Shown: piece after piece, positions 1 through 64,000 of the stretch
How positions within the stretch are numbered: the first letter of the stretch is position 1
How the letters are laid out: each line of letters opens with the position of its first letter
DNA from: Chloroflexota bacterium
Lineage (GTDB): Bacteria; Chloroflexota; Anaerolineae; UBA4142
Assembly (NCBI GenBank): GCA_016219275.1
Contig: JACRBM010000040.1
Span: 62,001-126,000, forward strand
Length of the DNA stretch: 64,000 nucleotides
Direction of reading: 5' to 3'
Notes under the pieces: generated by a model
What the model was told of the DNA's origin: nothing
The model's database searches: none
What the model saw: the letters and a program-made list of their open reading frames with translations, nothing else
Position numbers and translations under genes: made by a program

Positions 1-828
1 CACGCGCAAGCCACCCCGCGCGAGCGCGATCCCGAGCGGACCTTCACCCTGCGGTGGTTCGGCGCGCGGAGTCACTTGGACTGGATCGAGCAACTGCTTG
101 CCGCGCAATGTCGTGAGCATAATCGGTTGCCCGGCATGTTGGCGCGTCAGTTGAATCAGCAAATCGGGATCGTCTTTGATCTCGCGATCATTCAACTTGA
201 CTATGATGTCACCCGCGCGCAAGCCCGCCTGCGCCGCGGGCGAATTCTTCGCGATGCCCGCGAGCGTCGTCGTGTCGAGCGGCACACTCGGCGGCAACAA
301 CGCGGCGACGAGCATCATCAACACATACGCGAGGATGAAATTCATCGTGACGCCGGCGAAGAGCACGGCGACACGCACGCGCATCTTGGCGGAACCAAAA
401 CCGCCGGGCACGTTGGGGTCTTCTTCGCCAAGCAGACGCACAAAGCCGCCCAGCGGAATCCAGTTGAGCGTGTACTCGGTGCCGCGATCCAGGTTCTGCA
501 CCTGGCTCACCATCACCAAGCCCTGGTTTTCATCGTCCACCAACGCGAGCGCGGTCAACGTTTCGCGTCCCTCGCGCGTTTCGGTGCGGTACGTGACGCG
601 CGAGCCGACCACGATATTATCGGGCAACGAGAATTCACGCGGGACATGGATGCGGCGTCCCTGAATCTCAAGCCAGCCATGGTCTTTCCAAAAACGCCAG
701 AGACGCGGAGGAAAACCAAAACCGAATTCGAGCACCGGCACCTTGAGCCGTTTGGCAACGGCAAAGTGTCCCAACTCGTGGACGAAAATCAGAATCCCCA
801 GCATCACGGCGAAAATCAGTAAATTCAT
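1..828 (-). CDS. rseP: RseP-type site-2 metalloprotease, C-terminus cut off by window edge
   Basis: Membrane-embedded zinc protease of family M50 (RseP/RasP), which cleaves substrates such as anti-sigma factors inside the membrane. The frame is open from position 828 to the left edge, so about 276 N-terminal residues are visible. The first membrane segment carries the HELGH zinc motif near residue 19. A PDZ-like domain follows (around residues 200-275, with AGLRAGDIIVKLND), after a membrane segment with the FAGVTMNFILAY stretch typical of the family. A GGAAGG ribosome site precedes the ATG, and a TTGCCA-N17-TATAAT promoter lies just upstream. Family assignment is firm; the cleaved substrate is unknown. 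Confidence 0.93.
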   Translation of the reverse strand, partial: MNLLIFAVMLGILIFVHELGHFAVAKRLKVPVLEFGFGFPPRLWRFWKDHGWLEIQGRRIHVPREFSLPDNIVVGSRVTYRTETREGRETLTALALVDDENQGLVMVSQVQNLDRGTEYTLNWIPLGGFVRLLGEEDPNVPGGFGSAKMRVRVAVLFAGVTMNFILAYVLMMLVAALLPPSVPLDTTTLAGIAKNSPAAQAGLRAGDIIVKLNDREIKDDPDLLIQLTRQHAGQPIMLTTLRGKQLLDPVQVTPRAEPPQGEGPLGIALARGGLRV

Positions 829-871
829 GCTACCTTCCAAAACATTCTCTTGTTGCGAAGCAAGTGCGCGT

Positions 872-900
872 ATTATACTCGCGCGCGGTGAATCTGGCAA
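872..900 (-). promoter_or_regulatory. Sigma-70-type promoter of the rseP gene
   Basis: On the minus strand the -35 box TTGCCA (895-900) and the -10 box TATAAT (872-877) are separated by exactly 17 bases. The predicted transcript starts about 40 bases before the rseP ATG at 828. Seen directly in sequence; activity is inferred. Confidence 0.7.
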
Positions 901-921
901 TCGGAGAAAATAAAAAGGGTG

Positions 922-1740
922 TTAATGCTCATGCTCGTGCGCCGCGCGATGCAAGTGATGATGAACGTGCTCCGTCTCCTCGTGTTTGTGACGATGCTCG
1001 TGAATCAAGTTGCACTCGATCAGCCGCTCGCGATTCGAAAGCAACTCGCGCGCCGCACCGTCGCCGGTGATTTCGTGGTTTTCGCAAAACATCACGACAC
1101 GATCCGCGATTTCTTCCACGATGCCGAGGTCGTGCGTCGCCGTGATGATCGTCTTGCCTTCACGCGTCAGTTCGCCGATAAAATCGAGCAAGCGCGTTTG
1201 ACTGCGCGGATCAAGCGACGCGGTCGGCTCGTCGAGCAGCCACACGTCGGGACGCAGCGACAACACGGACGCAAGCGCGACTTTCTTTTTCTCCCCACCA
1301 CTCAACCGATGCGGCGCGCGGTCGCGTAGTTTCGAAATGCCCAGCAACTCCATCGCCCACTCGCTTCGTTCGATCACCTCTTGCTTGGGCAAACCCAGGT
1401 GCAACGGCGCAAACGTAATTTCGTCCCACACCGTCGGCGAAAAGAGTTGCACGTCCGGGTCTTGGAACACCAAGCCGACGCGCCGGCGAAACGCGAACGC
1501 GCGCTCCTCGTCTTGCAGCGCCTCTTCCGTCATCACATCGCCAAACGCGCACGCTTTACCGCTTGTCGCAAAGTACAGCGCGTCGAAAATCTTCAACAAG
1601 GTGCTCTTGCCCGACCCATTCGCGCCGAGAATCGCAATGCGTTCGCCCGCGCGCACCGTGAGCGATATATCTTTCAGCGCGATTTGGTTATTGTAGGCGT
1701 AGGAAATTCGATCCAGTTCAAATATCGGTACGTTGCTCAT
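922..1740 (-). CDS. cbiO: ECF nickel/cobalt transporter ATPase with His-rich tail
   Basis: ATP-binding subunit of an energy-coupling-factor metal importer; hydrolyses ATP to drive Ni/Co uptake with the CbiQ and NikM products encoded upstream. Walker A is GANGSGKST, the signature is LSGGEKKKVALAS, Walker B is VWLLDEPTASLD, followed by the switch His in ATHDLG. The last 29 residues hold 12 histidines (alternating H and HHH runs), a likely cytosolic metal-binding tail. The ATG at 1740 was preferred because the residues before it would be encoded by the loop of the palindrome at 1764-1812; its ribosome site is weak. Ni rather than Co is inferred from the Fur-family regulator and the tail. Confidence 0.92.
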   Translation of the reverse strand: MSNVPIFELDRISYAYNNQIALKDISLTVRAGERIAILGANGSGKSTLLKIFDALYFATSGKACAFGDVMTEEALQDEERAFAFRRRVGLVFQDPDVQLFSPTVWDEITFAPLHLGLPKQEVIERSEWAMELLGISKLRDRAPHRLSGGEKKKVALASVLSLRPDVWLLDEPTASLDPRSQTRLLDFIGELTREGKTIITATHDLGIVEEIADRVVMFCENHEITGDGAARELLSNRERLIECNLIHEHRHKHEETEHVHHHLHRAAHEHEH

Positions 1741-1763
1741 ATGTTTTTCATAAAACCTGAATG

Positions 1764-1812
1764 GGACGCGGATGAACGCGGACAATAAAAAAATCCGCGT
1801 TCATCCGCGTCC
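1764..1812. repeat. Perfect 19-bp-arm palindromic repeat (copy 1)
   Basis: Left arm 1764-1782 and right arm 1794-1812 are exact reverse complements with core GGACGCGGATGAACGCGGA, around an 11-base A-rich loop. The right arm includes the TGA stop and the last codons of the cbiQ gene. A longer variant lies at 8114-8177. It looks like a mobile intergenic palindrome that can fold in RNA. Confidence 0.85.
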
Positions 1813-2655
1813 AAATATCATTGCGCCTAATGCGACCGCGACGAACACAACAAGCCACACCCCATCGCGCGCGCGCCACGCGATCTCGTCTATCACCATC
1901 GCTTCGCCGCGAAACCCGCGCGATTGCATCGCGAGGTATACGTCATCGCTCAACGCGTACGATTTGGCGAACAGCGCACCCATACTCGCCGCAAGCCAAC
2001 GCCGGTCGTCTGCCGAGGACACGCGCCCGACGACGCGGCTCTTGCGTGCGAGAAACATATTGTTGACCGCGTGAAGCAAAACGTAAATGTAGCGATACGT
2101 CATTCCCAGAATCAATACGAATGCTTGCGGCACGCGGAGCACGCGCAACGCTTTGAGCAAGATCGCCCAACGCGTCGTCAAAATCAACAACACCGCAATC
2201 GAGACGGACGCGCCGACACGCAACAACAGGAACGCGGCGGTGATAACGCCGGGTTGAGTGATCGCGAGGTACACGCGCGGCGAGGCGAGATCAATGAGCG
2301 TCACGAGCGGCGCGCCGGGCGTGAACACGTTGAAGAGCGCGGGCAACGCGACGATGCCGGTAAAAAACGGCATGAACACCCAGACGCGCTTGAAATAAAA
2401 ACCCATCGGCACGCGCGAGGCGTACGCGAGCGGCAACGTCAAGGCGTACAGCGCCGCGATGACGACCAGGTTTTGCGACGCGCTGATTGCGACGAGCACC
2501 GCAAGCGCACCGAGCAATTTCGCGCGCGGGTCGAGCGATTGGAGCAAACCATCCTGCCGCGCGAGTTCCTCGGCGAACAAGGTTTGCTCCAACGCGCCAG
2601 TAATGTCCGCGAGGGTCTTTTCAATAAAGCTGCGCGAGGTTTTGGCGCTACTCAT
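1801..2655 (-). CDS. cbiQ: ECF transporter transmembrane subunit CbiQ
   Basis: Membrane T-component that couples the ATPase to the substrate-binding subunit of a Ni/Co ECF importer. About five hydrophobic segments lie between residues 45 and 280; the cytoplasmic region contains the two Ala-Arg-Gly-type coupling motifs (around ARKSRVVGR and AMQSRGFRG). Length 284 fits the family, with an N-terminal extension of about 35 residues. It sits 11 bases after the nikM gene. The C-terminal codons and stop fall inside the palindrome at 1764-1812, so the repeat has fused with the gene end. Confidence 0.9.
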   Translation of the reverse strand: MSSAKTSRSFIEKTLADITGALEQTLFAEELARQDGLLQSLDPRAKLLGALAVLVAISASQNLVVIAALYALTLPLAYASRVPMGFYFKRVWVFMPFFTGIVALPALFNVFTPGAPLVTLIDLASPRVYLAITQPGVITAAFLLLRVGASVSIAVLLILTTRWAILLKALRVLRVPQAFVLILGMTYRYIYVLLHAVNNMFLARKSRVVGRVSSADDRRWLAASMGALFAKSYALSDDVYLAMQSRGFRGEAMVIDEIAWRARDGVWLVVFVAVALGAMIFGRG

Positions 2656-2666
2656 TCAATTTCTTT

Positions 2667-3695
2667 TCATGGGGTTGGCGTCGCTTCGCGCGCCATCACA
2701 CGTTGTGCGATCCACATGACCGCGAATACGATTGCGAGAACGAGCGCAACGCCGACCACCGCGGAGATGATGTACGCGACCGTTGGATTGTCGAGCGCGG
2801 GAATGTCATAATTCGGCAGTGGCGAGATCCAAAAATTCGACCACTGATCGAACCCAACCGGGATGTAACCCAATCCCAGTTGCTCCAATTCGTCGCGCCC
2901 CCACTCGCCCCAGGCGGTTCCCGGCGCGAGCAAACCGATCGGCGTCAGCACGACGAGCGCGACCAAGCCGCCCCACGCCCAACGTGGCACGCGCGTCGTC
3001 GTCGCGCTCGCGGCAGCGCCGCTGAATTTTTCGAGCAGTTCGGGATTAGTCTTTTGCATCCACGCAATCACCAGCCCGGTGACAAACGCCTCCACCGCGC
3101 CTGCAATCGTGAGATGTCCCAGCATCATCGCGGGAATCGCGACATCGAGTCCGTACGGAAAGTACATCGCCTGCCCTGCCGCGTCGCGGAAGAACAACGG
3201 TTGGATACCCAGTTCGAACGCGGTCAGCAGCGCGGCGACATTGATCGCGATAAAGCCGGCAATCGCGGCGGCAACGACGCGGCGCGATGAAGTAATCGCC
3301 GCGTTGCCGCCGATCCAACGATAGAGATAGAACGCGACGAACGGCATCGCAATCGCCATGTTGAACACGTTCGCGCCAATCGCGAGAATGCCGCCGTCGC
3401 CGAAGAAAAATGCCTGGATGATGAGTGCGACAGAAACCGCGAGCACCGCCGCCCAGGGACCCAGGACAATCGCGGCAAGCGCCGCGCCGACCGCGTGTCC
3501 GGTTGTGCCGCCGGGTAATGGCACATTGAACATCATGATCACGAACGACAGCGCCGCGAAAAGCGCAATGAGGGGTACCGTGCGTCCGGCGATCAACATT
3601 TTTATTTTTTGCGATGCGCGATACCAAAACGGCACGGACGCGGCATACATCACCGCCGCCGCCGCGGGACTAAGATAACCATCGGGAATGTGCAT
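2667..3695 (-). CDS. nikM: Nickel/cobalt ECF substrate-binding protein, NikM with fused NikN-like part
   Basis: Substrate-capture (S) component of a Ni/Co ECF importer. It begins MHIPDGYLSP; in characterised NikM the amino terminus and His2 bind the metal together with a His near position 67, and His67 is present here in GGTTGHAVG. Residues 1-215 are the multi-span NikM part. A periplasmic loop with a terminal membrane span (about 225-342, PNYDIP and TVAYIISAVVGVAL) matches the NikN/PDGLE-like extension. A strong AGGAGG ribosome site sits 5 bases before the ATG. Located 28 bases downstream of the bcp gene in the same operon. Confidence 0.92.
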   Translation of the reverse strand: MHIPDGYLSPAAAAVMYAASVPFWYRASQKIKMLIAGRTVPLIALFAALSFVIMMFNVPLPGGTTGHAVGAALAAIVLGPWAAVLAVSVALIIQAFFFGDGGILAIGANVFNMAIAMPFVAFYLYRWIGGNAAITSSRRVVAAAIAGFIAINVAALLTAFELGIQPLFFRDAAGQAMYFPYGLDVAIPAMMLGHLTIAGAVEAFVTGLVIAWMQKTNPELLEKFSGAAASATTTRVPRWAWGGLVALVVLTPIGLLAPGTAWGEWGRDELEQLGLGYIPVGFDQWSNFWISPLPNYDIPALDNPTVAYIISAVVGVALVLAIVFAVMWIAQRVMAREATPTP

Positions 3696-3723
3696 CGGAT
3701 CCTCCTTCGATCAAATACGAAAT

Positions 3724-4191
3724 CTACTTGCTCGCGAGAAATTGCATCGCGAGGTCGGCGCTTTGCTTGGCTTTGACTTTGATTTGCGCGTCTAGAATTT
3801 TGCCGCGTTCGTCAATGACAAAGTGACTGCGAATGATCCCCATATAATTTTTTCCCAGGAATGATTTTTCACCCCAGACGCCATATTTTTCAGCGACGAT
3901 GTGATCGGGATCGCTCAGGAGAATAAAGGGCAGGTTGTATTTGGTCCGGAATTTTTGATGCGCCTTGGCATTGTCGGGACTGATGCCAATGACCACGCCA
4001 TTCTTTTCTTCGATCTCGACAAAGCGATCGCGAAAGTTGCACGCTTGCGCCGTGCATCCCGGCGTATCGTCCGCCGGATAAAAATACACTATGACGCGTT
4101 TACCGCGAAAACTCGCCAGTGAAACCGACTTGCCGTTTTCATCCGGCAAAGAAAAGTTGGGGGCGGTCCTGCCAATTTGAATCTCTCCCAT
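3724..4191 (-). CDS. bcp: Thioredoxin-dependent peroxiredoxin (Bcp/PrxQ)
   Basis: Reduces hydrogen peroxide and organic peroxides using thioredoxin. The 155-residue protein has the PrxQ core with peroxidatic and likely resolving cysteines in DDTPGCTAQAC and the YFYPADDT approach. The ATG at 4191 follows AAAGGA; an earlier in-frame ATG would overlap the regulator gene more deeply and has no ribosome site. It lies between a Fur-family regulator and a nickel importer, linking metal uptake to peroxide defence. Confidence 0.93.
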   Translation of the reverse strand: MGEIQIGRTAPNFSLPDENGKSVSLASFRGKRVIVYFYPADDTPGCTAQACNFRDRFVEIEEKNGVVIGISPDNAKAHQKFRTKYNLPFILLSDPDHIVAEKYGVWGEKSFLGKNYMGIIRSHFVIDERGKILDAQIKVKAKQSADLAMQFLASK

Positions 4192-4208
4192 TTTGTTCCT
4201 TTCTGATG

Positions 4209-4664
4209 TCACGCCGCTTTTTTCTTCGCGCGCGGGCTGGGCGAACTGCACTTGCGGCACAATCCCCAAATCGCAAAGTGATCGAGGTCGGCGACAAAGC
4301 CATAGTCATCGAGCAATTTCTTTTCGAGCGACGCAAATACGCGCTCGTCCACCTCACTCATCGTGTGGCACTTGCGACAGATGAGATGGTGATGATGGGG
4401 ATCGCGATGCATCTCGTACAACGCGCGCCCTTCGCCAAAATCGGTTACGTTGACCAAGTTGAGTTGCGCGAGCAAATCGAGCGTGCGATAGACCGCCGAC
4501 TTGTTGAGGTACGGATAGCGCGCCCGCACGCGTGCGAGAATATCGTCCGCGCTGATGTGCCCTTCGCTTTCGCAGATCACTGAGAGCACCATTTCGCGTT
4601 GCGGGGTCAAGCGATGTCCGCGTTGGCGCAGATTGGTGAGCATGGCAGTATGATGGTGTGACAA
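4209..4664 (-). CDS. Fur-family metalloregulator, candidate nickel regulator (Nur-like)
   Basis: DNA-binding metal sensor of the Fur superfamily. Winged helix at residues 10-75 (LTPQREMVL, KSAVYRTLDLL); dimerisation domain with metal-ligand candidates H86, H90-H93 and H129; two CRKC pairs (C96/C99, C136/C139) form the structural zinc site. The start is a TTG at 4664, with AAGGAG eight bases upstream; the ATG at 4643 lacks a ribosome site. It heads the bcp-nikM-cbiQ-cbiO operon and its promoter is overlapped by a palindrome. Nickel sensing is inferred from context; PerR, Zur or Fur function cannot be excluded. Confidence 0.9.
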   Translation of the reverse strand: MSHHHTAMLTNLRQRGHRLTPQREMVLSVICESEGHISADDILARVRARYPYLNKSAVYRTLDLLAQLNLVNVTDFGEGRALYEMHRDPHHHHLICRKCHTMSEVDERVFASLEKKLLDDYGFVADLDHFAIWGLCRKCSSPSPRAKKKAA

Positions 4665-4669
4665 CGCAA

Positions 4670-4705
4670 ATACTCCTTATTGCGACTAGTTGCAACAAGG
4701 AGTAT
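4670..4705. promoter_or_regulatory. 36-bp near-perfect palindromic operator over the promoter
   Basis: Positions 4670-4705 form a palindrome centred between 4687 and 4688 with only two mismatched pairs out of 18. Its core on the minus strand is TTGCAACTAGTCGCAA. It overlaps most of the -10 hexamer and contains the ribosome site of the Fur-family gene. Position and symmetry suggest binding by a dimeric repressor, most simply the adjacent gene product acting on itself. Confidence 0.8.
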
Positions 4706-4729
4706 AGCGCGTGCAGGGCGAAATGTCAA
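4701..4729 (-). promoter_or_regulatory. Strong sigma-70-type promoter of the nickel operon
   Basis: Minus-strand TTGACA (4724-4729), spacer of exactly 17, then TATACT (4701-4706). It reads into the Fur-family gene at 4664, giving a leader of about 30 bases. The -10 is embedded in the edge of the palindrome at 4670-4705, the classical layout for repression by occlusion. Confidence 0.8.
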
Positions 4730-4911
4730 CGGGGCATTGGCGAGCATATCCCGCCCATTTTTTATCCGCGAATTACGCCACGTGTAGCAAATTCGCCAAC
4801 ACCCCGTGTTGGAAAATGAGCAGAAATTGAGCACGATTTAGTCTGGTCAGCGAACATCAACATTGGATAATGAGCGTAACCTGTCAGAGCATACGGAAAG
4901 GGGAATAAACC

Positions 4912-5331
4912 ATGTCAACCGAACTGAACAAAACCGTCATACGCCGTTACTTTGAGGAACTCTGGACTCGGAACAATCTCGGCGTGATTGACGAGATTAT
5001 TGCGCCGAATGTCGTGGGACACGTCGCGGGACAAACTTTTCACGGCGCGGATACATTTCGGCAACGCGCTAAAAACTTGCGCGCGATCTACTCCGATGTG
5101 CGTTTTACCGTCGAAGACCAGGTTGCCGAAGGCGACAAAACGCTAGTGCGCTGGACGTTTCGCGGGCGACACATCGGCGAATACCTGGGCGCCAAGCCGA
5201 CCGGCAAAGAGATCGTTTCCACAGGGATGAATCTTTTTCGTCTTGCCAATGGCAAGATCGAAGAGCTGTGGGTCGAGTCGGACGATCTCGGCGAACTGCG
5301 GCAATTGGGCGTGATCACATTGCCCACATAG
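4912..5331 (+). CDS. SnoaL-like/NTF2-fold ester cyclase family protein
   Basis: Small 139-residue protein of the NTF2-like SnoaL superfamily, with the typical opening NKTVIRRYFEELW and a cone-shaped-fold core (VRWTFRGRHIGEYLG, EIVSTGMNLFRLANGKIEELW). Members hydrolyse, isomerise or cyclise small molecules, or only bind ligand; the substrate here is unknown. A GGAAAGGGG ribosome site lies 8 bases before the ATG. It stands alone on the plus strand, divergent from the nickel operon. Confidence 0.85.
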   Translation: MSTELNKTVIRRYFEELWTRNNLGVIDEIIAPNVVGHVAGQTFHGADTFRQRAKNLRAIYSDVRFTVEDQVAEGDKTLVRWTFRGRHIGEYLGAKPTGKEIVSTGMNLFRLANGKIEELWVESDDLGELRQLGVITLPT

Positions 5332-5463
5332 CGGATAAATGCCCGCGATTCCTGGGTCGCGTGGAGCCGCGGGCATGGCTCGCGAAACGCGCTAGTCCGA
5401 TAAACCACGGTGACACACGCGCGCTACGGTCCGCGCGGGTGTGCATCAAGTTTTTGGTGAAAA

Positions 5464-5523
5464 AACCTTGCGAAGATTGAAAGGCAATTGTATTTGATTT
5501 GTCGTCAAAACCTTCGCAAGGTT
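5464..5523. repeat. Inverted-repeat pair, CCTTGCGAAG family
   Basis: AACCTTGCGAAG (5464-5475) and its exact complement CTTCGCAAGGTT (5512-5523) enclose 36 bases. Related elements occur at 18618-18651, 37030-37043 and 53530-53623, and a partial one near 58098. Probably a small dispersed palindromic repeat. Confidence 0.7.
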
Positions 5524-5567
5524 GAGTGTTCCAAAATTTTGACGGACACCCGGTCCGCGCAAGTTGT

Positions 5568-5596
5568 TTGTTTCACGCGGGAATCTGTGCTAGAAT
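5568..5596 (+). promoter_or_regulatory. Extended -10 promoter giving a nearly leaderless mRNA
   Basis: TTGTTT (5568-5573), a 17-base spacer ending in TGTGC, and TAGAAT (5591-5596). The expected start point is within a few bases of the ATG at 5607, which has no ribosome site, so the downstream membrane-protein gene is probably translated from a leaderless or near-leaderless transcript. Confidence 0.55.
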
Positions 5597-5606
5597 GGCG
5601 TCCGCT

Positions 5607-7193
5607 ATGCCTGACTGGATCGTAATTCTACCCGTGCTGGTTCCGCCCGTCATCGCCCCCGCGTTCGCGATGATCACACGTCACTACCAAGCCGCACGAC
5701 CTGGGTTGGCAATCGTCCTTCTCGCGCTTGCGCTCGCCGCCGTGGGATTGAACATCGCGCCGGGCACTCATCGCTGGGTCGTCGCCGATTGGCAAGCCGC
5801 ATCGTTCGTCCTCGCGTTTCGCGCCGACGGCATCGTCATCGCCTTGTGGTTCACGATGCTGATTCCGCTCCTCGCGTTGTGGCTTGCCGCGCCGCCGCGC
5901 GCGCCATTCGATCCGACGCGCACGCTCGTGCTTTCCGCCGCGCTTTTGCTTACCGCCGCCGACAACCTCCTCTCGATGTGGTTCGCGTGGTCGCTGTTGG
6001 ACCTCGCGATCTTTGCATGGCGCTTGGCGCACGATGCCGAACGCGAAAGCGCCGCGCGCGGCTTGGTCATTGGCATGTTTGCCGGAGTCGGACTGTTCAG
6101 CGGCGCACTACTCCTGGGTACACCGCGCGCCCAGGACGGCGCGCGCTTGCTCGCGGTCGCGTGGTGGGCGCGGCTCGCGCTCTTTCCCTTTCAACCCCTC
6201 TTGCCGCGCCGCGGCGCGGATGCCGCCGATTTTTGGTTCGCGCGCGCGTTGCCGATTCTCGCCGCGTCCGCGCTGTGGTCGCGTGCGGGTGATTGGGTCA
6301 ACGCGGCGAGCGATTGGCTCGTGCTGTTGGCGATCCTGGCATGGCTCGTTGCGTTGATTTGGATTTGGCGCGAAGAAGACCCGGTGCGCGCGGTGACGGT
6401 CAGCGCATCGCACGCGGTTGCGCTCGTGCCGCTCGCGATGGCGTTCGGCGGCGATGCCGGTCCGGCGTTCGTGTGGTGGCTGGCGGCGAGTTTCGCGTTT
6501 GCGTTTGCCTTCTTCGAACTCGCGTTGCGTTGGCGCGCGGAGAATCGCAATCGGTGGGCGCGCTTGTCATGGTTTGCCGGCGTCGTCACACTCCTCGCGC
6601 CGCCGCTCTCGCCGGCATTTCTCGGACGCGTCGGCGTGTACATCTCGTTGTGGGAAGCCGGGCAAGGACTCGCGTTGTTGCTCGTCGGTGCGGCAACGAG
6701 TTTGCTCATCGCGCCGTTGTGGAATTTCGCGTTCGCGGTGCGCGGCGCAGAAGAACGCGCGCCGCATCGTCACGAATCCGCCGCGCTGATCATTTTGGCG
6801 CTGACGTTTAGCGCGCTCACCTTTGCGCCGCTGCCGATCGTGCAAGCCCTGGGTGAGACGATGCGCGATGCGAGCGAGGCGGCGATGGTGCGCGTGATCT
6901 GGACGAATAATGCGATTGGCGTCATCAGCAGTTTTGTCATCTTGTTCGTGCCAATGATCGTGTCGTTCTTTTTATCCGACATTGTGCGTGGGTGGCATTT
7001 GCGCGTGAATTCCCGGTGGATGCGCCTCGCGCGTGTGTTCGATCTCTACTGGCTCGAGCGGATTACGCTTCGGGGTGGAACGCAAATCGGCACGTTGGCG
7101 CGGCGCGTTTCGATCATCGCGGAAGAAAATCCGACCGTGTGGCTGCTCCTCGCTGGGTTGTGGGTCGCGATTTTAATACTCGTTTTACGATGA
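5607..7193 (+). CDS. Polytopic membrane protein, divergent complex-I antiporter-like subunit
   Basis: About 528 residues with some 14 hydrophobic segments, resembling the NuoM/NuoN/Mrp antiporter fold. The stretch ARLALFPFQPLLP sits where proton-conducting subunits usually have a Lys followed by PFHxWLP, and WSLLDLAIF sits where the conserved Glu of transmembrane helix 5 is expected. Both key ion-path residues therefore appear replaced, so classical proton translocation is doubtful. No other complex-I genes are nearby. The ATG at 5607 was chosen because the longer frame would start upstream of the promoter. Function unknown; family assignment moderate. Confidence 0.65.
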   Translation: MPDWIVILPVLVPPVIAPAFAMITRHYQAARPGLAIVLLALALAAVGLNIAPGTHRWVVADWQAASFVLAFRADGIVIALWFTMLIPLLALWLAAPPRAPFDPTRTLVLSAALLLTAADNLLSMWFAWSLLDLAIFAWRLAHDAERESAARGLVIGMFAGVGLFSGALLLGTPRAQDGARLLAVAWWARLALFPFQPLLPRRGADAADFWFARALPILAASALWSRAGDWVNAASDWLVLLAILAWLVALIWIWREEDPVRAVTVSASHAVALVPLAMAFGGDAGPAFVWWLAASFAFAFAFFELALRWRAENRNRWARLSWFAGVVTLLAPPLSPAFLGRVGVYISLWEAGQGLALLLVGAATSLLIAPLWNFAFAVRGAEERAPHRHESAALIILALTFSALTFAPLPIVQALGETMRDASEAAMVRVIWTNNAIGVISSFVILFVPMIVSFFLSDIVRGWHLRVNSRWMRLARVFDLYWLERITLRGGTQIGTLARRVSIIAEENPTVWLLLAGLWVAILILVLR

Positions 7194-7251
7194 GCGTGGA
7201 ACCTGATTGACCCGCGATGCGTCTTGCAAGTGAAAAATAAATCTGACCGCT

Positions 7252-7310
7252 GACCGCCGACGACCAACCGCGCATGTCTTGCGGCGGTCGGTCGTCGGTC
7301 GTCGGCGGTC
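7252..7310 (+). repeat. 14-bp-stem inverted repeat before the SIMPL gene
   Basis: GACCGCCGACGACC (7252-7265) pairs exactly with GGTCGTCGGCGGTC (7297-7310) across a 31-base loop; the right arm contains an internal GGTCGTC duplication. It ends about 5 bases before the CAGGAGGA ribosome site of the gene at 7326, so it may terminate upstream transcription or shape that leader. Confidence 0.65.
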
Positions 7311-7325
7311 TCTCCAGGAGGAACC

Positions 7326-8084
7326 ATGTTCAAGCGAATTATTCTCGCGATCGTCGCGATGTCGCTCGTGATTGCGACTGGCGTGTTTGCCTACGTCGCC
7401 GCGACCCCGCAACTCACGCCGACCGCCATCCAAGCCGCGCCGAGTTTGCAAACGACGCAGAACGATGCGGGCATTTTCGTTTCGGGCACCGGACGCGTGA
7501 GTGTCAAACCGAATATGGTGCTCGCGAGCATCGGCATTGAAATTACCGCGAGCAATTTCGCGGAAGCGACAAGCCAGGCGAACACCAAAGCAAACGCGAT
7601 CATCGAGAAAATCAAAAGTATGGGCGTCGCGGACAAGGACATTCAAACGACCAACTTTAGCGTGCAACCGATCACGCAGCAACGCCCTAACACCACGCCG
7701 ACCATCACCGGGTATCGCATCAACAATCAACTGAGCGTCAGGATTCGCAAGATGGAAGACGCCGGCAAAATTCTCGACGCGGCGATGACGGCAGGCGCGA
7801 ATAACATCTACGGCGTGTCGTTCACCGTGGACGATCCGACGCCGTACCAACAGCAAGCGCGCGCGGCAGCGGTCAAGGATGCGATGGACAAGGCGGGACA
7901 ACTTGCCAAAGCCGCGAACATTCAACTCGGCAAGGTGTTGACGATCAGCGAAGGAAGCGCGGCGCCGCGACCGCTCATTCGAAGTTTCGCTGCACCAGCC
8001 GCGATGGACGCGGCGGCGGTTCCACTCGAAGGCGGCGAATTGGAAATCAGCGTGACAGTTGAAATGAAGTTTGCCGTACCGTAA
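7326..8084 (+). CDS. Exported SIMPL-domain (DUF541) protein
   Basis: 252 residues with an N-terminal signal sequence or anchor (residues 4-28) followed by a SIMPL domain: the ISVSGTGRVSVKPN-like opening (here FVSGTGRVSVKPNMV), the alternating helix AEATSQANTKANAIIEKIK, the DIQTTNFSV strand, and the C-terminal PLEGGELEISVTVEMKF. The family (YggE-like, BP26) forms periplasmic or surface oligomeric rings; its biochemical role is poorly defined. A GAGGA ribosome site precedes the ATG. Confidence 0.9.
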   Translation: MFKRIILAIVAMSLVIATGVFAYVAATPQLTPTAIQAAPSLQTTQNDAGIFVSGTGRVSVKPNMVLASIGIEITASNFAEATSQANTKANAIIEKIKSMGVADKDIQTTNFSVQPITQQRPNTTPTITGYRINNQLSVRIRKMEDAGKILDAAMTAGANNIYGVSFTVDDPTPYQQQARAAAVKDAMDKAGQLAKAANIQLGKVLTISEGSAAPRPLIRSFAAPAAMDAAAVPLEGGELEISVTVEMKFAVP

Positions 8085-8113
8085 TACCGCGTGGCAACAA
8101 CCACCATCATTTT

Positions 8114-8177
8114 GGACGCGGATCGCTTCGCGCGCGGATGAACGCGGATTTTTTCTTATCCGCGTTCATCCGCGTCC
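8114..8177. repeat. Palindromic repeat (copy 2) between convergent genes
   Basis: Contains CGCGGATGAACGCGGAT and its complement ATCCGCGTTCATCCGCG around a T-rich loop; the left half also has a 16-base partial duplication. It shares its arm sequence with the palindrome at 1764-1812. It lies between the ends of the genes at 8084 (+) and 8187 (-), where it could serve as a bidirectional terminator. Confidence 0.8.
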
Positions 8178-8186
8178 TAGCCAGTT

Positions 8187-9833
8187 TTACGGACATGCGT
8201 CGCGAATCACGGTGACGGTGCCAGCCGAGTAATTCGAAATGTAAACGCGATTGTTCATCACCGCGATGCCGTCGCCGCCATCCAGACTTTGAGTGCCCAG
8301 CGCGAGCGTTCCCAGGTCGGCGAGCGATGTGCCATCGCGGATGTTGACCTGGTTCACTTCGGCGAGAACGACGTAGAGATGATTCGTGTTCGCGTTGTAC
8401 GCGAGCGCGTATGGCGTGTTCGCCAACGTGATACTCGTCACGTTCGCGCCCGTGCTCGCATTGAGGATCGCAAGTTTGTTCGTATCGCGGCTCGCCACGT
8501 ACAGCCGATTCGCCGACGCATTGAACGCGACGCCGAACGCGCCGGCATCCCAGCCCCAGTTGTTCAGTTGATTCCCCGCGCCATCCACATCCACGATGCC
8601 GCCACTCATCAGCGCGACAAACGCGTGCGAACCCGCCGGCGCAACCATGCTGGGACTAACGCCCGTGCCGAGCGTCTTGACGACATTGTTCGTCGTCGCG
8701 TCGAGTGTGCTGACCGAATTCGAATTGAAATTCGCGACCCAGACCGCGTTGTTCGCCGCGCCAAGCCCCCAGGGTTGCGAGCCGACCGCCTTGTTCGCCA
8801 ACACACTCCCCGACGCATCAAGAATCGCGACGCTGTTCGTATCGCGCAACGCGACGAACAAGCGATTGTTCGCAAAGCCGATGCCATTCGCGTGCCCCGC
8901 CGTGCCGGTGCCCCAGGTCGCGGTGACCTGGTTCGTCGCCGCGTTGACGACCGCGACGCTCGAACCGCCGAAGAGACTGACAAATGCGCGATTCGTTCCT
9001 GGGTCAGTTGTGATGCCTTTCGGTTGCGCGCCAACCGCGATGTTCGTAAGCACGCTCGGCGCAACGCAACCGGCTTCGCTGGGCGACACTTGGACGAGCG
9101 GTAAAAAATTTGTGCTGGGAGTTGGCGAGGTCAATGGCGGCGGCGAAGGCGACGGCGTCAGGTCGGGTCGCGCCTCCATGCACAGCGCGTCAATCCACAC
9201 GCGATTTTCGCCGCCGTCGTTCTGCGACGCAATCGCGCGCAAGAACATGGTCGCGCTCGTCGCGCGCGCGGTGAACACGATTGTCATTTCCGGACGATTC
9301 AACGCGGCGTTGCCATCCCACAAAATCGGTCCCCAAATCACGCGCGCGTCGTGCGGATCAGTTCCGCCGTACGGAATCACGCCGAACTGACGACCAATCG
9401 TGTTGACGCGCACGTTGCCGCCGCCGTACGATTTCGCGGCGAGACTATAACCCCAACGCATCCAATAATTTGTGCCGATCTGGAGATTGTTGACCGTTTG
9501 CTGAATCCCGGCATCGAACGTGTTCACCTCGTAAATTTGTTGCGAAATCGTGTCGTCAATGCCTTCGTTGTTGACGACGTTGAATTGAGGCGCATTGCCG
9601 GAAAAAATAAATGGCGTCCATCCGTTGGCAATCGTGCCGTACGGACTGCTCCATCCGGGCAACATCATTCCATTCGTAAACAAATTGTTCGGATCATACG
9701 CGCACGGGTTGGTAAGCGTCGCCGGACGCGCGTATGCGATGTACGCGGCGGGAGTGAACGAATACGCGAGGAGCGCGATCAACGTGACGAACAAGACGCA
9801 CAAGTGAATCGGTCGCACGGGGCGAGTTTTCAT
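8187..9833 (-). CDS. Secreted YVTN-type beta-propeller protein
   Basis: 548 residues. Residues 1-36 form a signal sequence. Residues about 40-225 are a beta-rich, carbohydrate-binding-like module (FTNGMMLPGW, ILWDGNAAL, FLRAIASQNDGGENRVWID). A short Pro/Ser/Thr linker with the motif NFLPLVQV follows, then a propeller of repeated blades such as ANNRLFVALRDTNSVAILDASG and ASANRLYVASRDTNKLAILN (YVTN/NHL-like). Start at 9833 chosen for the AGAGG ribosome site and the promoter just upstream. Likely a surface binding or scaffolding protein; ligand unknown. Confidence 0.8.
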   Translation of the reverse strand: MKTRPVRPIHLCVLFVTLIALLAYSFTPAAYIAYARPATLTNPCAYDPNNLFTNGMMLPGWSSPYGTIANGWTPFIFSGNAPQFNVVNNEGIDDTISQQIYEVNTFDAGIQQTVNNLQIGTNYWMRWGYSLAAKSYGGGNVRVNTIGRQFGVIPYGGTDPHDARVIWGPILWDGNAALNRPEMTIVFTARATSATMFLRAIASQNDGGENRVWIDALCMEARPDLTPSPSPPPLTSPTPSTNFLPLVQVSPSEAGCVAPSVLTNIAVGAQPKGITTDPGTNRAFVSLFGGSSVAVVNAATNQVTATWGTGTAGHANGIGFANNRLFVALRDTNSVAILDASGSVLANKAVGSQPWGLGAANNAVWVANFNSNSVSTLDATTNNVVKTLGTGVSPSMVAPAGSHAFVALMSGGIVDVDGAGNQLNNWGWDAGAFGVAFNASANRLYVASRDTNKLAILNASTGANVTSITLANTPYALAYNANTNHLYVVLAEVNQVNIRDGTSLADLGTLALGTQSLDGGDGIAVMNNRVYISNYSAGTVTVIRDACP

Positions 9834-9861
9834 GCCAACACCTCTTGGATTTTGCACGCGG

Positions 9862-9891
9862 ATTCTAGCACGCTTTCTCGCGCGGGGTCAA
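9862..9891 (-). promoter_or_regulatory. Promoter of the YVTN propeller gene
   Basis: Minus-strand TTGACC (9886-9891), 18-base spacer ending in TGC, TAGAAT (9862-9867). Starts transcription about 20 bases before the ATG at 9833. Confidence 0.65.
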
Positions 9892-10196
9892 TGGACAATC
9901 TTTCCCACGTGCGCGTGCGATAAATCGCACGTCTGCAGTAGCACAAGCCCGATAAATCGGGCTAAAATCGAAGACTGTAGCATTGTCGCCGGTGAGATCA
10001 AAGAGTTCACCGCAGAGTCGCAGAGAATACAGAGTTTTTAGGAAGAAAATCCTCTCCGCGACCTCTGCGTTCTCCGCGTCTCCGCGTTGAATCCGATTTG
10101 CGGTTGCGATCCTACAGCGTCTAAAATCGTACACGATAAAACCGGGCATCACGCGAGGACACCCGGTTTTACTGTTGACTGTCTACTGTGGACAAT
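9892..10196. other. Gene-free spacer filled with palindromic repeats
   Basis: About 300 bases with no convincing gene. It holds short hairpins (TGCGATAAATCGCA and AGCCCGATAAATCGGGCT), a TGTAGCATTGT motif seen again near 28690, the larger inverted repeat at 10006-10091, and a weaker hairpin with ACCGGGC and ACCCGGTTTT around 10139-10170 that may end the flanking transcript. Confidence 0.6.
10006..10091. repeat. Dispersed inverted repeat of the CGCAGAG type
   Basis: Left part TTCACCGCAGAGTCGCAGAG and right part ending GCGTCTCCGCGTTGAA are imperfect complements around AGGAAGAAAATCCT. Similar CGCAGAGxCGCAGAG elements are known as intergenic repeats in many genomes and often produce false proteins containing RGDAENAE. 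Confidence 0.65.
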
Positions 10197-11204
10197 CTAC
10201 TTGCGATCTTCGTACTGTTTTTTGTAATACTCGCGGTACTCGCCGCTTTTGATCTTGCGCCACCACCATTCGTTTTCGACGTACCACTGCACCGTCTTGG
10301 TTAATCCTTCTTCAAAGTTGTGGGCGGGTTCCCAGCCGAGCGCGCGCAGTTTGTTCACATCGAGCGCGTAGCGGCGGTCGTGACCGGGTCGGTCGGGTAC
10401 GTGTTGGATGAGCGATTCCGGTTTGTTCAACAATTTCAGAATCAACCGCGCCATATCAATGTTGAGTGTCTCAGTGCCGGTGCCGACGTTGTAGACCTCG
10501 CCGAGTTTGCCTTGATGCGCGACCAAGTCAATCGCTTCGCAGTGATCGAGCACGAATTGATAATCGCGCATCTGCTTGCCATCGCCATAGAGCGGAATCG
10601 GCAAATTGTCCATCGCGTTCGTCACGAACAACGGCACGGCTTTTTCCGGATACTGGTACGGTCCGATATTGTTCGCGCCGCGCGTGAGCGTAACCGACAC
10701 TCCATAGGTGACGTGATACGCGTGTACCAACAAATCGCCGCCGGCTTTCGCCGCGGAGTACGGACTGCGCGGCAAGAGCCGGTCGTCCTCGCGTGAGGAA
10801 CCTTGCTCGACCCAGCCGTACACTTCGTCCGTGCCGACTTGATGGTACCGCAAGCCGAATTTCTTCGCAGCTTCGAGCAAAACGTACGTGCCGTAGACAT
10901 CTGTTTGGATGAACGCGTCCGGCTGCATGATCGAGCGGTCTACGTGCGTCTCGGCGGCAAAGTTGATAATCGTGTCAATCGCGTGCTCGCGCACCGCACG
11001 CTCGACGGTCGCGGCATCGCAAATGTCGCCGCGCACGAACGCGTAACGAGGATTCGTCGCCAGGTCGCGCAGGTTGTCGAGATTGCCGGCGTAGGTTAGC
11101 TTGTCGTACACGACGATACGGTACGCCGGATACTTGCCGAGCATGTAGCGCGCAAAGTTCGAACCGATAAAGCCCGCGCCACCGGTGACTAACAAGTTCT
11201 GCAT
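10197..11204 (-). CDS. rmlB: dTDP-glucose 4,6-dehydratase
   Basis: Converts dTDP-glucose to dTDP-4-keto-6-deoxyglucose, step two of dTDP-rhamnose and related deoxysugar synthesis. 335 residues of the extended SDR family: NAD motif TGGAGFIGSN at residues 7-16, TDEVYG with the catalytic Thr-Asp-Glu, and YSAAKAGGD (Tyr-x3-Lys). GGAG lies 6 bases before the ATG at 11204. It ends the operon that begins with the Wzz-like genes; RmlC and RmlD are absent from the window, so the final sugar is not determined. Confidence 0.96.
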   Translation of the reverse strand: MQNLLVTGGAGFIGSNFARYMLGKYPAYRIVVYDKLTYAGNLDNLRDLATNPRYAFVRGDICDAATVERAVREHAIDTIINFAAETHVDRSIMQPDAFIQTDVYGTYVLLEAAKKFGLRYHQVGTDEVYGWVEQGSSREDDRLLPRSPYSAAKAGGDLLVHAYHVTYGVSVTLTRGANNIGPYQYPEKAVPLFVTNAMDNLPIPLYGDGKQMRDYQFVLDHCEAIDLVAHQGKLGEVYNVGTGTETLNIDMARLILKLLNKPESLIQHVPDRPGHDRRYALDVNKLRALGWEPAHNFEEGLTKTVQWYVENEWWWRKIKSGEYREYYKKQYEDRK

Positions 11205-11224
11205 TGATTTCTCCAAGAGGGGGG

Positions 11225-11470
11225 TTACATTCGAGTGATGCGTTGGGCGCGCGCGTCGCGCAGTAAATCCCAAACTTCTTGCGTGCTCAACTGGTACGTA
11301 TCGCGTTCGCCGGCGCGTTCGCCCAGCATCACGAGACCTTGTAGGATCAATCCTTCATCGGTCTCGATGATCTTGACTTCGGTAAGGTTACTGCGGTCAA
11401 TGAACGCGCCAATGACGCGCATAACCTCCGAATACGGTAACGTGATTTCGCCGCGCATGGTGCGTTGCAT
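11225..11470 (-). CDS. Small conserved-looking protein, paralogue of the next gene upstream
   Basis: 81 residues, no recognised family. Predicted compact alpha/beta protein: helix around YSEVMRVIGAFIDR, strands VKIIET and LILQGLVM, C-terminal helix. It aligns with the 71-residue product at 11472-11687 through Y-x-E, G-x-[FY]-I, V-x-[IV]-[IM]-E and G-[IL]-[IL]-[IL]-x-G-x-V. Start ATG lies one base after the stop of that gene (TAACATG) and AAAGGAG precedes it, so the two are translationally coupled. Its place between rmlA and rmlB suggests a role in polysaccharide synthesis or its control. Confidence 0.75.
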   Translation of the reverse strand: MQRTMRGEITLPYSEVMRVIGAFIDRSNLTEVKIIETDEGLILQGLVMLGERAGERDTYQLSTQEVWDLLRDARAQRITRM

Positions 11471-11471
11471 G

Positions 11472-11687
11472 TTAGCGCTCCTTTACTAGTCGTTTCAAAT
11501 CGTCGTGCGACAAAATCTTGGTTTCGAGGCGACGGTTGAACGATTCGCCGGTTTCGTACAACACCGAACCGGTAATGATGATCCCGTTCTCGAATTCCAT
11601 CACGCACACATTCGAGATGCCGAGCTTTGCGATATAGCGACCCAAAGCGGCAAACAACTCTGGATACTGAATCTGCAAACTGCCCAT
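11472..11687 (-). CDS. Small protein, first of a tandem paralogous pair
   Basis: 71 residues from the ATG at 11687, which has an AAAGGAG ribosome site 5 bases before it (the longer frame lacks one). Sequence features: YPELFAALGRYIAKLG helix, VCVMEF and GIIITGSVLY strands, and a charged C-terminus. Paralogous with the gene directly downstream. No membrane segment, signal or DNA-binding motif is visible. Embedded 16 bases after rmlA in the EPS operon; function unknown. Confidence 0.75.
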   Translation of the reverse strand: MGSLQIQYPELFAALGRYIAKLGISNVCVMEFENGIIITGSVLYETGESFNRRLETKILSHDDLKRLVKER

Positions 11688-11703
11688 CGTGACTCCTTTC
11701 GGG

Positions 11704-12771
11704 CTACAAGATTCCGACTTTGCTGTGATCGCCAATCATCAGGGTGAGCGTTTTCGTGCGCCCATTCGCGCGGACGACCTGGGTGTGCCGACCGATGAGA
11801 CTGTCCGCAATCCGCGCGGGCGCATCGGTGATTTGGCTGTGTTCCAAGACAACACTATGTTCGATTTCGCAATGTTGAATCGCGCAATCGTGATAGATCG
11901 AAGTGTAGGGACCGACGAACGCGTTCTCGATGCGCGTGCGCTCGCCGATGATCGCGGGACCGCGAATCGTGCTGTTGACGATCACTGCGCCCGGTTCGAT
12001 AATGACGCGTCCTTCGATGGACGACTCGGCGTCCACCTGTCCTTGATTGCGCGGTTCGACGATATCGAGCACGAGCCGATTCGCATCGAGAATATCCGAC
12101 ACCTTACCGGTGTCAATCCACCAACCATCCAATTGATGCGCGCGCACGTTCAATCCGCGATCAATCAGCCACTGGATCGTGTCGGTAATTTCAAGTTCGC
12201 CGCGCGCCGAGGGCTTGATCGCGTTGACCGCGTCGAACACGTGCTTGTCGAACATGTAAATGCCGATGACCGCGAACGGCGAAATGAATTGCTTGGGCTT
12301 TTCGACCAAGCGCGTGACACAACCGCGTTCGTCGAGCACGGCGACGCCTAACGAACTGGGATCGTCCATTTTGTAGAGAATGATCTGCGCGTGCATCGCG
12401 TTGTCGCGGAACGCCGCGACCTGGGACACGATGCCATCGCGAATGAAATTGTCGCCGAGGAAAAGCACGAACTTGTCGTCGCCGATGTACTCGCGCGCGA
12501 TCTTGATGCCGTGCGCGATGCCACGCGGCATGTCTTGTTCGATGTAACTCACGCGCGCCCCGAAACGCGATCCATCGCCGACGGCTTCGCGCACTTGATC
12601 GCCGGTGTCGCCGACGACGATGCCGATGTCGGTGATGCCGGCTTCGACCAAATCTTCAATCGCGTAGAACAGGACCGGTTTGTTCGCGACTGGCACCAGT
12701 TGTTTCGCGCCCGTGTACGTGAACGGACGCATGCGCGTGCCTTTGCCGCCGGAAAGAATCAGACCTTTCAC
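11704..12771 (-). CDS. rmlA: Glucose-1-phosphate thymidylyltransferase, long (hexapeptide) type
   Basis: Makes dTDP-glucose from dTTP and glucose-1-phosphate. 355 residues: nucleotidyltransferase domain (LSGGKGTRMRPFT at residues 5-17, GDNFI, VEKPK, GWWIDTG) plus a left-handed beta-helix of hexapeptide repeats (about 250-345), as in the longer RmlA family that also occurs in antibiotic-sugar pathways. GTG start at 12771 overlaps the cpsD-like stop in GTGA, with GAGGAG upstream. Feeds RmlB, encoded three genes downstream. Confidence 0.95.
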   Translation of the reverse strand: MKGLILSGGKGTRMRPFTYTGAKQLVPVANKPVLFYAIEDLVEAGITDIGIVVGDTGDQVREAVGDGSRFGARVSYIEQDMPRGIAHGIKIAREYIGDDKFVLFLGDNFIRDGIVSQVAAFRDNAMHAQIILYKMDDPSSLGVAVLDERGCVTRLVEKPKQFISPFAVIGIYMFDKHVFDAVNAIKPSARGELEITDTIQWLIDRGLNVRAHQLDGWWIDTGKVSDILDANRLVLDIVEPRNQGQVDAESSIEGRVIIEPGAVIVNSTIRGPAIIGERTRIENAFVGPYTSIYHDCAIQHCEIEHSVVLEHSQITDAPARIADSLIGRHTQVVRANGRTKTLTLMIGDHSKVGIL

Positions 12772-13445
12772 GCCGCCTTCTCCTCGCTCGCATAGTATTG
12801 ATACAAGCTCGCTTCACCCTTGACGTTGTTGAGCACAGTGCCGATCAAGCGCGCGTTCACTTTATCGAGCAATTGCTTGGCTTTGCGCGCGTGCTCGCGC
12901 CTAGTCTTGCCTGCGCTCAACACGAGCAGCACCGCGTCCACTTTGGACGCGAGCACCGCCGCGTCGGTCACCGCGATGATCGGCGGCGCGTCGAACAGAA
13001 TCACATCGGCGTGTTGTTGCAACGCGGCGATCACATCGCTCATCCGGCGCGACGCGAGCAATTCGGAGGGATTCGGCGGAATCGTGCCGCTCGCAAGCAA
13101 ACGCAATGCCGGCACCTGGGTCTCTTGCAGAGGCGGATTCTTCATCAACGCGTCGTCGCGCATCATGTCCGTAAAGCCGGGCGCGTTCTTGGCGTCGAAA
13201 ACGCGATGCAACGACGGGCGGCGCAAATCGCAGTCCACTAAAATCACGCGCTTGCCGGCTTGGGCAATCGTCACTGCGAGATTCGCGAGCGTCGTAGATT
13301 TGCCTTCTTCCGGCGCGGCGGATGTCACGACCATCGAGCAGATCGGTTTGTCGAGCGACGTAAATTCAAGATTCGTGCGGAGCGTGCGGTACGCTTCGCT
13401 GATCGGCGAGCGCGGGTTGGCGAGTGTAATCAACGTGTCGGTCAT
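12768..13445 (-). CDS. CpsD/CapB-type bacterial tyrosine kinase
   Basis: Cytoplasmic ATPase/kinase partner of a Wzz-like activator, controlling polysaccharide polymerisation and export by autophosphorylation. Motifs: Walker A SAAPEEGKST (residues about 43-52), Walker A' VILVDCDLRRP, Walker B VILFDAPP. The C-terminus has a short tyrosine cluster (YQYY), fewer than in enterobacterial kinases. GGAG 6 bases before the ATG. Lies 22 bases after the Wzz-like gene at 13468. Confidence 0.93.
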   Translation of the reverse strand: MTDTLITLANPRSPISEAYRTLRTNLEFTSLDKPICSMVVTSAAPEEGKSTTLANLAVTIAQAGKRVILVDCDLRRPSLHRVFDAKNAPGFTDMMRDDALMKNPPLQETQVPALRLLASGTIPPNPSELLASRRMSDVIAALQQHADVILFDAPPIIAVTDAAVLASKVDAVLLVLSAGKTRREHARKAKQLLDKVNARLIGTVLNNVKGEASLYQYYASEEKAA

Positions 13446-13467
13446 TCAAGACTCCAGTGAACAGCGG

Positions 13468-14202
13468 TCAGTTGGATTTAGCGGATGCTTGGGCAGTCGT
13501 CGCGCGTTGCCAGAATCGGCGCGTGGAAGATTCGGACGCGTTCGCGGTGATCGTTGGAATCGCGCCGAGCACGGTGACTCCGATGTACCGTTCGACATCG
13601 TCGGTCGTCCGCACAATATCCGATTCGAGCCATTCGAGCGCGAGCACGATCAGCACGCCGATCAACGCGCCGAGCACCGCGCCGGCGGCGACGTTGACCG
13701 ACGTCTTCGGCGAAAAGATTTCCGGCGATGTCGCGTTGCGGAGGATGCTGACGAGAATCCGGTCGCGTTGATCAATTTGCAAATTCGCTTGATTGCGAAA
13801 CGCGACGAAATTTTCCGCGAGCGTTCGCGCCATGTTCGCGGCGACTTCGGGCTTGGGGTGGCGCGCTTCAATCGTAATTTTTAGTGTGGACTCGTCCGCG
13901 CTAAAGTTGATTTGGCTGTTGAATTTGTCCGACGACACATCGAGTTGCAACTTGTCAATGACTGGTTGCGTCAGCATCGGCGCTTGCATTTGCTCGACGT
14001 AGAGACGCAACAGATTCTTGATCGCCTGGCTCTGTCCCCAATCCGCCGGGCGCGACGGTTCGGCGCTGAGCGTCACCGTAGATTTGTAGATTGGCGTTTG
14101 CACTTTGCTGAACACGTAGGCGCTGCCCGCCGCGATGATCGCGAGCAAAACGATGATCCAGCCGCGTTTGATCAAGACGCGCGCGTACTGTTGCAATTGC
14201 AT
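13468..14202 (-). CDS. Wzz/CapA-type chain-length determinant (second of two)
   Basis: Membrane co-polymerase activating the adjacent tyrosine kinase. N-terminal membrane helix (about 17-33, IIVLLAIIAAGSAYVF), large extracellular helical region with Wzz-like STVTLSAEPSRPADW, C-terminal helix (about 170-192, AAGAVLGALIGVLIVLAL), then a cytoplasmic tail with DIVRTTDDVERYIGVTVLGAIP typical of Wzz-kinase interfaces. ATG at 14202 chosen over the adjacent GTG because AGGAG is 6 bases upstream. Paralogous with the gene at 14377. Confidence 0.88.
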   Translation of the reverse strand: MQLQQYARVLIKRGWIIVLLAIIAAGSAYVFSKVQTPIYKSTVTLSAEPSRPADWGQSQAIKNLLRLYVEQMQAPMLTQPVIDKLQLDVSSDKFNSQINFSADESTLKITIEARHPKPEVAANMARTLAENFVAFRNQANLQIDQRDRILVSILRNATSPEIFSPKTSVNVAAGAVLGALIGVLIVLALEWLESDIVRTTDDVERYIGVTVLGAIPTITANASESSTRRFWQRATTAQASAKSN

Positions 14203-14315
14203 CACTTTCTCCTAATGAAGCGTTCGTGTGGCATTTTACCACAAGTGAGAGAAACCGGGAAACAAGTGGCAAATAAAAAAAGGAAACAAGAAAACAGGTA
14301 ATCAGGTAGACAACG

Positions 14316-14372
14316 GTAAACCTGTCTACGTGTCTATGTGTCTACGTGTCTACGTGTGTACGTGTGTACTTG
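14316..14372 (+). repeat. Degenerate tandem repeat TACGTGTC
   Basis: Several near-identical copies of the 10-base unit TACGTGTCTA and variants (TATGTGTC, TACGTGTG) fill the spacer between the two Wzz-like genes. It could vary in copy number by slippage. Confidence 0.7.
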
Positions 14373-14376
14373 TCGC

Positions 14377-15063
14377 TCACCGACCGCGCGGGATTTCTCC
14401 GAGCACACGAATGCCAAGCGATTCGACATCGCGCGTGTCGCGGATGGAAGTGTCGAGATAGTCGAGGATGAAGGCGAGTGCGAGCGCGGCGAGGAGCGCG
14501 AGCGCGGCGCGAATCGGAATGTCGAGTTGCTCGCGCAACGACACGCCGACGCGCGCGACGACCGGCTTGTCAATCACCGCGACGGTCGCGCCGACCGCGC
14601 CGAGTTGCGCGAAATACTTGGCGTTGTTTTCGCTGAGATTTTTTACCGCCGCGTCCGCGATTTTTTGCGCTTGCTCCGCGTTGCCCCACGCAATCGTCAG
14701 CGACATCAAGCGCCGTTGTTTTTCGATGGACGCGCCGATGTTCGCCTTGCCGATTTTGAGATCGCTCGCGCCGGCTTTGGCGAGGAGCGCGTTCACATCA
14801 TCGGCGAACACGTCGCTGCGAATGATCTCGACGAAATCATCGCGGATGTACTCGGATGCTTGAAACGAGGTGAGGATCGGATCGAACCCGGTGACCTGGC
14901 TCGCCGGCGGCGCGCTCACGCCAATCGTAAACCGGACGCTGGCGGTGTAGACCGGCGCGGGTTGCGGACGAAAAATCCAACTGCCGATGCTGACAACTGT
15001 CGGCAATGCCACGATCAACCAAAGAAAGCGTCGCACGACGCGGAGGTACTCGCGCAGTTCCAT
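14377..15063 (-). CDS. Wzz-type polysaccharide chain-length protein (first of two)
   Basis: 228 residues: N-terminal helix (about 12-30, FLWLIVALPTVVSIGSWIF), extracellular region with a YTASVRFTIGV Wzz opening, C-terminal helix (about 185-205) and a DTSIRDTRDVESLGIRVLGEIP tail. GGAG lies before the ATG at 15063. The presence of two Wzz-like proteins with one kinase suggests either hetero-oligomers or control of two chain lengths. Confidence 0.87.
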   Translation of the reverse strand: MELREYLRVVRRFLWLIVALPTVVSIGSWIFRPQPAPVYTASVRFTIGVSAPPASQVTGFDPILTSFQASEYIRDDFVEIIRSDVFADDVNALLAKAGASDLKIGKANIGASIEKQRRLMSLTIAWGNAEQAQKIADAAVKNLSENNAKYFAQLGAVGATVAVIDKPVVARVGVSLREQLDIPIRAALALLAALALAFILDYLDTSIRDTRDVESLGIRVLGEIPRGR

Positions 15064-15094
15064 ACTCACTCCAAAAAAGTGTCCGGATACGTGA

Positions 15095-15119
15095 CGAGGG
15101 TGCTCAATGAGCACCCTCG
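15095..15119. repeat. Compact hairpin CGAGGGTGCTCA
   Basis: CGAGGGTGCTCA (15095-15106) is mirrored by TGAGCACCCTCG (15108-15119). It lies between the DUF4013 gene and the first Wzz-like gene on the minus strand; with no T-run it is an uncertain terminator or a regulatory leader hairpin for the EPS operon. Confidence 0.55.
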
Positions 15120-15155
15120 CCAATGAAGTATATTCGATTTAGTGCGCCATGCAAA

Positions 15156-15845
15156 TTACATTGTCGCGGGCGCCGTGCCTTGACCCTGCGCGGTTCGCCA
15201 GAATTGACCGAACATGTATGCCGCAACCATGTACGACCAAAATGCCGTGAACAAGATACCGACCCCGCACAAAATGATACCAAAGCTACCGATAATCGAG
15301 GCGACGATGCCGATCAACAAGGCGATGATGTAGTTGCTCAGGTTCTTCATGATGAAATCAAAGTTCGCGCGGAAATCCCAAAAGAGCGAGAGTTGATTTG
15401 CACTCATCGCAAATCGGGTCATCGGCGCATAAAGCGTGATGCCCGCGACCAAACCATACAGACCGGCAACGCAATTCAAACACAAGGTAAGGATACTAAC
15501 TACACTTGCAACTGCATCACCGGCATTGCGCCCAGCCGTGCTGCCCACTGCGCCGCTCGCAACCGCGCCCAACACACCCACGCAGCAAGAAACAACGATC
15601 AACGGCGCAAAATAGACCAGCACACCGACGAACGCGTACAAACCCTTCATAAAGTGCGCCCCGAATTCGCCCCATTCCGGCAACGGATATTGCTGTCCGT
15701 CTGCCACGTTCTTTAACGTGGTCAGCATATAACCGAGCACAGCAAAATTGACGATGGGCACAAGCCCGACAAGTCCGCCGATGAGAACTTTCATCATCCA
15801 TTTGGGGTCTTCGAAGACGTAAGTAAATGCCTTACCGATGTCCAT
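15156..15845 (-). CDS. DUF4013-family integral membrane protein
   Basis: 229 residues with several hydrophobic segments beginning about residues 20, 70, 120 and 185, and the family-like N-terminus MDIGKAFTYVFEDPKWMMKVLIGGL. A GAGGAGG ribosome site 4 bases before the ATG at 15845 fixes the start; the longer frame reaches into the upstream spacer. No catalytic motif is visible. It lies upstream of the EPS genes but is separated from them by a hairpin, so co-function is not established. Confidence 0.8.
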   Translation of the reverse strand: MDIGKAFTYVFEDPKWMMKVLIGGLVGLVPIVNFAVLGYMLTTLKNVADGQQYPLPEWGEFGAHFMKGLYAFVGVLVYFAPLIVVSCCVGVLGAVASGAVGSTAGRNAGDAVASVVSILTLCLNCVAGLYGLVAGITLYAPMTRFAMSANQLSLFWDFRANFDFIMKNLSNYIIALLIGIVASIIGSFGIILCGVGILFTAFWSYMVAAYMFGQFWRTAQGQGTAPATM

Positions 15846-16023
15846 AATGCCTCCTCGTAATAGTTGGTTTTTCAAGTGCGACCTGATTATAGCAAAAGTT
15901 CGACAGGGTTGCAATAGGGCAATTCACCTTTCGAGTCTTGGTGCGCGTCGCGTTCCAGGACACAATCAGGTAATCCCAGAAAAAACGAAACCCGCCGACG
16001 TCATCGTCTTTGGGTTTCACGGT

Positions 16024-16731
16024 TCATCCACCCAAATTGAATGGATTGAAATCGGTGTAGTAATCGTAATAGTCCTCGCGCTCCGCGCGCTTGAGGAAAT
16101 TGACCACTTGATACGTCACCGGCGTCGCGACGAATTCGTACAAACATTTGAGTGTCCACTCGGTCACGGTAATGTTCACCATCGCGCCTGGCTCAAGTGC
16201 GCCGGTGAACGCGATGAGCGTAAAGATCACCGTGTCGAACGCCTCGCCGATGAGCGTACTCCCGATGGTGCGCGACCAGAGCCAGCGTCCCCGCGTAACG
16301 ATTTTCATCTTGGCAAGCACGAACGAATTCATAAACTCGCCGACGAGGTACGCAATCAACGACGCGATCAAAAAGCGCGGCGTCGTGCCGAGCATTTGCT
16401 CGTACGCGGCTTGCCCGGTCCAGAAATCCGCCGACGGCAACGCCGCCCCGATTTGAATCGCCACGACCGCGAGCGCGTTGCATGCGAAACCAATCCAAAT
16501 AATTTGCCGCGACCGCGCATAGCCGTACACCTCGGTGAGAATATCGCCAAAGATGTAACTGACCGGAAAAATAATGATCGCCGCCGACATCACCACATCG
16601 CCGATCCCAACAAGCTTGGCGACGATAATGTTCGAGATAATCAAACAGGTGACGAAAACGCCGGTCACCAAATTCAAATAGCGATAACTCGGTTTGGGCG
16701 CGCGTCGCAGCCCGACTTCATCTCCCCGCAA
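16024..16731 (-). CDS. yhhQ: YhhQ-family queuosine-precursor transporter
   Basis: VUT/DUF165 family integral membrane protein; characterised members import 7-cyano-7-deazaguanine or related queuosine precursors. Typical motifs: VTGVFVTCLIISNIIVAKL, the IIFPVSYIFGDILTEVYGY signature, and RTIGSTLIGEAFDTVIF. About six membrane spans. A TTG start at 16731 is preferred because GGAG lies 7 bases upstream and the overlap with the preceding gene is only 14 bases; an ATG at 16767 in the same frame has no ribosome site. Confidence 0.9.
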   Translation of the reverse strand: MRGDEVGLRRAPKPSYRYLNLVTGVFVTCLIISNIIVAKLVGIGDVVMSAAIIIFPVSYIFGDILTEVYGYARSRQIIWIGFACNALAVVAIQIGAALPSADFWTGQAAYEQMLGTTPRFLIASLIAYLVGEFMNSFVLAKMKIVTRGRWLWSRTIGSTLIGEAFDTVIFTLIAFTGALEPGAMVNITVTEWTLKCLYEFVATPVTYQVVNFLKRAEREDYYDYYTDFNPFNLGG

Positions 16732-17041
16732 TTTCCTTCTCCATTTCGCGCAAAATTTCGCCGACATCCTCGCCCGCGCGGACGCGATAGTTGACGATGG
16801 TCACTGCGTTTTGCTCGACGAATACCTGGTATGCGCGTCCGGCATTCGACGCGCGCGTTTCATTCCGCGTGTCGCCGAGCGCGCGCGTGACGATCAAGCG
16901 CACCTGGTCGTCGTTCACGAACACGTCCACCACATCGCGCGTGGCGTACTCTTTGCGCGCCTGCAACGGCTCGCGCCGCACGATGTCGAATCGTTGCGCT
17001 TCAAGCGCGCGCGCCCATTGCTGTTTCAATGCGTCGCGCAT
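16718..17041 (-). CDS. Hypothetical protein coupled to the PLD-family gene
   Basis: 107 residues, not recognised. Mixed alpha/beta composition with strands such as DVVDVFVNDDQVRLIVTRA and AYQVFVEQNAVTIVNYRV, and a basic N-terminal helix. No signal or membrane span. The ATG lies one base after the stop of the PLD-family gene and the end overlaps the YhhQ gene, so it is part of a tightly packed three-gene operon. Confidence 0.6.
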   Translation of the reverse strand: MRDALKQQWARALEAQRFDIVRREPLQARKEYATRDVVDVFVNDDQVRLIVTRALGDTRNETRASNAGRAYQVFVEQNAVTIVNYRVRAGEDVGEILREMEKEIAGR

Positions 17042-17042
17042 C

Positions 17043-18518
17043 TCACTGACCTACGATGACAATTCGGTCTGGGCTATTGATCACCATTTCCGGCGCGTCC
17101 TGATACTTGACGACCTTGCCGGTCACGCGAATCACCTTGTCTTTGTACATCAGATCGGGACGTTGCGGAAATTTGCCCCAGTCCGATGGAAAGATGACGA
17201 CCTTCATATCGGTCCGCCAATCCTCGCTGAACTGCAACCACATCACGCGCCCGCTGTTGTAGATCGTCGTGATCTTACCTTCAATTGTCACTTCGCGATT
17301 ATAGTACTTGGCGGCATCCTTCCAATTCACCACGCCACTCGCCGGAATCGGTTCGTCCGTTTTGGGAAACGGCTCGACGGTCGCGAGCGTCCAATCTTTC
17401 TCAAACGTTTGGCGCAGCACCTGAATCGCGTCCGGTTGATCGAAAATAATGCCGAGTTCGCGATTGTTGTCGAGCGAATTGTCCGAAACATTTTCCGAGC
17501 CGACGAACGCGCGCGCGCCATCCACGAGAAACATTTTCGCGTGGATGTACGGCTGGCTCATGTATTTGACCTGCGCGCCGGCGCGACGAATCAAATCGCG
17601 CTGCGGCTCGGCGCTGTCGGACTCGATGGGGTCGCGCGGCGAAAACAGCGCGCGCACCTTGACCCCGCGCTGGACGGCATTGACGACGTGCAACACAATC
17701 TCCGGCGCGATCCATTCGTTCTGTTCGAGATCAATGCTCGTCTTGGCGCTATCAATCAACTCAACCCACTTTTGCCGCGCGTTGACCGGACTCCACACGA
17801 GACGCGCGTTCTTCAAATCCACCGGCACCTTGTCCCAGTCCGCCTCGAACACCTTGACGATCTCCGCTACGTCGTCGGCGCGCGGCGTGATGATGCCGTA
17901 CTCGCGATTCGAGGTGAACGACGACGTGGTGATATTGTGCGTCATCACGAACGCGATCTGATCGTCAATGACCAAACTCTTTTCGTGCGTGAAACGAAAG
18001 TCATAACTCGCCCAGCGAAACTTGATCGGCGTCCCTTTCATCGCGTTGTAAATATCCACGTTCGTCGCGCCCATCCCGTACGGATTCAATTCCATCAAGA
18101 CGCGCGCGTCCACGCCGCGCTTGGATGCGGCGATTAACGCATCGCGCACCGCGTCGCTCGTGAACAAATACATTTTGAGCCGAATGGATTTTTTCGCGCT
18201 CTGAATCGCTTTGAGAATGAGATTCGCGCCGGCGTCGGGCATCGTGTAAGCGACCAGGCAGTTGCAGGTTTGCGCGCGCTGCCAGAGTTCGTCCGCGCTC
18301 GGCAACGGCGCGAACGTTGGCGGCGGTAATGTCGGCGTAGCCGTTGCCGGTGCGCGCGTCGCGGTTGACGGCGGCGCGGTCGGCGGAATCGCCGTGCGCG
18401 TCGCAGTATTCGTCGGCGGTGGGGGCGGCGCCAGTGTGGGTGTCGGCGTCGCGGCATTGCACGCGATCAACGCGAGCGTCAATCCAAATAACACGAGAAA
18501 AAATACGGTGTGCTTCAT
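17043..18518 (-). CDS. Lipoprotein with two phospholipase-D motifs and a C-terminal OB-like domain
   Basis: 491 residues. Signal peptide with lipobox LIAC (Cys20), so probably lipid-anchored outside the membrane; Pro/Thr linker about 21-75. Two PLD half-sites follow: THEKSLVIDD with MTHN, and IHAKMFLVDG with GSEN (HxK motifs with downstream Asn). The C-terminal ~85 residues (REVTIEGKITTIYNSG to the end) resemble an OB-fold and match the tail of the propeller protein at 45460. PLD enzymes cleave phosphodiesters in lipids or nucleic acids; the extra OB domain hints at nucleic acid. Start supported by AAGGA and a TTGCGT-N17-TATAAT promoter. Confidence 0.87.
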   Translation of the reverse strand: MKHTVFFLVLFGLTLALIACNAATPTPTLAPPPPPTNTATRTAIPPTAPPSTATRAPATATPTLPPPTFAPLPSADELWQRAQTCNCLVAYTMPDAGANLILKAIQSAKKSIRLKMYLFTSDAVRDALIAASKRGVDARVLMELNPYGMGATNVDIYNAMKGTPIKFRWASYDFRFTHEKSLVIDDQIAFVMTHNITTSSFTSNREYGIITPRADDVAEIVKVFEADWDKVPVDLKNARLVWSPVNARQKWVELIDSAKTSIDLEQNEWIAPEIVLHVVNAVQRGVKVRALFSPRDPIESDSAEPQRDLIRRAGAQVKYMSQPYIHAKMFLVDGARAFVGSENVSDNSLDNNRELGIIFDQPDAIQVLRQTFEKDWTLATVEPFPKTDEPIPASGVVNWKDAAKYYNREVTIEGKITTIYNSGRVMWLQFSEDWRTDMKVVIFPSDWGKFPQRPDLMYKDKVIRVTGKVVKYQDAPEMVINSPDRIVIVGQ

Positions 18519-18547
18519 TGCATTGTCCTTTTCACTGAGCTGAAAAA

Positions 18548-18576
18548 ATTATACCACGACCCGCGCACACACGCAA
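18548..18576 (-). promoter_or_regulatory. Promoter of the PLD lipoprotein operon
   Basis: Minus-strand TTGCGT (18571-18576), 17-base spacer ending GTGG, TATAAT (18548-18553), about 30 bases before the ATG at 18518. Divergent from and close to the recF promoter. Confidence 0.7.
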
Positions 18577-18580
18577 AGAT

Positions 18581-18609
18581 TTGATTTTCCGCGTTGCCAG
18601 TGCTACAAT
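18581..18609 (+). promoter_or_regulatory. Promoter of recF
   Basis: TTGATT (18581-18586), 17-base spacer ending TGC, TACAAT (18604-18609). The transcript would carry the small palindrome at 18618-18651 in its leader. Confidence 0.65.
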
Positions 18610-18617
18610 CTCTTTGA

Positions 18618-18651
18618 CCTTGCGAAGGTTTCGCGAAGCGCCTTCGCAGGG
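18618..18651. repeat. CCTTGCGAAGG palindrome in the recF leader
   Basis: CCTTGCGAAGG (18618-18628) and CCTTCGCAGGG (18641-18651) can pair around TTTCGCGAAGCG. Same family as the pair at 5464-5523. It ends 18 bases before the recF ATG and so could affect its translation. Confidence 0.6.
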
Positions 18652-18668
18652 TTGGATTGGAGTCATCC

Positions 18669-19895
18669 ATGAATCTGACGCACCTTACGCTCACCAACTT
18701 TCGCAACTATGCCCATCTCGAACTCGACCTCGCGCCGGGTGTCACATTATTGCAAGGCGAGAACGCGTGCGGTAAAACCAGTTTGCTCGAAGCGATCTTT
18801 TATCTCGCGACCGCGCACTCGCCGCGCGCCGGCGCGGAACGCGAGTTGATTCGCTGGGGCGCGAGCGACGAACCGATCCCATTCGCGCACGTCGAAGCGG
18901 ACGTGGAAAAGAGCAACGGCACGCGCACGCAGTTGGAAATCGTCCTCGTGCAACCCGGCGAATCGGCGGCAAGGGTGGACAGCGCGCGCGCCGCGAATGG
19001 ACGCGTCACCAAACGCATCAAGGTCAACGGCGTCGGCAAACGCGCACTCGACTTGCTGGGAGAACTGAACGTCGTACTCTTTCTGCCCGAAGACCTTGAC
19101 CTGGTTTTCGGATCGCCCGGCGACCGGCGACGCTATCTCGACGTGACGCTTTCGCAGATTGATCCGCGTTACGGGCGCGCGCTCTCGAAATATAATCAGG
19201 TGCTCGAACAGCGCAACGGATTGTTGCGCGAATTTCGCGAGCGGTCATTCAACAATCCGACCCAGCTCGCAGTCTGGGATCAGCAACTCGTCGCCGAGGG
19301 GACGTACCTCATCGCGCGGCGCGGCGACACTATCGCGCGCTACAATGATCTGATCGCCGAAATTCATCCGCGCCTCACCGGCGCGCGCGAAGAGTTGCGT
19401 CTGGTCTATCAGCCAAGCGTCGCGTCGAACGGCGAACACGCCACCGCGACTGGGAAAGAGTTGCGCGTCGCCGGCATCGCGCGCGCGTTCAACGAACAAC
19501 TCGCCGCGCTGCGCCCGCGCGAACTCGCGTCCGCGCAAACGCTCGTCGGTCCGCATCGCGACGACGTGCGCTTTATTGTTCAGCGCGCGAACGGCGCGCC
19601 GCCGATGGACGCGAATACGTTTGCCTCGCGTGGGCAGGGACGCACGATTGCCTTGTCGCTCAAACTCGCCGAAGTTGCGTTGATGCGCGCCGAGACCGGC
19701 GAAACGCCCGTGCTCTTGCTCGACGACGTAATGTCCGAACTCGACGCAGCGCGCCGCGCCGCGCTCGCCGACACGATGCTTGATTCGACGCAAGCCCTCA
19801 TCACCACGACCGACCTCAGCGACCTCGCGCCAGAATGGCTCGAACGCGTCCATGTCCTCCATGTGTGCGACGGGCAAGTAATTTCCGACCTCTAA
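18669..19895 (+). CDS. recF: DNA replication and repair protein RecF
   Basis: SMC-like ATPase that helps load RecA at gapped DNA. 408 residues from the ATG at 18669 (GGAG 6 bases upstream). Walker A GENACGKTS (about 34-42), ABC signature ASRGQGRTIALSLKLAE, Walker B VLLLDDVMSELD, and a final TTTDL switch. Not accompanied here by dnaA/dnaN; instead it is convergent with rsmG, as often happens when the recF neighbourhood is scattered. Confidence 0.96.
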   Translation: MNLTHLTLTNFRNYAHLELDLAPGVTLLQGENACGKTSLLEAIFYLATAHSPRAGAERELIRWGASDEPIPFAHVEADVEKSNGTRTQLEIVLVQPGESAARVDSARAANGRVTKRIKVNGVGKRALDLLGELNVVLFLPEDLDLVFGSPGDRRRYLDVTLSQIDPRYGRALSKYNQVLEQRNGLLREFRERSFNNPTQLAVWDQQLVAEGTYLIARRGDTIARYNDLIAEIHPRLTGAREELRLVYQPSVASNGEHATATGKELRVAGIARAFNEQLAALRPRELASAQTLVGPHRDDVRFIVQRANGAPPMDANTFASRGQGRTIALSLKLAEVALMRAETGETPVLLLDDVMSELDAARRAALADTMLDSTQALITTTDLSDLAPEWLERVHVLHVCDGQVISDL

Positions 19896-19921
19896 CTCAA
19901 TTCCCCAACTCGAACAAACCA

Positions 19922-20000
19922 AAGTGGGGCAATTTTCCAAATTGCCTCACCGAAATTTGCATTCGGCAAAGTGGGGCAATTTGGAAAATTGCCCCACGCT
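19922..20000. repeat. Two copies of the GGGGCAATTTTCC palindrome between recF and rsmG
   Basis: GTGGGGCAATTTTCCAAATT (followed by GCCTCAC) and GTGGGGCAATTTGGAAAATT (followed by GCCCCAC) are each near-perfect palindromes, spaced about 30 bases apart. Related copies occur at 27469-27491, 30239-30260 and 30473-30497. Located between convergent genes, they could act as bidirectional terminators. Confidence 0.8.
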
Positions 20001-20013
20001 TTTGTTGGACGGA

Positions 20014-20715
20014 TCACAACGGCTTGCGTTCCGGAATGCCGGCGCGGCGCGGGAACGTTTCCGACGTCGGCGCGATTTTGGCGATGACGACGAGATGTCG
20101 CGGCTCCAACCCAGGCAACTGCACGGGCGTGATCGCGCTCACTTGACCACCCAGGATTCGCAGCGCGCGCGTGGCGCGTTGTACCTCGTCATCAATCGCG
20201 ACACCCTTTTGCGCGATGAACACGCCGCCGACGCGCACGAACGGTAGTGCGTACTCGGCAAGCACAGCCAGGTCTGCAACGGCGCGCGCGACGACGACAT
20301 CATATTTGTCGCGGTGCGCCGCCTCGCGCGCGAGGTCTTCGGCGCGCGCGTGAATCGCCGCCGTGTCGCGCAGATCGAGTCGCGCGATGAGGTGCTGGAG
20401 AAACGCAACCTTTTTACCGACCGATTCAAGCAAGGTTACGCGCAACTCAGGACGCACGATTTTCAATGGCACGCCGGGAAATCCCGCGCCGCTTCCCACA
20501 TCGAGAAGTGTGCGCGCGTCGGTCGGCAATGCGGGAACAACCGACAATGAATCCAAGAAATGTTTGAGTACAACTTGATCGCGTTCGATGATCGCAGTGA
20601 GATTGACGCGCGTGTTCCACTCGGTCAACTCGCGCAGATAAATTTCAAACGCGTCGAGTTGCTGGGTAGTCAGCGCGACTTGAAACGCGCGCGCGGCATC
20701 GGTTAGATTTTTCAT
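20014..20715 (-). CDS. rsmG: 16S rRNA m7G527 methyltransferase
   Basis: SAM-dependent methyltransferase modifying G527 of 16S rRNA. 233 residues: WNTRVNLTAI and LKHFLDSLSV near residues 33-57, SAM motif LDVGSGAGFPGVPL (about 71-84), LLESVGKKVAFL, and VVARAVADL. An extended -10 TGGTATAAT ends only 7 bases before the ATG and no ribosome site is present, so the mRNA is probably leaderless. Confidence 0.95.
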   Translation of the reverse strand: MKNLTDAARAFQVALTTQQLDAFEIYLRELTEWNTRVNLTAIIERDQVVLKHFLDSLSVVPALPTDARTLLDVGSGAGFPGVPLKIVRPELRVTLLESVGKKVAFLQHLIARLDLRDTAAIHARAEDLAREAAHRDKYDVVVARAVADLAVLAEYALPFVRVGGVFIAQKGVAIDDEVQRATRALRILGGQVSAITPVQLPGLEPRHLVVIAKIAPTSETFPRRAGIPERKPL

Positions 20716-20722
20716 CGGCGGG

Positions 20723-20728
20723 ATTATA
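20723..20728 (-). promoter_or_regulatory. Extended -10 element of rsmG (leaderless start)
   Basis: TATAAT preceded by TGG on the minus strand, 7 bases from the rsmG ATG at 20715. No clear -35 box. The spacing puts the transcript start at or next to the ATG. Confidence 0.55.
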
Positions 20729-20759
20729 CCACAACCGGGTAACTAGCCAGTTGCCGTAT

Positions 20760-20874
20760 GTGTCATTGCGGGCGAAGCGAAGCAATCACCCCTCCCTACC
20801 CTCCCCTTACCAAGGGGAGGGTTAGGGTGGGGTTGGAGATTGCTGCGGGCAAAATCCGCCCTCGCAATGACATA
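20760..20874. repeat. Nested dispersed repeat (GTCATTGCGGGCGAAGCG type)
   Basis: The outer arms, GTGTCATTGCGGGCGAAGCG and a right arm containing CGCAATGACA, are inverted. The inside contains a second palindrome with CCCTCCCCTT and AAGGGGAGGG and the phrase GGTTAGGGTGGGG. This composite intergenic element is widespread across unrelated bacterial genomes and carries no gene. Confidence 0.75.
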
Positions 20875-20958
20875 GGCGCAACTGATTGCGTGATTCGCCA
20901 AGTTGTCCTATAATCTGGGCGCGCCAGAGATGTGCTCTCGGCGCGAGGAGACAAGCCA

Positions 20959-21591
20959 ATGGCGACTCCGCAAGCATCCCCGATAGCAGACCTGGGTCAG
21001 GTCGCGTTCAGCCCCCGCGCGCAACAATTCTTCGACCAGGTTTTCAAACCGCGCTATACCGCGTTGCAACAAGCCGTGCGCCAAACTCCGCTCGTTATTC
21101 TCGTGTGGGGTCCGGGCGCGAGCGCCGGCGATTTGTACCGCAAGCGTCTGCAAATTCGCGATGAACTCCGCCGCCTGGGTCACGCCGCGGTGTTTAGCGA
21201 AGAACTCGCCGGCGGCTCGCCGGCAGAAATGTCCCAAAAGGGCATCGAGTTTCTCCAAGCCCAAGCCGCCGATCTCATTGTCGTGATGCAGACCTCGTAC
21301 GGCTCCGTCGCCGAAGTTCACGACTTTGCGAGTTATCGCATCGTCAATTTCAAAATGCTGATCTTTATTGACGAACGCGCGCAAGACGGCTATTCGTATC
21401 GCGGCGCATTGACCGAACTCAAAACGCTGTACAACAATGTCGAAACGTTCAAGTATCCCGACGACATTACGCAGTGCCACTTGCTCCGCAAAGTGATCGA
21501 AAAAGTCAACGTGCTCCAGATGGTCAAGTATCGCGATCAGCAAAACGTGGCGAGCTGGGCAGGCGTCAATCCTGGGGAGCCAACGCGATGA
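20959..21591 (+). CDS. Rossmannoid protein resembling nucleoside deoxyribosyltransferase/TIR-like enzymes
   Basis: 210 residues from the ATG at 20959 (GAGGAG upstream). After about 40 helical residues comes a parallel alpha/beta core: LVILVWGPGASAG (glycine-rich loop, G51-P-G53), YRKRLQIRDELRRLG helix, HAAVFSEE strand, KGIEFLQAQAADLIVVM, then SYGSVAEVHDF with candidate catalytic Glu119, and MLIFIDER. This order (strand-loop, IRDxL helix, ADLIVVL, GSxAEVxDF, K-strand) is that of the deoxyribosyltransferase/TIR-like superfamily, which acts on nucleosides or NAD. The gene overlaps the next by ATGA. Exact family and substrate are inferred. Confidence 0.6.
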   Translation: MATPQASPIADLGQVAFSPRAQQFFDQVFKPRYTALQQAVRQTPLVILVWGPGASAGDLYRKRLQIRDELRRLGHAAVFSEELAGGSPAEMSQKGIEFLQAQAADLIVVMQTSYGSVAEVHDFASYRIVNFKMLIFIDERAQDGYSYRGALTELKTLYNNVETFKYPDDITQCHLLRKVIEKVNVLQMVKYRDQQNVASWAGVNPGEPTR

Positions 21592-22832
21592 ACCCGCCCT
21601 CCCACGATTCGTACGCGCGCAATCTACTCGAACTGTACCGCACGCATCGCGACGAGATTGACTCACTGTCCGATCCAACCGTGTTCTTCATCCTGGGATT
21701 GGTCAATCACGTCGGCAAGGTCACGCTCGACGATCTCGCGCGCGATGTCAACCTCGCGCCGAACGAACTGCGCGTCAAGCTCGTATCGCTCTTGCGCGGC
21801 AAACTGATCCAGGACGCCAAAGGCACGTTGACCGTAACTGCCCTGGGCGCGCAATTACTCAAGGAACTCGGCTTTCCGATACAGCCCGTCCCAGCATCCA
21901 CTCAACCGCGTTCTCAACCGCGACCACAAACTCTGCCGCGCGGTGCTCCACAGCCAGTGCCCGCGCGCCGAATCAATTGGGGCATGTGGATTGGTGTCGC
22001 GGCAACAATCGTTTTGTTTTTCGCGATTGGCGGAGGCGCGGTCCTCATCGCGCTGAGTCGAACGCCAATAGCCATGATCACGGCAACACCCATTTTGATA
22101 TCTACGCCCACGAGCACCAGCACGTCATTGCCAACGGATACGCCAATCACACCAGTCACGGTCGCGCCATTTGTGCCATCGCCAACGCCGACCCCATCGA
22201 GCGCGCCATCGCCAACGCTCACCCGAACTCCGTCGCTGACCGTGACACCATCGCGCACACCAACGCGCACGCGCACACCGACGATCACACTGACCGCCGT
22301 ACCGACGACGATCACGCTGCCGGCAGTCGAAGATGCATTCGTCACTTCGACCTGCGGCGCGAGCAGTCCGAACAACACGACCCAGCTCAACGTGGCGTCC
22401 AACTCCGGCGATCCGGATTGTCCTGGCGCTAAACAACGCGCACTGCTGCGATTCGGACTCAAACTGCCGGCGAATTACGCGATTCTGCAAGCCAAATTGA
22501 ATGTCCATGTGATGACCGCTACATCCGGCACGACCCGCATCGGCGTGCATCGCTTGACGGGCGCGTGGTCCCAAACGGCTGTCACCTGGAACAACCAACC
22601 CGGGCGCACCGCGATGTACGACAATGTGAGCGTGGGCGGCGAAGGGTGGTACACCTGGGATGTGACCAAAATGGTGGAGGAGTGGCACACAGACGCGCAA
22701 CCGGACAATGGATTGGTTTTGATGAACACGAGTGAAAATCTGAGCACGATCAACTATCGCGCCTTTAACAGCAACGAGCATCTCAATCGCGCGTTGCGTC
22801 CGTACTTGCAGATCACGTATCGTCCCAGGTAA
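21588..22832 (+). CDS. Transmembrane protein: internal winged helix, external DNRLRE domain
   Basis: 414 residues in four parts: a winged-helix-like domain (about 25-95, VGKVTLDDLARDVNLAPNEL and GKLIQDAKGTLTVT), a Pro/Arg linker, one membrane span (about 131-157), a long Ser/Thr/Pro stalk (160-245), then a DNRLRE-type beta-sandwich (about 250-414) with the family signature WSQTAVTWNNQP, and GWYTWDVTKMVEEW. Such external domains are linked to carbohydrate or surface binding. It starts within the stop of the Rossmannoid gene. The layout suggests a sensor connecting the cell surface to DNA or to the partner enzyme; that is inference. Confidence 0.75.
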   Translation: MNPPSHDSYARNLLELYRTHRDEIDSLSDPTVFFILGLVNHVGKVTLDDLARDVNLAPNELRVKLVSLLRGKLIQDAKGTLTVTALGAQLLKELGFPIQPVPASTQPRSQPRPQTLPRGAPQPVPARRINWGMWIGVAATIVLFFAIGGGAVLIALSRTPIAMITATPILISTPTSTSTSLPTDTPITPVTVAPFVPSPTPTPSSAPSPTLTRTPSLTVTPSRTPTRTRTPTITLTAVPTTITLPAVEDAFVTSTCGASSPNNTTQLNVASNSGDPDCPGAKQRALLRFGLKLPANYAILQAKLNVHVMTATSGTTRIGVHRLTGAWSQTAVTWNNQPGRTAMYDNVSVGGEGWYTWDVTKMVEEWHTDAQPDNGLVLMNTSENLSTINYRAFNSNEHLNRALRPYLQITYRPR

Positions 22833-22842
22833 CGATTCGTGG

Positions 22843-22848
22843 TATAAT
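22843..22848 (+). promoter_or_regulatory. Extended -10 element of the Uma2 gene
   Basis: TGGTATAAT with the hexamer at 22843-22848, 25 bases before the chosen ATG at 22874. No obvious -35 box. Confidence 0.5.
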
Positions 22849-22873
22849 GCCGAGCACTGGAAAGGAAGCGCGT

Positions 22874-23509
22874 ATGCTTGAACCGCAAGTCGCCGCTGCG
22901 CCGACGCGCACGCCGGCAAAATCGCAAATGACGTTTGAAGAATTTCTCGATTGGTGCGACGAAGACACTCACGCCGAGTGGGTCAACGGAGAAATTGTGA
23001 TGACTTCACTAGCCAGTGCACAACATCAGGACATCAAAAGATTTCTCTTTGTTCTATTGCGTCAGTTCGTGCGACGCAATAAACTAGGAAAAGTTCTCGA
23101 CGCGCCCGTCTTGATGCGCCTGCCGCACGTACCCAGCGGACGCGAGCCGGACATTCTATTTGTGCGCGCGGAGAACACGAATCGTTTGCGCGACACGTAC
23201 CTCGATGGTCCCGCCGACCTCGTCGTCGAAATCATTTCGCCGGAAAGCATCGCGCGCGATCGCGGCGACAAGTTCGTCGAATACGAACAAGCCGGCATTC
23301 CCGAATACTGGCTAATTGATCCGATTCGCCGTCGCGCCGAGTTTTACGTACTCAACGCGACGGGGATGTACGAACTCATCAACCCAGACCCGCGGGGCAT
23401 TTTTCAATCGCGCGTCGTTGATGGATTCTGGTTGCGCGTCGAATGGCTCTGGCAAGACCCGCTTCCACTCGAAGAAGACCTGCTCGCCGAAATTCGCAAG
23501 CGCGCGTAA
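22874..23509 (+). CDS. Uma2-family (DUF820) PD-(D/E)xK nuclease-like protein
   Basis: 211 residues from the ATG at 22874, with AAGGA 7 bases before it. Typical family motifs: MTFEEFLDWCDEDTHAEWVNGEIV, the catalytic region REPDILFV and PADLVVEIISPES (Asp and Glu-x-Ile of the PD-(D/E)xK core), and DKFVEYEQAGIPEYWLIDP. These proteins are abundant in cyanobacteria and Chloroflexota; their biological role is uncertain. Followed by a clear intrinsic terminator. Confidence 0.9.
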   Translation: MLEPQVAAAPTRTPAKSQMTFEEFLDWCDEDTHAEWVNGEIVMTSLASAQHQDIKRFLFVLLRQFVRRNKLGKVLDAPVLMRLPHVPSGREPDILFVRAENTNRLRDTYLDGPADLVVEIISPESIARDRGDKFVEYEQAGIPEYWLIDPIRRRAEFYVLNATGMYELINPDPRGIFQSRVVDGFWLRVEWLWQDPLPLEEDLLAEIRKRA

Positions 23510-23514
23510 AATCT

Positions 23515-23552
23515 AAACCCCGTTTTCCCCACCTGGCAGAAAACGGGGTTTT
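23515..23552 (+). terminator. Rho-independent terminator after the Uma2 gene
   Basis: AAACCCCGTTTTC (23515-23527) pairs exactly with GAAAACGGGGTTT (23539-23551), ending in a T-run; loop of 11 bases. It separates the Uma2 gene from uvrB. Confidence 0.85.
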
Positions 23553-23567
23553 AGCGCAAGAGGAAAA

Positions 23568-25652
23568 ATGCCCAACTTTCAACTCGTTTCTCCGTTTCAA
23601 CCGACCGGCGATCAACCCGCCGCGATTGACAAACTCGTACAAGGCATTCAGCGCGGCGACAAGTACCAAACCTTGCTCGGCGCGACCGCCACCGGCAAAA
23701 CGTTCGTGATGGCGGCGATCATCGAAAAAGTTCAAAAGCCGACGCTCATCATCGCGCACAACAAAACGCTCGCCGCGCAGTTGTACTCCGAGTTCCGCGA
23801 ATTCTTTCCGCACAACGCGGTCGAGTACTTTGTATCGTACTATGATTACTACCAACCCGAAGCGTACGTGCCGCAACACGATCTCTACATCGAAAAGGAT
23901 TCGAGCATCAACGAAGAGATTGATCGCCTGCGCCTCGCGGCAACCGCCTCCCTGCTCTCGCGGCGCGATGTCGTGATCGTCGCGTCCGTGTCGTGCATCT
24001 ACGGTCTGGGTTCGCCCGAAGAGTACGCGCGCGTGTCGGTGAAACTTCAACGCGGCGAGACGCGCAATCGCGACAAGGTTCTGCGCCAACTCATCGAGAA
24101 TCACTACGAGCGCAACGATCTCGACCTGGGTCGCGGCAAATTTCGCGTGCGCGGCGACACGCTTGAAATCGCGCCGGCGTACGGCACGACCGCGTATCGC
24201 GTCGAGTTCTTCGGCGACGAGATCGAACGCATCACCGAGGTGGACACGACGACCGGCGAAGTCCTCTTTGAACATCCCAACGTCGAAGTTTTTCCGGCGA
24301 AGCATTTCATTACGCCGCAAGACAAGCTCAATGCCGCGCTGCAAGATATTGAAAAAGAACTCGCCGATCAAATCGCCAAGTTCAAAGACCAGGGCAAATT
24401 GCTCGAAGCGCAACGCATCGAACAACGCACCAAGTACGATCTCGAAATGTTGCGCGAGGTCGGCTATTGTTCCGGCGTCGAAAACTATTCGCGACCGCTC
24501 GCGCAACGCGCGCCCGGCTCGCCGCCGTGGACGCTGTTCGATTATTTTCCCGACAACTTTTTGCTCTTCATTGACGAATCGCACATGACCGTTCCGCAAA
24601 TTCACGGCATGTACAACGGCGACCGCGCGCGCACAGAAACGCTCATCGAGTACGGCTTTCGCCTGCCGAGCGCGCTCGACAATCGTCCGTTGCGTTTTGA
24701 AGAATTCGAAAAGGAACTCAACCAAACGATTTTCGTCAGCGCGACGCCCTCCGAGTACGAAATCAAATCGAGCGCGCAAGTCGTCGAACAAATCATTCGC
24801 CCGACCGGTTTGGTGGACCCCGAAGTTTCCGTGCGTCCGATCAAAGGTCAGGTGGACGATTTGGTCGCCGAGATTCGCAAACGGCTCGAACTACACGAGC
24901 GCGTGCTCGTCACAACGCTGACCAAACGCATGGCGGAAGATTTATCCGAGTACCTCCACGAACTCGGCATCAAGGTGCATTATCTCCATTCCGAAGTGCA
25001 AACGCTCGAGCGTGTCGAGATTCTGCGCGATCTCCGTCTCGGCGTGTACGACGTCATCGTCGGCATCAACCTTTTGCGCGAAGGACTCGATCTGCCTGAA
25101 GTGTCGCTCGTCGCGATTCTCGACGCGGACAAGGAAGGATTTTTGCGGAGCGGCACCGCGTTGATTCAAACGATCGGGCGCGCGGCGCGGCACGTCAGCG
25201 GTCAAGTGATCATGTACGCCGACGTGATGACCGATTCGATGAAGCGCGCACTTGAAGAAACGAATCGTCGCCGCGCGATTCAAGTGGAACACAACACCAC
25301 GCACAACATCGTGCCGCAAGGCATCGTCAAGCAAGTGCGCGATCTCACCGACCGCGTGCGCGTCGCCGCGGAAGGGAGAGAAGAATACAAGGCAGGCGGC
25401 ATCGGCAAGCTCGAAAAATCGGAAGGCGCGAAATTGATCGAGGAACTCGAAAAGCAAATGAAGCAAGCCGCGCAGAACTGGGAATTTGAAAAAGCCGCGC
25501 TCTTGCGCGACCAGATCATCGAACTGCGGCAGATGCTCGACGCGCAAGATACGCGACCCGAGTGGAAAAAAGTGATGGACGACGAGAACCGTCACGAACT
25601 CGAAGAACTGCGCGCGCAGAGACCCGCCGCCCCCGCGCGCCGCAAACGATGA
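23568..25652 (+). CDS. uvrB: Excinuclease ABC subunit B
   Basis: Damage-verification helicase of nucleotide excision repair, acting with UvrA and UvrC. Full length at 694 residues: Walker A GATATGKT (about 38-45), beta-hairpin region [12 protein letters not shown], helicase motif DESH, motif [34 protein letters not shown], and a C-terminal UVR domain ([20 protein letters not shown]) that contacts UvrC. AGAGG lies just before the ATG. It overlaps the downstream glycosyltransferase gene by ATGA. Confidence 0.98.
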
Positions 25653-27466
25653 AACCACGCGCGCGAATCGTTGCGCTACTCGTCGTCTTGGCGCTCCTCG
25701 CCTTGATCTACGCGCCGACCTTGCTCGCGCAGATCAACGGCTCGTCCGATGATTTCATGGCGGACGTGGGCGAGACGCAAATCGTTCTCAACGTGTGGGG
25801 CACACTCCACGCGACGGGCTATCCGCTGTTTGTCATCTTGGGTAACTTGTTCGTCGGCGCGCTGCGACTCATCGGAATTGCGCCGACCGTTGCGCCGTCG
25901 ATCGTCTCGTTGATTTTTGGATTCGCCGCGCTCGCGATTTTTTACGCGCTCGCGCTCAATCTCACCGGACGCGTCGCGCTTGCCGCGATGGCGACCGCGT
26001 TACTCGGCGTCACACGCTACGTCTGGATTCACAACGTCATCCCCGAAGTCTACTCGTTCGCGTTGTTGCTACTCACGATCTTGTTCGCGTTCGCGTTGTG
26101 GCGCGGCGAGGTGTCCCATCGCATCGAGTGGCTCGCGTTCGTCGGCGGCATCGCGCTCGCGCATCATCGCGCGTTCATCCTCGCGATTCCGCCACTCGCC
26201 TTCGCAGTGTGGCACGAATTGCCCGCGTTGAGTTGGCAGCGCACGACGCGCTTGATCGCGCTCGGCTTGATCGGGTTTGTGCCTTATGCGTATCTGCCCG
26301 CGCGCGCGAACCTGGGCGGAATCTGGGTCTATGGCAATCCTGGTACGTTGAGCGGTTTCTGGGACCAATTCATCGCGCGCGAGAACCCAGCCATCGTGCG
26401 CGTGCCTACCTCATTCGACATCGTGCTCGACAAGTTCAACACCGTCAACGATCTACTCGTCGCCGAGTTAACCGCGCCGGGCATCGCGCTCGGCATCCTG
26501 GGTCTGACGTTTGCCGCGATGCGACTACCCACGCGCCGCGAGGCGATCACCTTTCTCGTCAGTGCGATCACGGCATACGCATTCGTCGTGATTTTCTTCG
26601 ACGACATTCTCGCACCGGTGATTTTTCCAATTTCGCTCGCGCTCGTTTTCGGCTGGATTTTTCTCAGCGACGCGCTCGTCGCCGCGCGAAAATTCGGGTA
26701 CGCAGTACTCGCGCCTGCCGCGCTCGTTTGTGGTGCAGTGCTCGTCATACAGAACGCGCCCGTTATCGCCAGACTCACGCACGACCCGACCGGCGTCGAG
26801 ACTATGGCGCTCGCGCAGAACACACCTACCGGCGCAACGCTGATGCTCACCTGGGGCACGCGCTATTTCGCGATTGGATTCGCGCAAGACGTGCTCGAAC
26901 AATTGCAACATTTCCGCCGCGTGGATGACAAAGCTGATGTCGCCGCGATTCTCAAACAGGGAATGCTCGTGACGCCGGAATTTATTTTGACGGATCGCCC
27001 ACCGCCTTGGTTTGAAAAACAGCTCAAGCAACGCGTGTACGTGCGCGCGGTCGCGCCGCGCCTCATTCAGATTGACACCGCAATGGAGCGCGTTCCGCCG
27101 GGTGCGAACATCCAATCGCGCGATGGTCTGCCGGTTCCATTTGCGACTCAAGCGCATTGTGCACGACGCGAAATTGATCTGTACGTGAGTTGGGCGGCAA
27201 TCACACAACCCGCGCGCGACGCGAGTGTGTTCGTGCACTTGCTCGATGCCAACGGTCACGTGCTCGCGCAAGACGACCAAGCCGCGCCGGTGTATGGTTG
27301 GCGACCATTGACGAGTTGGGATGCCGGCGAAGTCGTACGCGATGTTTACACGCTCGCGCACGCGTCAGGCGCGACCCAGATTCGATTTGGCTGGTACGAG
27401 AAATTATCGAACGGCGAGTTCAAGAATTACGACGCGGTCACGATGCCCGTGTTGTGCAACCCGTAG
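25649..27466 (+). CDS. DUF2723-type membrane glycosyltransferase with C-terminal beta domain
   Basis: 605 residues. N-terminal signal-anchor, then about ten membrane spans (to about 390). The loop [32 protein letters not shown] is typical of DUF2723 proteins, which are thought to be lipid-linked sugar transferases of the GT-C fold with an acidic catalytic loop. The C-terminal domain (about 475-605) contains [19 protein letters not shown] and resembles the end of the enzyme at 30526. The start codon overlaps the uvrB stop. Donor and acceptor unknown. Confidence 0.82.
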
Positions 27467-27468
27467 GG

Positions 27469-27491
27469 CAATTTTCCAAATTGCCCCACTG
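27469..27491. repeat. GGGCAATTTTCCAAATTGCCC palindrome copy
   Basis: A near-perfect palindrome (GGGCAATTTTCC and AAATTGCCCC) immediately after the stop at 27466. Same family as 19922-20000. Confidence 0.75.
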
Positions 27492-27505
27492 GCAAGGGAG
27501 AGACC

Positions 27506-28033
27506 ATGAACAAGATCGAACAAACATACATCATCGCCGCGTCGCCCAAAAAGATTTGGCGCGCGTTGACCGACGCGCGCGTCATTCGCAAGTGGTCGGG
27601 CGCGGACGCGGTCTTTCCGCTCAAGCCCGGCGCGGCGTACTCGTTGTGGGATGGCAGTATCACCGGCGAAGTGCTCGCGATTGTGCCGGAGAAAAAACTC
27701 GCGCAGTCGTGGAAGCCGGACAATTGGACGATCACGAACTCGGTCGTGACGTTCACGCTGACGCCGACGCGCGAAGGCACACGCGTGGACTTGCTGCACG
27801 AGAACATCGAAGAATGGGATTACGAAGGCACGGAGACGGGCTGGGACAATTACTATCTTGGTGCGATCAAGCGGATGTTTAGCGCGGAACCCGCGAAACC
27901 CAGGATCACGAAAACCGCGAAGTCTGGGAACACGAAAACCGCGAAGAAAGTGAAAACCGTGAAGGGGAAAAGGGTGGCGGGGAAGAAAGAACCGGTGAAG
28001 AAGCCAACTGGGCGCGCAAGAGCCAAATCATAA
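27506..28033 (+). CDS. SRPBCC (AHSA1-like) protein with Lys/Arg-rich tail
   Basis: 175 residues. Residues 1-125 form an AHSA1/START-like domain: EQTYIIAASPKKIWRALTDARVIRKWSG, VVTFTLTPTREGTRVDLLHENI, and the terminal helix TGWDNYYLGAIKRMF. This fold binds hydrophobic ligands. The last 45 residues are a repetitive basic tail (KTAK, KKVK, KKPTGRARAK) like histone H1-type tails, suggesting nucleic-acid or polyanion contact. GGGAG lies 6-7 bases before the ATG. The stop codon sits in a small palindrome at 28023-28042. Confidence 0.85.
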   Translation: MNKIEQTYIIAASPKKIWRALTDARVIRKWSGADAVFPLKPGAAYSLWDGSITGEVLAIVPEKKLAQSWKPDNWTITNSVVTFTLTPTREGTRVDLLHENIEEWDYEGTETGWDNYYLGAIKRMFSAEPAKPRITKTAKSGNTKTAKKVKTVKGKRVAGKKEPVKKPTGRARAKS

Positions 28034-28042
28034 ATGATTTGG
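28023..28042 (+). terminator. Short palindrome at the end of the SRPBCC gene
   Basis: CCAAATCAT and ATGATTTGG are exact complements around AA, spanning the stop codon. It may help end the transcript, though no T-run follows. Confidence 0.4.
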
Positions 28043-28055
28043 CAACACTGGTACA

Positions 28056-28642
28056 AGGACGCTAAAGCGTCCTGAGAATTCGGAATTCAAAAAGCATGCG
28101 ATTCTTCAGACAAAAAGGCGAATCGTTTACAACTCGCTCTTGCTCGTATAAAACACAAATAACATAGAGGCACCATGGCGTACTGGCGATTGTTCTACCA
28201 CATCACGTTCGCTACCAAAAATCGCGGGGCGATGATCACGCCCGACATCGAACCCGAATTGCATGGTTACATCGTCGGCAAGGCGCAAGCATTAGGCGCG
28301 ATAGTGTACGCCGTAAATGGAATCGCGGAACACGTTCACGTCGCCACATCGGTGCCACCGAAAGTCTCCATCGCGGATTTTGTCGGGCAGATCAAGGGCG
28401 CGGCGTCGCATCACATCAACCATTTGCCCAAGCCACCCGAACGACTATTCGATTGGCAACGCGGGTACAGCGTCGTCTCGTTCGGGCAAAAAGATTTGGG
28501 GCGTGTGATCGAATATGTTTGCAATCAGAAGGAACACCACAAACGCGGGACGATCATCCAGGCAATGGAACACGCGGACGAACTGGACGACGCGCCGCAA
28601 ATCACAGCAAGTGAATAACCCGGCAGGACGCTTCAGCGTCCT
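28056..28642 (+). mobile_element. IS200-like element bounded by matching subterminal palindromes
   Basis: The transposase gene (28175-28618) lies between AGGACGCTAAAGCGTCCT (28056-28073) and AGGACGCTTCAGCGTCCT (28625-28642), which differ only in the loop. Each is followed by an EcoRI-like GAATTC context. This is the arrangement expected for subterminal hairpins of single-strand transposons; the exact cleavage ends cannot be fixed without an empty site. Confidence 0.65.
28175..28618 (+). CDS. tnpA: IS200/RAYT-like Y1 transposase
   Basis: 147 residues of the Y1 (HUH) transposase family. HUH motif is EHVHV (about residues 52-56); the catalytic tyrosine is expected in VIEYVCNQKEHHK near the C-terminus; YHITFATKNR opens the fold, and ISIADFVGQIKGAAS-like residues match the IS200 pattern. 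Length is full for the family, so it may be active. Upstream and downstream palindromes support single-strand excision, or a role in spreading REP-like repeats. Confidence 0.9.
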   Translation: MAYWRLFYHITFATKNRGAMITPDIEPELHGYIVGKAQALGAIVYAVNGIAEHVHVATSVPPKVSIADFVGQIKGAASHHINHLPKPPERLFDWQRGYSVVSFGQKDLGRVIEYVCNQKEHHKRGTIIQAMEHADELDDAPQITASE

Positions 28643-28651
28643 TGAATTCTC

Positions 28652-28717
28652 GTAGCATTGTTGCAAACGACAATGCGCTATTGAACTCCTGTAGCATTGT
28701 TGTTCACAACAATGCGC
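28652..28717. repeat. Two TAGCATTGTT palindromes overlapping the malQ 3' end
   Basis: GTAGCATTGTTGCAAACGAC followed by AATGCGC, then 11 bases later GTAGCATTGTTGTTCACAAC followed by AATGCGC. The second copy encodes the last residues and the first touches the stop of malQ on the minus strand. Confidence 0.7.
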
Positions 28718-30213
28718 CCGTACACCACCGTCAACTCGCGCAACCGCGCGGCACTCTGGTCGTCGAGCGCGCCGGGTTGGACACGCCAGCACCAATTCGG
28801 CGCGCCGCTCGTGCTCGGAAAATTCATCCGCGCCTCGTTCCCCAGCGACAACAAATCTTGCGCCGTCGTCATCGCCGTGTGCGCGACCGACGACCACGCA
28901 AGCCGAATCAAATCCCACGCGATATCCGACCCATCGCGCGCAAGATAACGCCGCGCATAATCGCGCGATTTTTCATCTGCCGATTGATACCAGCCAACCG
29001 TCGTGTCATTGTCGTGCGTGCCGGTGTAGACCACGCCATCGCGTTGTAAATTGTGCGGCAAAAAGTGATCCGTCGCATCACTCCCAAACGCGAACTGCAA
29101 AACGCGCATTCCTGGGAAACCGAACTCGGCTTGGAGCGCGTCCACGCCTGCGCGCGAAGCGGGATCGAACGTTCCCAGGTCTTCGGCGATAATCGCCAGG
29201 TCGCCGAGCGCCGCGCTGACCGCGCGAAATAGTTTCGCGCCCGGCGCGCGTTTCCACGTACCATTGACCGCGGTCGTTTCATCCGCGGGCACTTGCCAGT
29301 AATTGTAAAATCCCCGAAAGTGATCAATCCGAATCACATCCGCTTGCGTGAACGCGAGACGAAACCGCGCGATCCACCACGCGAATTTCTCCTTCGCCAT
29401 CACATTCCACTTGTAGAGCGGATGTCCCCACAATTGCCCGGTCGTGCTGAAATAGTCCGGCGGAACGCCTGACACCGCAATCGGTTTGAGTTCCTTGTCA
29501 AAGTAAAATAGATGCGCGTTCGCCCACACGTCCGCGCTATCGCGCGCGACGAAAATCGGAATGTCGCCGATGATCTGAATGCCGCGCGAGTTGGCGTGGC
29601 GTTTGACCGCGCGCCACTGGTCGAAAAATTGCCACTGGCGATATTTGACATTCTCGATTTCGGTCGCGAGCGACCGGCGCGCGCGCTTTAGTGCACTCGG
29701 TTCGCGCGTCATCAAATCGCGATCCCACTCGTACCACGGCTGTCCTTGTCGCGCGGTCTTGATCGCCATGAACAACGCGAAATCGTCGAGCCAGTCCGCG
29801 TGCGCGCGACAAAACTTGACGAACGCGTCGCGTTGCGTCGCCGGCGCGTGCGCGGAGAAATGCGCGAACGCGCGATCGAGCAACTCATTCTTGAACGAAA
29901 TCACCGCGCCGAAATCCACGCGCTCCGCAGGAAAATCCGGCACACTCTTCAAATCGGGCGCGACGAGGTGACCGACTTCGATCAGACGCTCTGGGCTGAT
30001 GAGCAAGGGATTGCCCGCGAGCGCGGAGAGACCTTGGTATGGCGAATCGCCAAAGCCGGTCGGACTGAGCGGCAGAATCTGCCAGTACGTTTGTCCCGCA
30101 TCCGCGAGAAAATCCACAAAGCGAAACGCGTGCTCGCCCAGATCGCCGATGCCATAACGACCAGGCAGTGAAGTCGGATGCAGGATCACTCCGCTCCGTC
30201 TTGGAAATGTCAT
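28678..30213 (-). CDS. malQ: 4-alpha-glucanotransferase (amylomaltase)
   Basis: GH77 enzyme that transfers alpha-1,4-glucan segments; used in glycogen and maltodextrin metabolism. 511 residues: RRSGVILHPTSLPG opening, IGDIPIFVARDSADVW, catalytic nucleophile in VIRIDHFRGF, acid/base in IIAEDLGT, and TGTHDNDTT. ATG at 30213 chosen for AAGGGGG 6 bases upstream. The natural end LRELTVVYGR is extended by about 11 residues (IVVNNNATGVQ) encoded by the palindromic repeat at 28690-28717, so a repeat insertion appears to have replaced the original stop. Confidence 0.95.
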   Translation of the reverse strand: MTFPRRSGVILHPTSLPGRYGIGDLGEHAFRFVDFLADAGQTYWQILPLSPTGFGDSPYQGLSALAGNPLLISPERLIEVGHLVAPDLKSVPDFPAERVDFGAVISFKNELLDRAFAHFSAHAPATQRDAFVKFCRAHADWLDDFALFMAIKTARQGQPWYEWDRDLMTREPSALKRARRSLATEIENVKYRQWQFFDQWRAVKRHANSRGIQIIGDIPIFVARDSADVWANAHLFYFDKELKPIAVSGVPPDYFSTTGQLWGHPLYKWNVMAKEKFAWWIARFRLAFTQADVIRIDHFRGFYNYWQVPADETTAVNGTWKRAPGAKLFRAVSAALGDLAIIAEDLGTFDPASRAGVDALQAEFGFPGMRVLQFAFGSDATDHFLPHNLQRDGVVYTGTHDNDTTVGWYQSADEKSRDYARRYLARDGSDIAWDLIRLAWSSVAHTAMTTAQDLLSLGNEARMNFPSTSGAPNWCWRVQPGALDDQSAARLRELTVVYGRIVVNNNATGVQ

Positions 30214-30525
30214 TGGCAACCCCCTTGATTGCGCGACTGTGGGGCAATTTTCCAAATTGCCAAACAAAAGGAGACTGTAGCATGCCCGCCGGTAAAATGG
30301 CAATTGAAATTGCCCCGCGTGAGCCGTTGGCTGGTCGCGCGCCTACGCGGGCGAATTTCGCGTCCACGTAGGCAATTGTCCCGAATGCAATGAGGGATGG
30401 ACGCCCGGCGGAACGCCCACCAAAGGCGATTTCAATCGCCCCTGTCGGTCGCCATGCGACATTGTCAACAAAAGGCAATTTTGGAAAATTGCCCTACAAA
30501 ATTCGCGCGTGTCGAAAGTGCTGAT
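30214..30525. other. Gene-free spacer rich in palindromes
   Basis: About 310 bases without a supported gene. Contains two copies of the GGCAATTTTCCAAATTGCC family (30239-30260 and 30473-30497), GGCAATTGAAATTGCCCC, GCCTACG and CGTAGGC arms, and GGCGATTTCAATCGCC. Several distinct short palindromes are clustered here. Confidence 0.65.
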
Positions 30526-32535
30526 TCATGGCAATGCGAGTTGCCACGTCGCCAGCCACACCGAGTCGGTGCCCACGCTCAACGGCAATCGTTGCAAATC
30601 GTCGCGCGTGTAGACGCCGAGCGCAAACCGATACGCGCCCGCGCGCAAATCCGCCGGCAGTTTAAGCGCGTGCAGTTGCGCGACCACATCCCCCGGCGCG
30701 AGGTCGTCCGTCACCGCGCCGAATCCATCGAACTGCGCGACGACGCGTTGCTCGGCATCGAGCAGATGCACGAACGCGGCGATATTCGGAGGACGTTGCA
30801 GGACGCGCCAGTACGTCAACACGTTGAGATCATCGCCGGGACGCGCGTTCACATTGAGAATTTCGTAACCCACGAATTCGAGCGCATCACCCGCGCGCAC
30901 CGACGTCGTGATCGGCGTGTTCGTGTTCGGCAAAAAGATCGTTCCCACGCGCGCGCGCGATAGTCGCGCGTCAAGTCGCGCGCGCGGAATCGCGTACACG
31001 CGCAACAGCCGTCGTCCTTCTGAATCCACGCGCGGGTCAATGTGAATTGGCGCGTCGAGGTCAACGAACGCGTCGAGCAACGGACGCACCGGCGCGCCCA
31101 GGATTTGAAACGCGATGCGTGACCCGCGTGGATCGTCGGGAAATACAATCGCATCGAGCACCGACCAACGGAGCGCGACCTCGCGGCGTTGAATCGGTCG
31201 TTGGATGTTTGTTTTGCGCCACGGCGTATACACATCGAAGATGTAATTGAAGGGCGTCGTGTCGGATGATTGATTCACGTACTTTGCCGCGCCATCGTAA
31301 AACGCAAGCGACATCCAATAGACACCGGGCGCTTTCATCCACACTTGAAACAAATCGAACGCCGTCCGCGCATAAATCGAAATCCCCAGCACTCCCACCA
31401 CTACGGCGTACGTAGACAGCACCAGCCGCATGTTCAAGAGTCTGGCTCGCCGGTCATTCTTCATCGCTTCCAGTTTTTTCCATGCCCATTCAATCGGCAG
31501 AACCGTGATGACGATCAACGCCGGCATCATGCCAAGCGAACGCCCCCAACTTGGCGGGTGCTCGGTGATAAAACTGGGAACGAGATGCGCCGCGACGACA
31601 ATCAGTTGCAAACCGTATTCCGGTTTTTTCAATCGCGCGACGCAGAGTAAAACACCCAAATAAAATAGGATTCCTTCGGGACCAACGAACACAGGACGCT
31701 CGGAGAGATTGTTCACCCAATTCGGTTCGCCGCGCACGGTGAACATCGCCACTGTTTCGAGCAATGCCTGCGGCGCATTACTCCACTCGCCGCGAAAAAA
31801 CCAACTCAGTTGAGCCATCTCGCGGATCCGCAGATCGAATTCGGGATGCGCGCGCAAATAGATGTACAGCCAGAGACTGACGACGCCCATCAAGGCAATG
31901 TAGACGAGCATGGTGCGCCAATGCTTGAAGAGGAGTTCGCGTTGGATGATGACGAGGTAAACGAGGAACACGGCGACAATGACCGGAAAACCGCGTCCCG
32001 ATGTGTACGTGTAAGCCGCCAGTCCCGCGAAAATGCCGCCGACCACGCCCGCCTTAAGCGTACTCTGATTAGATCGCGAACGCACGCTCAACACGAGTCC
32101 GATCAGCGCGGGGATCGTGATCGCCGACAAGGTGACGACGCGCAGACTCAGGTGCGCGAACATCGCGGACCAGAAAAGCCCGGCAAACAATCCGGCGGAC
32201 ATGACGCCGACGCGGCGACTCTGAAAGAGGCGTTGCCCGTACACGTACATCAACGCGACCGTGACCATCGTCCACGCGACCGAAGTCCAGCGGCTGGCGA
32301 TTTCGCTCTCGCCCAGCACAATGAAAAAAGGCGCCATCGAAAAATTGTACAGCGCCTCATGTCCGTCGCCATCGGGAAAGAAGGGAACGAGTTGTCCCTG
32401 CAAAATTTTGGCGGTGACATCACCGCCATCGACCTCGTCGCCGTAATACGGAAATTCTAAGAGCTGATATTGATAGAGAAAAAATGCGGCGAGCAAAATG
32501 ACGATCAATACAAGCCACGTGGTTTTTCGATTCAT
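30526..32535 (-). CDS. GT39/PMT-like polytopic glycosyltransferase with C-terminal beta domain
   Basis: 669 residues. Signal-anchor, then the catalytic-type loop FPYYGDEVDGGD (an acidic pair after the first span, as in GT-C sugar transferases), about ten membrane spans to residue 410, and a soluble C-terminal region (430-669). The last ~120 residues (LNVLTYWRVLQRPPNIAAFVHLLDAE) match the C-terminal module of the enzyme at 25649. Likely transfers a sugar from a polyprenyl carrier onto a protein or glycan at the outer face; substrates unknown. ATG at 32535 has no ribosome site but a promoter lies about 60 bases upstream. Confidence 0.82.
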   Translation of the reverse strand: MNRKTTWLVLIVILLAAFFLYQYQLLEFPYYGDEVDGGDVTAKILQGQLVPFFPDGDGHEALYNFSMAPFFIVLGESEIASRWTSVAWTMVTVALMYVYGQRLFQSRRVGVMSAGLFAGLFWSAMFAHLSLRVVTLSAITIPALIGLVLSVRSRSNQSTLKAGVVGGIFAGLAAYTYTSGRGFPVIVAVFLVYLVIIQRELLFKHWRTMLVYIALMGVVSLWLYIYLRAHPEFDLRIREMAQLSWFFRGEWSNAPQALLETVAMFTVRGEPNWVNNLSERPVFVGPEGILFYLGVLLCVARLKKPEYGLQLIVVAAHLVPSFITEHPPSWGRSLGMMPALIVITVLPIEWAWKKLEAMKNDRRARLLNMRLVLSTYAVVVGVLGISIYARTAFDLFQVWMKAPGVYWMSLAFYDGAAKYVNQSSDTTPFNYIFDVYTPWRKTNIQRPIQRREVALRWSVLDAIVFPDDPRGSRIAFQILGAPVRPLLDAFVDLDAPIHIDPRVDSEGRRLLRVYAIPRARLDARLSRARVGTIFLPNTNTPITTSVRAGDALEFVGYEILNVNARPGDDLNVLTYWRVLQRPPNIAAFVHLLDAEQRVVAQFDGFGAVTDDLAPGDVVAQLHALKLPADLRAGAYRFALGVYTRDDLQRLPLSVGTDSVWLATWQLALP

Positions 32536-32593
32536 TGCAGGGGCAAACAAAAAATCGCAAATTTTTTTGGGGCGCGTTCGGCAACGCGTCGCC

Positions 32594-32622
32594 AGTATAG
32601 CATCGTCATAATCGGAACGCAA
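32594..32622 (-). promoter_or_regulatory. Promoter of the GT39-like gene
   Basis: Minus-strand TTGCGT (32617-32622), 17-base spacer, TATACT (32594-32599). Leader about 50 bases. Confidence 0.6.
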
Positions 32623-32945
32623 ATCGAATTTTGTCCGCGCATCCCGGTATCCCCCAACGGTACTCCCATTGCCCCGGTACTATTGTTTATCCTCGCTAGA
32701 AATGTTAATTTATTGTTAGTTAGAACAACACAACTCCGCGCCAGTCATCACCGCCCCATCGCTATCTTCCAGCCCACGATTGGCTGTTCAACGCCTCGCT
32801 TGCGAATTAGTCCGATTTCCACTACTCCCCCAAAGGCAATGTCGCCGATGACCGCAGGCAATCCGGTACGATCCAGACCTGCCCGTTTTAGCGCGTTGGC
32901 GCACGGTCAGTGATCGAAATACAAAACGGCTTTAGGATTCGAGGG
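32623..32945. other. Divergent intergenic region before the PQQ-propeller gene
   Basis: About 320 bases, locally more AT-rich than the genes around it (TTGTTTATCC, AATGTTAATTTATTG). No gene, strong hairpin or known riboswitch motif was recognised. It must hold the promoter for the plus-strand gene at 32946; an AGGA eight bases before the ATG is the likely ribosome site. Confidence 0.5.
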
Positions 32946-34784
32946 ATGAAAAAAAGCCATGTCTTTTTGACGCTCGGCATCGCCGGCGCGCTTGTCGTCG
33001 CGCTCCAAACACCTCCGGTCTCTTCAGCGCCCGGACACCTGCTCGGCACACCCACACCTACTTTGCACCCCTACTCGCCGCTCTTTTTACCGCTCGTTAT
33101 CAATCAGAATAATTCACCGGTCGCAACGGCAACACCTTTACGCACACCCACTCAAACGACGACGGCGCCATCGCCCACAGCAACGCGAACCTCCGCCGCG
33201 CCCACGCCGACCACGGTACCGGGATTGCCGGCGAACAGCGAGTGGACGCAAGACGCGCACGACGCGCAACGTACCGGTTATTCACCCGTCGAGCCAGCCG
33301 AACCCTGGACGTTCTTGTGGTCGTGGAACGGCGCGGACGCGAATGGCGGCACGGGCAATCACTTTTACAACGCGCCCCGCGAAGCGCGCACCGTGACCGG
33401 CGGCAACAATGTGTACGTGCCGGCAGGGACGCAAGGGTTGTACGCGCTAGCAAAAACGAACGGCGCGCAAGCTTGGCGCGTAACAACAACCGCATTCAAC
33501 GGTACGCCGGCTTTTGACGCGAGCACGAACAGTGTTTTCGCCGGCGGTGCGGATGGCAAACTCTACAAAATCAATGCGACGACCGGCGCGGTGATTGCGA
33601 CGTACACCGCCGACGCGCCATTGAATCGCGCCGTACTATTGACGAGTTCGCACGCCTACGCCATCTCCGATTCAGGGCAATTGCACAAGGTGAGTATCGC
33701 GAATCTCGCGAAAGCGTGGTCGTACGCGGCAGGATCGAACGCGAGCACCGGTTTGGCATACTCGGCATCGCGCGATGTGATCGTGTTCGGAACCGATGAT
33801 TTGTACGTCCACGCCGTCAACAATTCGAATGGCGTTGTCAAGTGGCGCGTCAAGCCAACGCCAAACACCGCTGGCTTTCCGAACGAGTATCGTTACTATT
33901 TCCCGGTCGTCGCCGACCAACACGGCGTCGTGTTCTTGCGAATGCGGCTCGAGCACAACGCGGGGCTGTGGGGTTATCCCAGCACTGGCAATATCTGGCC
34001 CAATACGAATGCCGCCGCGCGTACCTTTTTGCAAGACAATCCTAGCAAGAAAAACTTGTTCGCGCTAAACCTGGATAATGGCGCGGAAAAATTCATTCCC
34101 GCCGTCGGCTACACCGGCACGGAAGATTTGTACAACGGTTCGGCATACCTCACGACCGGTCCGGTCCCCGTCGTCAAAACATTTACCGACGGCACTGAAG
34201 TCGCCTACATTCAATTCCGCAACGGGCAAGGCGCGCCGCCCGATGGTCGTTGGGATTCGAACATGGGCGAGATGGTACTCGACAATACGACCATCGCCGG
34301 TCTCGTCGCAGGCGATTTGCGCTTCGTCAAGATGAATCGCTGGAACGGACAAGGCGGCAGCGCGTACACCTTCGTCACCGATGAGCAGAATCTGATCACC
34401 CTGGCGGGCAATTCGTTGTTTCACGCGCACTGGGGCGCGAGCGAAAGCGTCAAGATTACCAACCGCGCCAGCACCCTGGGTTTGAGTTACCTCAACCCCA
34501 TCACCGCGGTAAATCATCCGACGATCATCCGCCGCCAAACGAGTTGCGGCAACTTTAATCCGACGACGCACGCGACAACTTGCGGCTTGACGCTCTTTAA
34601 CGACGGACGTTACTGGGATGGTCCAGGATGGTGGACGTATTGGAACGTGCTCGATCCGCCGACCATCGCCGCCGGCACGTACAGCGATGGCGTGCGCCCG
34701 CGCTACACCTACGTCAGCGGCAATCTGATGATCGTCGAAGGGAATGGCGGCGATCTAATGATCTTTAGGCACAGTGGACCCTAG
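32946..34784 (+). CDS. Secreted PQQ-type beta-propeller protein
   Basis: 612 residues. Signal peptide (1-29), then FLPLV at residues 47-51, a Thr/Pro linker to about 95, and a propeller with PQQ-like blades (GNNVYVPAGTQGLYALAKTN, TNSVFAGGADGKLYKINATTG, RDVIVFGTDDLYVHAVNNSNG). It contains the phrase EWTQDAHDAQRTGY, also present in the paralogue at 45460. No membrane anchor at the C-terminus. Probably an extracellular binding or structural protein; no PQQ-dehydrogenase catalytic motif was recognised. Confidence 0.82.
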   Translation: MKKSHVFLTLGIAGALVVALQTPPVSSAPGHLLGTPTPTLHPYSPLFLPLVINQNNSPVATATPLRTPTQTTTAPSPTATRTSAAPTPTTVPGLPANSEWTQDAHDAQRTGYSPVEPAEPWTFLWSWNGADANGGTGNHFYNAPREARTVTGGNNVYVPAGTQGLYALAKTNGAQAWRVTTTAFNGTPAFDASTNSVFAGGADGKLYKINATTGAVIATYTADAPLNRAVLLTSSHAYAISDSGQLHKVSIANLAKAWSYAAGSNASTGLAYSASRDVIVFGTDDLYVHAVNNSNGVVKWRVKPTPNTAGFPNEYRYYFPVVADQHGVVFLRMRLEHNAGLWGYPSTGNIWPNTNAAARTFLQDNPSKKNLFALNLDNGAEKFIPAVGYTGTEDLYNGSAYLTTGPVPVVKTFTDGTEVAYIQFRNGQGAPPDGRWDSNMGEMVLDNTTIAGLVAGDLRFVKMNRWNGQGGSAYTFVTDEQNLITLAGNSLFHAHWGASESVKITNRASTLGLSYLNPITAVNHPTIIRRQTSCGNFNPTTHATTCGLTLFNDGRYWDGPGWWTYWNVLDPPTIAAGTYSDGVRPRYTYVSGNLMIVEGNGGDLMIFRHSGP

Positions 34785-34877
34785 CGCCGCTTTCAACGCA
34801 CGACCCTGCGAAATTCGACAGACCTGCACAACGATGAGCCACCCAGAATTCGGCATAGAAAGATGAGAGAAACAGAA

Positions 34878-37007
34878 ATGACCAGACATGACTTTCGAAC
34901 GCATCGTGTATTCACTCCAATTCGACTGCTTGTAACGAGTATCGTGCTCCTCATCGCTTTGGCGCGCACGCCGCAGACCGTGTTCGCCGCCACGCCCAGC
35001 GTCACTTCGCTTTCCACCAACGGCGCCCAAATCGGACGCTATCAAAAATTCGAAGCCACCTTCCAAATCTCCAAAACATTTCCGACCACATCGTTCCTGC
35101 CGTACTATTACTACGACGCGACGGATACGCCCGCGTCCGACCCAGGTCGCACATCGCCCTATGGCGTGGACGGCATCAGCATTGACGCGCACTTTACCGC
35201 GCCCTCCGGCGCGGCGCTCGTCGCGCCGGCGTTCTACTATCAGGATTACATCCGGGGCGGCACGAGCACCGAGACGATGACGCCGACCACCAATTACATG
35301 TGGAAAGTCCGCTTTGCGCCGGAAGAACTCGGCACGTACACCTATTACCTGACAGTGCAAGACAAAGAGGGGACGACGCGCTATCCCGCGTCCGGCACGC
35401 TTGCCTTTACCGCGATCGCTTCCGCGTCGAAAGGTTTCGTACGCGTCGCGCCAACCGATTCGCGCTTTATGGCGTTTTCGAATGGACAGAGTTTCATTCC
35501 GCTGGCAGGCGCGCGTCAATGGTGGCAATGTTGCGGCAAGCGGACGTTCGACTACGAAAATCTCTTTGACGACTATGGACGCAATGGCATCAATCTCACC
35601 CGCGTGTGGGACCAAGACGACGGCTGGGCGCTCACCGTCGAAGGTCACTTTGACACGTACGCCTATCCCGATGATTTCAATCCCGTAGATCGCGGCGTCA
35701 ACATTGGCGCCATGCCCAAGGGCACGCAGATGAATCAGCGCGGCAACTATGAAGAAGACAAGATCATCGAAGCCGCCGAACGCAACGGCGTGTACATCGA
35801 ACTTTGTTCGCACAGCGATCCGTATTGGATTTGGGATGCGTCGGTTCACAACGAACCGTGGAATCCCAGCCCCACCACGTTTGACGATCCGCAGCATCTC
35901 AATTATTGGAAACGCAACTTTCGCTATCGCGTCGCGCGCTGGGGCTATTCAACGGCAGTCCTCGCATGGGAAGTGTGGAACGAACATGGTCACATCCCGC
36001 CCGGCACCAACGTGTACAACTTTTATCAAACGTATGGACAATATCAAAAAGCGACCGACCCATACCGCCATTTGCGTACAACCTCGCAAGGTTCGCAGGC
36101 GTACAGTCCGGCATTTTGGTCGTCGAGCGCGATGGACATTGCGAACTATCACGATTACATGATGTCGTCGCGGTACCCCGCCGCCTTGGTGAACGACGAA
36201 GCGAACTTTGTGCAAAAGTTTGCGTGGTGTCTCGGCACGAATGGAACGTACTGTTCCGGCTTGGGGTTGGGCGATGGCACGACCTGGAGCGGCGCGAACA
36301 AACCCTGGATTTGGGGCGAAATTGACGTCGGCACAACCGTGTGGAATGAAGTGCATCCCAACGCCGCCAAAGGCGAAGGCAGACTGCGAATGCTCCACAA
36401 CACAACCTGGGCTGGTCTCTTCACGCCCATTGGCACATCGCCGATTGATTGGTACTGGGATCAAGAAGATCAAGCCACCATCACCGCGCGCTATGCCGAC
36501 CGCAAAATCACCAGGAACTTTTTCGCGAACGTGGATTACGCCGGCGCACGCTTTGTCTATCTGATGACGAGCGCCGATGCGCCGACTGGTTATTCCGGTG
36601 AAACAGTCACGGCATCGAACGCCAAAGCGCGCGTGTACGCCATGCGGCGCAACGACAAAACCGCGGCGTACCTGTGGGTGCACCATCGCGACTATACCTG
36701 GGCGAATTTCGCTTCGACCCCGGCGGCGATTTCATCGAACGTCACAATCGGCAATCTGTTGAACGGCGTCACGTACACCGTTAGCATTTGGAATACACAC
36801 ACCGGCGCGCTCATCAGTTCCACGCCGATGACGCCCGCCGGCGGCGCGATCACGTTCGCCGTCAACAACCTGACGAACGATGTCGCGGTGAAAGTTGAAT
36901 CAAGCACGGGGGGAACACCCACACCGACCCGCACCGCGACGCCTACCCGGACTAGCACACCCAGACCGTCGAGCAGCTGGATCTTCTTGCCTCTGTCGGT
37001 ACGGTAA
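34878..37007 (+). CDS. Secreted glycoside hydrolase-like protein (DUF5060 plus TIM barrel)
   Basis: 709 residues. Signal sequence to about residue 38; N-terminal beta-sandwich of the DUF5060 kind (about 45-180); TIM barrel (about 190-560) with acid/base candidate in AWEVWNEHGH and nucleophile candidate in IWGEIDVG, as in clan GH-A; beta-sandwich to about 675; Thr/Pro linker and the terminal peptide WIFLPLSVR. Acts on an extracellular beta-glycan, substrate unknown. ATG at 34878 preferred (GAGAG upstream) over the one at 34863. It follows the PQQ propeller gene and ends at a terminator. Confidence 0.85.
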   Translation: MTRHDFRTHRVFTPIRLLVTSIVLLIALARTPQTVFAATPSVTSLSTNGAQIGRYQKFEATFQISKTFPTTSFLPYYYYDATDTPASDPGRTSPYGVDGISIDAHFTAPSGAALVAPAFYYQDYIRGGTSTETMTPTTNYMWKVRFAPEELGTYTYYLTVQDKEGTTRYPASGTLAFTAIASASKGFVRVAPTDSRFMAFSNGQSFIPLAGARQWWQCCGKRTFDYENLFDDYGRNGINLTRVWDQDDGWALTVEGHFDTYAYPDDFNPVDRGVNIGAMPKGTQMNQRGNYEEDKIIEAAERNGVYIELCSHSDPYWIWDASVHNEPWNPSPTTFDDPQHLNYWKRNFRYRVARWGYSTAVLAWEVWNEHGHIPPGTNVYNFYQTYGQYQKATDPYRHLRTTSQGSQAYSPAFWSSSAMDIANYHDYMMSSRYPAALVNDEANFVQKFAWCLGTNGTYCSGLGLGDGTTWSGANKPWIWGEIDVGTTVWNEVHPNAAKGEGRLRMLHNTTWAGLFTPIGTSPIDWYWDQEDQATITARYADRKITRNFFANVDYAGARFVYLMTSADAPTGYSGETVTASNAKARVYAMRRNDKTAAYLWVHHRDYTWANFASTPAAISSNVTIGNLLNGVTYTVSIWNTHTGALISSTPMTPAGGAITFAVNNLTNDVAVKVESSTGGTPTPTRTATPTRTSTPRPSSSWIFLPLSVR

Positions 37008-37080
37008 TTCTCAAAAAAACGTGACGGCTCATCCTTGCGAAGGTTTGCAAGAATTGACACGCTAGAAACCCAAAAAACAA

Positions 37081-37112
37081 AAACAGCCCGAGTACATCCG
37101 GGCTGTTTTTAT
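37081..37112. terminator. Bidirectional terminator between convergent genes
   Basis: ACAGCCCG (37083-37090) and CGGGCTGT (37099-37106) form a hairpin with an A-run on the left and TTTTTATTT on the right. It serves the plus gene ending at 37007 and the minus gene ending at 37132. Confidence 0.85.
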
Positions 37113-37131
37113 TTGCGCGATCAATAAGCCA

Positions 37132-38217
37132 TCAGAAATTCTCAAACGCGCGCACGATCTGCGCGCGTTCGTCGTCGCTCACGTTGGGATGCACCGGCAA
37201 CGAGACGACCTCACGTGCGAATTGCTCACTGCGCGGAAATGCCAACCCGTCGGCAATCACGCCGCGCAGCGCCTGTTGTTGATGCACCGGCACCGGATAA
37301 TAAATCCCCGTGCCAATGCCTGCCTCGCGCAACTTGTCCACGAGTTGATCGCGCGTCAGCGGAAACGCCGGCGTGACGCGAATCGTGTACTGGTGCCACA
37401 CATGCGTGCGATGCGGCGCAACCGTCGGCGCGAGAATGCCCCGCACGCGCGCCAAATTCTCGGTATAAAACTCCGCCGTCTCGTTGCGCCGCGCGTTCAA
37501 GTCTGGCAGTTTTTTGAGTTGCTCCACGCCAATGGCGGCGGCAATATCGGTCATGCGAAAATTATAACCGATCTGTTCGTGATAATAGCGCACGCGCATT
37601 CCGTGCGCGATCACGAGTCGCGCGGCATCGACAACGCGATCGTCGTTCGTCGTGATCATCCCGCCTTCGCCAGTTGTCATGTTCTTCGTCGCGTAAAACG
37701 AAAAACACCCCGTGCCAAACGAACCGACCCGCTTGCCATCGAACCGCGCGCCGTGCGCCTGGCACGCGTCTTCGACCACGACCAATCCATGCGCGCGCGC
37801 GATGTCGCCGATGCGCGCAAGATCGGCGGGCTGACCGTAGAGGTGAATCGGCATGATGGCTTTGGTGCGCGGCGTGATCGCGCGCTCGATTTGCGCGACA
37901 TCCAGGTTGAACGTGTCGTCCACGTCCACGAACACCGGGCGCGCGCCCGTGTACAAAATCGAATTGACCGACGCGATGAACGTGAACGGAACCGTAATCA
38001 CTTCATCGCCCGCACCGATTCCATGCGCGAGGAGCGCCGCGTGCAATGCGGTCGTCCCGTTCGACGTGGCAATCGCGTGCTGGACGCCGATGAATTCGGC
38101 GAACGCGCGCTCGAACTCGGCGACGCGCGGACCTTGCGCCAACATTCCGGACGCGAGCACGCGTGCAACGGCTTCTTGTTCTTCAATGCCCATGACAGGT
38201 TTGGAAATAGGAATCAC
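37132..38217 (-). CDS. DegT/DnrJ/EryC1/StrS sugar aminotransferase (WbpE-like)
   Basis: PLP-dependent aminotransferase acting on a nucleotide keto-sugar. 361 residues: SNGTTALHAAL, GDEVITVPFTFIAS, VEDACQAHGA, and the PLP lysine in CFSFYATKNMTTGEGG. GTG start overlaps the stop of the acetyltransferase gene (GTGA). Together with the two upstream genes it matches the WbpB-WbpD-WbpE set that makes UDP-2,3-diacetamido-2,3-dideoxy-glucuronate: oxidise C3, aminate, acetylate. Confidence 0.92.
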   Translation of the reverse strand: MIPISKPVMGIEEQEAVARVLASGMLAQGPRVAEFERAFAEFIGVQHAIATSNGTTALHAALLAHGIGAGDEVITVPFTFIASVNSILYTGARPVFVDVDDTFNLDVAQIERAITPRTKAIMPIHLYGQPADLARIGDIARAHGLVVVEDACQAHGARFDGKRVGSFGTGCFSFYATKNMTTGEGGMITTNDDRVVDAARLVIAHGMRVRYYHEQIGYNFRMTDIAAAIGVEQLKKLPDLNARRNETAEFYTENLARVRGILAPTVAPHRTHVWHQYTIRVTPAFPLTRDQLVDKLREAGIGTGIYYPVPVHQQQALRGVIADGLAFPRSEQFAREVVSLPVHPNVSDDERAQIVRAFENF

Positions 38218-38810
38218 ATTGTCCTCACGAGATTTCCGTTTTCAGCGCGCGTGTATCGCAAGTGGTCGTGCGCGCATTCCCAGATCGTCGCGCCATTCTC
38301 GACGCGTTCCTCCACGCGTCTGCCGCACGCGCAGACGTACCCAACCAGACGCGCGGGGTTGCCCAATACGAGCGCATAGTCCGGCACATTGCGCGTGACC
38401 ACCGCGCCGGCGGCAACCAACGCGAATTCACCGACGGTCACGTTCGGCAGGATCAACGCGCCGCCGCCGATAGACGCGCCGCGTCGAATCAACACTGGAC
38501 TCACTTGCCAATCCGCGTCCGTTTTGAGCGCGCCGTCCGGTGTGATCGCGCGCGGATTCTTGTCGTTGAGCACGCACGCTTGCGGTCCGAGAAAGACACC
38601 TTCTTCAACCGTCGCGCCGTGATACACCTTGACGCCGTTTTGCAATTTACACCGGTCGCCAATCTGCACGCCCGCGTCCACGTAAACATCCTTGCCGAGG
38701 ATGCACTCTTTGCCCACGCGCGCGCCTTGACGGATGTGAACATTGTGCCAAACCTTGGTGCCTGCGCCGATCTCGACGTTCGCTTCCACGAGCGCCGTTG
38801 GGTGAATCAT
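38214..38810 (-). CDS. Hexapeptide N-acetyltransferase (WbpD/WlbB-like)
   Basis: Acetylates the 3-amino group of a UDP-amino-uronate using acetyl-CoA. 198 residues of left-handed beta-helix (IHPTALVEANVEIGAGTKVW, GKDVYVDAGVQIGDRCKLQN, VNDKNPRA-like loop, LILPNVTVGEFALVAAGAVV). A short C-terminal tail has CACG and a later Cys in ECAH, a possible zinc site. GGAGG before the ATG. Middle gene of the three-gene sugar operon. Confidence 0.92.
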   Translation of the reverse strand: MIHPTALVEANVEIGAGTKVWHNVHIRQGARVGKECILGKDVYVDAGVQIGDRCKLQNGVKVYHGATVEEGVFLGPQACVLNDKNPRAITPDGALKTDADWQVSPVLIRRGASIGGGALILPNVTVGEFALVAAGAVVTRNVPDYALVLGNPARLVGYVCACGRRVEERVENGATIWECAHDHLRYTRAENGNLVRTM

Positions 38811-38836
38811 CCTGCCTCCATCGTTTTACGGTGTGG

Positions 38837-39853
38837 TTAGCCCGTTTCCATTTGCGGGCGTTGATAATTGATGTTCATCGAACTCTTGGCGCGATCCACC
38901 ACCGCGAGCGTGTTCATCGCGTCTTCACCGGTGACGATTTTTCCATCGCCACCCGACGCGGCTTTGAGAAATTCTTCCAACTCGATCTGGAGTGGTTCCT
39001 GACGCTTGAGGTCCACGGTGGTCTTGGAAGGCGTACCGAAACTGACCACAAAATCGCCAAAGTCGTCGAACTGGCGCGCGACATGACTCTCGAAAACTTC
39101 CAATTGCTGAGTCACATAATTGACCTCGGCATGTCCCGCCGAACCGGTTACCGAGAGCGTGCGAATTTTGATGGGCGTGATCCAATTCGCCTGCACGAAA
39201 CAGCCGATGTCGCCAAACCGCATAAAAATTTCGCTGTGGTCGAACCGATCCAGGTTCAGCGCGGAGCTTGCGCTCGCGGTCACGCTGTTGGGCATGCGCC
39301 CCAGCAAAAACAAGATCACATCAATGTCGTGCACCGCCATATCGAGGATCACATCCACATCCTTGACGCGCGGCGGGACCACGCCCACGCGCCGCGTCAC
39401 GATAGAAGTAAGCGTGCCCAACTCGCCCAGTTGGATGCGGCGTTTGAGTTCGCGCACCGCCGGATTGAACCGCTCGATGTGCCCCACGGCAAACGTCAAA
39501 CCGCTCGCGCTCGCGGCGCTGACCATTGCCGCCGCTTGAGCCAGGTTCGCGGCAATCGGTTTTTCGACGATGGTATGCACCCCGGCGCGCAACGTCTCCA
39601 ACACGACGCGGTGATGCAGTTTGGTCGGCACGACGACAGACACCGCTTCGAGCCGTTCGTTCTGTAACATCTCAGCATAATTGGAATACGCTTTGCAGTG
39701 AAAACGTTCCGCCACTTGCGTTGCGCGTGTCGGATCCGTATCCGACACCGCCACCAATTCCGCATTGGGAATGTCGGCATAGTTGCGCGCGTGATGGAAA
39801 CCCATATTTCCAACGCCGATCACACCAACACGACTTTTGTGGATCGTGGACAT
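38837..39853 (-). CDS. Gfo/Idh/MocA oxidoreductase (WbpB-like sugar 3-dehydrogenase)
   Basis: NAD-dependent dehydrogenase, predicted to oxidise C3 of UDP-GlcNAcA. 338 residues: Rossmann motif VGVIGVGNMG (about 9-18), VVPTKLHH, the family EKP motif in IVEKPIAANL, and DMAVHDIDVILFLLG with the conserved catalytic-site Asp and His. GGAG precedes the ATG. First gene of the trio; the UDP-GlcNAc 6-dehydrogenase needed to make its substrate is not in the window. Confidence 0.9.
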   Translation of the reverse strand: MSTIHKSRVGVIGVGNMGFHHARNYADIPNAELVAVSDTDPTRATQVAERFHCKAYSNYAEMLQNERLEAVSVVVPTKLHHRVVLETLRAGVHTIVEKPIAANLAQAAAMVSAASASGLTFAVGHIERFNPAVRELKRRIQLGELGTLTSIVTRRVGVVPPRVKDVDVILDMAVHDIDVILFLLGRMPNSVTASASSALNLDRFDHSEIFMRFGDIGCFVQANWITPIKIRTLSVTGSAGHAEVNYVTQQLEVFESHVARQFDDFGDFVVSFGTPSKTTVDLKRQEPLQIELEEFLKAASGGDGKIVTGEDAMNTLAVVDRAKSSMNINYQRPQMETG

Positions 39854-39939
39854 TGTGTCTTCTCCTCAAGGTAATCGTCAACGTGCTCGGTTTATTGCGA
39901 AGGTCGCGTCCTCCGCTCGAAAAATCTTGCGCGGTCGAA

Positions 39940-41418
39940 CTATTCGTCGCGACGCGCGCTCAGGCGGCGCAACCACAAGGTCACGCCCACCACCACCACC
40001 CCAGCCCCTAGTCCCATCAACATCGGGATCGTCGAGCTCGATCCTGGGCTAGGCAACGGCTCAACGTTCGTCGAAGCCGGGGGCACAAAGCGCGTGGGCG
40101 TTGGCACGGGTGTCGTCGTCGGGGGCAGGATCAACGGCGTCGCCGTTGGAAACGCCGGCACCGGCGTGTAGGCTTGCGCGTTCATCGTTTTGGTGCTGTG
40201 CCAAATATCCATCGGCGCGATACTAAACAGCGCGCTGCGCGTGAACCAGACGACATGCAATTGATTGCCCAGCGCAATCGCGATGCGCGGATATTCTGGA
40301 TACAACGCCTCACGTTCAAAGATTGTTTCGGGTTGCCCCCATTCTCTGCCATTCCATTCGAGGTGAGTCACCGCCCACAAATCGCTTTTCGCTTGCCGCC
40401 GTGTCACCAACACGAGATGCACCACCCCGCGATCATCGCGCGCCATAGCGTACTGATCGAACGGCGGCGAAATCCAGGAACGCGGCAGAATGCCGGGAAT
40501 CGGCGCAGGGGAGCCCCAATTCTTGCCGTTGTCGAATGACGTTTGATAGTACACCGCTTCGTCGGTCGTCGTGCGCCACACGGCGATGCGGCTGTCCGGC
40601 GTCGGACCCGCCGTCACCACGAGTTGCGCCGCCGCCATTTTCGGGTTGCCGAAGGTCACCGGCACCGACCAATCACGTCCGCCAGTCGTCGAGAAAACGT
40701 AACGCACGGTTTGCGCCGCGCCCTCCCCGCTGCGCCGATCCCAGCCCTCGTCCCAACTGGCGTGCAACGTGTCGAACTGGTCAATCAAGATTTGTGGTCG
40801 GCTCGACCCGACGCGGGGCGAGTTGGAGAGATTGAGCGGCGATGTCCACAGAGCACCCTCGTTTTCGGAACGACGATAATAAACATCCGCGAGGGTTGAA
40901 TCCAATGACGGGTTGACGTAGACGGCATGCAAATGATTTTTCTTATCTGCCGCGAGCGCGGAATAGTAACCCTGCCCGCGTGCGCCCATAATTTGGGGCG
41001 CTTCCCACGCTTTGAATACGCTCGCCTCGCTCGACGGCGCGCGCGTAAAATATCCGATGCCCTCCGTCAAATGATAGTAGAACAAATTTAGATAACCAGT
41101 CTGATCGGTGGTGATCCCGAAACGAAACACATCCGCAATGGGTCTGCCCGTCGCGTCCGGCGCAATCGCGATTTCGCTCATCGCACTCCAACCGCGCCCG
41201 TCCCACACGCGATAGTTCAACGTGTCGGATGACCAAACGACATGCACTCGCCCGGTCGCGTCCGCGGCAATGTCGGGAAACCAGGACATGCCATCGAGCG
41301 ACAGGCGGAACGGACTGCTCCAGCCGGCAGTTTGCGCGATCACCGCACGCGCCGGCACAAACCCCAGCAACACCGCGAACAAAGCCAGGAATCCAAGCCA
41401 ACTATTTTTTAATTTCAT
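39940..41418 (-). CDS. Secreted, membrane-anchored BNR/sialidase-like propeller protein
   Basis: 492 residues. Signal peptide (1-28); repeated Asp-box-like blades (ENEGALWTSPLNLS, TTGGRDWSVPVTFG, FDNGKNWGSPAPIP) of the sialidase/BNR type; Pro/Thr linker (about 415-450); C-terminal membrane span (PMLMGLGAGVVVVGVTLWL) with a basic tail RRLSARRDE. The Arg triad of true sialidases was not confirmed. ATG at 41418 overlaps the GT39-like gene by 17 bases, so it is the last gene of the ACP-SDR-ligase-GT operon. Confidence 0.8.
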   Translation of the reverse strand: MKLKNSWLGFLALFAVLLGFVPARAVIAQTAGWSSPFRLSLDGMSWFPDIAADATGRVHVVWSSDTLNYRVWDGRGWSAMSEIAIAPDATGRPIADVFRFGITTDQTGYLNLFYYHLTEGIGYFTRAPSSEASVFKAWEAPQIMGARGQGYYSALAADKKNHLHAVYVNPSLDSTLADVYYRRSENEGALWTSPLNLSNSPRVGSSRPQILIDQFDTLHASWDEGWDRRSGEGAAQTVRYVFSTTGGRDWSVPVTFGNPKMAAAQLVVTAGPTPDSRIAVWRTTTDEAVYYQTSFDNGKNWGSPAPIPGILPRSWISPPFDQYAMARDDRGVVHLVLVTRRQAKSDLWAVTHLEWNGREWGQPETIFEREALYPEYPRIAIALGNQLHVVWFTRSALFSIAPMDIWHSTKTMNAQAYTPVPAFPTATPLILPPTTTPVPTPTRFVPPASTNVEPLPSPGSSSTIPMLMGLGAGVVVVGVTLWLRRLSARRDE

Positions 41419-42913
41419 ACAATTCGTACGCTCCAAAACTTGTGACCAATGTGTAACGCGCCAACGCCTCCGGCGGATACATCTGCACCCAAGTCGCAAA
41501 CTCGCCGACGAGCACGAACGGCGGCGAATGCGTCATCAAGAAATCATAGTCGCGCGCAGAGCCGGGCTGATCCAACCAAATATATCCCACGGCTTTCGGT
41601 AGATAGGACGGCGGCGGATAGTGATAGTTGTGATCGGTGAGCAAGCCCATTTCCGGTTCCCAGGTCTCAATCAACGCGTCGAGCGGAACGTGCGCGTTGA
41701 GATACTGCGCCATTGCCGCCGCGTGGTTGGGCGGAGGGAATACGATTTCGCGGAGGTCAAGCGCGAGCGGAATCACAATGTTTCCCGCGAGCCACACCGC
41801 CATCGCACCGCGCCACAGATGATCGCGCGCAAACGGCGCGCGTCGCCAGGCAGCGAGGTTCAGCCCGCGCGTCAGGTCGGCAAAGAAACGCGCGACGAAC
41901 AGACTGCTGAACGCGAGACCGAGAAACGCATAGCGCAACCAACTGACCGACGCAAACACGTACCACACCAGGTTCACCGCGACGAGCGCCCAGACCGCGC
42001 CCCACTGCTGTCCCGCGCGGTCACGCGGCAAGACGAGGCGCACACCGTACAGCAACGCGGGAATCAACGCGAGCAAGTACACTTTGAGACTAAGCAACTC
42101 GGCGAGTGAACGCAACATCAAGTCCGGCGAAAAGACGAGCGCCGCGCCGGCGGTTGCTTCGCGCAGAATCACAAAATTCTCCGCAATCGTCGAGGGACCC
42201 AGATACACGAGCAAGTACAACTGCCACGCGCCAAACACGAGCGCGGTGAGAATGCCCGGCACGAGAAACACGCGTTGCGGCGCGGCGCGATAGTAAACCA
42301 AATTCAAGACCCAGGTGATGAGCAACGCCGGCGCGAGCGCGACGAGGTACTGATACTTGGTGACTGCCGCCAAACCGAGCAACCCGCCCACCGCGAGCAA
42401 GCGCAACCAACCTGCTTTTTCCCACGCGCGAAACCACAGCACGAGTCCGCACACCAGGAAGAACAATCCCGGAATTTCGCCGAGCACTTGGCGACCGTAA
42501 CTTGACACATCCACCGCGCGCGAGGTAATCAGCAACCCGGTTGCGATCGCGGCAAAGCCAGCGTCGCCGAAATTGCGCGCGAGTTGATAGAACACGCATA
42601 GCATCGCGAGCAAGTACACTGCCATCACCACGCGCGCTTGCAACAACCCAATCCCAAATAGTTTGAACACGCCCGCGATTGGCAACAACACCGTCGGACC
42701 GACCCCCATCGTCGGACCGAAATGCCGGAATCCCTCGCTACTGTAGTCGGCATAGACGCCAAAGCGCACGAGGGTTTTGGGCACGTGCAAGTGCGACCCT
42801 TCGTCGAACCACGTCGGCGGAAACTCGGTGAGGTTGTAGAACGCGAGAAACAGAATCAACGCGAGCACGCCGATGCGCGCGATGTTTTGCGTACGGGTAG
42901 ACACATTCAGCAT
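41402..42913 (-). CDS. GT39/ArnT-like polytopic glycosyltransferase
   Basis: 503 residues with about 11 membrane spans. The first loop, FPPTWFDEGSHLHVPKTLVRFG, carries the acidic Asp-Glu pair expected for GT-C transferases using polyprenyl-phosphate sugars. Starts 5 bases after the AMP-ligase gene stop, without a clear ribosome site, so it probably depends on translational coupling. Unlike the other two enzymes of this type here, it has only a short soluble C-terminus. Confidence 0.85.
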   Translation of the reverse strand: MLNVSTRTQNIARIGVLALILFLAFYNLTEFPPTWFDEGSHLHVPKTLVRFGVYADYSSEGFRHFGPTMGVGPTVLLPIAGVFKLFGIGLLQARVVMAVYLLAMLCVFYQLARNFGDAGFAAIATGLLITSRAVDVSSYGRQVLGEIPGLFFLVCGLVLWFRAWEKAGWLRLLAVGGLLGLAAVTKYQYLVALAPALLITWVLNLVYYRAAPQRVFLVPGILTALVFGAWQLYLLVYLGPSTIAENFVILREATAGAALVFSPDLMLRSLAELLSLKVYLLALIPALLYGVRLVLPRDRAGQQWGAVWALVAVNLVWYVFASVSWLRYAFLGLAFSSLFVARFFADLTRGLNLAAWRRAPFARDHLWRGAMAVWLAGNIVIPLALDLREIVFPPPNHAAAMAQYLNAHVPLDALIETWEPEMGLLTDHNYHYPPPSYLPKAVGYIWLDQPGSARDYDFLMTHSPPFVLVGEFATWVQMYPPEALARYTLVTSFGAYELYEIKK

Positions 42914-42918
42914 GGTGA

Positions 42919-44262
42919 TTAGACTTGCGCCCTCTTTTTCTTAAAACGTTCGCTGTACTGTTCTTCGCTCGCGACGATCACCTTGACCGGCACTTGGAAG
43001 CGTTGTAGTTTTTCCGCGCAGTAGCGCTTGACGCGCGTAACGACTTGACGCGGCTCTTCTTCACGTGCAATGCGCACGCGCGCGCAAACGATGTTGCCCA
43101 TGATCGGGTTCTTTTCGCCATAGACGGTCACTTCGGCAATGTTCTCGATTTCCTGAATCACGCTTTCGATTTCGGCGGGGTACACTTTTTCGCCGCCGAC
43201 GTTGATGATCTCCGAAACGCGACCCAGGATGCGCATGTACTCGCCGTCCACAATCACCGCGTCGTTCGTGTTGAACCAACCGTCCGCGGTGAACGGACTC
43301 GGCGCGTTCAAATAACCCAGCATCGCCGAACGCGCCTTGATGTGCAGAATCCCATCCACGATGCGCGTCTCGAATCCCTCGCCGCCAATCTTGACCCAAA
43401 GTGAATCGGAGCTTTTGGATTTGGCGCGCAGGATGCCGACCTCGGACAAGCCATACGTTTGCGCCAGTTGAATCGCGGGAAACAATTCGTGAAATCGTTT
43501 GAGCGTACTTTCCGGCATCGGCTCGGTACCGTACGTCACCGACTTGAGTGAACTCAGATCGTGCCGCGCGTACGCCTCGCTCAACAAAATCAAATTGATG
43601 AACGTCGGCGACGTGGGCAACAATTCGACGCGATATTTTTCAATCGCGGCAAGCACGTCGTCCGGTGCGCGGCTCGCCGCCGTCACGAGGCATCCGCCGT
43701 TCGACAAGGTGTAGAGCATCGTGTTCACGCCGCCGATGTGATCGTACAGCAAAAATGGAATCGCGCGTTGTTGGTGGCGCGGCACGCGAAACTTATCGAG
43801 GATGCCCGCCATATCGTGCACCGCCGCTTTATTTTTGCCGGTCGAGCCAGACGAAAATAGAATCAACCCAGGATGCCGACGTTCGCGCAAGATCGCGTAG
43901 AGCGCGTGCTCGCCTGCATACGGCAAGCGCGCGACCGTCACTGCATCGTCCGCCGCGATCTGGAACGTCACCTGCCCCTGTGCGATGGCGATGAACTCGT
44001 CGCGTTTCGCCGCGACGGAACTGGTCAGCGGCACGAGAATGCACTGCGCGTCGAGCAACGCGAGAAACAACGCCACCGCGTTCGGCGAGAAATCCGCTTC
44101 GATCAAGGCGACTGTACCCGGCGCAACCTGCTCGGCTTGGATCCGCGCGCGCCAGAATGCGACGCGCGCCAACAACCACGTGTACGAATAGGCGCGCTCG
44201 CGCCACACAATCGCCTCGCGCGCGCCATTCGTCTCGAACACCTTGAGCAAAAAATCAATCAC
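42919..44262 (-). CDS. AMP-forming acyl/aryl-acid ligase (ANL superfamily)
   Basis: Activates a carboxylic acid as its adenylate, presumably for transfer to the ACP encoded two genes upstream. 447 residues, slightly short for the family. Motifs: LFSSGSTGKNKAAVH (P-loop), LAQTYGLSE, DGWFNTND, GRVSEIINVGGEKVYP, and a C-terminal lysine in RFKKKRAQV. GTG start overlaps the SDR stop (GTGA). The lack of ketosynthases nearby argues for decoration chemistry rather than chain building. Confidence 0.9.
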   Translation of the reverse strand: MIDFLLKVFETNGAREAIVWRERAYSYTWLLARVAFWRARIQAEQVAPGTVALIEADFSPNAVALFLALLDAQCILVPLTSSVAAKRDEFIAIAQGQVTFQIAADDAVTVARLPYAGEHALYAILRERRHPGLILFSSGSTGKNKAAVHDMAGILDKFRVPRHQQRAIPFLLYDHIGGVNTMLYTLSNGGCLVTAASRAPDDVLAAIEKYRVELLPTSPTFINLILLSEAYARHDLSSLKSVTYGTEPMPESTLKRFHELFPAIQLAQTYGLSEVGILRAKSKSSDSLWVKIGGEGFETRIVDGILHIKARSAMLGYLNAPSPFTADGWFNTNDAVIVDGEYMRILGRVSEIINVGGEKVYPAEIESVIQEIENIAEVTVYGEKNPIMGNIVCARVRIAREEEPRQVVTRVKRYCAEKLQRFQVPVKVIVASEEQYSERFKKKRAQV

Positions 44263-44963
44263 GCCACACCACCCAAGTAAATCACCTGGCTCGTGACGAG
44301 ATCGCTTTCCGGGCGAATGAAAAAATCAATCACATTGACTACGTCGCGGAATTCGCCCAACCGGTGAATCGCTTGGCGTTGCACGAGCGCGTCAATTCGC
44401 TCGGGCGGCACCGCGCGAATCAAATCGGTTTGCACCGGCGTGGGACCGACCGCGTTGACCGTGATGTTGTACTCGGCGAATTCGCGCGCGAGAATGCGCG
44501 TCAGCGTTTCGACCGCCGACTTGGACGCGGCGTAAATCGCTTCGCCTTCCAAGTTGAGCGGCACGGCGACCGTCGAGAAATTCACGATCCGTCCCCAGCG
44601 CCGCTTTTGCATCAACTTGGCGGCTTCGCGACAAAACAGAAACGTACCGACGACGTTCGTGTTCAACACACTGTGCACCGAAGCGAGCGGCGTGAGCAAG
44701 GCGTGATTCATCGCGGCGATCCCGGCATTGTTGACGAGCACATCGAGCCGTCCGTACGTTTTACGAATATCTACGAACATCGCCTTGACTTTGGTTTCAT
44801 CCGCGACATCGAGATTATAGTGGCGATAGTTTTCCATCGTCGCGTCAAACGGCTGACGACTGCACCCGATCACTTGCCAACCGCGCGTGCGATAGTGCTC
44901 TGCCAAAAATCGTCCGATGCCTTTGCGCGTGCCGGTGATCAGCATCACGCCGGTCTCAGTCAT
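44259..44963 (-). CDS. Short-chain dehydrogenase/reductase (FabG-like)
   Basis: 234 residues, classical SDR: TGTRKGIGRFLA (cofactor loop), NNAG, serine of the active site near VNFSTVAV, and YAASKSAV (Tyr-x3-Lys). The ATG at 44963 has AGGAG 7 bases upstream and overlaps the ACP gene by 8 bases. Between an ACP and an acyl ligase, it probably reduces an ACP-bound 3-oxo or related group; a free sugar substrate is an alternative. Confidence 0.9.
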   Translation of the reverse strand: MTETGVMLITGTRKGIGRFLAEHYRTRGWQVIGCSRQPFDATMENYRHYNLDVADETKVKAMFVDIRKTYGRLDVLVNNAGIAAMNHALLTPLASVHSVLNTNVVGTFLFCREAAKLMQKRRWGRIVNFSTVAVPLNLEGEAIYAASKSAVETLTRILAREFAEYNITVNAVGPTPVQTDLIRAVPPERIDALVQRQAIHRLGEFRDVVNVIDFFIRPESDLVTSQVIYLGGVA

Positions 44964-45264
44964 GCGCTTGCTCCTGAATCCGCGCGAGCACATAGTCCAC
45001 CAACGCTGGCACGTTGCGGAACGGACTATTCTTTTGCGCCATCGCGCGTTCGTCGGCGAGCACCAGTGCGACGCCTAGTTCGTCTTCCAACCGTTGTTCG
45101 ATCTCGACGATCAAATTGACCAAGCCCAGCGAATCGAGCGCGCCGCCGATGCCAAAGAGCGCGGTCTGTTCCGACACTGCAAAATGTTTGTGCGGTGGCG
45201 CTTGCTGGTTGATCTCGATTAACGCGCTCAACACGACCGCTTGAATTTGCTCACGAGTTGCCAT
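44956..45264 (-). CDS. Acyl carrier protein-like
   Basis: 102 residues. The phosphopantetheine serine lies in GGALDSLGLVNLIVEIE (the DSL motif), and the C-terminal half continues as a four-helix ACP fold. It is longer than FabD-pathway ACP because of a loop around PPHKHFAVSEQ and an insert LADERAMAQKNSPF. AGGAG lies 4 bases before the ATG. First gene of the mini-operon. Confidence 0.9.
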   Translation of the reverse strand: MATREQIQAVVLSALIEINQQAPPHKHFAVSEQTALFGIGGALDSLGLVNLIVEIEQRLEDELGVALVLADERAMAQKNSPFRNVPALVDYVLARIQEQAHD

Positions 45265-45390
45265 TCGTCTCCTAGATTCACCGCAGACACGCGTATTGTC
45301 GCCGCGCTACTTGATTGTATAACAAAACGCCAAAGATTGCTAGGGCGGTCGTTAGAGGCAATCCTCCCACACGCAACACCACTCCCACGC

Positions 45391-45439
45391 AAATAAAACA
45401 GGGTGATTGTGCGCGCGTTGTCGCGCCACAACCACCCTG
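45391..45439 (-). terminator. Intrinsic terminator after the second PQQ-propeller gene
   Basis: On the minus strand CAGGGTGGTTGTG pairs with CACAATCACCCTG (one mismatch) around a CG-rich loop, followed by TTTTATTT. Ends the transcript of the gene at 45460-47688. Confidence 0.8.
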
Positions 45440-45459
45440 GCTATTGCATAGCTCAGTGG

Positions 45460-47688
45460 TTACGGACCAACTATCTGCACTTGCGCCGGCACACGCACGT
45501 AAATCACCGGATCGCCTTGATACCATTCGATCGTACCGGTGACGCGAACGCGTTGCCCAACTTGGAACAATGTTTCGGGCGGCGCATCAAAGTTGTTCCA
45601 GTTTTCTTTAAGAACGCGCGCCTTGAACTCGCCTTGATGCGGGTTCTTAAATCCCAGGTACGCCGCCACGCCATTGTTGAACACGAACTGGAGCGTACCT
45701 TCGACCGTCGCCGTTTGTCCGGCATAGCGTCGCGCGTCGGTGTACGGAATGACAGAAGGCGTATCGTTTACGTTGAGCATGGCTTGCGCCAATTTCATCG
45801 CGGCAGGCGTCGTCGTTGCCGGCGCGAATAACGTGTTCGCCACCGGCGCGGCGGGTGCGCCGCTTTCGAGCGCCACGATTGCGCCGTCGGCGCTGACAAA
45901 GTAGACGATGCCATTGCTGACGACCCAGGACGCGTACTCGCTCCAATAGCGATCATAGACCGTGCCTTGGTTGTAGTAGATGTAGAAACCGCCGGGAATC
46001 GTGCGCGGGTCGCCATCCTGGATTAGACTGCTCCCGCAATAATGACTGGCGCTGAATCCGCAATTGCTCGCGGAGGTGATGATGTGCGGCAAGTCGGTCG
46101 TCTGGATTCTGTTCGACGACGTGCCTCGACTCGCCGAGCGGTCGGTGATCGCGTGCGCCAGACCGAACATCCAGTGACCGCCGAGCAAATAGTCGCCCGA
46201 CATCGAGAGGTTCGCTTGTTCGTCGGTCGGGAAAAAGGTGTTGCGGATATATCGCACATCGCCGGCTTGATAACCACTCACCGTGGTGCTGTCCAACTCC
46301 ATCTCGCCGAGGTGCGAATCCCAACGTCCATCGCACGGCGAGGCATCGCACGGCGCGCCGCGCATCACGATGTATGCCACTTCTTGACCATTTGCGAATC
46401 GCTTGACCACGGGTTGCGGTCCCATCGGGATGTACCCGCCATCGCCATAGCCGCCGTTACCCACGTTCGCGATAAACGCGCTCGCGCCGGTATCCAAACT
46501 CAACGCAAAGATCGCTTGCTGATCAGGGCGATTGGTTAGATTCGCGCGCATCGCGCTGTTCGTGCTGGGCCACGGATTCCACGTCCAGAGGGTTTGCCAA
46601 TCCAAGCGATAACGCACCAAGACCAAGCCGTGCGCTTCGGCAATCACGGGCCAACCATATTTCGATTCGGCAGAGTTGCTATCTTGCCCGGGATCGCCGG
46701 CGGTTAACGGGGTGGGTTTGATGCTCCACACACGCGTACCATTCGCGTTGTTGATCGCGTGAACCATCAGGTCTTCCGAAATGGCAATCACGCGATTGCG
46801 CGAGGGCGAGTACGCCGGCGGCGTATGCACTGCCGAACCGGCATCGTATGCCCACAATTGCGCCATCGTCGTTTTGTTGATCGCATACACCTTCGTACCC
46901 ATCGAAATCAAAACGCGATCGCTGAGCACGCTCGGCGGCAGCGGCAACGTGCTGGATCCGCCGGTCGCAAACTGACCTGACGTGTTGCCAGTCGCCGCAT
47001 CAAGTTTGTACAGCGTGCCATTGCTCGATAGAACGAACACGGCGTTCGTCCCGCTGTCATACGCCGGCGTCGAATTGATGTTGCCGCCCGGTCTGGTATT
47101 CCACAACGGTGAGCCATTTGCGCTGTTGAGCGCGTACACGCCATTGCCTCCCGCCGCAATGTACACCCGTCCACCACCGGTCACCGGCTGGCTGTTGCGC
47201 GGCAAACCGAATTTGCCGGTCGCAATTCCGCCCGAGGCGTTAGCGCCATTCCACACCCATTTCCAACGCCAGGGCGCGGCAACAACTTGATCGGTATAAC
47301 CGGTATGTTGCGCGTCATGGGCGTGTTGCGACCATTCGCCCGTTGAAGGACCCAAAGTCGCTGTCCGCGTTGCAGTCGGATTGATTGCGGTTGCGGTCGC
47401 GGTCGGCACCAACGTGCCAGCCGCGCGGACGAGCAACGGCAAGAACAACTTTTCAGCAGCGTTGGGTGCTGCCGCGGTCTGATCCGTTGGCGGTGCGATG
47501 AATGATTGTGATTGCAGTGTGACTTTTGGATTTGGAATGTAAGCGGTCAAGTCTGATTCGGTGGATGTTTGAGAGCTAGCAGCGACATCAAGTGGGGAGG
47601 GGAGTGATTGTGCGGCGCAGTAGAGGATGAACAGAAATGCGCCCAAGTAGGCTAGCACTCGAGTTTTCGATTTTTTTAAACGCACCAT
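45460..47688 (-). CDS. Secreted PQQ-type propeller protein with C-terminal OB-like domain
   Basis: 742 residues. Signal sequence (about 10-28), FLPLLV at 82-87, Thr-rich linker, EWSQHAHDAQHTGYT, then PQQ-like blades (GGRVYIAAGGNGVYALNSANG, TNAVFVLSSNGTLYKLDAATG, RNRVIAISEDLMVHAINNANG) as in the paralogue at 32946. The last ~95 residues (ARRYAGQTATVEGTLQFVF to the end) resemble an OB-fold and correspond to the tail of the PLD lipoprotein. GAGGGGG precedes the ATG. Confidence 0.82.
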   Translation of the reverse strand: MVRLKKSKTRVLAYLGAFLFILYCAAQSLPSPLDVAASSQTSTESDLTAYIPNPKVTLQSQSFIAPPTDQTAAAPNAAEKLFLPLLVRAAGTLVPTATATAINPTATRTATLGPSTGEWSQHAHDAQHTGYTDQVVAAPWRWKWVWNGANASGGIATGKFGLPRNSQPVTGGGRVYIAAGGNGVYALNSANGSPLWNTRPGGNINSTPAYDSGTNAVFVLSSNGTLYKLDAATGNTSGQFATGGSSTLPLPPSVLSDRVLISMGTKVYAINKTTMAQLWAYDAGSAVHTPPAYSPSRNRVIAISEDLMVHAINNANGTRVWSIKPTPLTAGDPGQDSNSAESKYGWPVIAEAHGLVLVRYRLDWQTLWTWNPWPSTNSAMRANLTNRPDQQAIFALSLDTGASAFIANVGNGGYGDGGYIPMGPQPVVKRFANGQEVAYIVMRGAPCDASPCDGRWDSHLGEMELDSTTVSGYQAGDVRYIRNTFFPTDEQANLSMSGDYLLGGHWMFGLAHAITDRSASRGTSSNRIQTTDLPHIITSASNCGFSASHYCGSSLIQDGDPRTIPGGFYIYYNQGTVYDRYWSEYASWVVSNGIVYFVSADGAIVALESGAPAAPVANTLFAPATTTPAAMKLAQAMLNVNDTPSVIPYTDARRYAGQTATVEGTLQFVFNNGVAAYLGFKNPHQGEFKARVLKENWNNFDAPPETLFQVGQRVRVTGTIEWYQGDPVIYVRVPAQVQIVGP

Positions 47689-47987
47689 AGTCCCCCTCGC
47701 GTCAAACTTTGTCTTTGCCGAACTAGCGCGTTCTCCAGTTGCCTTTGTGGATCGTTTTGTTGGGCGAAAGTGAACGCCTCCACAAACACTAAAATTGCTT
47801 TGGAATTCGCTCTAAACGGCATGACCGATCAACTATGATTGTCAGCGAGAATGGCTTGAGCGTCCATGACCCAAAAGGGTCATCGCAACTTGACGTAATC
47901 TTTGCGCTTTTTCCGTGCGTTGTGAGTGGGCAGACGACAACCTACCAAGAATAAATGAGCCGTACCATGCAACGGCTCTGGAAAATT
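47689..47987. other. Spacer with two hairpins between the propeller and acyltransferase genes
   Basis: About 300 bases with no supported gene. ATGACCC and GGGTCAT (about 47868-47885) form a tight hairpin; a second at 47956-47977 ends the upstream transcript. The remainder is the likely promoter and leader (about 150-200 bases) of the propeller gene. Confidence 0.55.
47956..47977 (-). terminator. Hairpin after the DUF1624-like gene
   Basis: GAGCCGT and ACGGCTC pair around an 8-base loop about 10 bases after the stop at 47988, followed on the minus strand by ATTTATTCTT. Confidence 0.6.
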
Positions 47988-49172
47988 TTAGAGATAACGC
48001 AAAAAACTTTGCGGGTGGCGTCGCTTGAGCCGGCGATAATAGTACGCGAGTGGAATCAAAAACGCCAGTCCAGTGAACCAAATGATGAACGTGTAAATGA
48101 TCGGCGGACCGGGGAGGTTGAGCGAGATGACGAATTGCGTCATCGGTCCATAAACCAAGATGTGCGCGACAAAAAAGAACAACGTCGCTTGACCGCACAC
48201 GGACAGCCACTGCAACGGCGGACGCGATAACCAATCGCCGGCGGCATAAAGTGCCCCAAGCGCCCACGCCGACAAACCCAAGTTCAACATGAAAAAACTC
48301 AAACTCGGTGGAGTCTTGCTCATAATCAGAAAATCGCGCCAACCTTCGCTCGGCACGAACGGTGTCGGCTCGTTCAACACATTCGTCACGCGCAGCGCGA
48401 ACCACGCGACGATCATCGCTGCGCCGATGAACACCCACGTGCGCGGTCGGCGCATCACTGGCTGAGAAACATACTGCCCTAGCACAAAACCTAGAATCGG
48501 CAAAGGGAACCAGCCGAACACCGAAAACTCGGTCGCGGGGCGCGTAAGTGTGCTGTACGAAAATAACAACGCCATCAAGAAATCTTGCGTCTCGCTGAAC
48601 TGCGGTGTAATCACCGGCAAAAAGAGTTGATACCCCAGCACGAGGATCAACGCAAACCCGGTGAGCACGCCAAGCGGCAACCAACGCGCCACACTCAGAA
48701 AGAGCATCGCAATCGCGATACTCAGCAATACATGCGTGTACGGGCGCGGACCCGCCCATGCCCAGTCACAAATCGTTACATCAAGCAAGAACACGACGAT
48801 TGCGCGCGTGGCTAAAAACCGGGTGATCGCCCACTCATCCTCGCCGGCGCGCCGCCGACCGTTGACGTACAACGCGAGACTGAGACCGAACAGAAAAAAG
48901 AACGTCGGCGCGGTCGCATTCGCAAGCAACCCGGATACCCAGTAGGGCCAGCCCAGCAATTTTGCCGGCGCGCCGCCATACGTTTCCGCTTGGAGCGGAA
49001 AACGCAAAAAATACGCCGTGTGCCGCAAAGACATTCCCAGGATCGCCAGCCCGCGCAGTGCGTCTATGCCCACCAACCGGTCGGACGCGGCTTTTGCCTT
49101 CTGCGCGATTGAGTTCGACTTGGCAGACGCGAGCGACATCGCCGGCGCGACCTCGTTTGAAAGATCAGCCAT
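47988..49172 (-). CDS. DUF1624/HGSNAT-like multispan acyltransferase
   Basis: 394 residues with about ten membrane spans. After a polar N-terminal segment of about 30 residues comes DRLVGIDALRGLAILGMSLRHTAYFL, typical of the heparan-alpha-glucosaminide acetyltransferase-like family, with His candidates in LRHT and FFFVAHILVYGP. Predicted to acylate glycans across the membrane. GGGAG before the ATG at 49172. Third gene of an operon with a deacetylase-like and a hexapeptide acyltransferase gene. Confidence 0.82.
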   Translation of the reverse strand: MADLSNEVAPAMSLASAKSNSIAQKAKAASDRLVGIDALRGLAILGMSLRHTAYFLRFPLQAETYGGAPAKLLGWPYWVSGLLANATAPTFFFLFGLSLALYVNGRRRAGEDEWAITRFLATRAIVVFLLDVTICDWAWAGPRPYTHVLLSIAIAMLFLSVARWLPLGVLTGFALILVLGYQLFLPVITPQFSETQDFLMALLFSYSTLTRPATEFSVFGWFPLPILGFVLGQYVSQPVMRRPRTWVFIGAAMIVAWFALRVTNVLNEPTPFVPSEGWRDFLIMSKTPPSLSFFMLNLGLSAWALGALYAAGDWLSRPPLQWLSVCGQATLFFFVAHILVYGPMTQFVISLNLPGPPIIYTFIIWFTGLAFLIPLAYYYRRLKRRHPQSFLRYL

Positions 49173-49186
49173 TCGCTCTCCCGCGT

Positions 49187-50143
49187 TCAGCAATCATCTT
49201 CGAATCGAATTCCATAGTATCTCAGCATGAACATCCGCAACGCGGTGTGGATCGGATCCGCGAGATAGCGCGTGCGCTGCGCGCGGCAATCGAACACCCA
49301 CGCGCCGGCTGGCGCCGACCAGTCCGCGCGATTGACGAGATAGATTTGGCGCGGGGCGGTCAACGCGCACGCGGCGTCGTTCGTCGCGCGCACGAGCGCG
49401 ATCTCGTACAGTGCGCCGCGCCAACGCGCGCGCACGTACCCCTCGCGTTCTTCGATCTCCGTCACCCCGAGTTCACGCCGCAAACCGACTTCGACAAAAT
49501 CGCGCAAGACGAGCGCCATCGCGGCATCGAGGCGCGCCGGCGTCATCTTTCGCTTGATGCGCTCTATCGGATAAACCACCTGCGCCGGATTGCCTTCCAC
49601 CACCGACCCGCCGGGAATGGATTGCATGACAACCGACCGCGAGTTGACGAATGTGTCATCGCCAATTTCAACACCGGGATGCAAGAATACACCTGCCGCG
49701 CACCACACCTTGTTGCCAATCGTTACCCCGGCGCGGCGCGCCCAGTATCCTTCGTTGTACGGCAAAAATGAGCCGTGTGTAAAAACCATGCTGCGCGGAC
49801 CCAACGCCGACCCATTGCCGATCTGCACCGTCTCCTCCGCGTTGATGATACACTGCGGTCCGATGTACGTCGCATTACCCGCACTGAAGGTGGACGAACC
49901 GTAAATCAAATTAAAGATGCTGATCTCGCCATACGCGCCGAGTTTGAAATCGCCGTTCAAACGAATAAGCGTGCCCATGCGAATCGCACTATGATCACCC
50001 AACTCGATGTGGCGCGCAGCAATACTGGTTAACCAATCTAACTCGACGTGTCGTCCAATTTTGGCGTTGAAAAACCACCGCAACAGAATTTTCTTTAGAA
50101 ACGGCGGCGCAAGAAAAACGAGTCCCAGCAACAACGTGTTCAC
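49187..50143 (-). CDS. Hexapeptide-repeat acyltransferase with a C-terminal extra domain
   Basis: 318 residues. Membrane-associated N-terminal helix (NTLLLGLVFLAPPFLKKILL), left-handed beta-helix from about 35 to 175 (GNATYIGPQCIINAEETVQIGNGS, VTIGNKVWCAAGVFLHPGVEIGDDT), and a unique C-terminal ~130 residues with beta character (REGYVRARWRGALYEIALV). GTG start at 50143, AAGGA upstream, overlapping the deacetylase-like stop in GTGA. Probably O- or N-acetylates a surface glycan. Confidence 0.85.
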   Translation of the reverse strand: MNTLLLGLVFLAPPFLKKILLRWFFNAKIGRHVELDWLTSIAARHIELGDHSAIRMGTLIRLNGDFKLGAYGEISIFNLIYGSSTFSAGNATYIGPQCIINAEETVQIGNGSALGPRSMVFTHGSFLPYNEGYWARRAGVTIGNKVWCAAGVFLHPGVEIGDDTFVNSRSVVMQSIPGGSVVEGNPAQVVYPIERIKRKMTPARLDAAMALVLRDFVEVGLRRELGVTEIEEREGYVRARWRGALYEIALVRATNDAACALTAPRQIYLVNRADWSAPAGAWVFDCRAQRTRYLADPIHTALRMFMLRYYGIRFEDDC

Positions 50144-51597
50144 GCCATTCCTTGCTGCAAGCCGCGACTTGCCGCCACGAGACGCGCGTAACGCGCGCGC
50201 CAATGTTCCGCGATCTGCGCAGGCGTCGCAAACCAGACATCACCGCGTCGAGCCAGATACTCCCAGAGTTCGCGGTACGCCGCCGCCCAACCCGGAAACA
50301 ACGCGTCGTCGAAAACGTACTCGTGAATGTCAATCATCAAACTACCTTCGTGTGCGTTAACCGTGTCTGCCAGCGTCTGCAAAAGCCGGGTGCGGTCGCC
50401 GGGATTCGCATCCTTTTGTCCAAACAACTGATCGTCCATCCAGCCAGTCGGAATCTGGAGCGTCTTCAACTCGCGGCGTAGTGTCTGATGAAACGGAAAG
50501 AACGGATGCAACAACCCGCGTCGCCAGCCGAGGTAATGATCGTGCGTCAGCGAGGCGTCGTAGCGCAAACCGATCTGCTCGTGAATCCACAAGGTTTCTT
50601 CCGGGTCGTTCGGATTGAGATGCCAATAGTGATGGCGATTACCGACAACCGGCACACCACTCGCGTTTTCGATTTGCGTTTTTTCCGCGCCGAATTTTTC
50701 GCGGCTGGTGTACGCAAGATAACTTGCTTGCATACCGACTTCGAATCCTTCGCCATTCAGTGTACGAAAGAGTTCGCGAAAACGCGGCGCGGTCACATCG
50801 TAAAACGGATCCGGCGTGCCGGTGCCGTACTCGCGAAAGGAGCCGCGCCGCGCGACAAAATAAAATGCCGAGCGCGCGCCGAGGCGTTTCTCCAATTCCA
50901 TCCAATTGCGAAACTGCCAATGATGCCGCGCCCCGAACAACACTTGGAGCGCGGTACCGAGCGCGCCCGCACCTTGTCGCCGCATGATGCGCGCCGGTTC
51001 GAGCCAGCGAATCACTTCGGGATAATCTACGTCGTGCCCGGCGCACGCGGCGACGCGTTTGCCATTGCCCCAGCACGGCTCGCCGGCGATGATCCCGCCT
51101 TGCGCGAGTCGCACTTCAAGCCACTGCACCACGCGCGACGCGACGGCTTGTTGCAACACCTGTTGCTTCTGCAACGGCGTGCCGGTCAAATCGAAAAAGC
51201 CATGCTTGATCCTGGTCAAGTCGCGCTCGCCTTGTCCCGTCGCAAACCAAAACAGATCGAACAACACATCGCGCGAACACACCCAGCGTCCCGTCGTCGC
51301 GCGATACAGAGCGAATCCGCCGTCGTTTTGAAATACCGGGTATGTCAACCCTTCCGCCTGCGCGAGCGATTGCAAGTGATGCGCGCCGGGATTCGCCCAC
51401 GCGGCGCGATTCGCTTGGATAACGAACTGGGCATGCGGCGCGTCGGCAAGGTTCGCAACAAAGGCGACGTCACACGGCTCGGCAGGTGAGACTTGCTCCC
51501 ACGTCAACCCCATCGTCGTGAGCGCCAGCCGCCACGTCCATTGAATTTCGGGCGCGTGAGTTTCGTTCAATTGTGGATCGAGCGCAATGCGTATCAT
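50140..51597 (-). CDS. Polysaccharide deacetylase-like protein
   Basis: 485 residues, cytosolic by sequence. N-terminal ~150 residues form a separate alpha/beta domain; then CAGHDVDYPEVIRW with the Asp-Asp-type metal/catalytic start of carbohydrate esterase family 4-like proteins, FYFVARRGSF, FEVGMQASYLAY, VGNRHHYWHL, GLRYDASLTHDHYLGW and LMIDIHEYVF, all in CE4 order. Similar proteins occur in EPS clusters of many phyla; enzymatic activity is unproven. ATG at 51597 chosen; a GTG two codons upstream is equally possible. The next gene starts in its stop codon. Confidence 0.8.
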   Translation of the reverse strand: MIRIALDPQLNETHAPEIQWTWRLALTTMGLTWEQVSPAEPCDVAFVANLADAPHAQFVIQANRAAWANPGAHHLQSLAQAEGLTYPVFQNDGGFALYRATTGRWVCSRDVLFDLFWFATGQGERDLTRIKHGFFDLTGTPLQKQQVLQQAVASRVVQWLEVRLAQGGIIAGEPCWGNGKRVAACAGHDVDYPEVIRWLEPARIMRRQGAGALGTALQVLFGARHHWQFRNWMELEKRLGARSAFYFVARRGSFREYGTGTPDPFYDVTAPRFRELFRTLNGEGFEVGMQASYLAYTSREKFGAEKTQIENASGVPVVGNRHHYWHLNPNDPEETLWIHEQIGLRYDASLTHDHYLGWRRGLLHPFFPFHQTLRRELKTLQIPTGWMDDQLFGQKDANPGDRTRLLQTLADTVNAHEGSLMIDIHEYVFDDALFPGWAAAYRELWEYLARRGDVWFATPAQIAEHWRARYARLVAASRGLQQGMA

Positions 51598-51643
51598 GTT
51601 CACGTTTCTCTCGCCGGTTTAATTTCGATGCCGCTACGTTACG

Positions 51644-51749
51644 CTAGAGCAGATTCCTTTCGGATTGAGGGCGTCCAGATTTCTAAAGTTTCCAAAAACT
51701 TTGGAAATCTGAATAGCGCAATCATCAACTCGAGTGGAGTCTGCTCTAG
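51644..51749. repeat. Nested inverted repeats in a gene-free spacer
   Basis: Outer arms CTAGAGCAGA (51644-51653) and TCTGCTCTAG (51740-51749) are exact complements; inside, CAGATTTC and GAAATCTG flank AAAGTTT and AAACTTT (51676-51711). The 106-base element resembles a small non-coding insertion. Confidence 0.65.
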
Positions 51750-51762
51750 AAAAATACATGAC

Positions 51763-51791
51763 AAAGAACGCCAAGGGGCTTGGCGTTCTTT
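51763..51791 (-). terminator. Terminator-like hairpin after the GH16-like gene
   Basis: AAAGAACGCCAAG and CTTGGCGTTCTTT are exact 13-base complements with a 3-base loop. On the minus strand it follows the gene ending at 51834, with a T-rich stretch about 8 bases later. Confidence 0.75.
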
Positions 51792-51833
51792 GGGTTGATT
51801 TTGTACACTATGCTATTCTGCGAACAAAGCAGA

Positions 51834-53099
51834 CTAGCGTCGCCGTGTGCGCGCGCCAAGCGCACCGAATACGATAACACCCGCCGCAACCGCCAACAGC
51901 CACCGCCAATCGTTCCAGGGTTCAGCGCGGGCTTGCAAATCGGTCAGAGTGACCGCCGTCGGAGTTGTCAGGCGCGTAATCGAAATAGATTGCGCCTCGG
52001 GCGAAGCCAGCACCGTAGACGAACTCATTTCCACGCGGTATTGCAAATAACGAGTATTCGATTCGGACGTAATGCTGACCGGACTGGTAGACCCTTGCGA
52101 TGTCCACGCGCCCCAGGTCGAACCATTGGGCGATGAGCGCGTGCTCATGACCATACCCGTACTCCCTGGCACCGTCGAAGTCCACGACAACGTGTTCCAA
52201 TTAGCGCCCCTGCCATCAATCGCGCACGACACAAACTCGCCGCTTGAGGGATACTGCCCAGCACGCACCCAGTCCACCGTCAAAGGTGTTGTACCATAAG
52301 GATTACTAGGGCTTTGATGATACAAGAACGCCCAGCCCGTGATAACATTGGTATTGATGATCGCCGTATCTGTTAACACATCATCAATATAATAACGAGC
52401 CTGTGCCGATTCCCATTCCACACGCCACAGGTGGTACTGGGAATTATCAGGATCGCCGATATTGTTTAATATGACGGTAGCGCCATCCCGTGATCCTGTA
52501 AAAAGGTCATTTGCAGCAGAAGTATTAGGATCTCCGAGGATAAACACACGCGAACCGCCAGCATTTTCATCAGGAGTATATCGCGGTCCCAAAGTCCCAT
52601 GACGCCAATAGCCCACATCAGGGCGCCCAGATGTACCGAGTGTTTGAACCAAGCGCGCCCGCGCTTCATAGAAACGAGGCACTTGGGTAATGGCAGCGGT
52701 AGACAGCAAATATGTGCCATCCAAGGTCAGTATTCCACCCGATATAGATGTGGCAGGAGAACCGCCAGCAACGGGATCAGAAATATTCGAGTACCATCGT
52801 GTCGCGTCAATCGTCGTTCCCTCAAAATAATCCTCAACGGTCGCGGCGAGACGCAGTTCGCCGCCGTTCGCATTCGCGATAGTTGTGTTGGTGATCGCCA
52901 CCGTACAACCTTGCCAATCCGCCAACGTCGAGTGAGTCGTCGTTAGCGTGGAACCTTGCGCGTACGCCGGGCGCGGCGTTTGTAAAAACAATTGGATCAC
53001 CAAGCCAGCCGCGAGCAACCCGAGCAATTGGATTATCCACAAACTCACCGCCCAACGCCATGGACTGTGCCGATCAAGTGGTTTATTCTGATAGTCCAT
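51834..53099 (-). CDS. Secreted GH16-like beta-sandwich protein with C-terminal anchor
   Basis: 421 residues. Cytoplasmic start, signal-anchor (about 18-40) ending PAYAQG, a concanavalin-like module (about 65-280) with ELRLAATVEDYFEGTTIDAT, ARARLVQTLGTSGRPDVGYW, FRVEWESAQARYYIDD and WAFLYHQSPSNPYG; a beta domain; then PTAVTLTDLQARAEPW, a membrane span and ARTRRR. The module recurs in the protein at 60203. ATG at 53099 has GGAGG 5 bases upstream. Likely surface-anchored carbohydrate binding; catalytic residues not confirmed. Confidence 0.8.
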   Translation of the reverse strand: MDYQNKPLDRHSPWRWAVSLWIIQLLGLLAAGLVIQLFLQTPRPAYAQGSTLTTTHSTLADWQGCTVAITNTTIANANGGELRLAATVEDYFEGTTIDATRWYSNISDPVAGGSPATSISGGILTLDGTYLLSTAAITQVPRFYEARARLVQTLGTSGRPDVGYWRHGTLGPRYTPDENAGGSRVFILGDPNTSAANDLFTGSRDGATVILNNIGDPDNSQYHLWRVEWESAQARYYIDDVLTDTAIINTNVITGWAFLYHQSPSNPYGTTPLTVDWVRAGQYPSSGEFVSCAIDGRGANWNTLSWTSTVPGSTGMVMSTRSSPNGSTWGAWTSQGSTSPVSITSESNTRYLQYRVEMSSSTVLASPEAQSISITRLTTPTAVTLTDLQARAEPWNDWRWLLAVAAGVIVFGALGARTRRR

Positions 53100-53111
53100 T
53101 CTTTCCTCCAT

Positions 53112-53468
53112 TTGAGCGGCGCATCACCAAGTTCCGCGGACGCTCAATATTTTCAAACCTATATCAAAGAATCACAATCTAGCCGGCTTGGCAACATTTA
53201 CACATCACCGATATGCGCCTGACAAAGCCGGTGGTTATTTTGGTGCGCGGGTTGGCGCGCAGAGATTCCGTTATGACCGCGACGGGAGCAAACACCCACG
53301 CATAACCGCGCGGCGGTGAACTGCCGCGCGGTAAGCCGCGAGCATGTTGTAATTACAATTCCCGTCCACCTTGCCACGCTTGTCGTTAATACGTGTCGCA
53401 AAATGAAACGGATTGACCCGCCGCGTCGCCCATCGTACTGAACATCGCGGTTCTTCGCTTTGTTCTAG
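53112..53468 (-). other. Long 5' leader (~360 bases) of the GH16-like gene
   Basis: From the promoter at 53469-53497 to the ATG at 53099 lie about 360 bases. It contains a strong hairpin, ACCGCGCGGC (53305-53314) with GCCGCGCGGT (53323-53332), and GCCGGCTTGG versus AAAGCCGGT near 53180-53235. No known riboswitch class could be matched by eye. A 95-codon frame runs through it but has no ribosome site. Confidence 0.5.
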
Positions 53469-53497
53469 ATAATAGACGCGAGTAACGTCTGTGTCAA
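53469..53497 (-). promoter_or_regulatory. Strong promoter of the GH16-like gene
   Basis: Minus-strand TTGACA (53492-53497), spacer of exactly 17, TATTAT (53469-53474). One of the best promoter matches in the window. Confidence 0.75.
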
Positions 53498-53529
53498 GAT
53501 GGGCAAAATTCCTATCCCAGTGACTAGCC

Positions 53530-53623
53530 AACCTTGCGAAGGTTTGAACGCGCAATTCTCAAAATCGAATTTGACATCGTCGCGCGAGGTCTCGACAAAG
53601 TGGTTGGAAACCTTCACAAGGGT
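53530..53623. repeat. Inverted AACCTTGCGAAGGTTT pair
   Basis: AACCTTGCGAAGGTTT (53530-53545) and AAACCTTCACAAGGGT (53608-53623) match as inverted repeats with two mismatches, around 62 bases. Largest member of the CCTTGCGAAG family in the window; ends 5 bases from the stop of the Tat-secreted protein. Confidence 0.65.
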
Positions 53624-53627
53624 GGGG

Positions 53628-55622
53628 TCACTCGTACATCGCCACAACGCGATGCGTACCCGCCATCATCGCGATCGCCGCAAATTCCGCGCCGCTTACT
53701 GCGCGCGCACGCGTGTTCACCATCGCGCCATCCATCTCGACGCGCGCTACACGCCGCGCGTTGAATTGCGCCGGTACGAGTATCTCCATCGTCACATCCG
53801 CCGCCGCGCGGCTCGTCACTTGAAACGCCAAGCGCCGCGCCGTCGCATCCCAGACGAGATTCTCGAATGCCGCGTCGTGCCGCGTGTCGCTCCAACGCAA
53901 CCAATGTTCGGCATTCCAAATCGGCATGCCGCGCGACGCCGCGTACGCGAGCGTGCCATCGAGAAAGCGCGTCGCGTTCGCGGCAAAATCGCCGCCCGCC
54001 GCGAACGGGTCAACGTGAAACTGCGCGCCGAGCGCCGCCGGCGCGTCGCGCAACGCGCGGTCTATCGCCGCGCGCGCGATGTGCGCGGCAGCATCGCCGG
54101 TCAGATTCGCCCAGCCACCGCCCCACGGCATTTTCATCAAATGCTCGTCCACCAACTGCGTGGCTTGTTGGAGGATATCGAGCACACGTCCTTGCTCGTC
54201 CACAAATTTCATCGGCACACCACTGCCGGTAAAATAACCGTATGCCCAATCGCCGGACGCGCGTTGGAACGCCGTGCCATAATGATAGTAATCCAAATTC
54301 ATCCGAATGCCGAAACCGGCTTGCACGCGCGCCGTCTCGACCCAGCCCGTCCACAAAATGCGATGCGTCCGCACCGTCGGCGCGACCGGCGCGTATCCGT
54401 GCGTCGAAAATTCTTGCCAATATCGTCGCGCGCCGTTCTCCAAACCTTCTTCGACGTAGGGATGAAAACCAAACTCGTGACCGCGCGCGCGCCACTGCGC
54501 GACCTGGGTCGGCGTCGGCTCGACCCAGCGACCGCCGAACAACGCCAGCGCGTCCGCGCCGCCCACTTTGAACACGCCGCGCCGCCAGCCATTCCAAAAT
54601 CCCGGCGTGTAATAAATACTCATCCGCCCGCCGAACGATTCGACGCGCGCGAGCACCTGTTCAACCGCCTCCGCGGGCGCTTGATGCGCGTCGCCAGTCG
54701 CAATCAATAGAGCATCCATCTGGCTTGGAAAATACCACACACGCGGCAAGGGCAACACATCGGTCAGCATTTCGTTGATGAGCCGGCTGAACAAACGCAT
54801 CTGCTCGTCCGCCTGCGGAATTTCGCAACGCTTCAAATCCATCCAGCCGACAAATGCGTCTACCGCGCGAATACCCTCGCGACCGTCGCGCTCTTGATTC
54901 GCCCACTGTGGATTGCCCTGTCGCGTGTACGCGATACTCTGCGCGAGATCGAACGCCCAGAGCGCGGCTTGTCCTTTGCCAAAACGATTGAGCGTGACCG
55001 CCGGAAAATCTCCGCGCGTGCCCACGTCATCCGTCAGTCGCGCGACGATCTCCGCGCTCGTCACGCGATACGAATCTGCCGCGGCGTGAATCTGCAACGG
55101 CGAGTTCATACCACTTGCGTAGCGCGATTCGATTTTGAGATTCGTTTCCGCGCGCACGCCCGCGGCTTGCTCGACGCCGAACAGTGCGCTCGCCTCGGGT
55201 CGCAACGCGATCAACTTGCCGCCGTTCGCGACGTACGCGCTAAACCGGTCGCTTTCCGCGCGCGTCCACGCGCCGGCGCTCACGATCACCAGCGCGCATC
55301 GCGCGAGCATCTCGCGGTCGAGCGCCGCGAGTCGCGTGATACGAAAACAGTTCAACCCCTCAGCGCGCAGAATTTCGGCGAGGTACGCGCCGAATGGATG
55401 CTCTACGCGATTGTTGACGACGACCAGGATCGGCGCGTCCGTCACCGCCCAACCTGGGTCGCGCGCGTACGGCGAACGCGTGTTGGGAAGATTCGCCGAA
55501 TCATCGGCGACCCAGCGATAGCCGAAGGCGAGCGGTACGGTTGTCGCGCCCGCGACGCCGGCAATCTTGAGAAATTGGCGACGCGAGAGTCCGCGCCGCG
55601 TGGGAGAGGTTGCGTTAGTCAT
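53628..55622 (-). CDS. Tat-exported protein with amidotransferase-like and deacetylase-like parts
   Basis: 664 residues. Twin-arginine signal [21 protein letters not shown] at residues 12-32. Residues about 60-235 resemble a class-I glutamine amidotransferase/ThuA-like fold ([61 protein letters not shown]). Residues 285-540 look like a polysaccharide-deacetylase barrel ([35 protein letters not shown]). A C-terminal beta domain ends at 664. The ATG overlaps the LamG gene by 8 bases. Tat export implies folding in the cytoplasm, perhaps with a cofactor. Function unknown. Confidence 0.75.
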
Positions 55623-56817
55623 GCACTTTAGCAGTGCGATGTGAAATAAAATAGATCAGCCCAACTAAAACCAATCCCAGCACGAATAGGATAATCGCGT
55701 CCAGTTTGAAAATCATCGGTAAGAAAGTCGTGCTCGGCACCGGCGGCGGTGGCGTCGGTGTTAAGGTTGGCGTGTTCGTTGTCGTGTTCGTTGCCGTGCT
55801 CGTCGGCGTGATGGTGCGCGTACTGGTTGGCGTGCTCGTTGGCGTGATGGTGCGCGTACCGGTTGCTGTGCTCGTCGGTGTGTTGGTGCGCGAACTGGTT
55901 GGGGTGTTCGTCGCGCCGCCAACCGCAAAGGGAATGTCTGTTGTGTAAACGGGACCGGCTGGGGCAGAGCCGCCGGGCTTGCACGTTCCGTTGCTGGGTC
56001 CGCCGCTCGCGCCGGAACTATCGAGGATCGTCTGATTCGTCGCGCACAACCCGGCAGGTCCTTCGTCGAAATGGTACAACGCCATCGTGTTGGCATCGGT
56101 CGTAAACGGCGCACCGGGGCGCGTGAAATTCGCGCTGTACCGAATTGAATTCGAAATGCGAACTTCGTCAACCCAGCCCTTGAACGAGGGATATTGCGAA
56201 CCAGCATCGTGTTTTTCCGCGCCGATAACGAGGAAGGGATCACTGTTGGGAAAACTCGTCGTGCGTCCGTCGCGATAACTAAGGTTACCGGTCGGACCAT
56301 TCACCGGCGCGGCAATATCAAGTGACCCATCTACATAGAGTCGTATTGTACCACTAGAATTACGAGTAACGGCGATGTGATGCCATATTCCATTCGCCAC
56401 AGTAGTGTTGCCACATACGGTCGTGCCACTTGATCCATTGTTCGCACCGAACGCAATCCTGCCACTACCCAGCGCGATGCCGTAATCACCGTAATCTCCG
56501 CTATTGAACACATCGCGATCGAAAATAATGTTCGCCGTGATCCAGCCATCATTCGCGCCGCAACTCGCGGTGCCGGCGTTTTCACCGGCGTTCGCCTTCA
56601 TCCAAAACTCGAACGTCAAATCGCCCGCGCCGACATCGGCAGGCACTTGCGGATCAATTGGAATCTTGACGCGATCAATGTCACCGACGCCATGTCCGTA
56701 AAAGCGCAACGAATAATTCGTTCCTTGCGCGTGACTGGGACGCGCGGACGTCAACGTAACGAACGACCACGCACACAGCAACACGAATGTCGCGAGAATC
56801 CACGTCGCGCGTTTCAT
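55615..56817 (-). CDS. Secreted LamG protein with Thr-rich stalk and C-terminal membrane span
   Basis: 400 residues from the ATG at 56817 (GGAG upstream; overlaps the preceding stop by ATGA). Signal peptide (1-30); LamG/concanavalin-like domain of the YSLRFYGHG type (about 31-280: [59 protein letters not shown]); repeated [12 protein letters not shown] stalk; FLPMIF; final membrane span and a short tail HRTAKVHD. Belongs to the local LamG family. Confidence 0.83.
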
Positions 56818-57830
56818 CGCCGTCTCCACCACACACCGAGCGCAAGCGCGCCCGTGCCAAGCCCACCGAGTATCAGCCACATCCAATCCGTTGATTCGCC
56901 GCGCACTCTCAGGTTTGAAACTTGCACCGCCGTTGGCGGACCGAATGGCACATCGGTTGTGTAGACCGGACCGGCGGGTGCAGCGCCGCCGTACTGACAC
57001 GCGCCGTTGCTCGGTCCACCGCTCGCGTTGGACGCGTCGAGAATAGCGCCGGTGCACGCACCCGCGGGTCCTTCATTAAAGTGGTACAACGCGACCGTGT
57101 TGCCATCGGGTGTAAAGGCGGAGACCGGTCGTGTAAAATTCGCGGTGTAACGAATCGAGTTTGAAAGGCGAACCTCGTCGAGCCAACCTTTGAACGCGGG
57201 GTACGCCGCGCCAACGTCGTGTTTTTCCGCGCCGAGGACGAGGAACGGATCGCTGTTCGGATAACTCGTCAGCCGTCCATCGCGATAACTGATGTTGCCG
57301 GTCACGCTAGCGACTTGGGCATCCAACTGCCCGTCCACAAACATGCGAATCTCGCCGGTGGTCGCGTTACGCGTCACCGCGATATGATGCCACGCGCCAT
57401 TCGCCACATTTGTCGCGCCGCACACGGTTGTGCCAGTCATGCCATTATTCACACCGAACGCGATTTTGCCGCTGTTGAGTGCGACGCCAAAATCGCCGTA
57501 ATCACCATTGCCGAACACATCGCGATCAAAGACCACATTACCCGTAATCCAACCATCGTCTTGATTGCAGGTTACGCTCCCGGAATTTTCGCCGGTCGCC
57601 GCTTTGAGCCAAAACTCGCAAGTGAAATCGGTTGCGCCTACATCCGCCGGCACGGCTGGGTCAATCGCGATTTTCACGCGATCCAAATCCGGCGCGCTAG
57701 AGCCGTGTCCGTAAAAACGGAGCGACAAGTTAGTGCCTTGTGCGTGACTAACCTGCGCGAAAAACAGGACAACACAAAAAGCCATCACGCCCAGTGCGCC
57801 TCTGCGCCAAGTCAGTCGAAAAGTAAACAT
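56814..57830 (-). CDS. Secreted LamG protein with short RRR-ended anchor
   Basis: 338 residues. Signal peptide to about 30; one YSLRFYGHG-type LamG domain (here [20 protein letters not shown]); no long stalk. The C-terminus has [16 protein letters not shown], a membrane span and WWRRR, matching the anchor of the protein at 51834. AAAGGA lies before the ATG. About 60 to 70 percent similar by eye to the LamG domains of its two neighbours, so a tandem duplication is likely. Confidence 0.83.
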
Positions 57831-58116
57831 CGTTCACGATCCTTTCACGTTAATCGTCAAAAGTGGTTTTGGATCCTCCACCCTTGCAAAGGCAAACGCG
57901 AACGCGGTCTTTCAGAAACGCGTTTCCATTTACAATACCTTCGCCAAATCGTTTTCGCCCGTTTTTTTATCCGCGAATAGCGCGAATCTCCGCTAATTTT
58001 CAAAATCATTCGGGTTACACTTGCCCTGGCGGGAACACAAGTGCCAGGGTTCGCGTTATGCGCGGATAAATTAATGATTTTGGCGAAGGCGTTGATTTAA
58101 CCTTCGCAAAATTTCT
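57831..58116. other. Repeat-bearing spacer between LamG genes (copy A)
   Basis: Contains TTTTTTTATCCGCGAATAGC, a CTGGCGGGAACACAAGTGCCAG-type hairpin and GATTTTGGCGAAGGCGTTG just before the end of the upstream gene. The same ordered elements recur in the spacer at 59878-60202. The promoter of the gene at 57830 must lie here. Confidence 0.6.
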
Positions 58117-59877
58117 CTAGAACCCGGAAATCCAAATCGGGTCGGCGCTGTCCGGACTCGTACTCGTACCGAGTGTGGCGGCGTTGCCGGACGCGGAAGC
58201 ATCGCGCGCGGTTTGTCCCGCGCCCTCGTTGAACTGCCACAAGCCCAGCGTGTTTGCATCAGGCGTAAATGGCGCGGTCGGCGGCGTAAAGTTCGCCGTG
58301 TAGCGCAACGCATTCGAAATGCGTATCTCATCCAACGCGCCAGTGAAGTACGGATACCCAATGAGTCCCCCGAATTGCAACCAGGGTCCCTGGGTCAACG
58401 TGCCGACGCTCCGGGCGGTCGAGCCGACACCGTTCACGAACACACGCGCCGAGCCGGCGGAGTACGTCGCGGCAACGTGATACCACTGTCCCGCGACCAA
58501 ACTCGTCGTATTCTGCGCGAGCTGCCAACCCAGGTTCGTCGCGACCCAGAACGACGCGCGCCCATTGTTGAGTTCGAGCGACCATCCGAAATTGTCATCA
58601 CTGCCGACGATCACAAGACCATCCGCGTTGTTGATGGCGGGTCGTACCCACGCTTCAATCGTCAACGCGCTCGCGCCGATCACACGACTCGCGACTAGCA
58701 CGTCGTTCACCCCATCGAACGCGAGCGCATAATTCCCAGTTCCCGACGTGGGCGTACTCGTGCGCGTCGCAGTGGGAACGGGTATTGCCGTGTTGGTCGC
58801 GGTTCCGGTTGCCGTCGGCGTGCGCGTGGGCGTACTGGTCTGCGTCGCGGTGGGCGTACTCGTGCGCGTCGCGGTAGCGATAGGTATCGCCGTGTTGGTC
58901 GCGGTTCTAGTCGGCGTATTCGTTGGCGCGGCAATCGTCGTGGCAGTCGCGGTGGCAGGAACAGCCGGTGTGTTCGTGGGCGTTGCTATCGGCGCGGTTG
59001 GATTAAATGGTGTATCGGTTGTATAAATCGGACCTGCCGGCGCACTGCCGCCGTAATTGCACACACCATTGCTCGCGCCCGTGGCATCAAGAATCGCGCC
59101 GGTGCACGCCCCTGCCGGACCTTCGTCAAAGCGATACAACGCCATCGTGTTCGCGTCGGTTACAAAGAATGTCGTCGGTCGCGCAAAATTCGCGGTGTAG
59201 CGAATGGCGTTGGAAATGCGAACCTCGTCCAACCAGCCGCGAAAAGAGGGATACTCGACGCCGGAATCGTGTTTTTCTGCGGCGATGACCAGGAACGGAT
59301 CGCTGTTCGGGAAATTGGTCGCGCGTCCATCGCGATAACTCACATCGCCCGTAGGTCCGTTCGCCTGACCGTCGAGTCGTCCATCTACATACGCGCGCAA
59401 TTCGCCGGTCACGCGATTGCGCGTTAGCGCGACGTGATGCCACACGCTATCGGCGAGATTCGTCGCGCCGCAAAGCGTTATGCCCGACGATCCATTGTTC
59501 ACGCCGAACGCGATTCTGCCACCGCTCAACGCGATGCCGAAATCGCCATAGTCGCCATCGAAGTACACATCGCGATCAAAGATGATATTCCCATAGATCC
59601 AGCCGTCGTCCGCATTGCAATACGCCGCGCCGGTGTTTTCGCCCGGACTCGCCTTGAGCCAGAACTCGAACGTGAAATCGGTCGCGCCGACATCCACCGG
59701 CACTTGGGGATCAATGCGAATCTTGATGCGGTCAATGTCACCCACGCCGTGTCCATAAAACCGTAAGGAGTAGCCCGCGCTTTGCGCTTGAATGGTCGGT
59801 ACGAGAATGAGCAGACCCAGGAATGCCAAACCAGCGAGCAAAAACCGGCTCCCAATGGCTAAACGCAACGTACTCAT
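58117..59877 (-). CDS. Secreted protein with two different LamG domains and a Thr-rich linker
   Basis: 586 residues from the ATG at 59877 (GGAGG 7 bases upstream). Signal peptide (about 10-32). N-terminal LamG of the YSLRFYGHG type (about 33-285), TATPTNTP-like linker (about 290-385), then a second LamG of the [10 protein letters not shown] type (about 388-586: [57 protein letters not shown]). No C-terminal anchor. The second LamG type recurs at the end of the protein at 60203. Confidence 0.83.
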
Positions 59878-60202
59878 GTGTCTTCCTCCCTTCACACCAG
59901 GAACTGAACAACCCGCCGATCAGTGTTGGGTTGTCCATGGCAAGACTCGCCATTGAGCCAATTCCCAAAAAGCCGTCTGCCGCTAACCCAGCCAAATGTT
60001 CGCGTACAAGACGCGACCGATTTGCCGCTCGTCAGCGCCGGTTAAATCTGCATAGACCTCGCGAGTACACTACTTTCGCCAATTTATTCTTTCATCCGCG
60101 AATCCCGCGAATCTTCGCTAATTTGTTTTTTATTCGCGTGATTCGCGTTATTCGCGGATCAATTTATGATTTTGGCGAAGGTGTTGGAGTGGAGAAAGAG
60201 TT
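59878..60202. other. Repeat-bearing spacer between LamG genes (copy B)
   Basis: About 325 bases without a gene. Holds an imperfect palindrome (60088-60160; CATCCGCGAATCCCGCGAAT and ATTCGCGTTATTCGCGGATC) followed by TTATGATTTTGGCGAAGGTG, parallel to the spacer at 57831-58116. Presumed promoter for the gene at 59877. Confidence 0.6.
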
Positions 60203-62449
60203 TCATCGTGTCACCGCGCTCCAAATTGGATCATCCGCACCGCTCGACGCATTCGCTCCCAGCGTTGCGTTGTTGCCGGATGGTGACGCGTCGGCGGTTG
60301 TCTGCCCAACTCCTTCATTAAACGTCCATAATCCAATCGTGTTTCCATCGAGCGCGAGTGCGGCGGGCGGCGCAAAGTTCGCGGTATAACGCGCGAGATT
60401 GGAGATACGAACGTCGTCGAGCGTACCATTCAAAAACGGATACCCGGTCAAGCCGCCAAAGCGCAACGCGGGTCCCTGCGTCAACGTACCGACCGTCGCG
60501 GCAGCGGACGCGTTACCGTTTACAAAGACGCGCACAGACCCGGCGGAGTACGTCGCGGCGATGTGAGACCATTGGTTCGCCGGCAACGCAGTTGGATGTT
60601 GCACCGATTGCCAACCCAGGTTTGTCGCGACCCAGAATGTTGCCATGCCGTTCGTCAGTTCGAGCGACCAGCCCGTGTTGTCATTCGCCGCGACGACGAT
60701 CAAACCCGTTGCGCCGTTAACGCCTGGGCGCACCCAGGATTCAACCGTGAGCGGACCGACACTGTTAACTGGATTCGCCGCGGCGAGATCATTCACACCG
60801 TCGAACTGCAAACCATAGTTGCCACTCGGCGGCGGAGTGTTGGTACGTGTAGGTGTCGCGGTCGGCACGATAGGAGTGTTGGTACGCGTCGCGGTTGCGG
60901 TCGGCGGAATTGGCGTGTTCGTACGCGTTGCCGTCGCGGTCGGCGGGATCGGCGTGTTCGTCGCCGTCGCGGTCGGCGTGCCGGGCGCTGGTGTGTTGGT
61001 TGGCGTGGCGGTAACCGCTACCTGAGTCGGCGTGCGCGTGATGGTGGCGGTTCGCGTTGCCGTTGCAGTACGCGTGGGTGTGCGAGTACGGGTTGGTGTG
61101 CGCGTGCGCGTGGGCGTGCGCGTGATCGTGGGTGTGCGCGTGATCGTGGGCGTGCGTGTCGCGGTCGCCGTTGCAGTCACAGGAGTGTTCGTCCACGTTG
61201 CGGTGGCGGTGCTCGTCGGCGTGTTCGTCGGCGTGTTCGTCGCCGTCGCGGTCGCGGTGCTCGTGGGTGTACTGGTTGGCGTGTTCGTCGCCGTCGCGGT
61301 GCTCGTGGGCGTACTGGTCGGTGTGTTCGTCGCCGTCGCGGTTGGAGTGCTGGTTGGCTCACTGGTCGGCGCAAAAGTGACGCTCACTTGCTGCACTTCG
61401 GGTGAACGCATCACATCACTCGAAGTCAGGTCTACCGCATATTGCAAGTAACGACCATTCGGACTGGTGAGCGTGTTGGAGACTGGCGCAGACCACGCCG
61501 ACCAAGTGTTGCCGTCATTCGAGGTGCGCGTGCGATACGCAATCCCGGTGCCGGATGGGATTGTGTCCGTTATCGCGACCGTCGTCCAAGCCACGACCTG
61601 GCTCGCATCCAACGGGCACGATACGTACGAACCACTTGGCGGATATTGTCCTCCGCGCACCCAATCCACATCGAGCGGAGTCGCGCCGTACGCGCTGGGG
61701 TCTTGATGATATAAAAAGACCCAGGAATTGATCACCGTCGTGTCAATCGTCATCGGCGCTTGCAACACATCGTCAATGTAAAAACGTGTTTGGGCAGACT
61801 CCCATTCGATGCGGAACGTATGGAACTGGGTCTTGTCCGGGTCGAGGATGTCAATGTCAACCGGCGTGTCAACTGCATTGCGCCCGCGCACAATCAAATT
61901 GTTCGGTTCGGCGTCGCCTCCAATGAACAAACGGATCGCGGTCGTATTGAAATCCGGAGTGTACAACGGCGGTTGATCGCGATAAAAACCCAGGTCGGGA
62001 CGCCCGGAGGTATTCGGCGTTCGCATCAGACGCGCACGCGTTTCGTACACGCGCGGGATCGCGGTGATCCTGGCTTGCGACAGCATATAGTTTCCGTCCA
62101 GCGTAACTTGACCGCCGGATACGACGGGCAAATTCGTGTTGCCCGCTGCCGGATTCGAGATGCCAAAAGTCCAGCGCGTCCCGTCAATCGCCGCGCCGTC
62201 GAAATAATCTTCGACGGTTGCGTTCAAGCGCAACTCGCCGCCGTTCGCGCTACTCACACTCACGTTCGTCGGCAAAGCGCAGACCGCGCTAAAATCGGCG
62301 ACACTCGTATGCGTAAACGTTCCGCCGCCGCTCTGCGCGACTACGCGACGCGGTCGCGCCAATCCCAATGTTATCATCACACTGGCTAGCGTAATCATCA
62401 CAAACACATAGAGCAAAATTGGTTTGTGAATCACATTGTTGTGTATCAT
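60203..62449 (-). CDS. Secreted GH16-like plus LamG protein with a very long Thr/Pro stalk
   Basis: 748 residues. Signal-anchor (about 8-38); GH16-like module (about 50-265) matching the protein at 51834 ([58 protein letters not shown]); beta domain; stalk of some 180 residues made of [10 protein letters not shown] and [10 protein letters not shown] units (about 365-545); C-terminal LamG of the [10 protein letters not shown] type, as in its neighbour. GGGAGGGGAG lies before the ATG. First gene of the tandem array. Confidence 0.83.
60830..61375 (-). repeat. Low-complexity coding repeat for the Thr/Pro stalk
   Basis: Within the gene at 60203, repeats of units like GGCGTGTTCGTCGCCGTCGC and GTGCGCGTGATCGTGGGTGT encode the stalk. 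Unit order and length vary, a pattern prone to expansion and contraction. Confidence 0.75.
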
Positions 62450-62528
62450 ATTTTCTCCCCTCCCTCAGGGACACATCTCTTCGGATGCAAACGATTAGTG
62501 TTTGTGCGCCCGTCGCTTAACGGTGTGG

Positions 62529-63836
62529 CTAGGTTTCGCTCGCCAAAATTACTTGCGCCGCTTGCCGCGCGTGGCGCGTAACCGACTCGCCGTTCGTCAA
62601 CGCCGGATAAATTTGCGCGGTCGTCGCGAGAAACAGCTTGGCGATTGGAGTTTGAATCGTCGGAATCAAATGCGCCGAGTTTAATCCGTGCAACGGCTCG
62701 ACGTACCGTTCGCGGTGAACGAGGAAATAACGAATGGACTGGACATCGAAAGTCGGAAACATCTTGCGTAAGTTTTCCAACCAGATCGCGCGAATCTCCT
62801 CGTCCGATTTTTTTTGCCAGTCGCTATCCGGCGCGGTGTACTTGGGCAAATAAACGAGATGATAGCCGCCGACATATTTCGGATCAATGTACGCCGTCGT
62901 TTCGATGACGCCGGTGAAGGGCACGCGGTCGTCCGTAATGTTGAGCGTCCAATACCCGGTCAACGGTTTGTCGAGCACGAGCAACGGACACACGATGCCG
63001 AGGTAGTCGGTCTTGCCGAGCAAATCGTGATACTCGGCGGGCGCGTCTGGAATCAAGCGCCGAAACACCGGCGCTTGCATCGTCACGACGACCGCGTCGA
63101 ACTCGCGCACCGTGTCGCGGATGCGAATGCCGCGCGCGCGATTCTGTTCGAGGACAACCTGTTGCACAGGTGTCTTCAAATGAATCTTGCCGCCGGCGGA
63201 TTCAATTTTTTGCGCCATCGCTTGCATCAGCGTCGCGTACCCGCCGATGAGATGCCCCGACATTTCTTTTTGATTCGCGCCGCTGCGCGTCGAACGCGTC
63301 CGCACCATCCGCGCCCAGATGTACGTCGCGGGCGTGTTCTCGAAACCGCCGTCGAATTTCGCTTTGAGCATCGGCTTCCAGATATTTTCGTATGTGCCGC
63401 GTCCGCTCCACTGAACGAGCCAATCTTCGACGCCGACGCTTTCGAGCGCGTGCCAATCGCGAATCACTTGCGCGTACGCAATGTTCAAGCCGAGTCGAAA
63501 ACGATCCACCCAGCCGAGCGGTGGAAAGCGCAAAAACTCGACGACGCTATTCATCGAGTAAATCGTGCCTTGATGAAAAAATCCCATCCGCGTTTCGCGG
63601 AATCGCAATTGATCCGCGATACCCAGATCGTCACTCAGCTCGCGCAAAGAACTATCGCTCGAAAGAATCGCGTGATAAAAGCGATCCACGGCGGTGCCAT
63701 CTTCGAGCACGAGCGGTCCCGCCAGACCACCTAGCACCGGTGACGCTTCGAATATCTCAACGGGCACACCACGCCGCGCGAGCAAATAACCCAGCGTGAT
63801 GCCCATGATACCACCGCCAATAATGCCTATCGCCAA
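62529..63836 (-). CDS. FAD-dependent oxidoreductase of the amine-oxidase/protoporphyrinogen-oxidase-like fold
   Basis: 435 residues. FAD motif IGIIGGGIMGITLGYLLARR with a later acidic residue in VEIFEAS, LGGLAGPL, YHAILSSDSSLRELSDDLG, and a C-terminal FAD contact near LATTAQIYPALTNGESV. Similar proteins accompany glycan or carotenoid/hopanoid genes; the substrate is unknown. Start is a TTG at 63836 with GAGG six bases upstream. It lies 79 bases after the LamG array begins and may be independently expressed. Confidence 0.82.
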   Translation of the reverse strand: MAIGIIGGGIMGITLGYLLARRGVPVEIFEASPVLGGLAGPLVLEDGTAVDRFYHAILSSDSSLRELSDDLGIADQLRFRETRMGFFHQGTIYSMNSVVEFLRFPPLGWVDRFRLGLNIAYAQVIRDWHALESVGVEDWLVQWSGRGTYENIWKPMLKAKFDGGFENTPATYIWARMVRTRSTRSGANQKEMSGHLIGGYATLMQAMAQKIESAGGKIHLKTPVQQVVLEQNRARGIRIRDTVREFDAVVVTMQAPVFRRLIPDAPAEYHDLLGKTDYLGIVCPLLVLDKPLTGYWTLNITDDRVPFTGVIETTAYIDPKYVGGYHLVYLPKYTAPDSDWQKKSDEEIRAIWLENLRKMFPTFDVQSIRYFLVHRERYVEPLHGLNSAHLIPTIQTPIAKLFLATTAQIYPALTNGESVTRHARQAAQVILASET

Positions 63837-63842
63837 AGGATA

Positions 63843-64000
63843 CCTCGTTTGGAAATTGGAAATTGGAGACTAGAAGTTGGAAATTAGAAGTTGGAAGTCA
63901 GAAGCCAGAATTCAGAATCCAGAATCCAGGTTTCAGGTTCGCAATTCGCAATTCGCAATTTGCAATCCGCCATCCGCCATTCGCCATCCGCCATTCGCTA
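63843..64000. repeat. Series of degenerate short tandem repeats
   Basis: Consecutive blocks: GGAAATTGGAAATTGGAGAC and GAAGTTGGAA units, then CAGAATCCAGAATCCAGG, then TTCGCAATTCGCAATTCGCA, then CCGCCATCCGCCATTCGCCA units, up to the window edge. Short units of 9-10 bases change step by step. No gene seen in it. Confidence 0.8.

Follow-up and report, generated by a model that had tools for sequence, protein, structure and literature searches.

The locus described here lies in a 64,000-nucleotide stretch of a Chloroflexota contig, which in its whole length was the DNA analysed (hereafter, the window). It raises the question of what a predicted nucleotide-processing protein (P1) could be doing beside a membrane protein (P2) that would hold a winged helix inside the cell and a quite different domain outside it. 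A previous sequence-only reading of this DNA had suggested that the two proteins form a signalling or defence device. The features on which the analysis of this proposal relies are the following:

20959..21591, plus strand: P1, nucleoside-deoxyribosyltransferase (NDT)/TIR-like protein, 210 aa (reading frame, AlphaFold (AF2) model and fold match)
21588..22832, plus strand: whole P2 reading frame, 414 aa (reading frame)
21588..21887, plus strand: P2 cytoplasmic winged helix with an N-terminal NLLELYR..HRDEID helix, residues ~1-100 (12-sequence alignment and model of a fused homologue)
21996..22052, plus strand: P2 single transmembrane span, residues 137-155 (hydropathy)
22053..22310, plus strand: P2 Thr/Pro/Ser stalk (composition)
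22308..22829, plus strand: P2 extracellular CBM96/DNRLRE domain, residues ~241-414 (PF24517, DNRLRE_dom)
22874..23509, plus strand: Uma2-family gene (PF05685)
23568..25652, plus strand: uvrB, conserved downstream neighbour (gene context)

Domain architecture of the two proteins

Both reading frames announced in the sequence-only reading are present at these coordinates and overlap by ATGA. Their coding status is backed by orthologues 74-79% identical, with dN/dS ~0.1, and the source genome (6.2-Mb assembly) holds one copy of the pair. Two other elements have been observed nearby: a G-rich imperfect inverted repeat (window 20790-20860), found once in the window, within the 243 bases that separate P1 from the divergent rsmG, and, a few kb downstream (window 28175-28618), a gene that by eye resembles those of REP-associated/IS200-type transposases.

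P1 contains an N-terminal helix, a β1 loop with the residues WGPG (50-53) and the motif YGSVAEVHDF, in which GSVAEVHDF, already pointed out from the sequence, occupies residues 115-123, with Glu at position 119. Family libraries give weak matches to NDT_II-A in PADLOC (E=6e-5) and to the retron St85-family effector in NCBIfam (E=0.0015), together with a match to Pfam DUF4062 (PF13271) that falls below threshold (E=0.023, 15.3 bits vs a cut-off of 24.7), and all of them converge on one superfamily direction. The AF2 model of P1, built from 14 homologues (pLDDT 82), is Rossmann-like, its putative nucleophile Glu coming behind strand 3, and the structure it matches best is that of the retron-Eco1/Ec86 effector, which takes Foldseek ranks 1-3 (VIA Z 11.8 over 144 aa at 3.4 Å), followed by DNPH1 and CMP N-glycosidases (Z 10-11.3), and then by TIR-STING; PDB structures of NDT, MilB and TIR proteins are matched as well. 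Since DNPH1 lies less than 1 Z unit from the retron effector, the fold ranking alone is not decisive. In a profile alignment, where sequence similarity is weak (E 0.015), Glu119 aligns with E106 of the retron effector, the residue altered in its inactive structure 8qbl. The model thus places P1 as a predicted member of the NDT/TIR-like superfamily, and the deoxyribosyltransferase/TIR-like fold proposed earlier is borne out by this model and its PDB matches. Among homologues, W50, P52, E81 and K132 show little or no variation; P1 orthologues have dN values of 0.09-0.17, with dS >1 wherever estimable, and are under strong purifying selection.

The order of the P2 domains given in the sequence-only reading, with a winged helix inside, a single span, a Thr/Pro stalk and a DNRLRE domain outside, is supported by hydropathy, composition, domain matches and the model of a fusion. 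Residues 137-155 have a hydropathy of 2.44 over 19 residues, with an Arg-rich flank on the cytoplasmic side, the stalk is ~60% Thr/Pro/Ser, and the ectodomain matches Pfam PF24517 (E=5.2e-24) and NCBIfam DNRLRE_dom (E=5.3e-30). The N-terminal winged helix, sub-threshold in Pfam, is seen in the confident model of a naturally fused homologue (pTM 0.83) as a canonical winged helix, the structural neighbours listed for it being MarR/CggR-like DNA-binding domains; no OmpR-type Trans_reg_C match was obtained for P2 in Pfam at E<=5. CBM96/DNRLRE domains are usually polysaccharide-binding or structural, without an obvious link to phages. The acquisition of this domain from a paralogue in the same genome has been ruled out, no second DNRLRE copy having been found elsewhere in it.

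Constancy of the pair and replacement of its outer domain

In the order to which the source genome belongs, 14 copies of P1 were found, distributed in 11 of 20 genomes. Eight copies are followed by a separate gene for a protein with winged helix, span, stalk and ectodomain; in another four, P1 and this winged helix form a single in-frame fusion, which has a span in three cases and is soluble in one, and the remaining two are divergent (G001 and the second copy of G012). Thus, within the order, the winged helix is encoded by the next gene or fused in 12 of the 14 P1 loci, and the co-occurrence on which the earlier proposal depended is conserved. A winged-helix profile search across the order yielded no convincing copy without P1: of the additional matches, a strong one in G008 begins 148 bases away from the end of its contig, and a further two, weak fragments (E ~1e-4 to 1e-3), did not qualify as members. 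Its recurrent position next to an NDT-like protein, or in fusion with one, suggests that the winged helix may serve as an adapter rather than bind DNA.

The model of the fused form was also compared with the partly resolved retron effector chains 8qbl_G and 8qbk_F, to which 87-90 residues align at 2.5-2.8 Å (Z ~9), the aligned region covering both the winged helix and the N-terminal helix. Foldseek returned nothing below E=0.001 for this fused model, so that the two-domain match comes from the VIA rows only.

The winged helices of the two-gene loci share 29-66% pairwise identity, and ectodomains of different classes have no mutual similarity. The latter belong to the DNRLRE class in the window, to beta-propellers in G010, G002 and G007, to CarboxypepD_reg in G004 and to SBP_bac_5 in G015 and G019, those of G006 (its outer part being short in the contig) and G008 being unclassified; some family members lack any ectodomain. 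P1 and the winged helix are constant, and the ectodomain is replaced between genera. A constant inside with a changing outside would be the pattern expected of a receptor.

In other classes of Chloroflexota, too, P1 homologues stand before winged-helix proteins, and four further relatives of P1 were found among 400 Chloroflexota genomes. In two of them (G603 and G415) the NDT gene belongs to a type I restriction-modification (R-M) operon, in the order hsdM-hsdS-NDT, followed by an HsdR whose N-terminus is a winged helix recognised by the P2 profile (E 5e-6 and 2e-7, respectively). In G475 the NDT gene overlaps by ATGA the gene for a protein of 410 aa that also contains this winged helix (1.8e-7), and in G477 a winged-helix-like N-terminus precedes, by eye, repeat-like sequence. 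The divergent copy in G001 is accompanied, ahead of hsdM, by a zinc-ribbon/MerR protein whose end was likewise recognised by eye as winged-helix-like. The winged helices of these distant relatives are related to those of the P2 type by hhalign (95.7%, E 1e-8). A weaker relative, G756, lies beside a reverse transcriptase, its match to the retron effector reaching 1e-7. This chain of relatives links the P1 of the window to retron effectors and R-M systems.

Several loci observed in the course of this survey deserve separate mention. In two type I R-M operons (L100:2673-11037 and L101:3612-12059), an NDT-like gene separates hsdS from an hsdR whose product begins with a winged helix; with their toxic effector, these operons may represent an R-M variant not described so far. 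In L109:3933-5994, from a Chloroflexota genome, a reverse transcriptase and a stand-alone NDT effector without winged helix lie ~420 bases apart, likely constituting a retron of the type II-A kind. The defence-rich L102:1658-14611 encodes an NDT-like protein, a zinc-ribbon/MerR protein, HsdM, GmrSD, HsdS, HsdR and a DUF4062-NB-ARC protein, and in L103:10610-11716, another membrane-linked architecture, membrane spans predicted at the N-terminus precede an NDT-like domain, a TPR protein coming next.

The account considered most likely, although at somewhat less than an even chance, is that P1 and P2 are a receptor-effector pair built on a retron-effector-like NDT/winged-helix module that has been split, anchored to the membrane and provided with an exchangeable sensor. 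According to this proposal, the winged helix of P2 would bind P1 and control it; a stimulus at the cell surface would pass through the span to P1, which would then cleave NAD+ or a nucleotide through Glu119, and this cleavage could arrest or kill the cell, or make a signal.

Genomic site, loss of the glutamate and other possible roles

In most two-gene loci uvrB lies downstream of the pair, within a few bases in G004, G015 and G019, and a Uma2 gene sometimes intervenes. Where genomes lack the pair at this site, uvrB is immediately preceded by neighbours of the same type, frequently including Uma2, and a Uma2-like gene precedes uvrB in G001, G012, G013 and G017, all of them without the pair there. 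Uma2 therefore belongs to the uvrB site and not to the cassette: the gene noted closely behind the pair is indeed present, but as a third component it has been discarded. The fused copies with a span adjoin pnp. The presence of the pair at one site in two families suggests ancestral presence followed by repeated loss. Neither P1 nor the R-M-linked relative gave plasmid matches, and the latter gave none in viral contigs; recent mobility of the pair is ruled against by the lack of plasmid matches, and its presence or absence at one site suggests losses rather than hops. As for defence islands, whose enrichment the sequence-only reading had named as a check, the transmembrane form does not lie in one, but keeps a fixed position on the chromosome, ahead of uvrB or beside pnp. 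A defence-type location occurs, among the loci of the family, only in the R-M-linked distant relatives, so that the defence role formerly suggested retains a basis through relatives (the retron NDT effector and type I R-M operons) but not through the location of the transmembrane form.

The conservation of the P1 active site, on which the earlier proposal also depended, holds in part. The presumed catalytic Glu persists in the clade of the window, with the six closest orthologues retaining it, and in all the distant relatives, but has been lost in 6 of the 14 copies of the order (the f2 pair G015/G019 and the four fusions), in two sister branches corresponding to two changes on the tree. The fused form without Glu is still under selection. 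Since Glu is lost while pairing persists, the coupling to the winged helix has outlasted the presumed nucleophile. These branches do not agree with a pure toxin model; in them the pair may retain ligand binding or signalling without catalysis.

A stable location, and the fact that two branches no longer have the catalytic Glu, would also suit an alternative in which P2 is a ToxR/CadC-like membrane one-component transcription factor sensing the surface or envelope, with P1 as a nucleotide-binding co-regulator, envelope or repair genes being regulated without any defence role. P2 shares with such regulators a cytoplasmic N-terminal winged helix, one span and an external sensor, the topology given for ToxR-like receptors (PMC5430869), and its winged helix resembles DNA-binding domains. 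Nevertheless, that winged helix appears to be MarR/CggR-like rather than OmpR-like, its NDT-like partner is always present, with no convincing copy lacking it in the order, and it appears fused to NDT or HsdR, where promoter binding is unlikely. Moreover, the putative recognition-helix positions vary, by eye, among orthologues. This alternative is considered unlikely.

The uvrB neighbourhood, together with the closeness of DNPH1 and CMP N-glycosidases in fold, could instead indicate that P1 is a DNPH1-like hydrolase cleaning the nucleotide pool, operon-linked to uvrB and nucleotide excision repair, and that P2 tethers or regulates it. Against this, the uvrB neighbourhood is conserved even without the pair, the pnp-site fusions and the R-M-linked relatives are not beside uvrB, Glu is lost in the uvrB-linked G015/G019 copies, and an ectodomain is unexpected for pool cleaning, all of which makes it improbable. 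Just as improbable is a role of the pair as a surface adhesin or an anchor in the cell wall, in which the cytoplasmic part would be passive and P1 a catalytically dead scaffold, as the Glu losses and the frequency of variable ectodomains on Thr/Pro stalks in secreted Chloroflexota proteins might suggest, since P1 is the best-conserved part, keeps its four nearly invariant residues, and occurs in members wholly without ectodomain.

Relation to known systems and scope of the family

The receptor-effector reading finds its closest known counterpart in the retron type II-A effector (Ec86/Eco1; 7xjg, 8qbl, 8qbk), whose NDT-winged-helix organisation is of a known kind (PMC12548924, where the work on the NAD+-hydrolysing filament of retron-Eco1 is cited). 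P1 shares with it the NDT fold with an N-terminal helix and the Glu in GS-x-x-E, catalysis by P1 being putative. A winged helix C-terminal to NDT in one protein is absent from the window and occurs in the four fused homologues, the soluble one (294 aa) being similar in size to the retron effector (307 aa). Unlike the latter, the family mostly distributes the two domains over separate genes, a membrane receptor or HsdR bearing the winged helix, and its sequence similarity to the retron effector is marginal. A retron at the window locus has been ruled out, there being no reverse transcriptase on the contig; RVT_1 matches, in 12 genomes, lie on contigs other than that of the pair, and an adjacent reverse transcriptase occurs only in the distant relative G756.

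The Swarozyc DUF4062 TIR-like NADases, which have a winged auxiliary domain (PMC13174449), also share the TIR/NDT-like fold, the conserved Glu, modular partner domains and an HTH/winged auxiliary domain, but P1 stays below the Pfam cut-off for DUF4062; the word transmembrane is absent from the main text of that source. As for type I R-M systems, distant relatives are embedded in them, whereas the window pair has no adjacent R-M genes. To our knowledge, neither the NDT gene nor the winged-helix extension of HsdR is a standard type I component. None of the family libraries or papers searched showed NDT and a winged helix combined with a membrane receptor or with HsdR, and nothing relevant on R-M systems with an NADase and a winged helix was found in the open-access literature. 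Thus, the parts are of known kinds, and their combination with a membrane receptor and HsdR appears to be new with respect to the literature searched.

A broader idea, rather doubtful at present, is that an NDT-like protein and a winged-helix adapter constitute a general two-part effector cassette, the winged helix being a plug on HsdR, membrane receptors or other sensors. The retron II-A effector would then exemplify a broader, sensor-agnostic NADase module, whose bacterial transmembrane receptor version would be the one in the window, with a layout like that of a Toll-like receptor having its TIR effector on a separate chain.

If the receptor-effector reading is true, a retron-type toxic effector would not be tied to reverse transcriptases, the NDT and winged-helix unit being wired to restriction enzymes and to membrane receptors whose outer domains are exchangeable, and the role of the winged helix in retron effectors would become testable. 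The two branches without Glu would offer natural controls separating catalysis from signalling, and the family would be a prokaryotic case of a TIR/NDT-like enzyme coupled to a transmembrane receptor.
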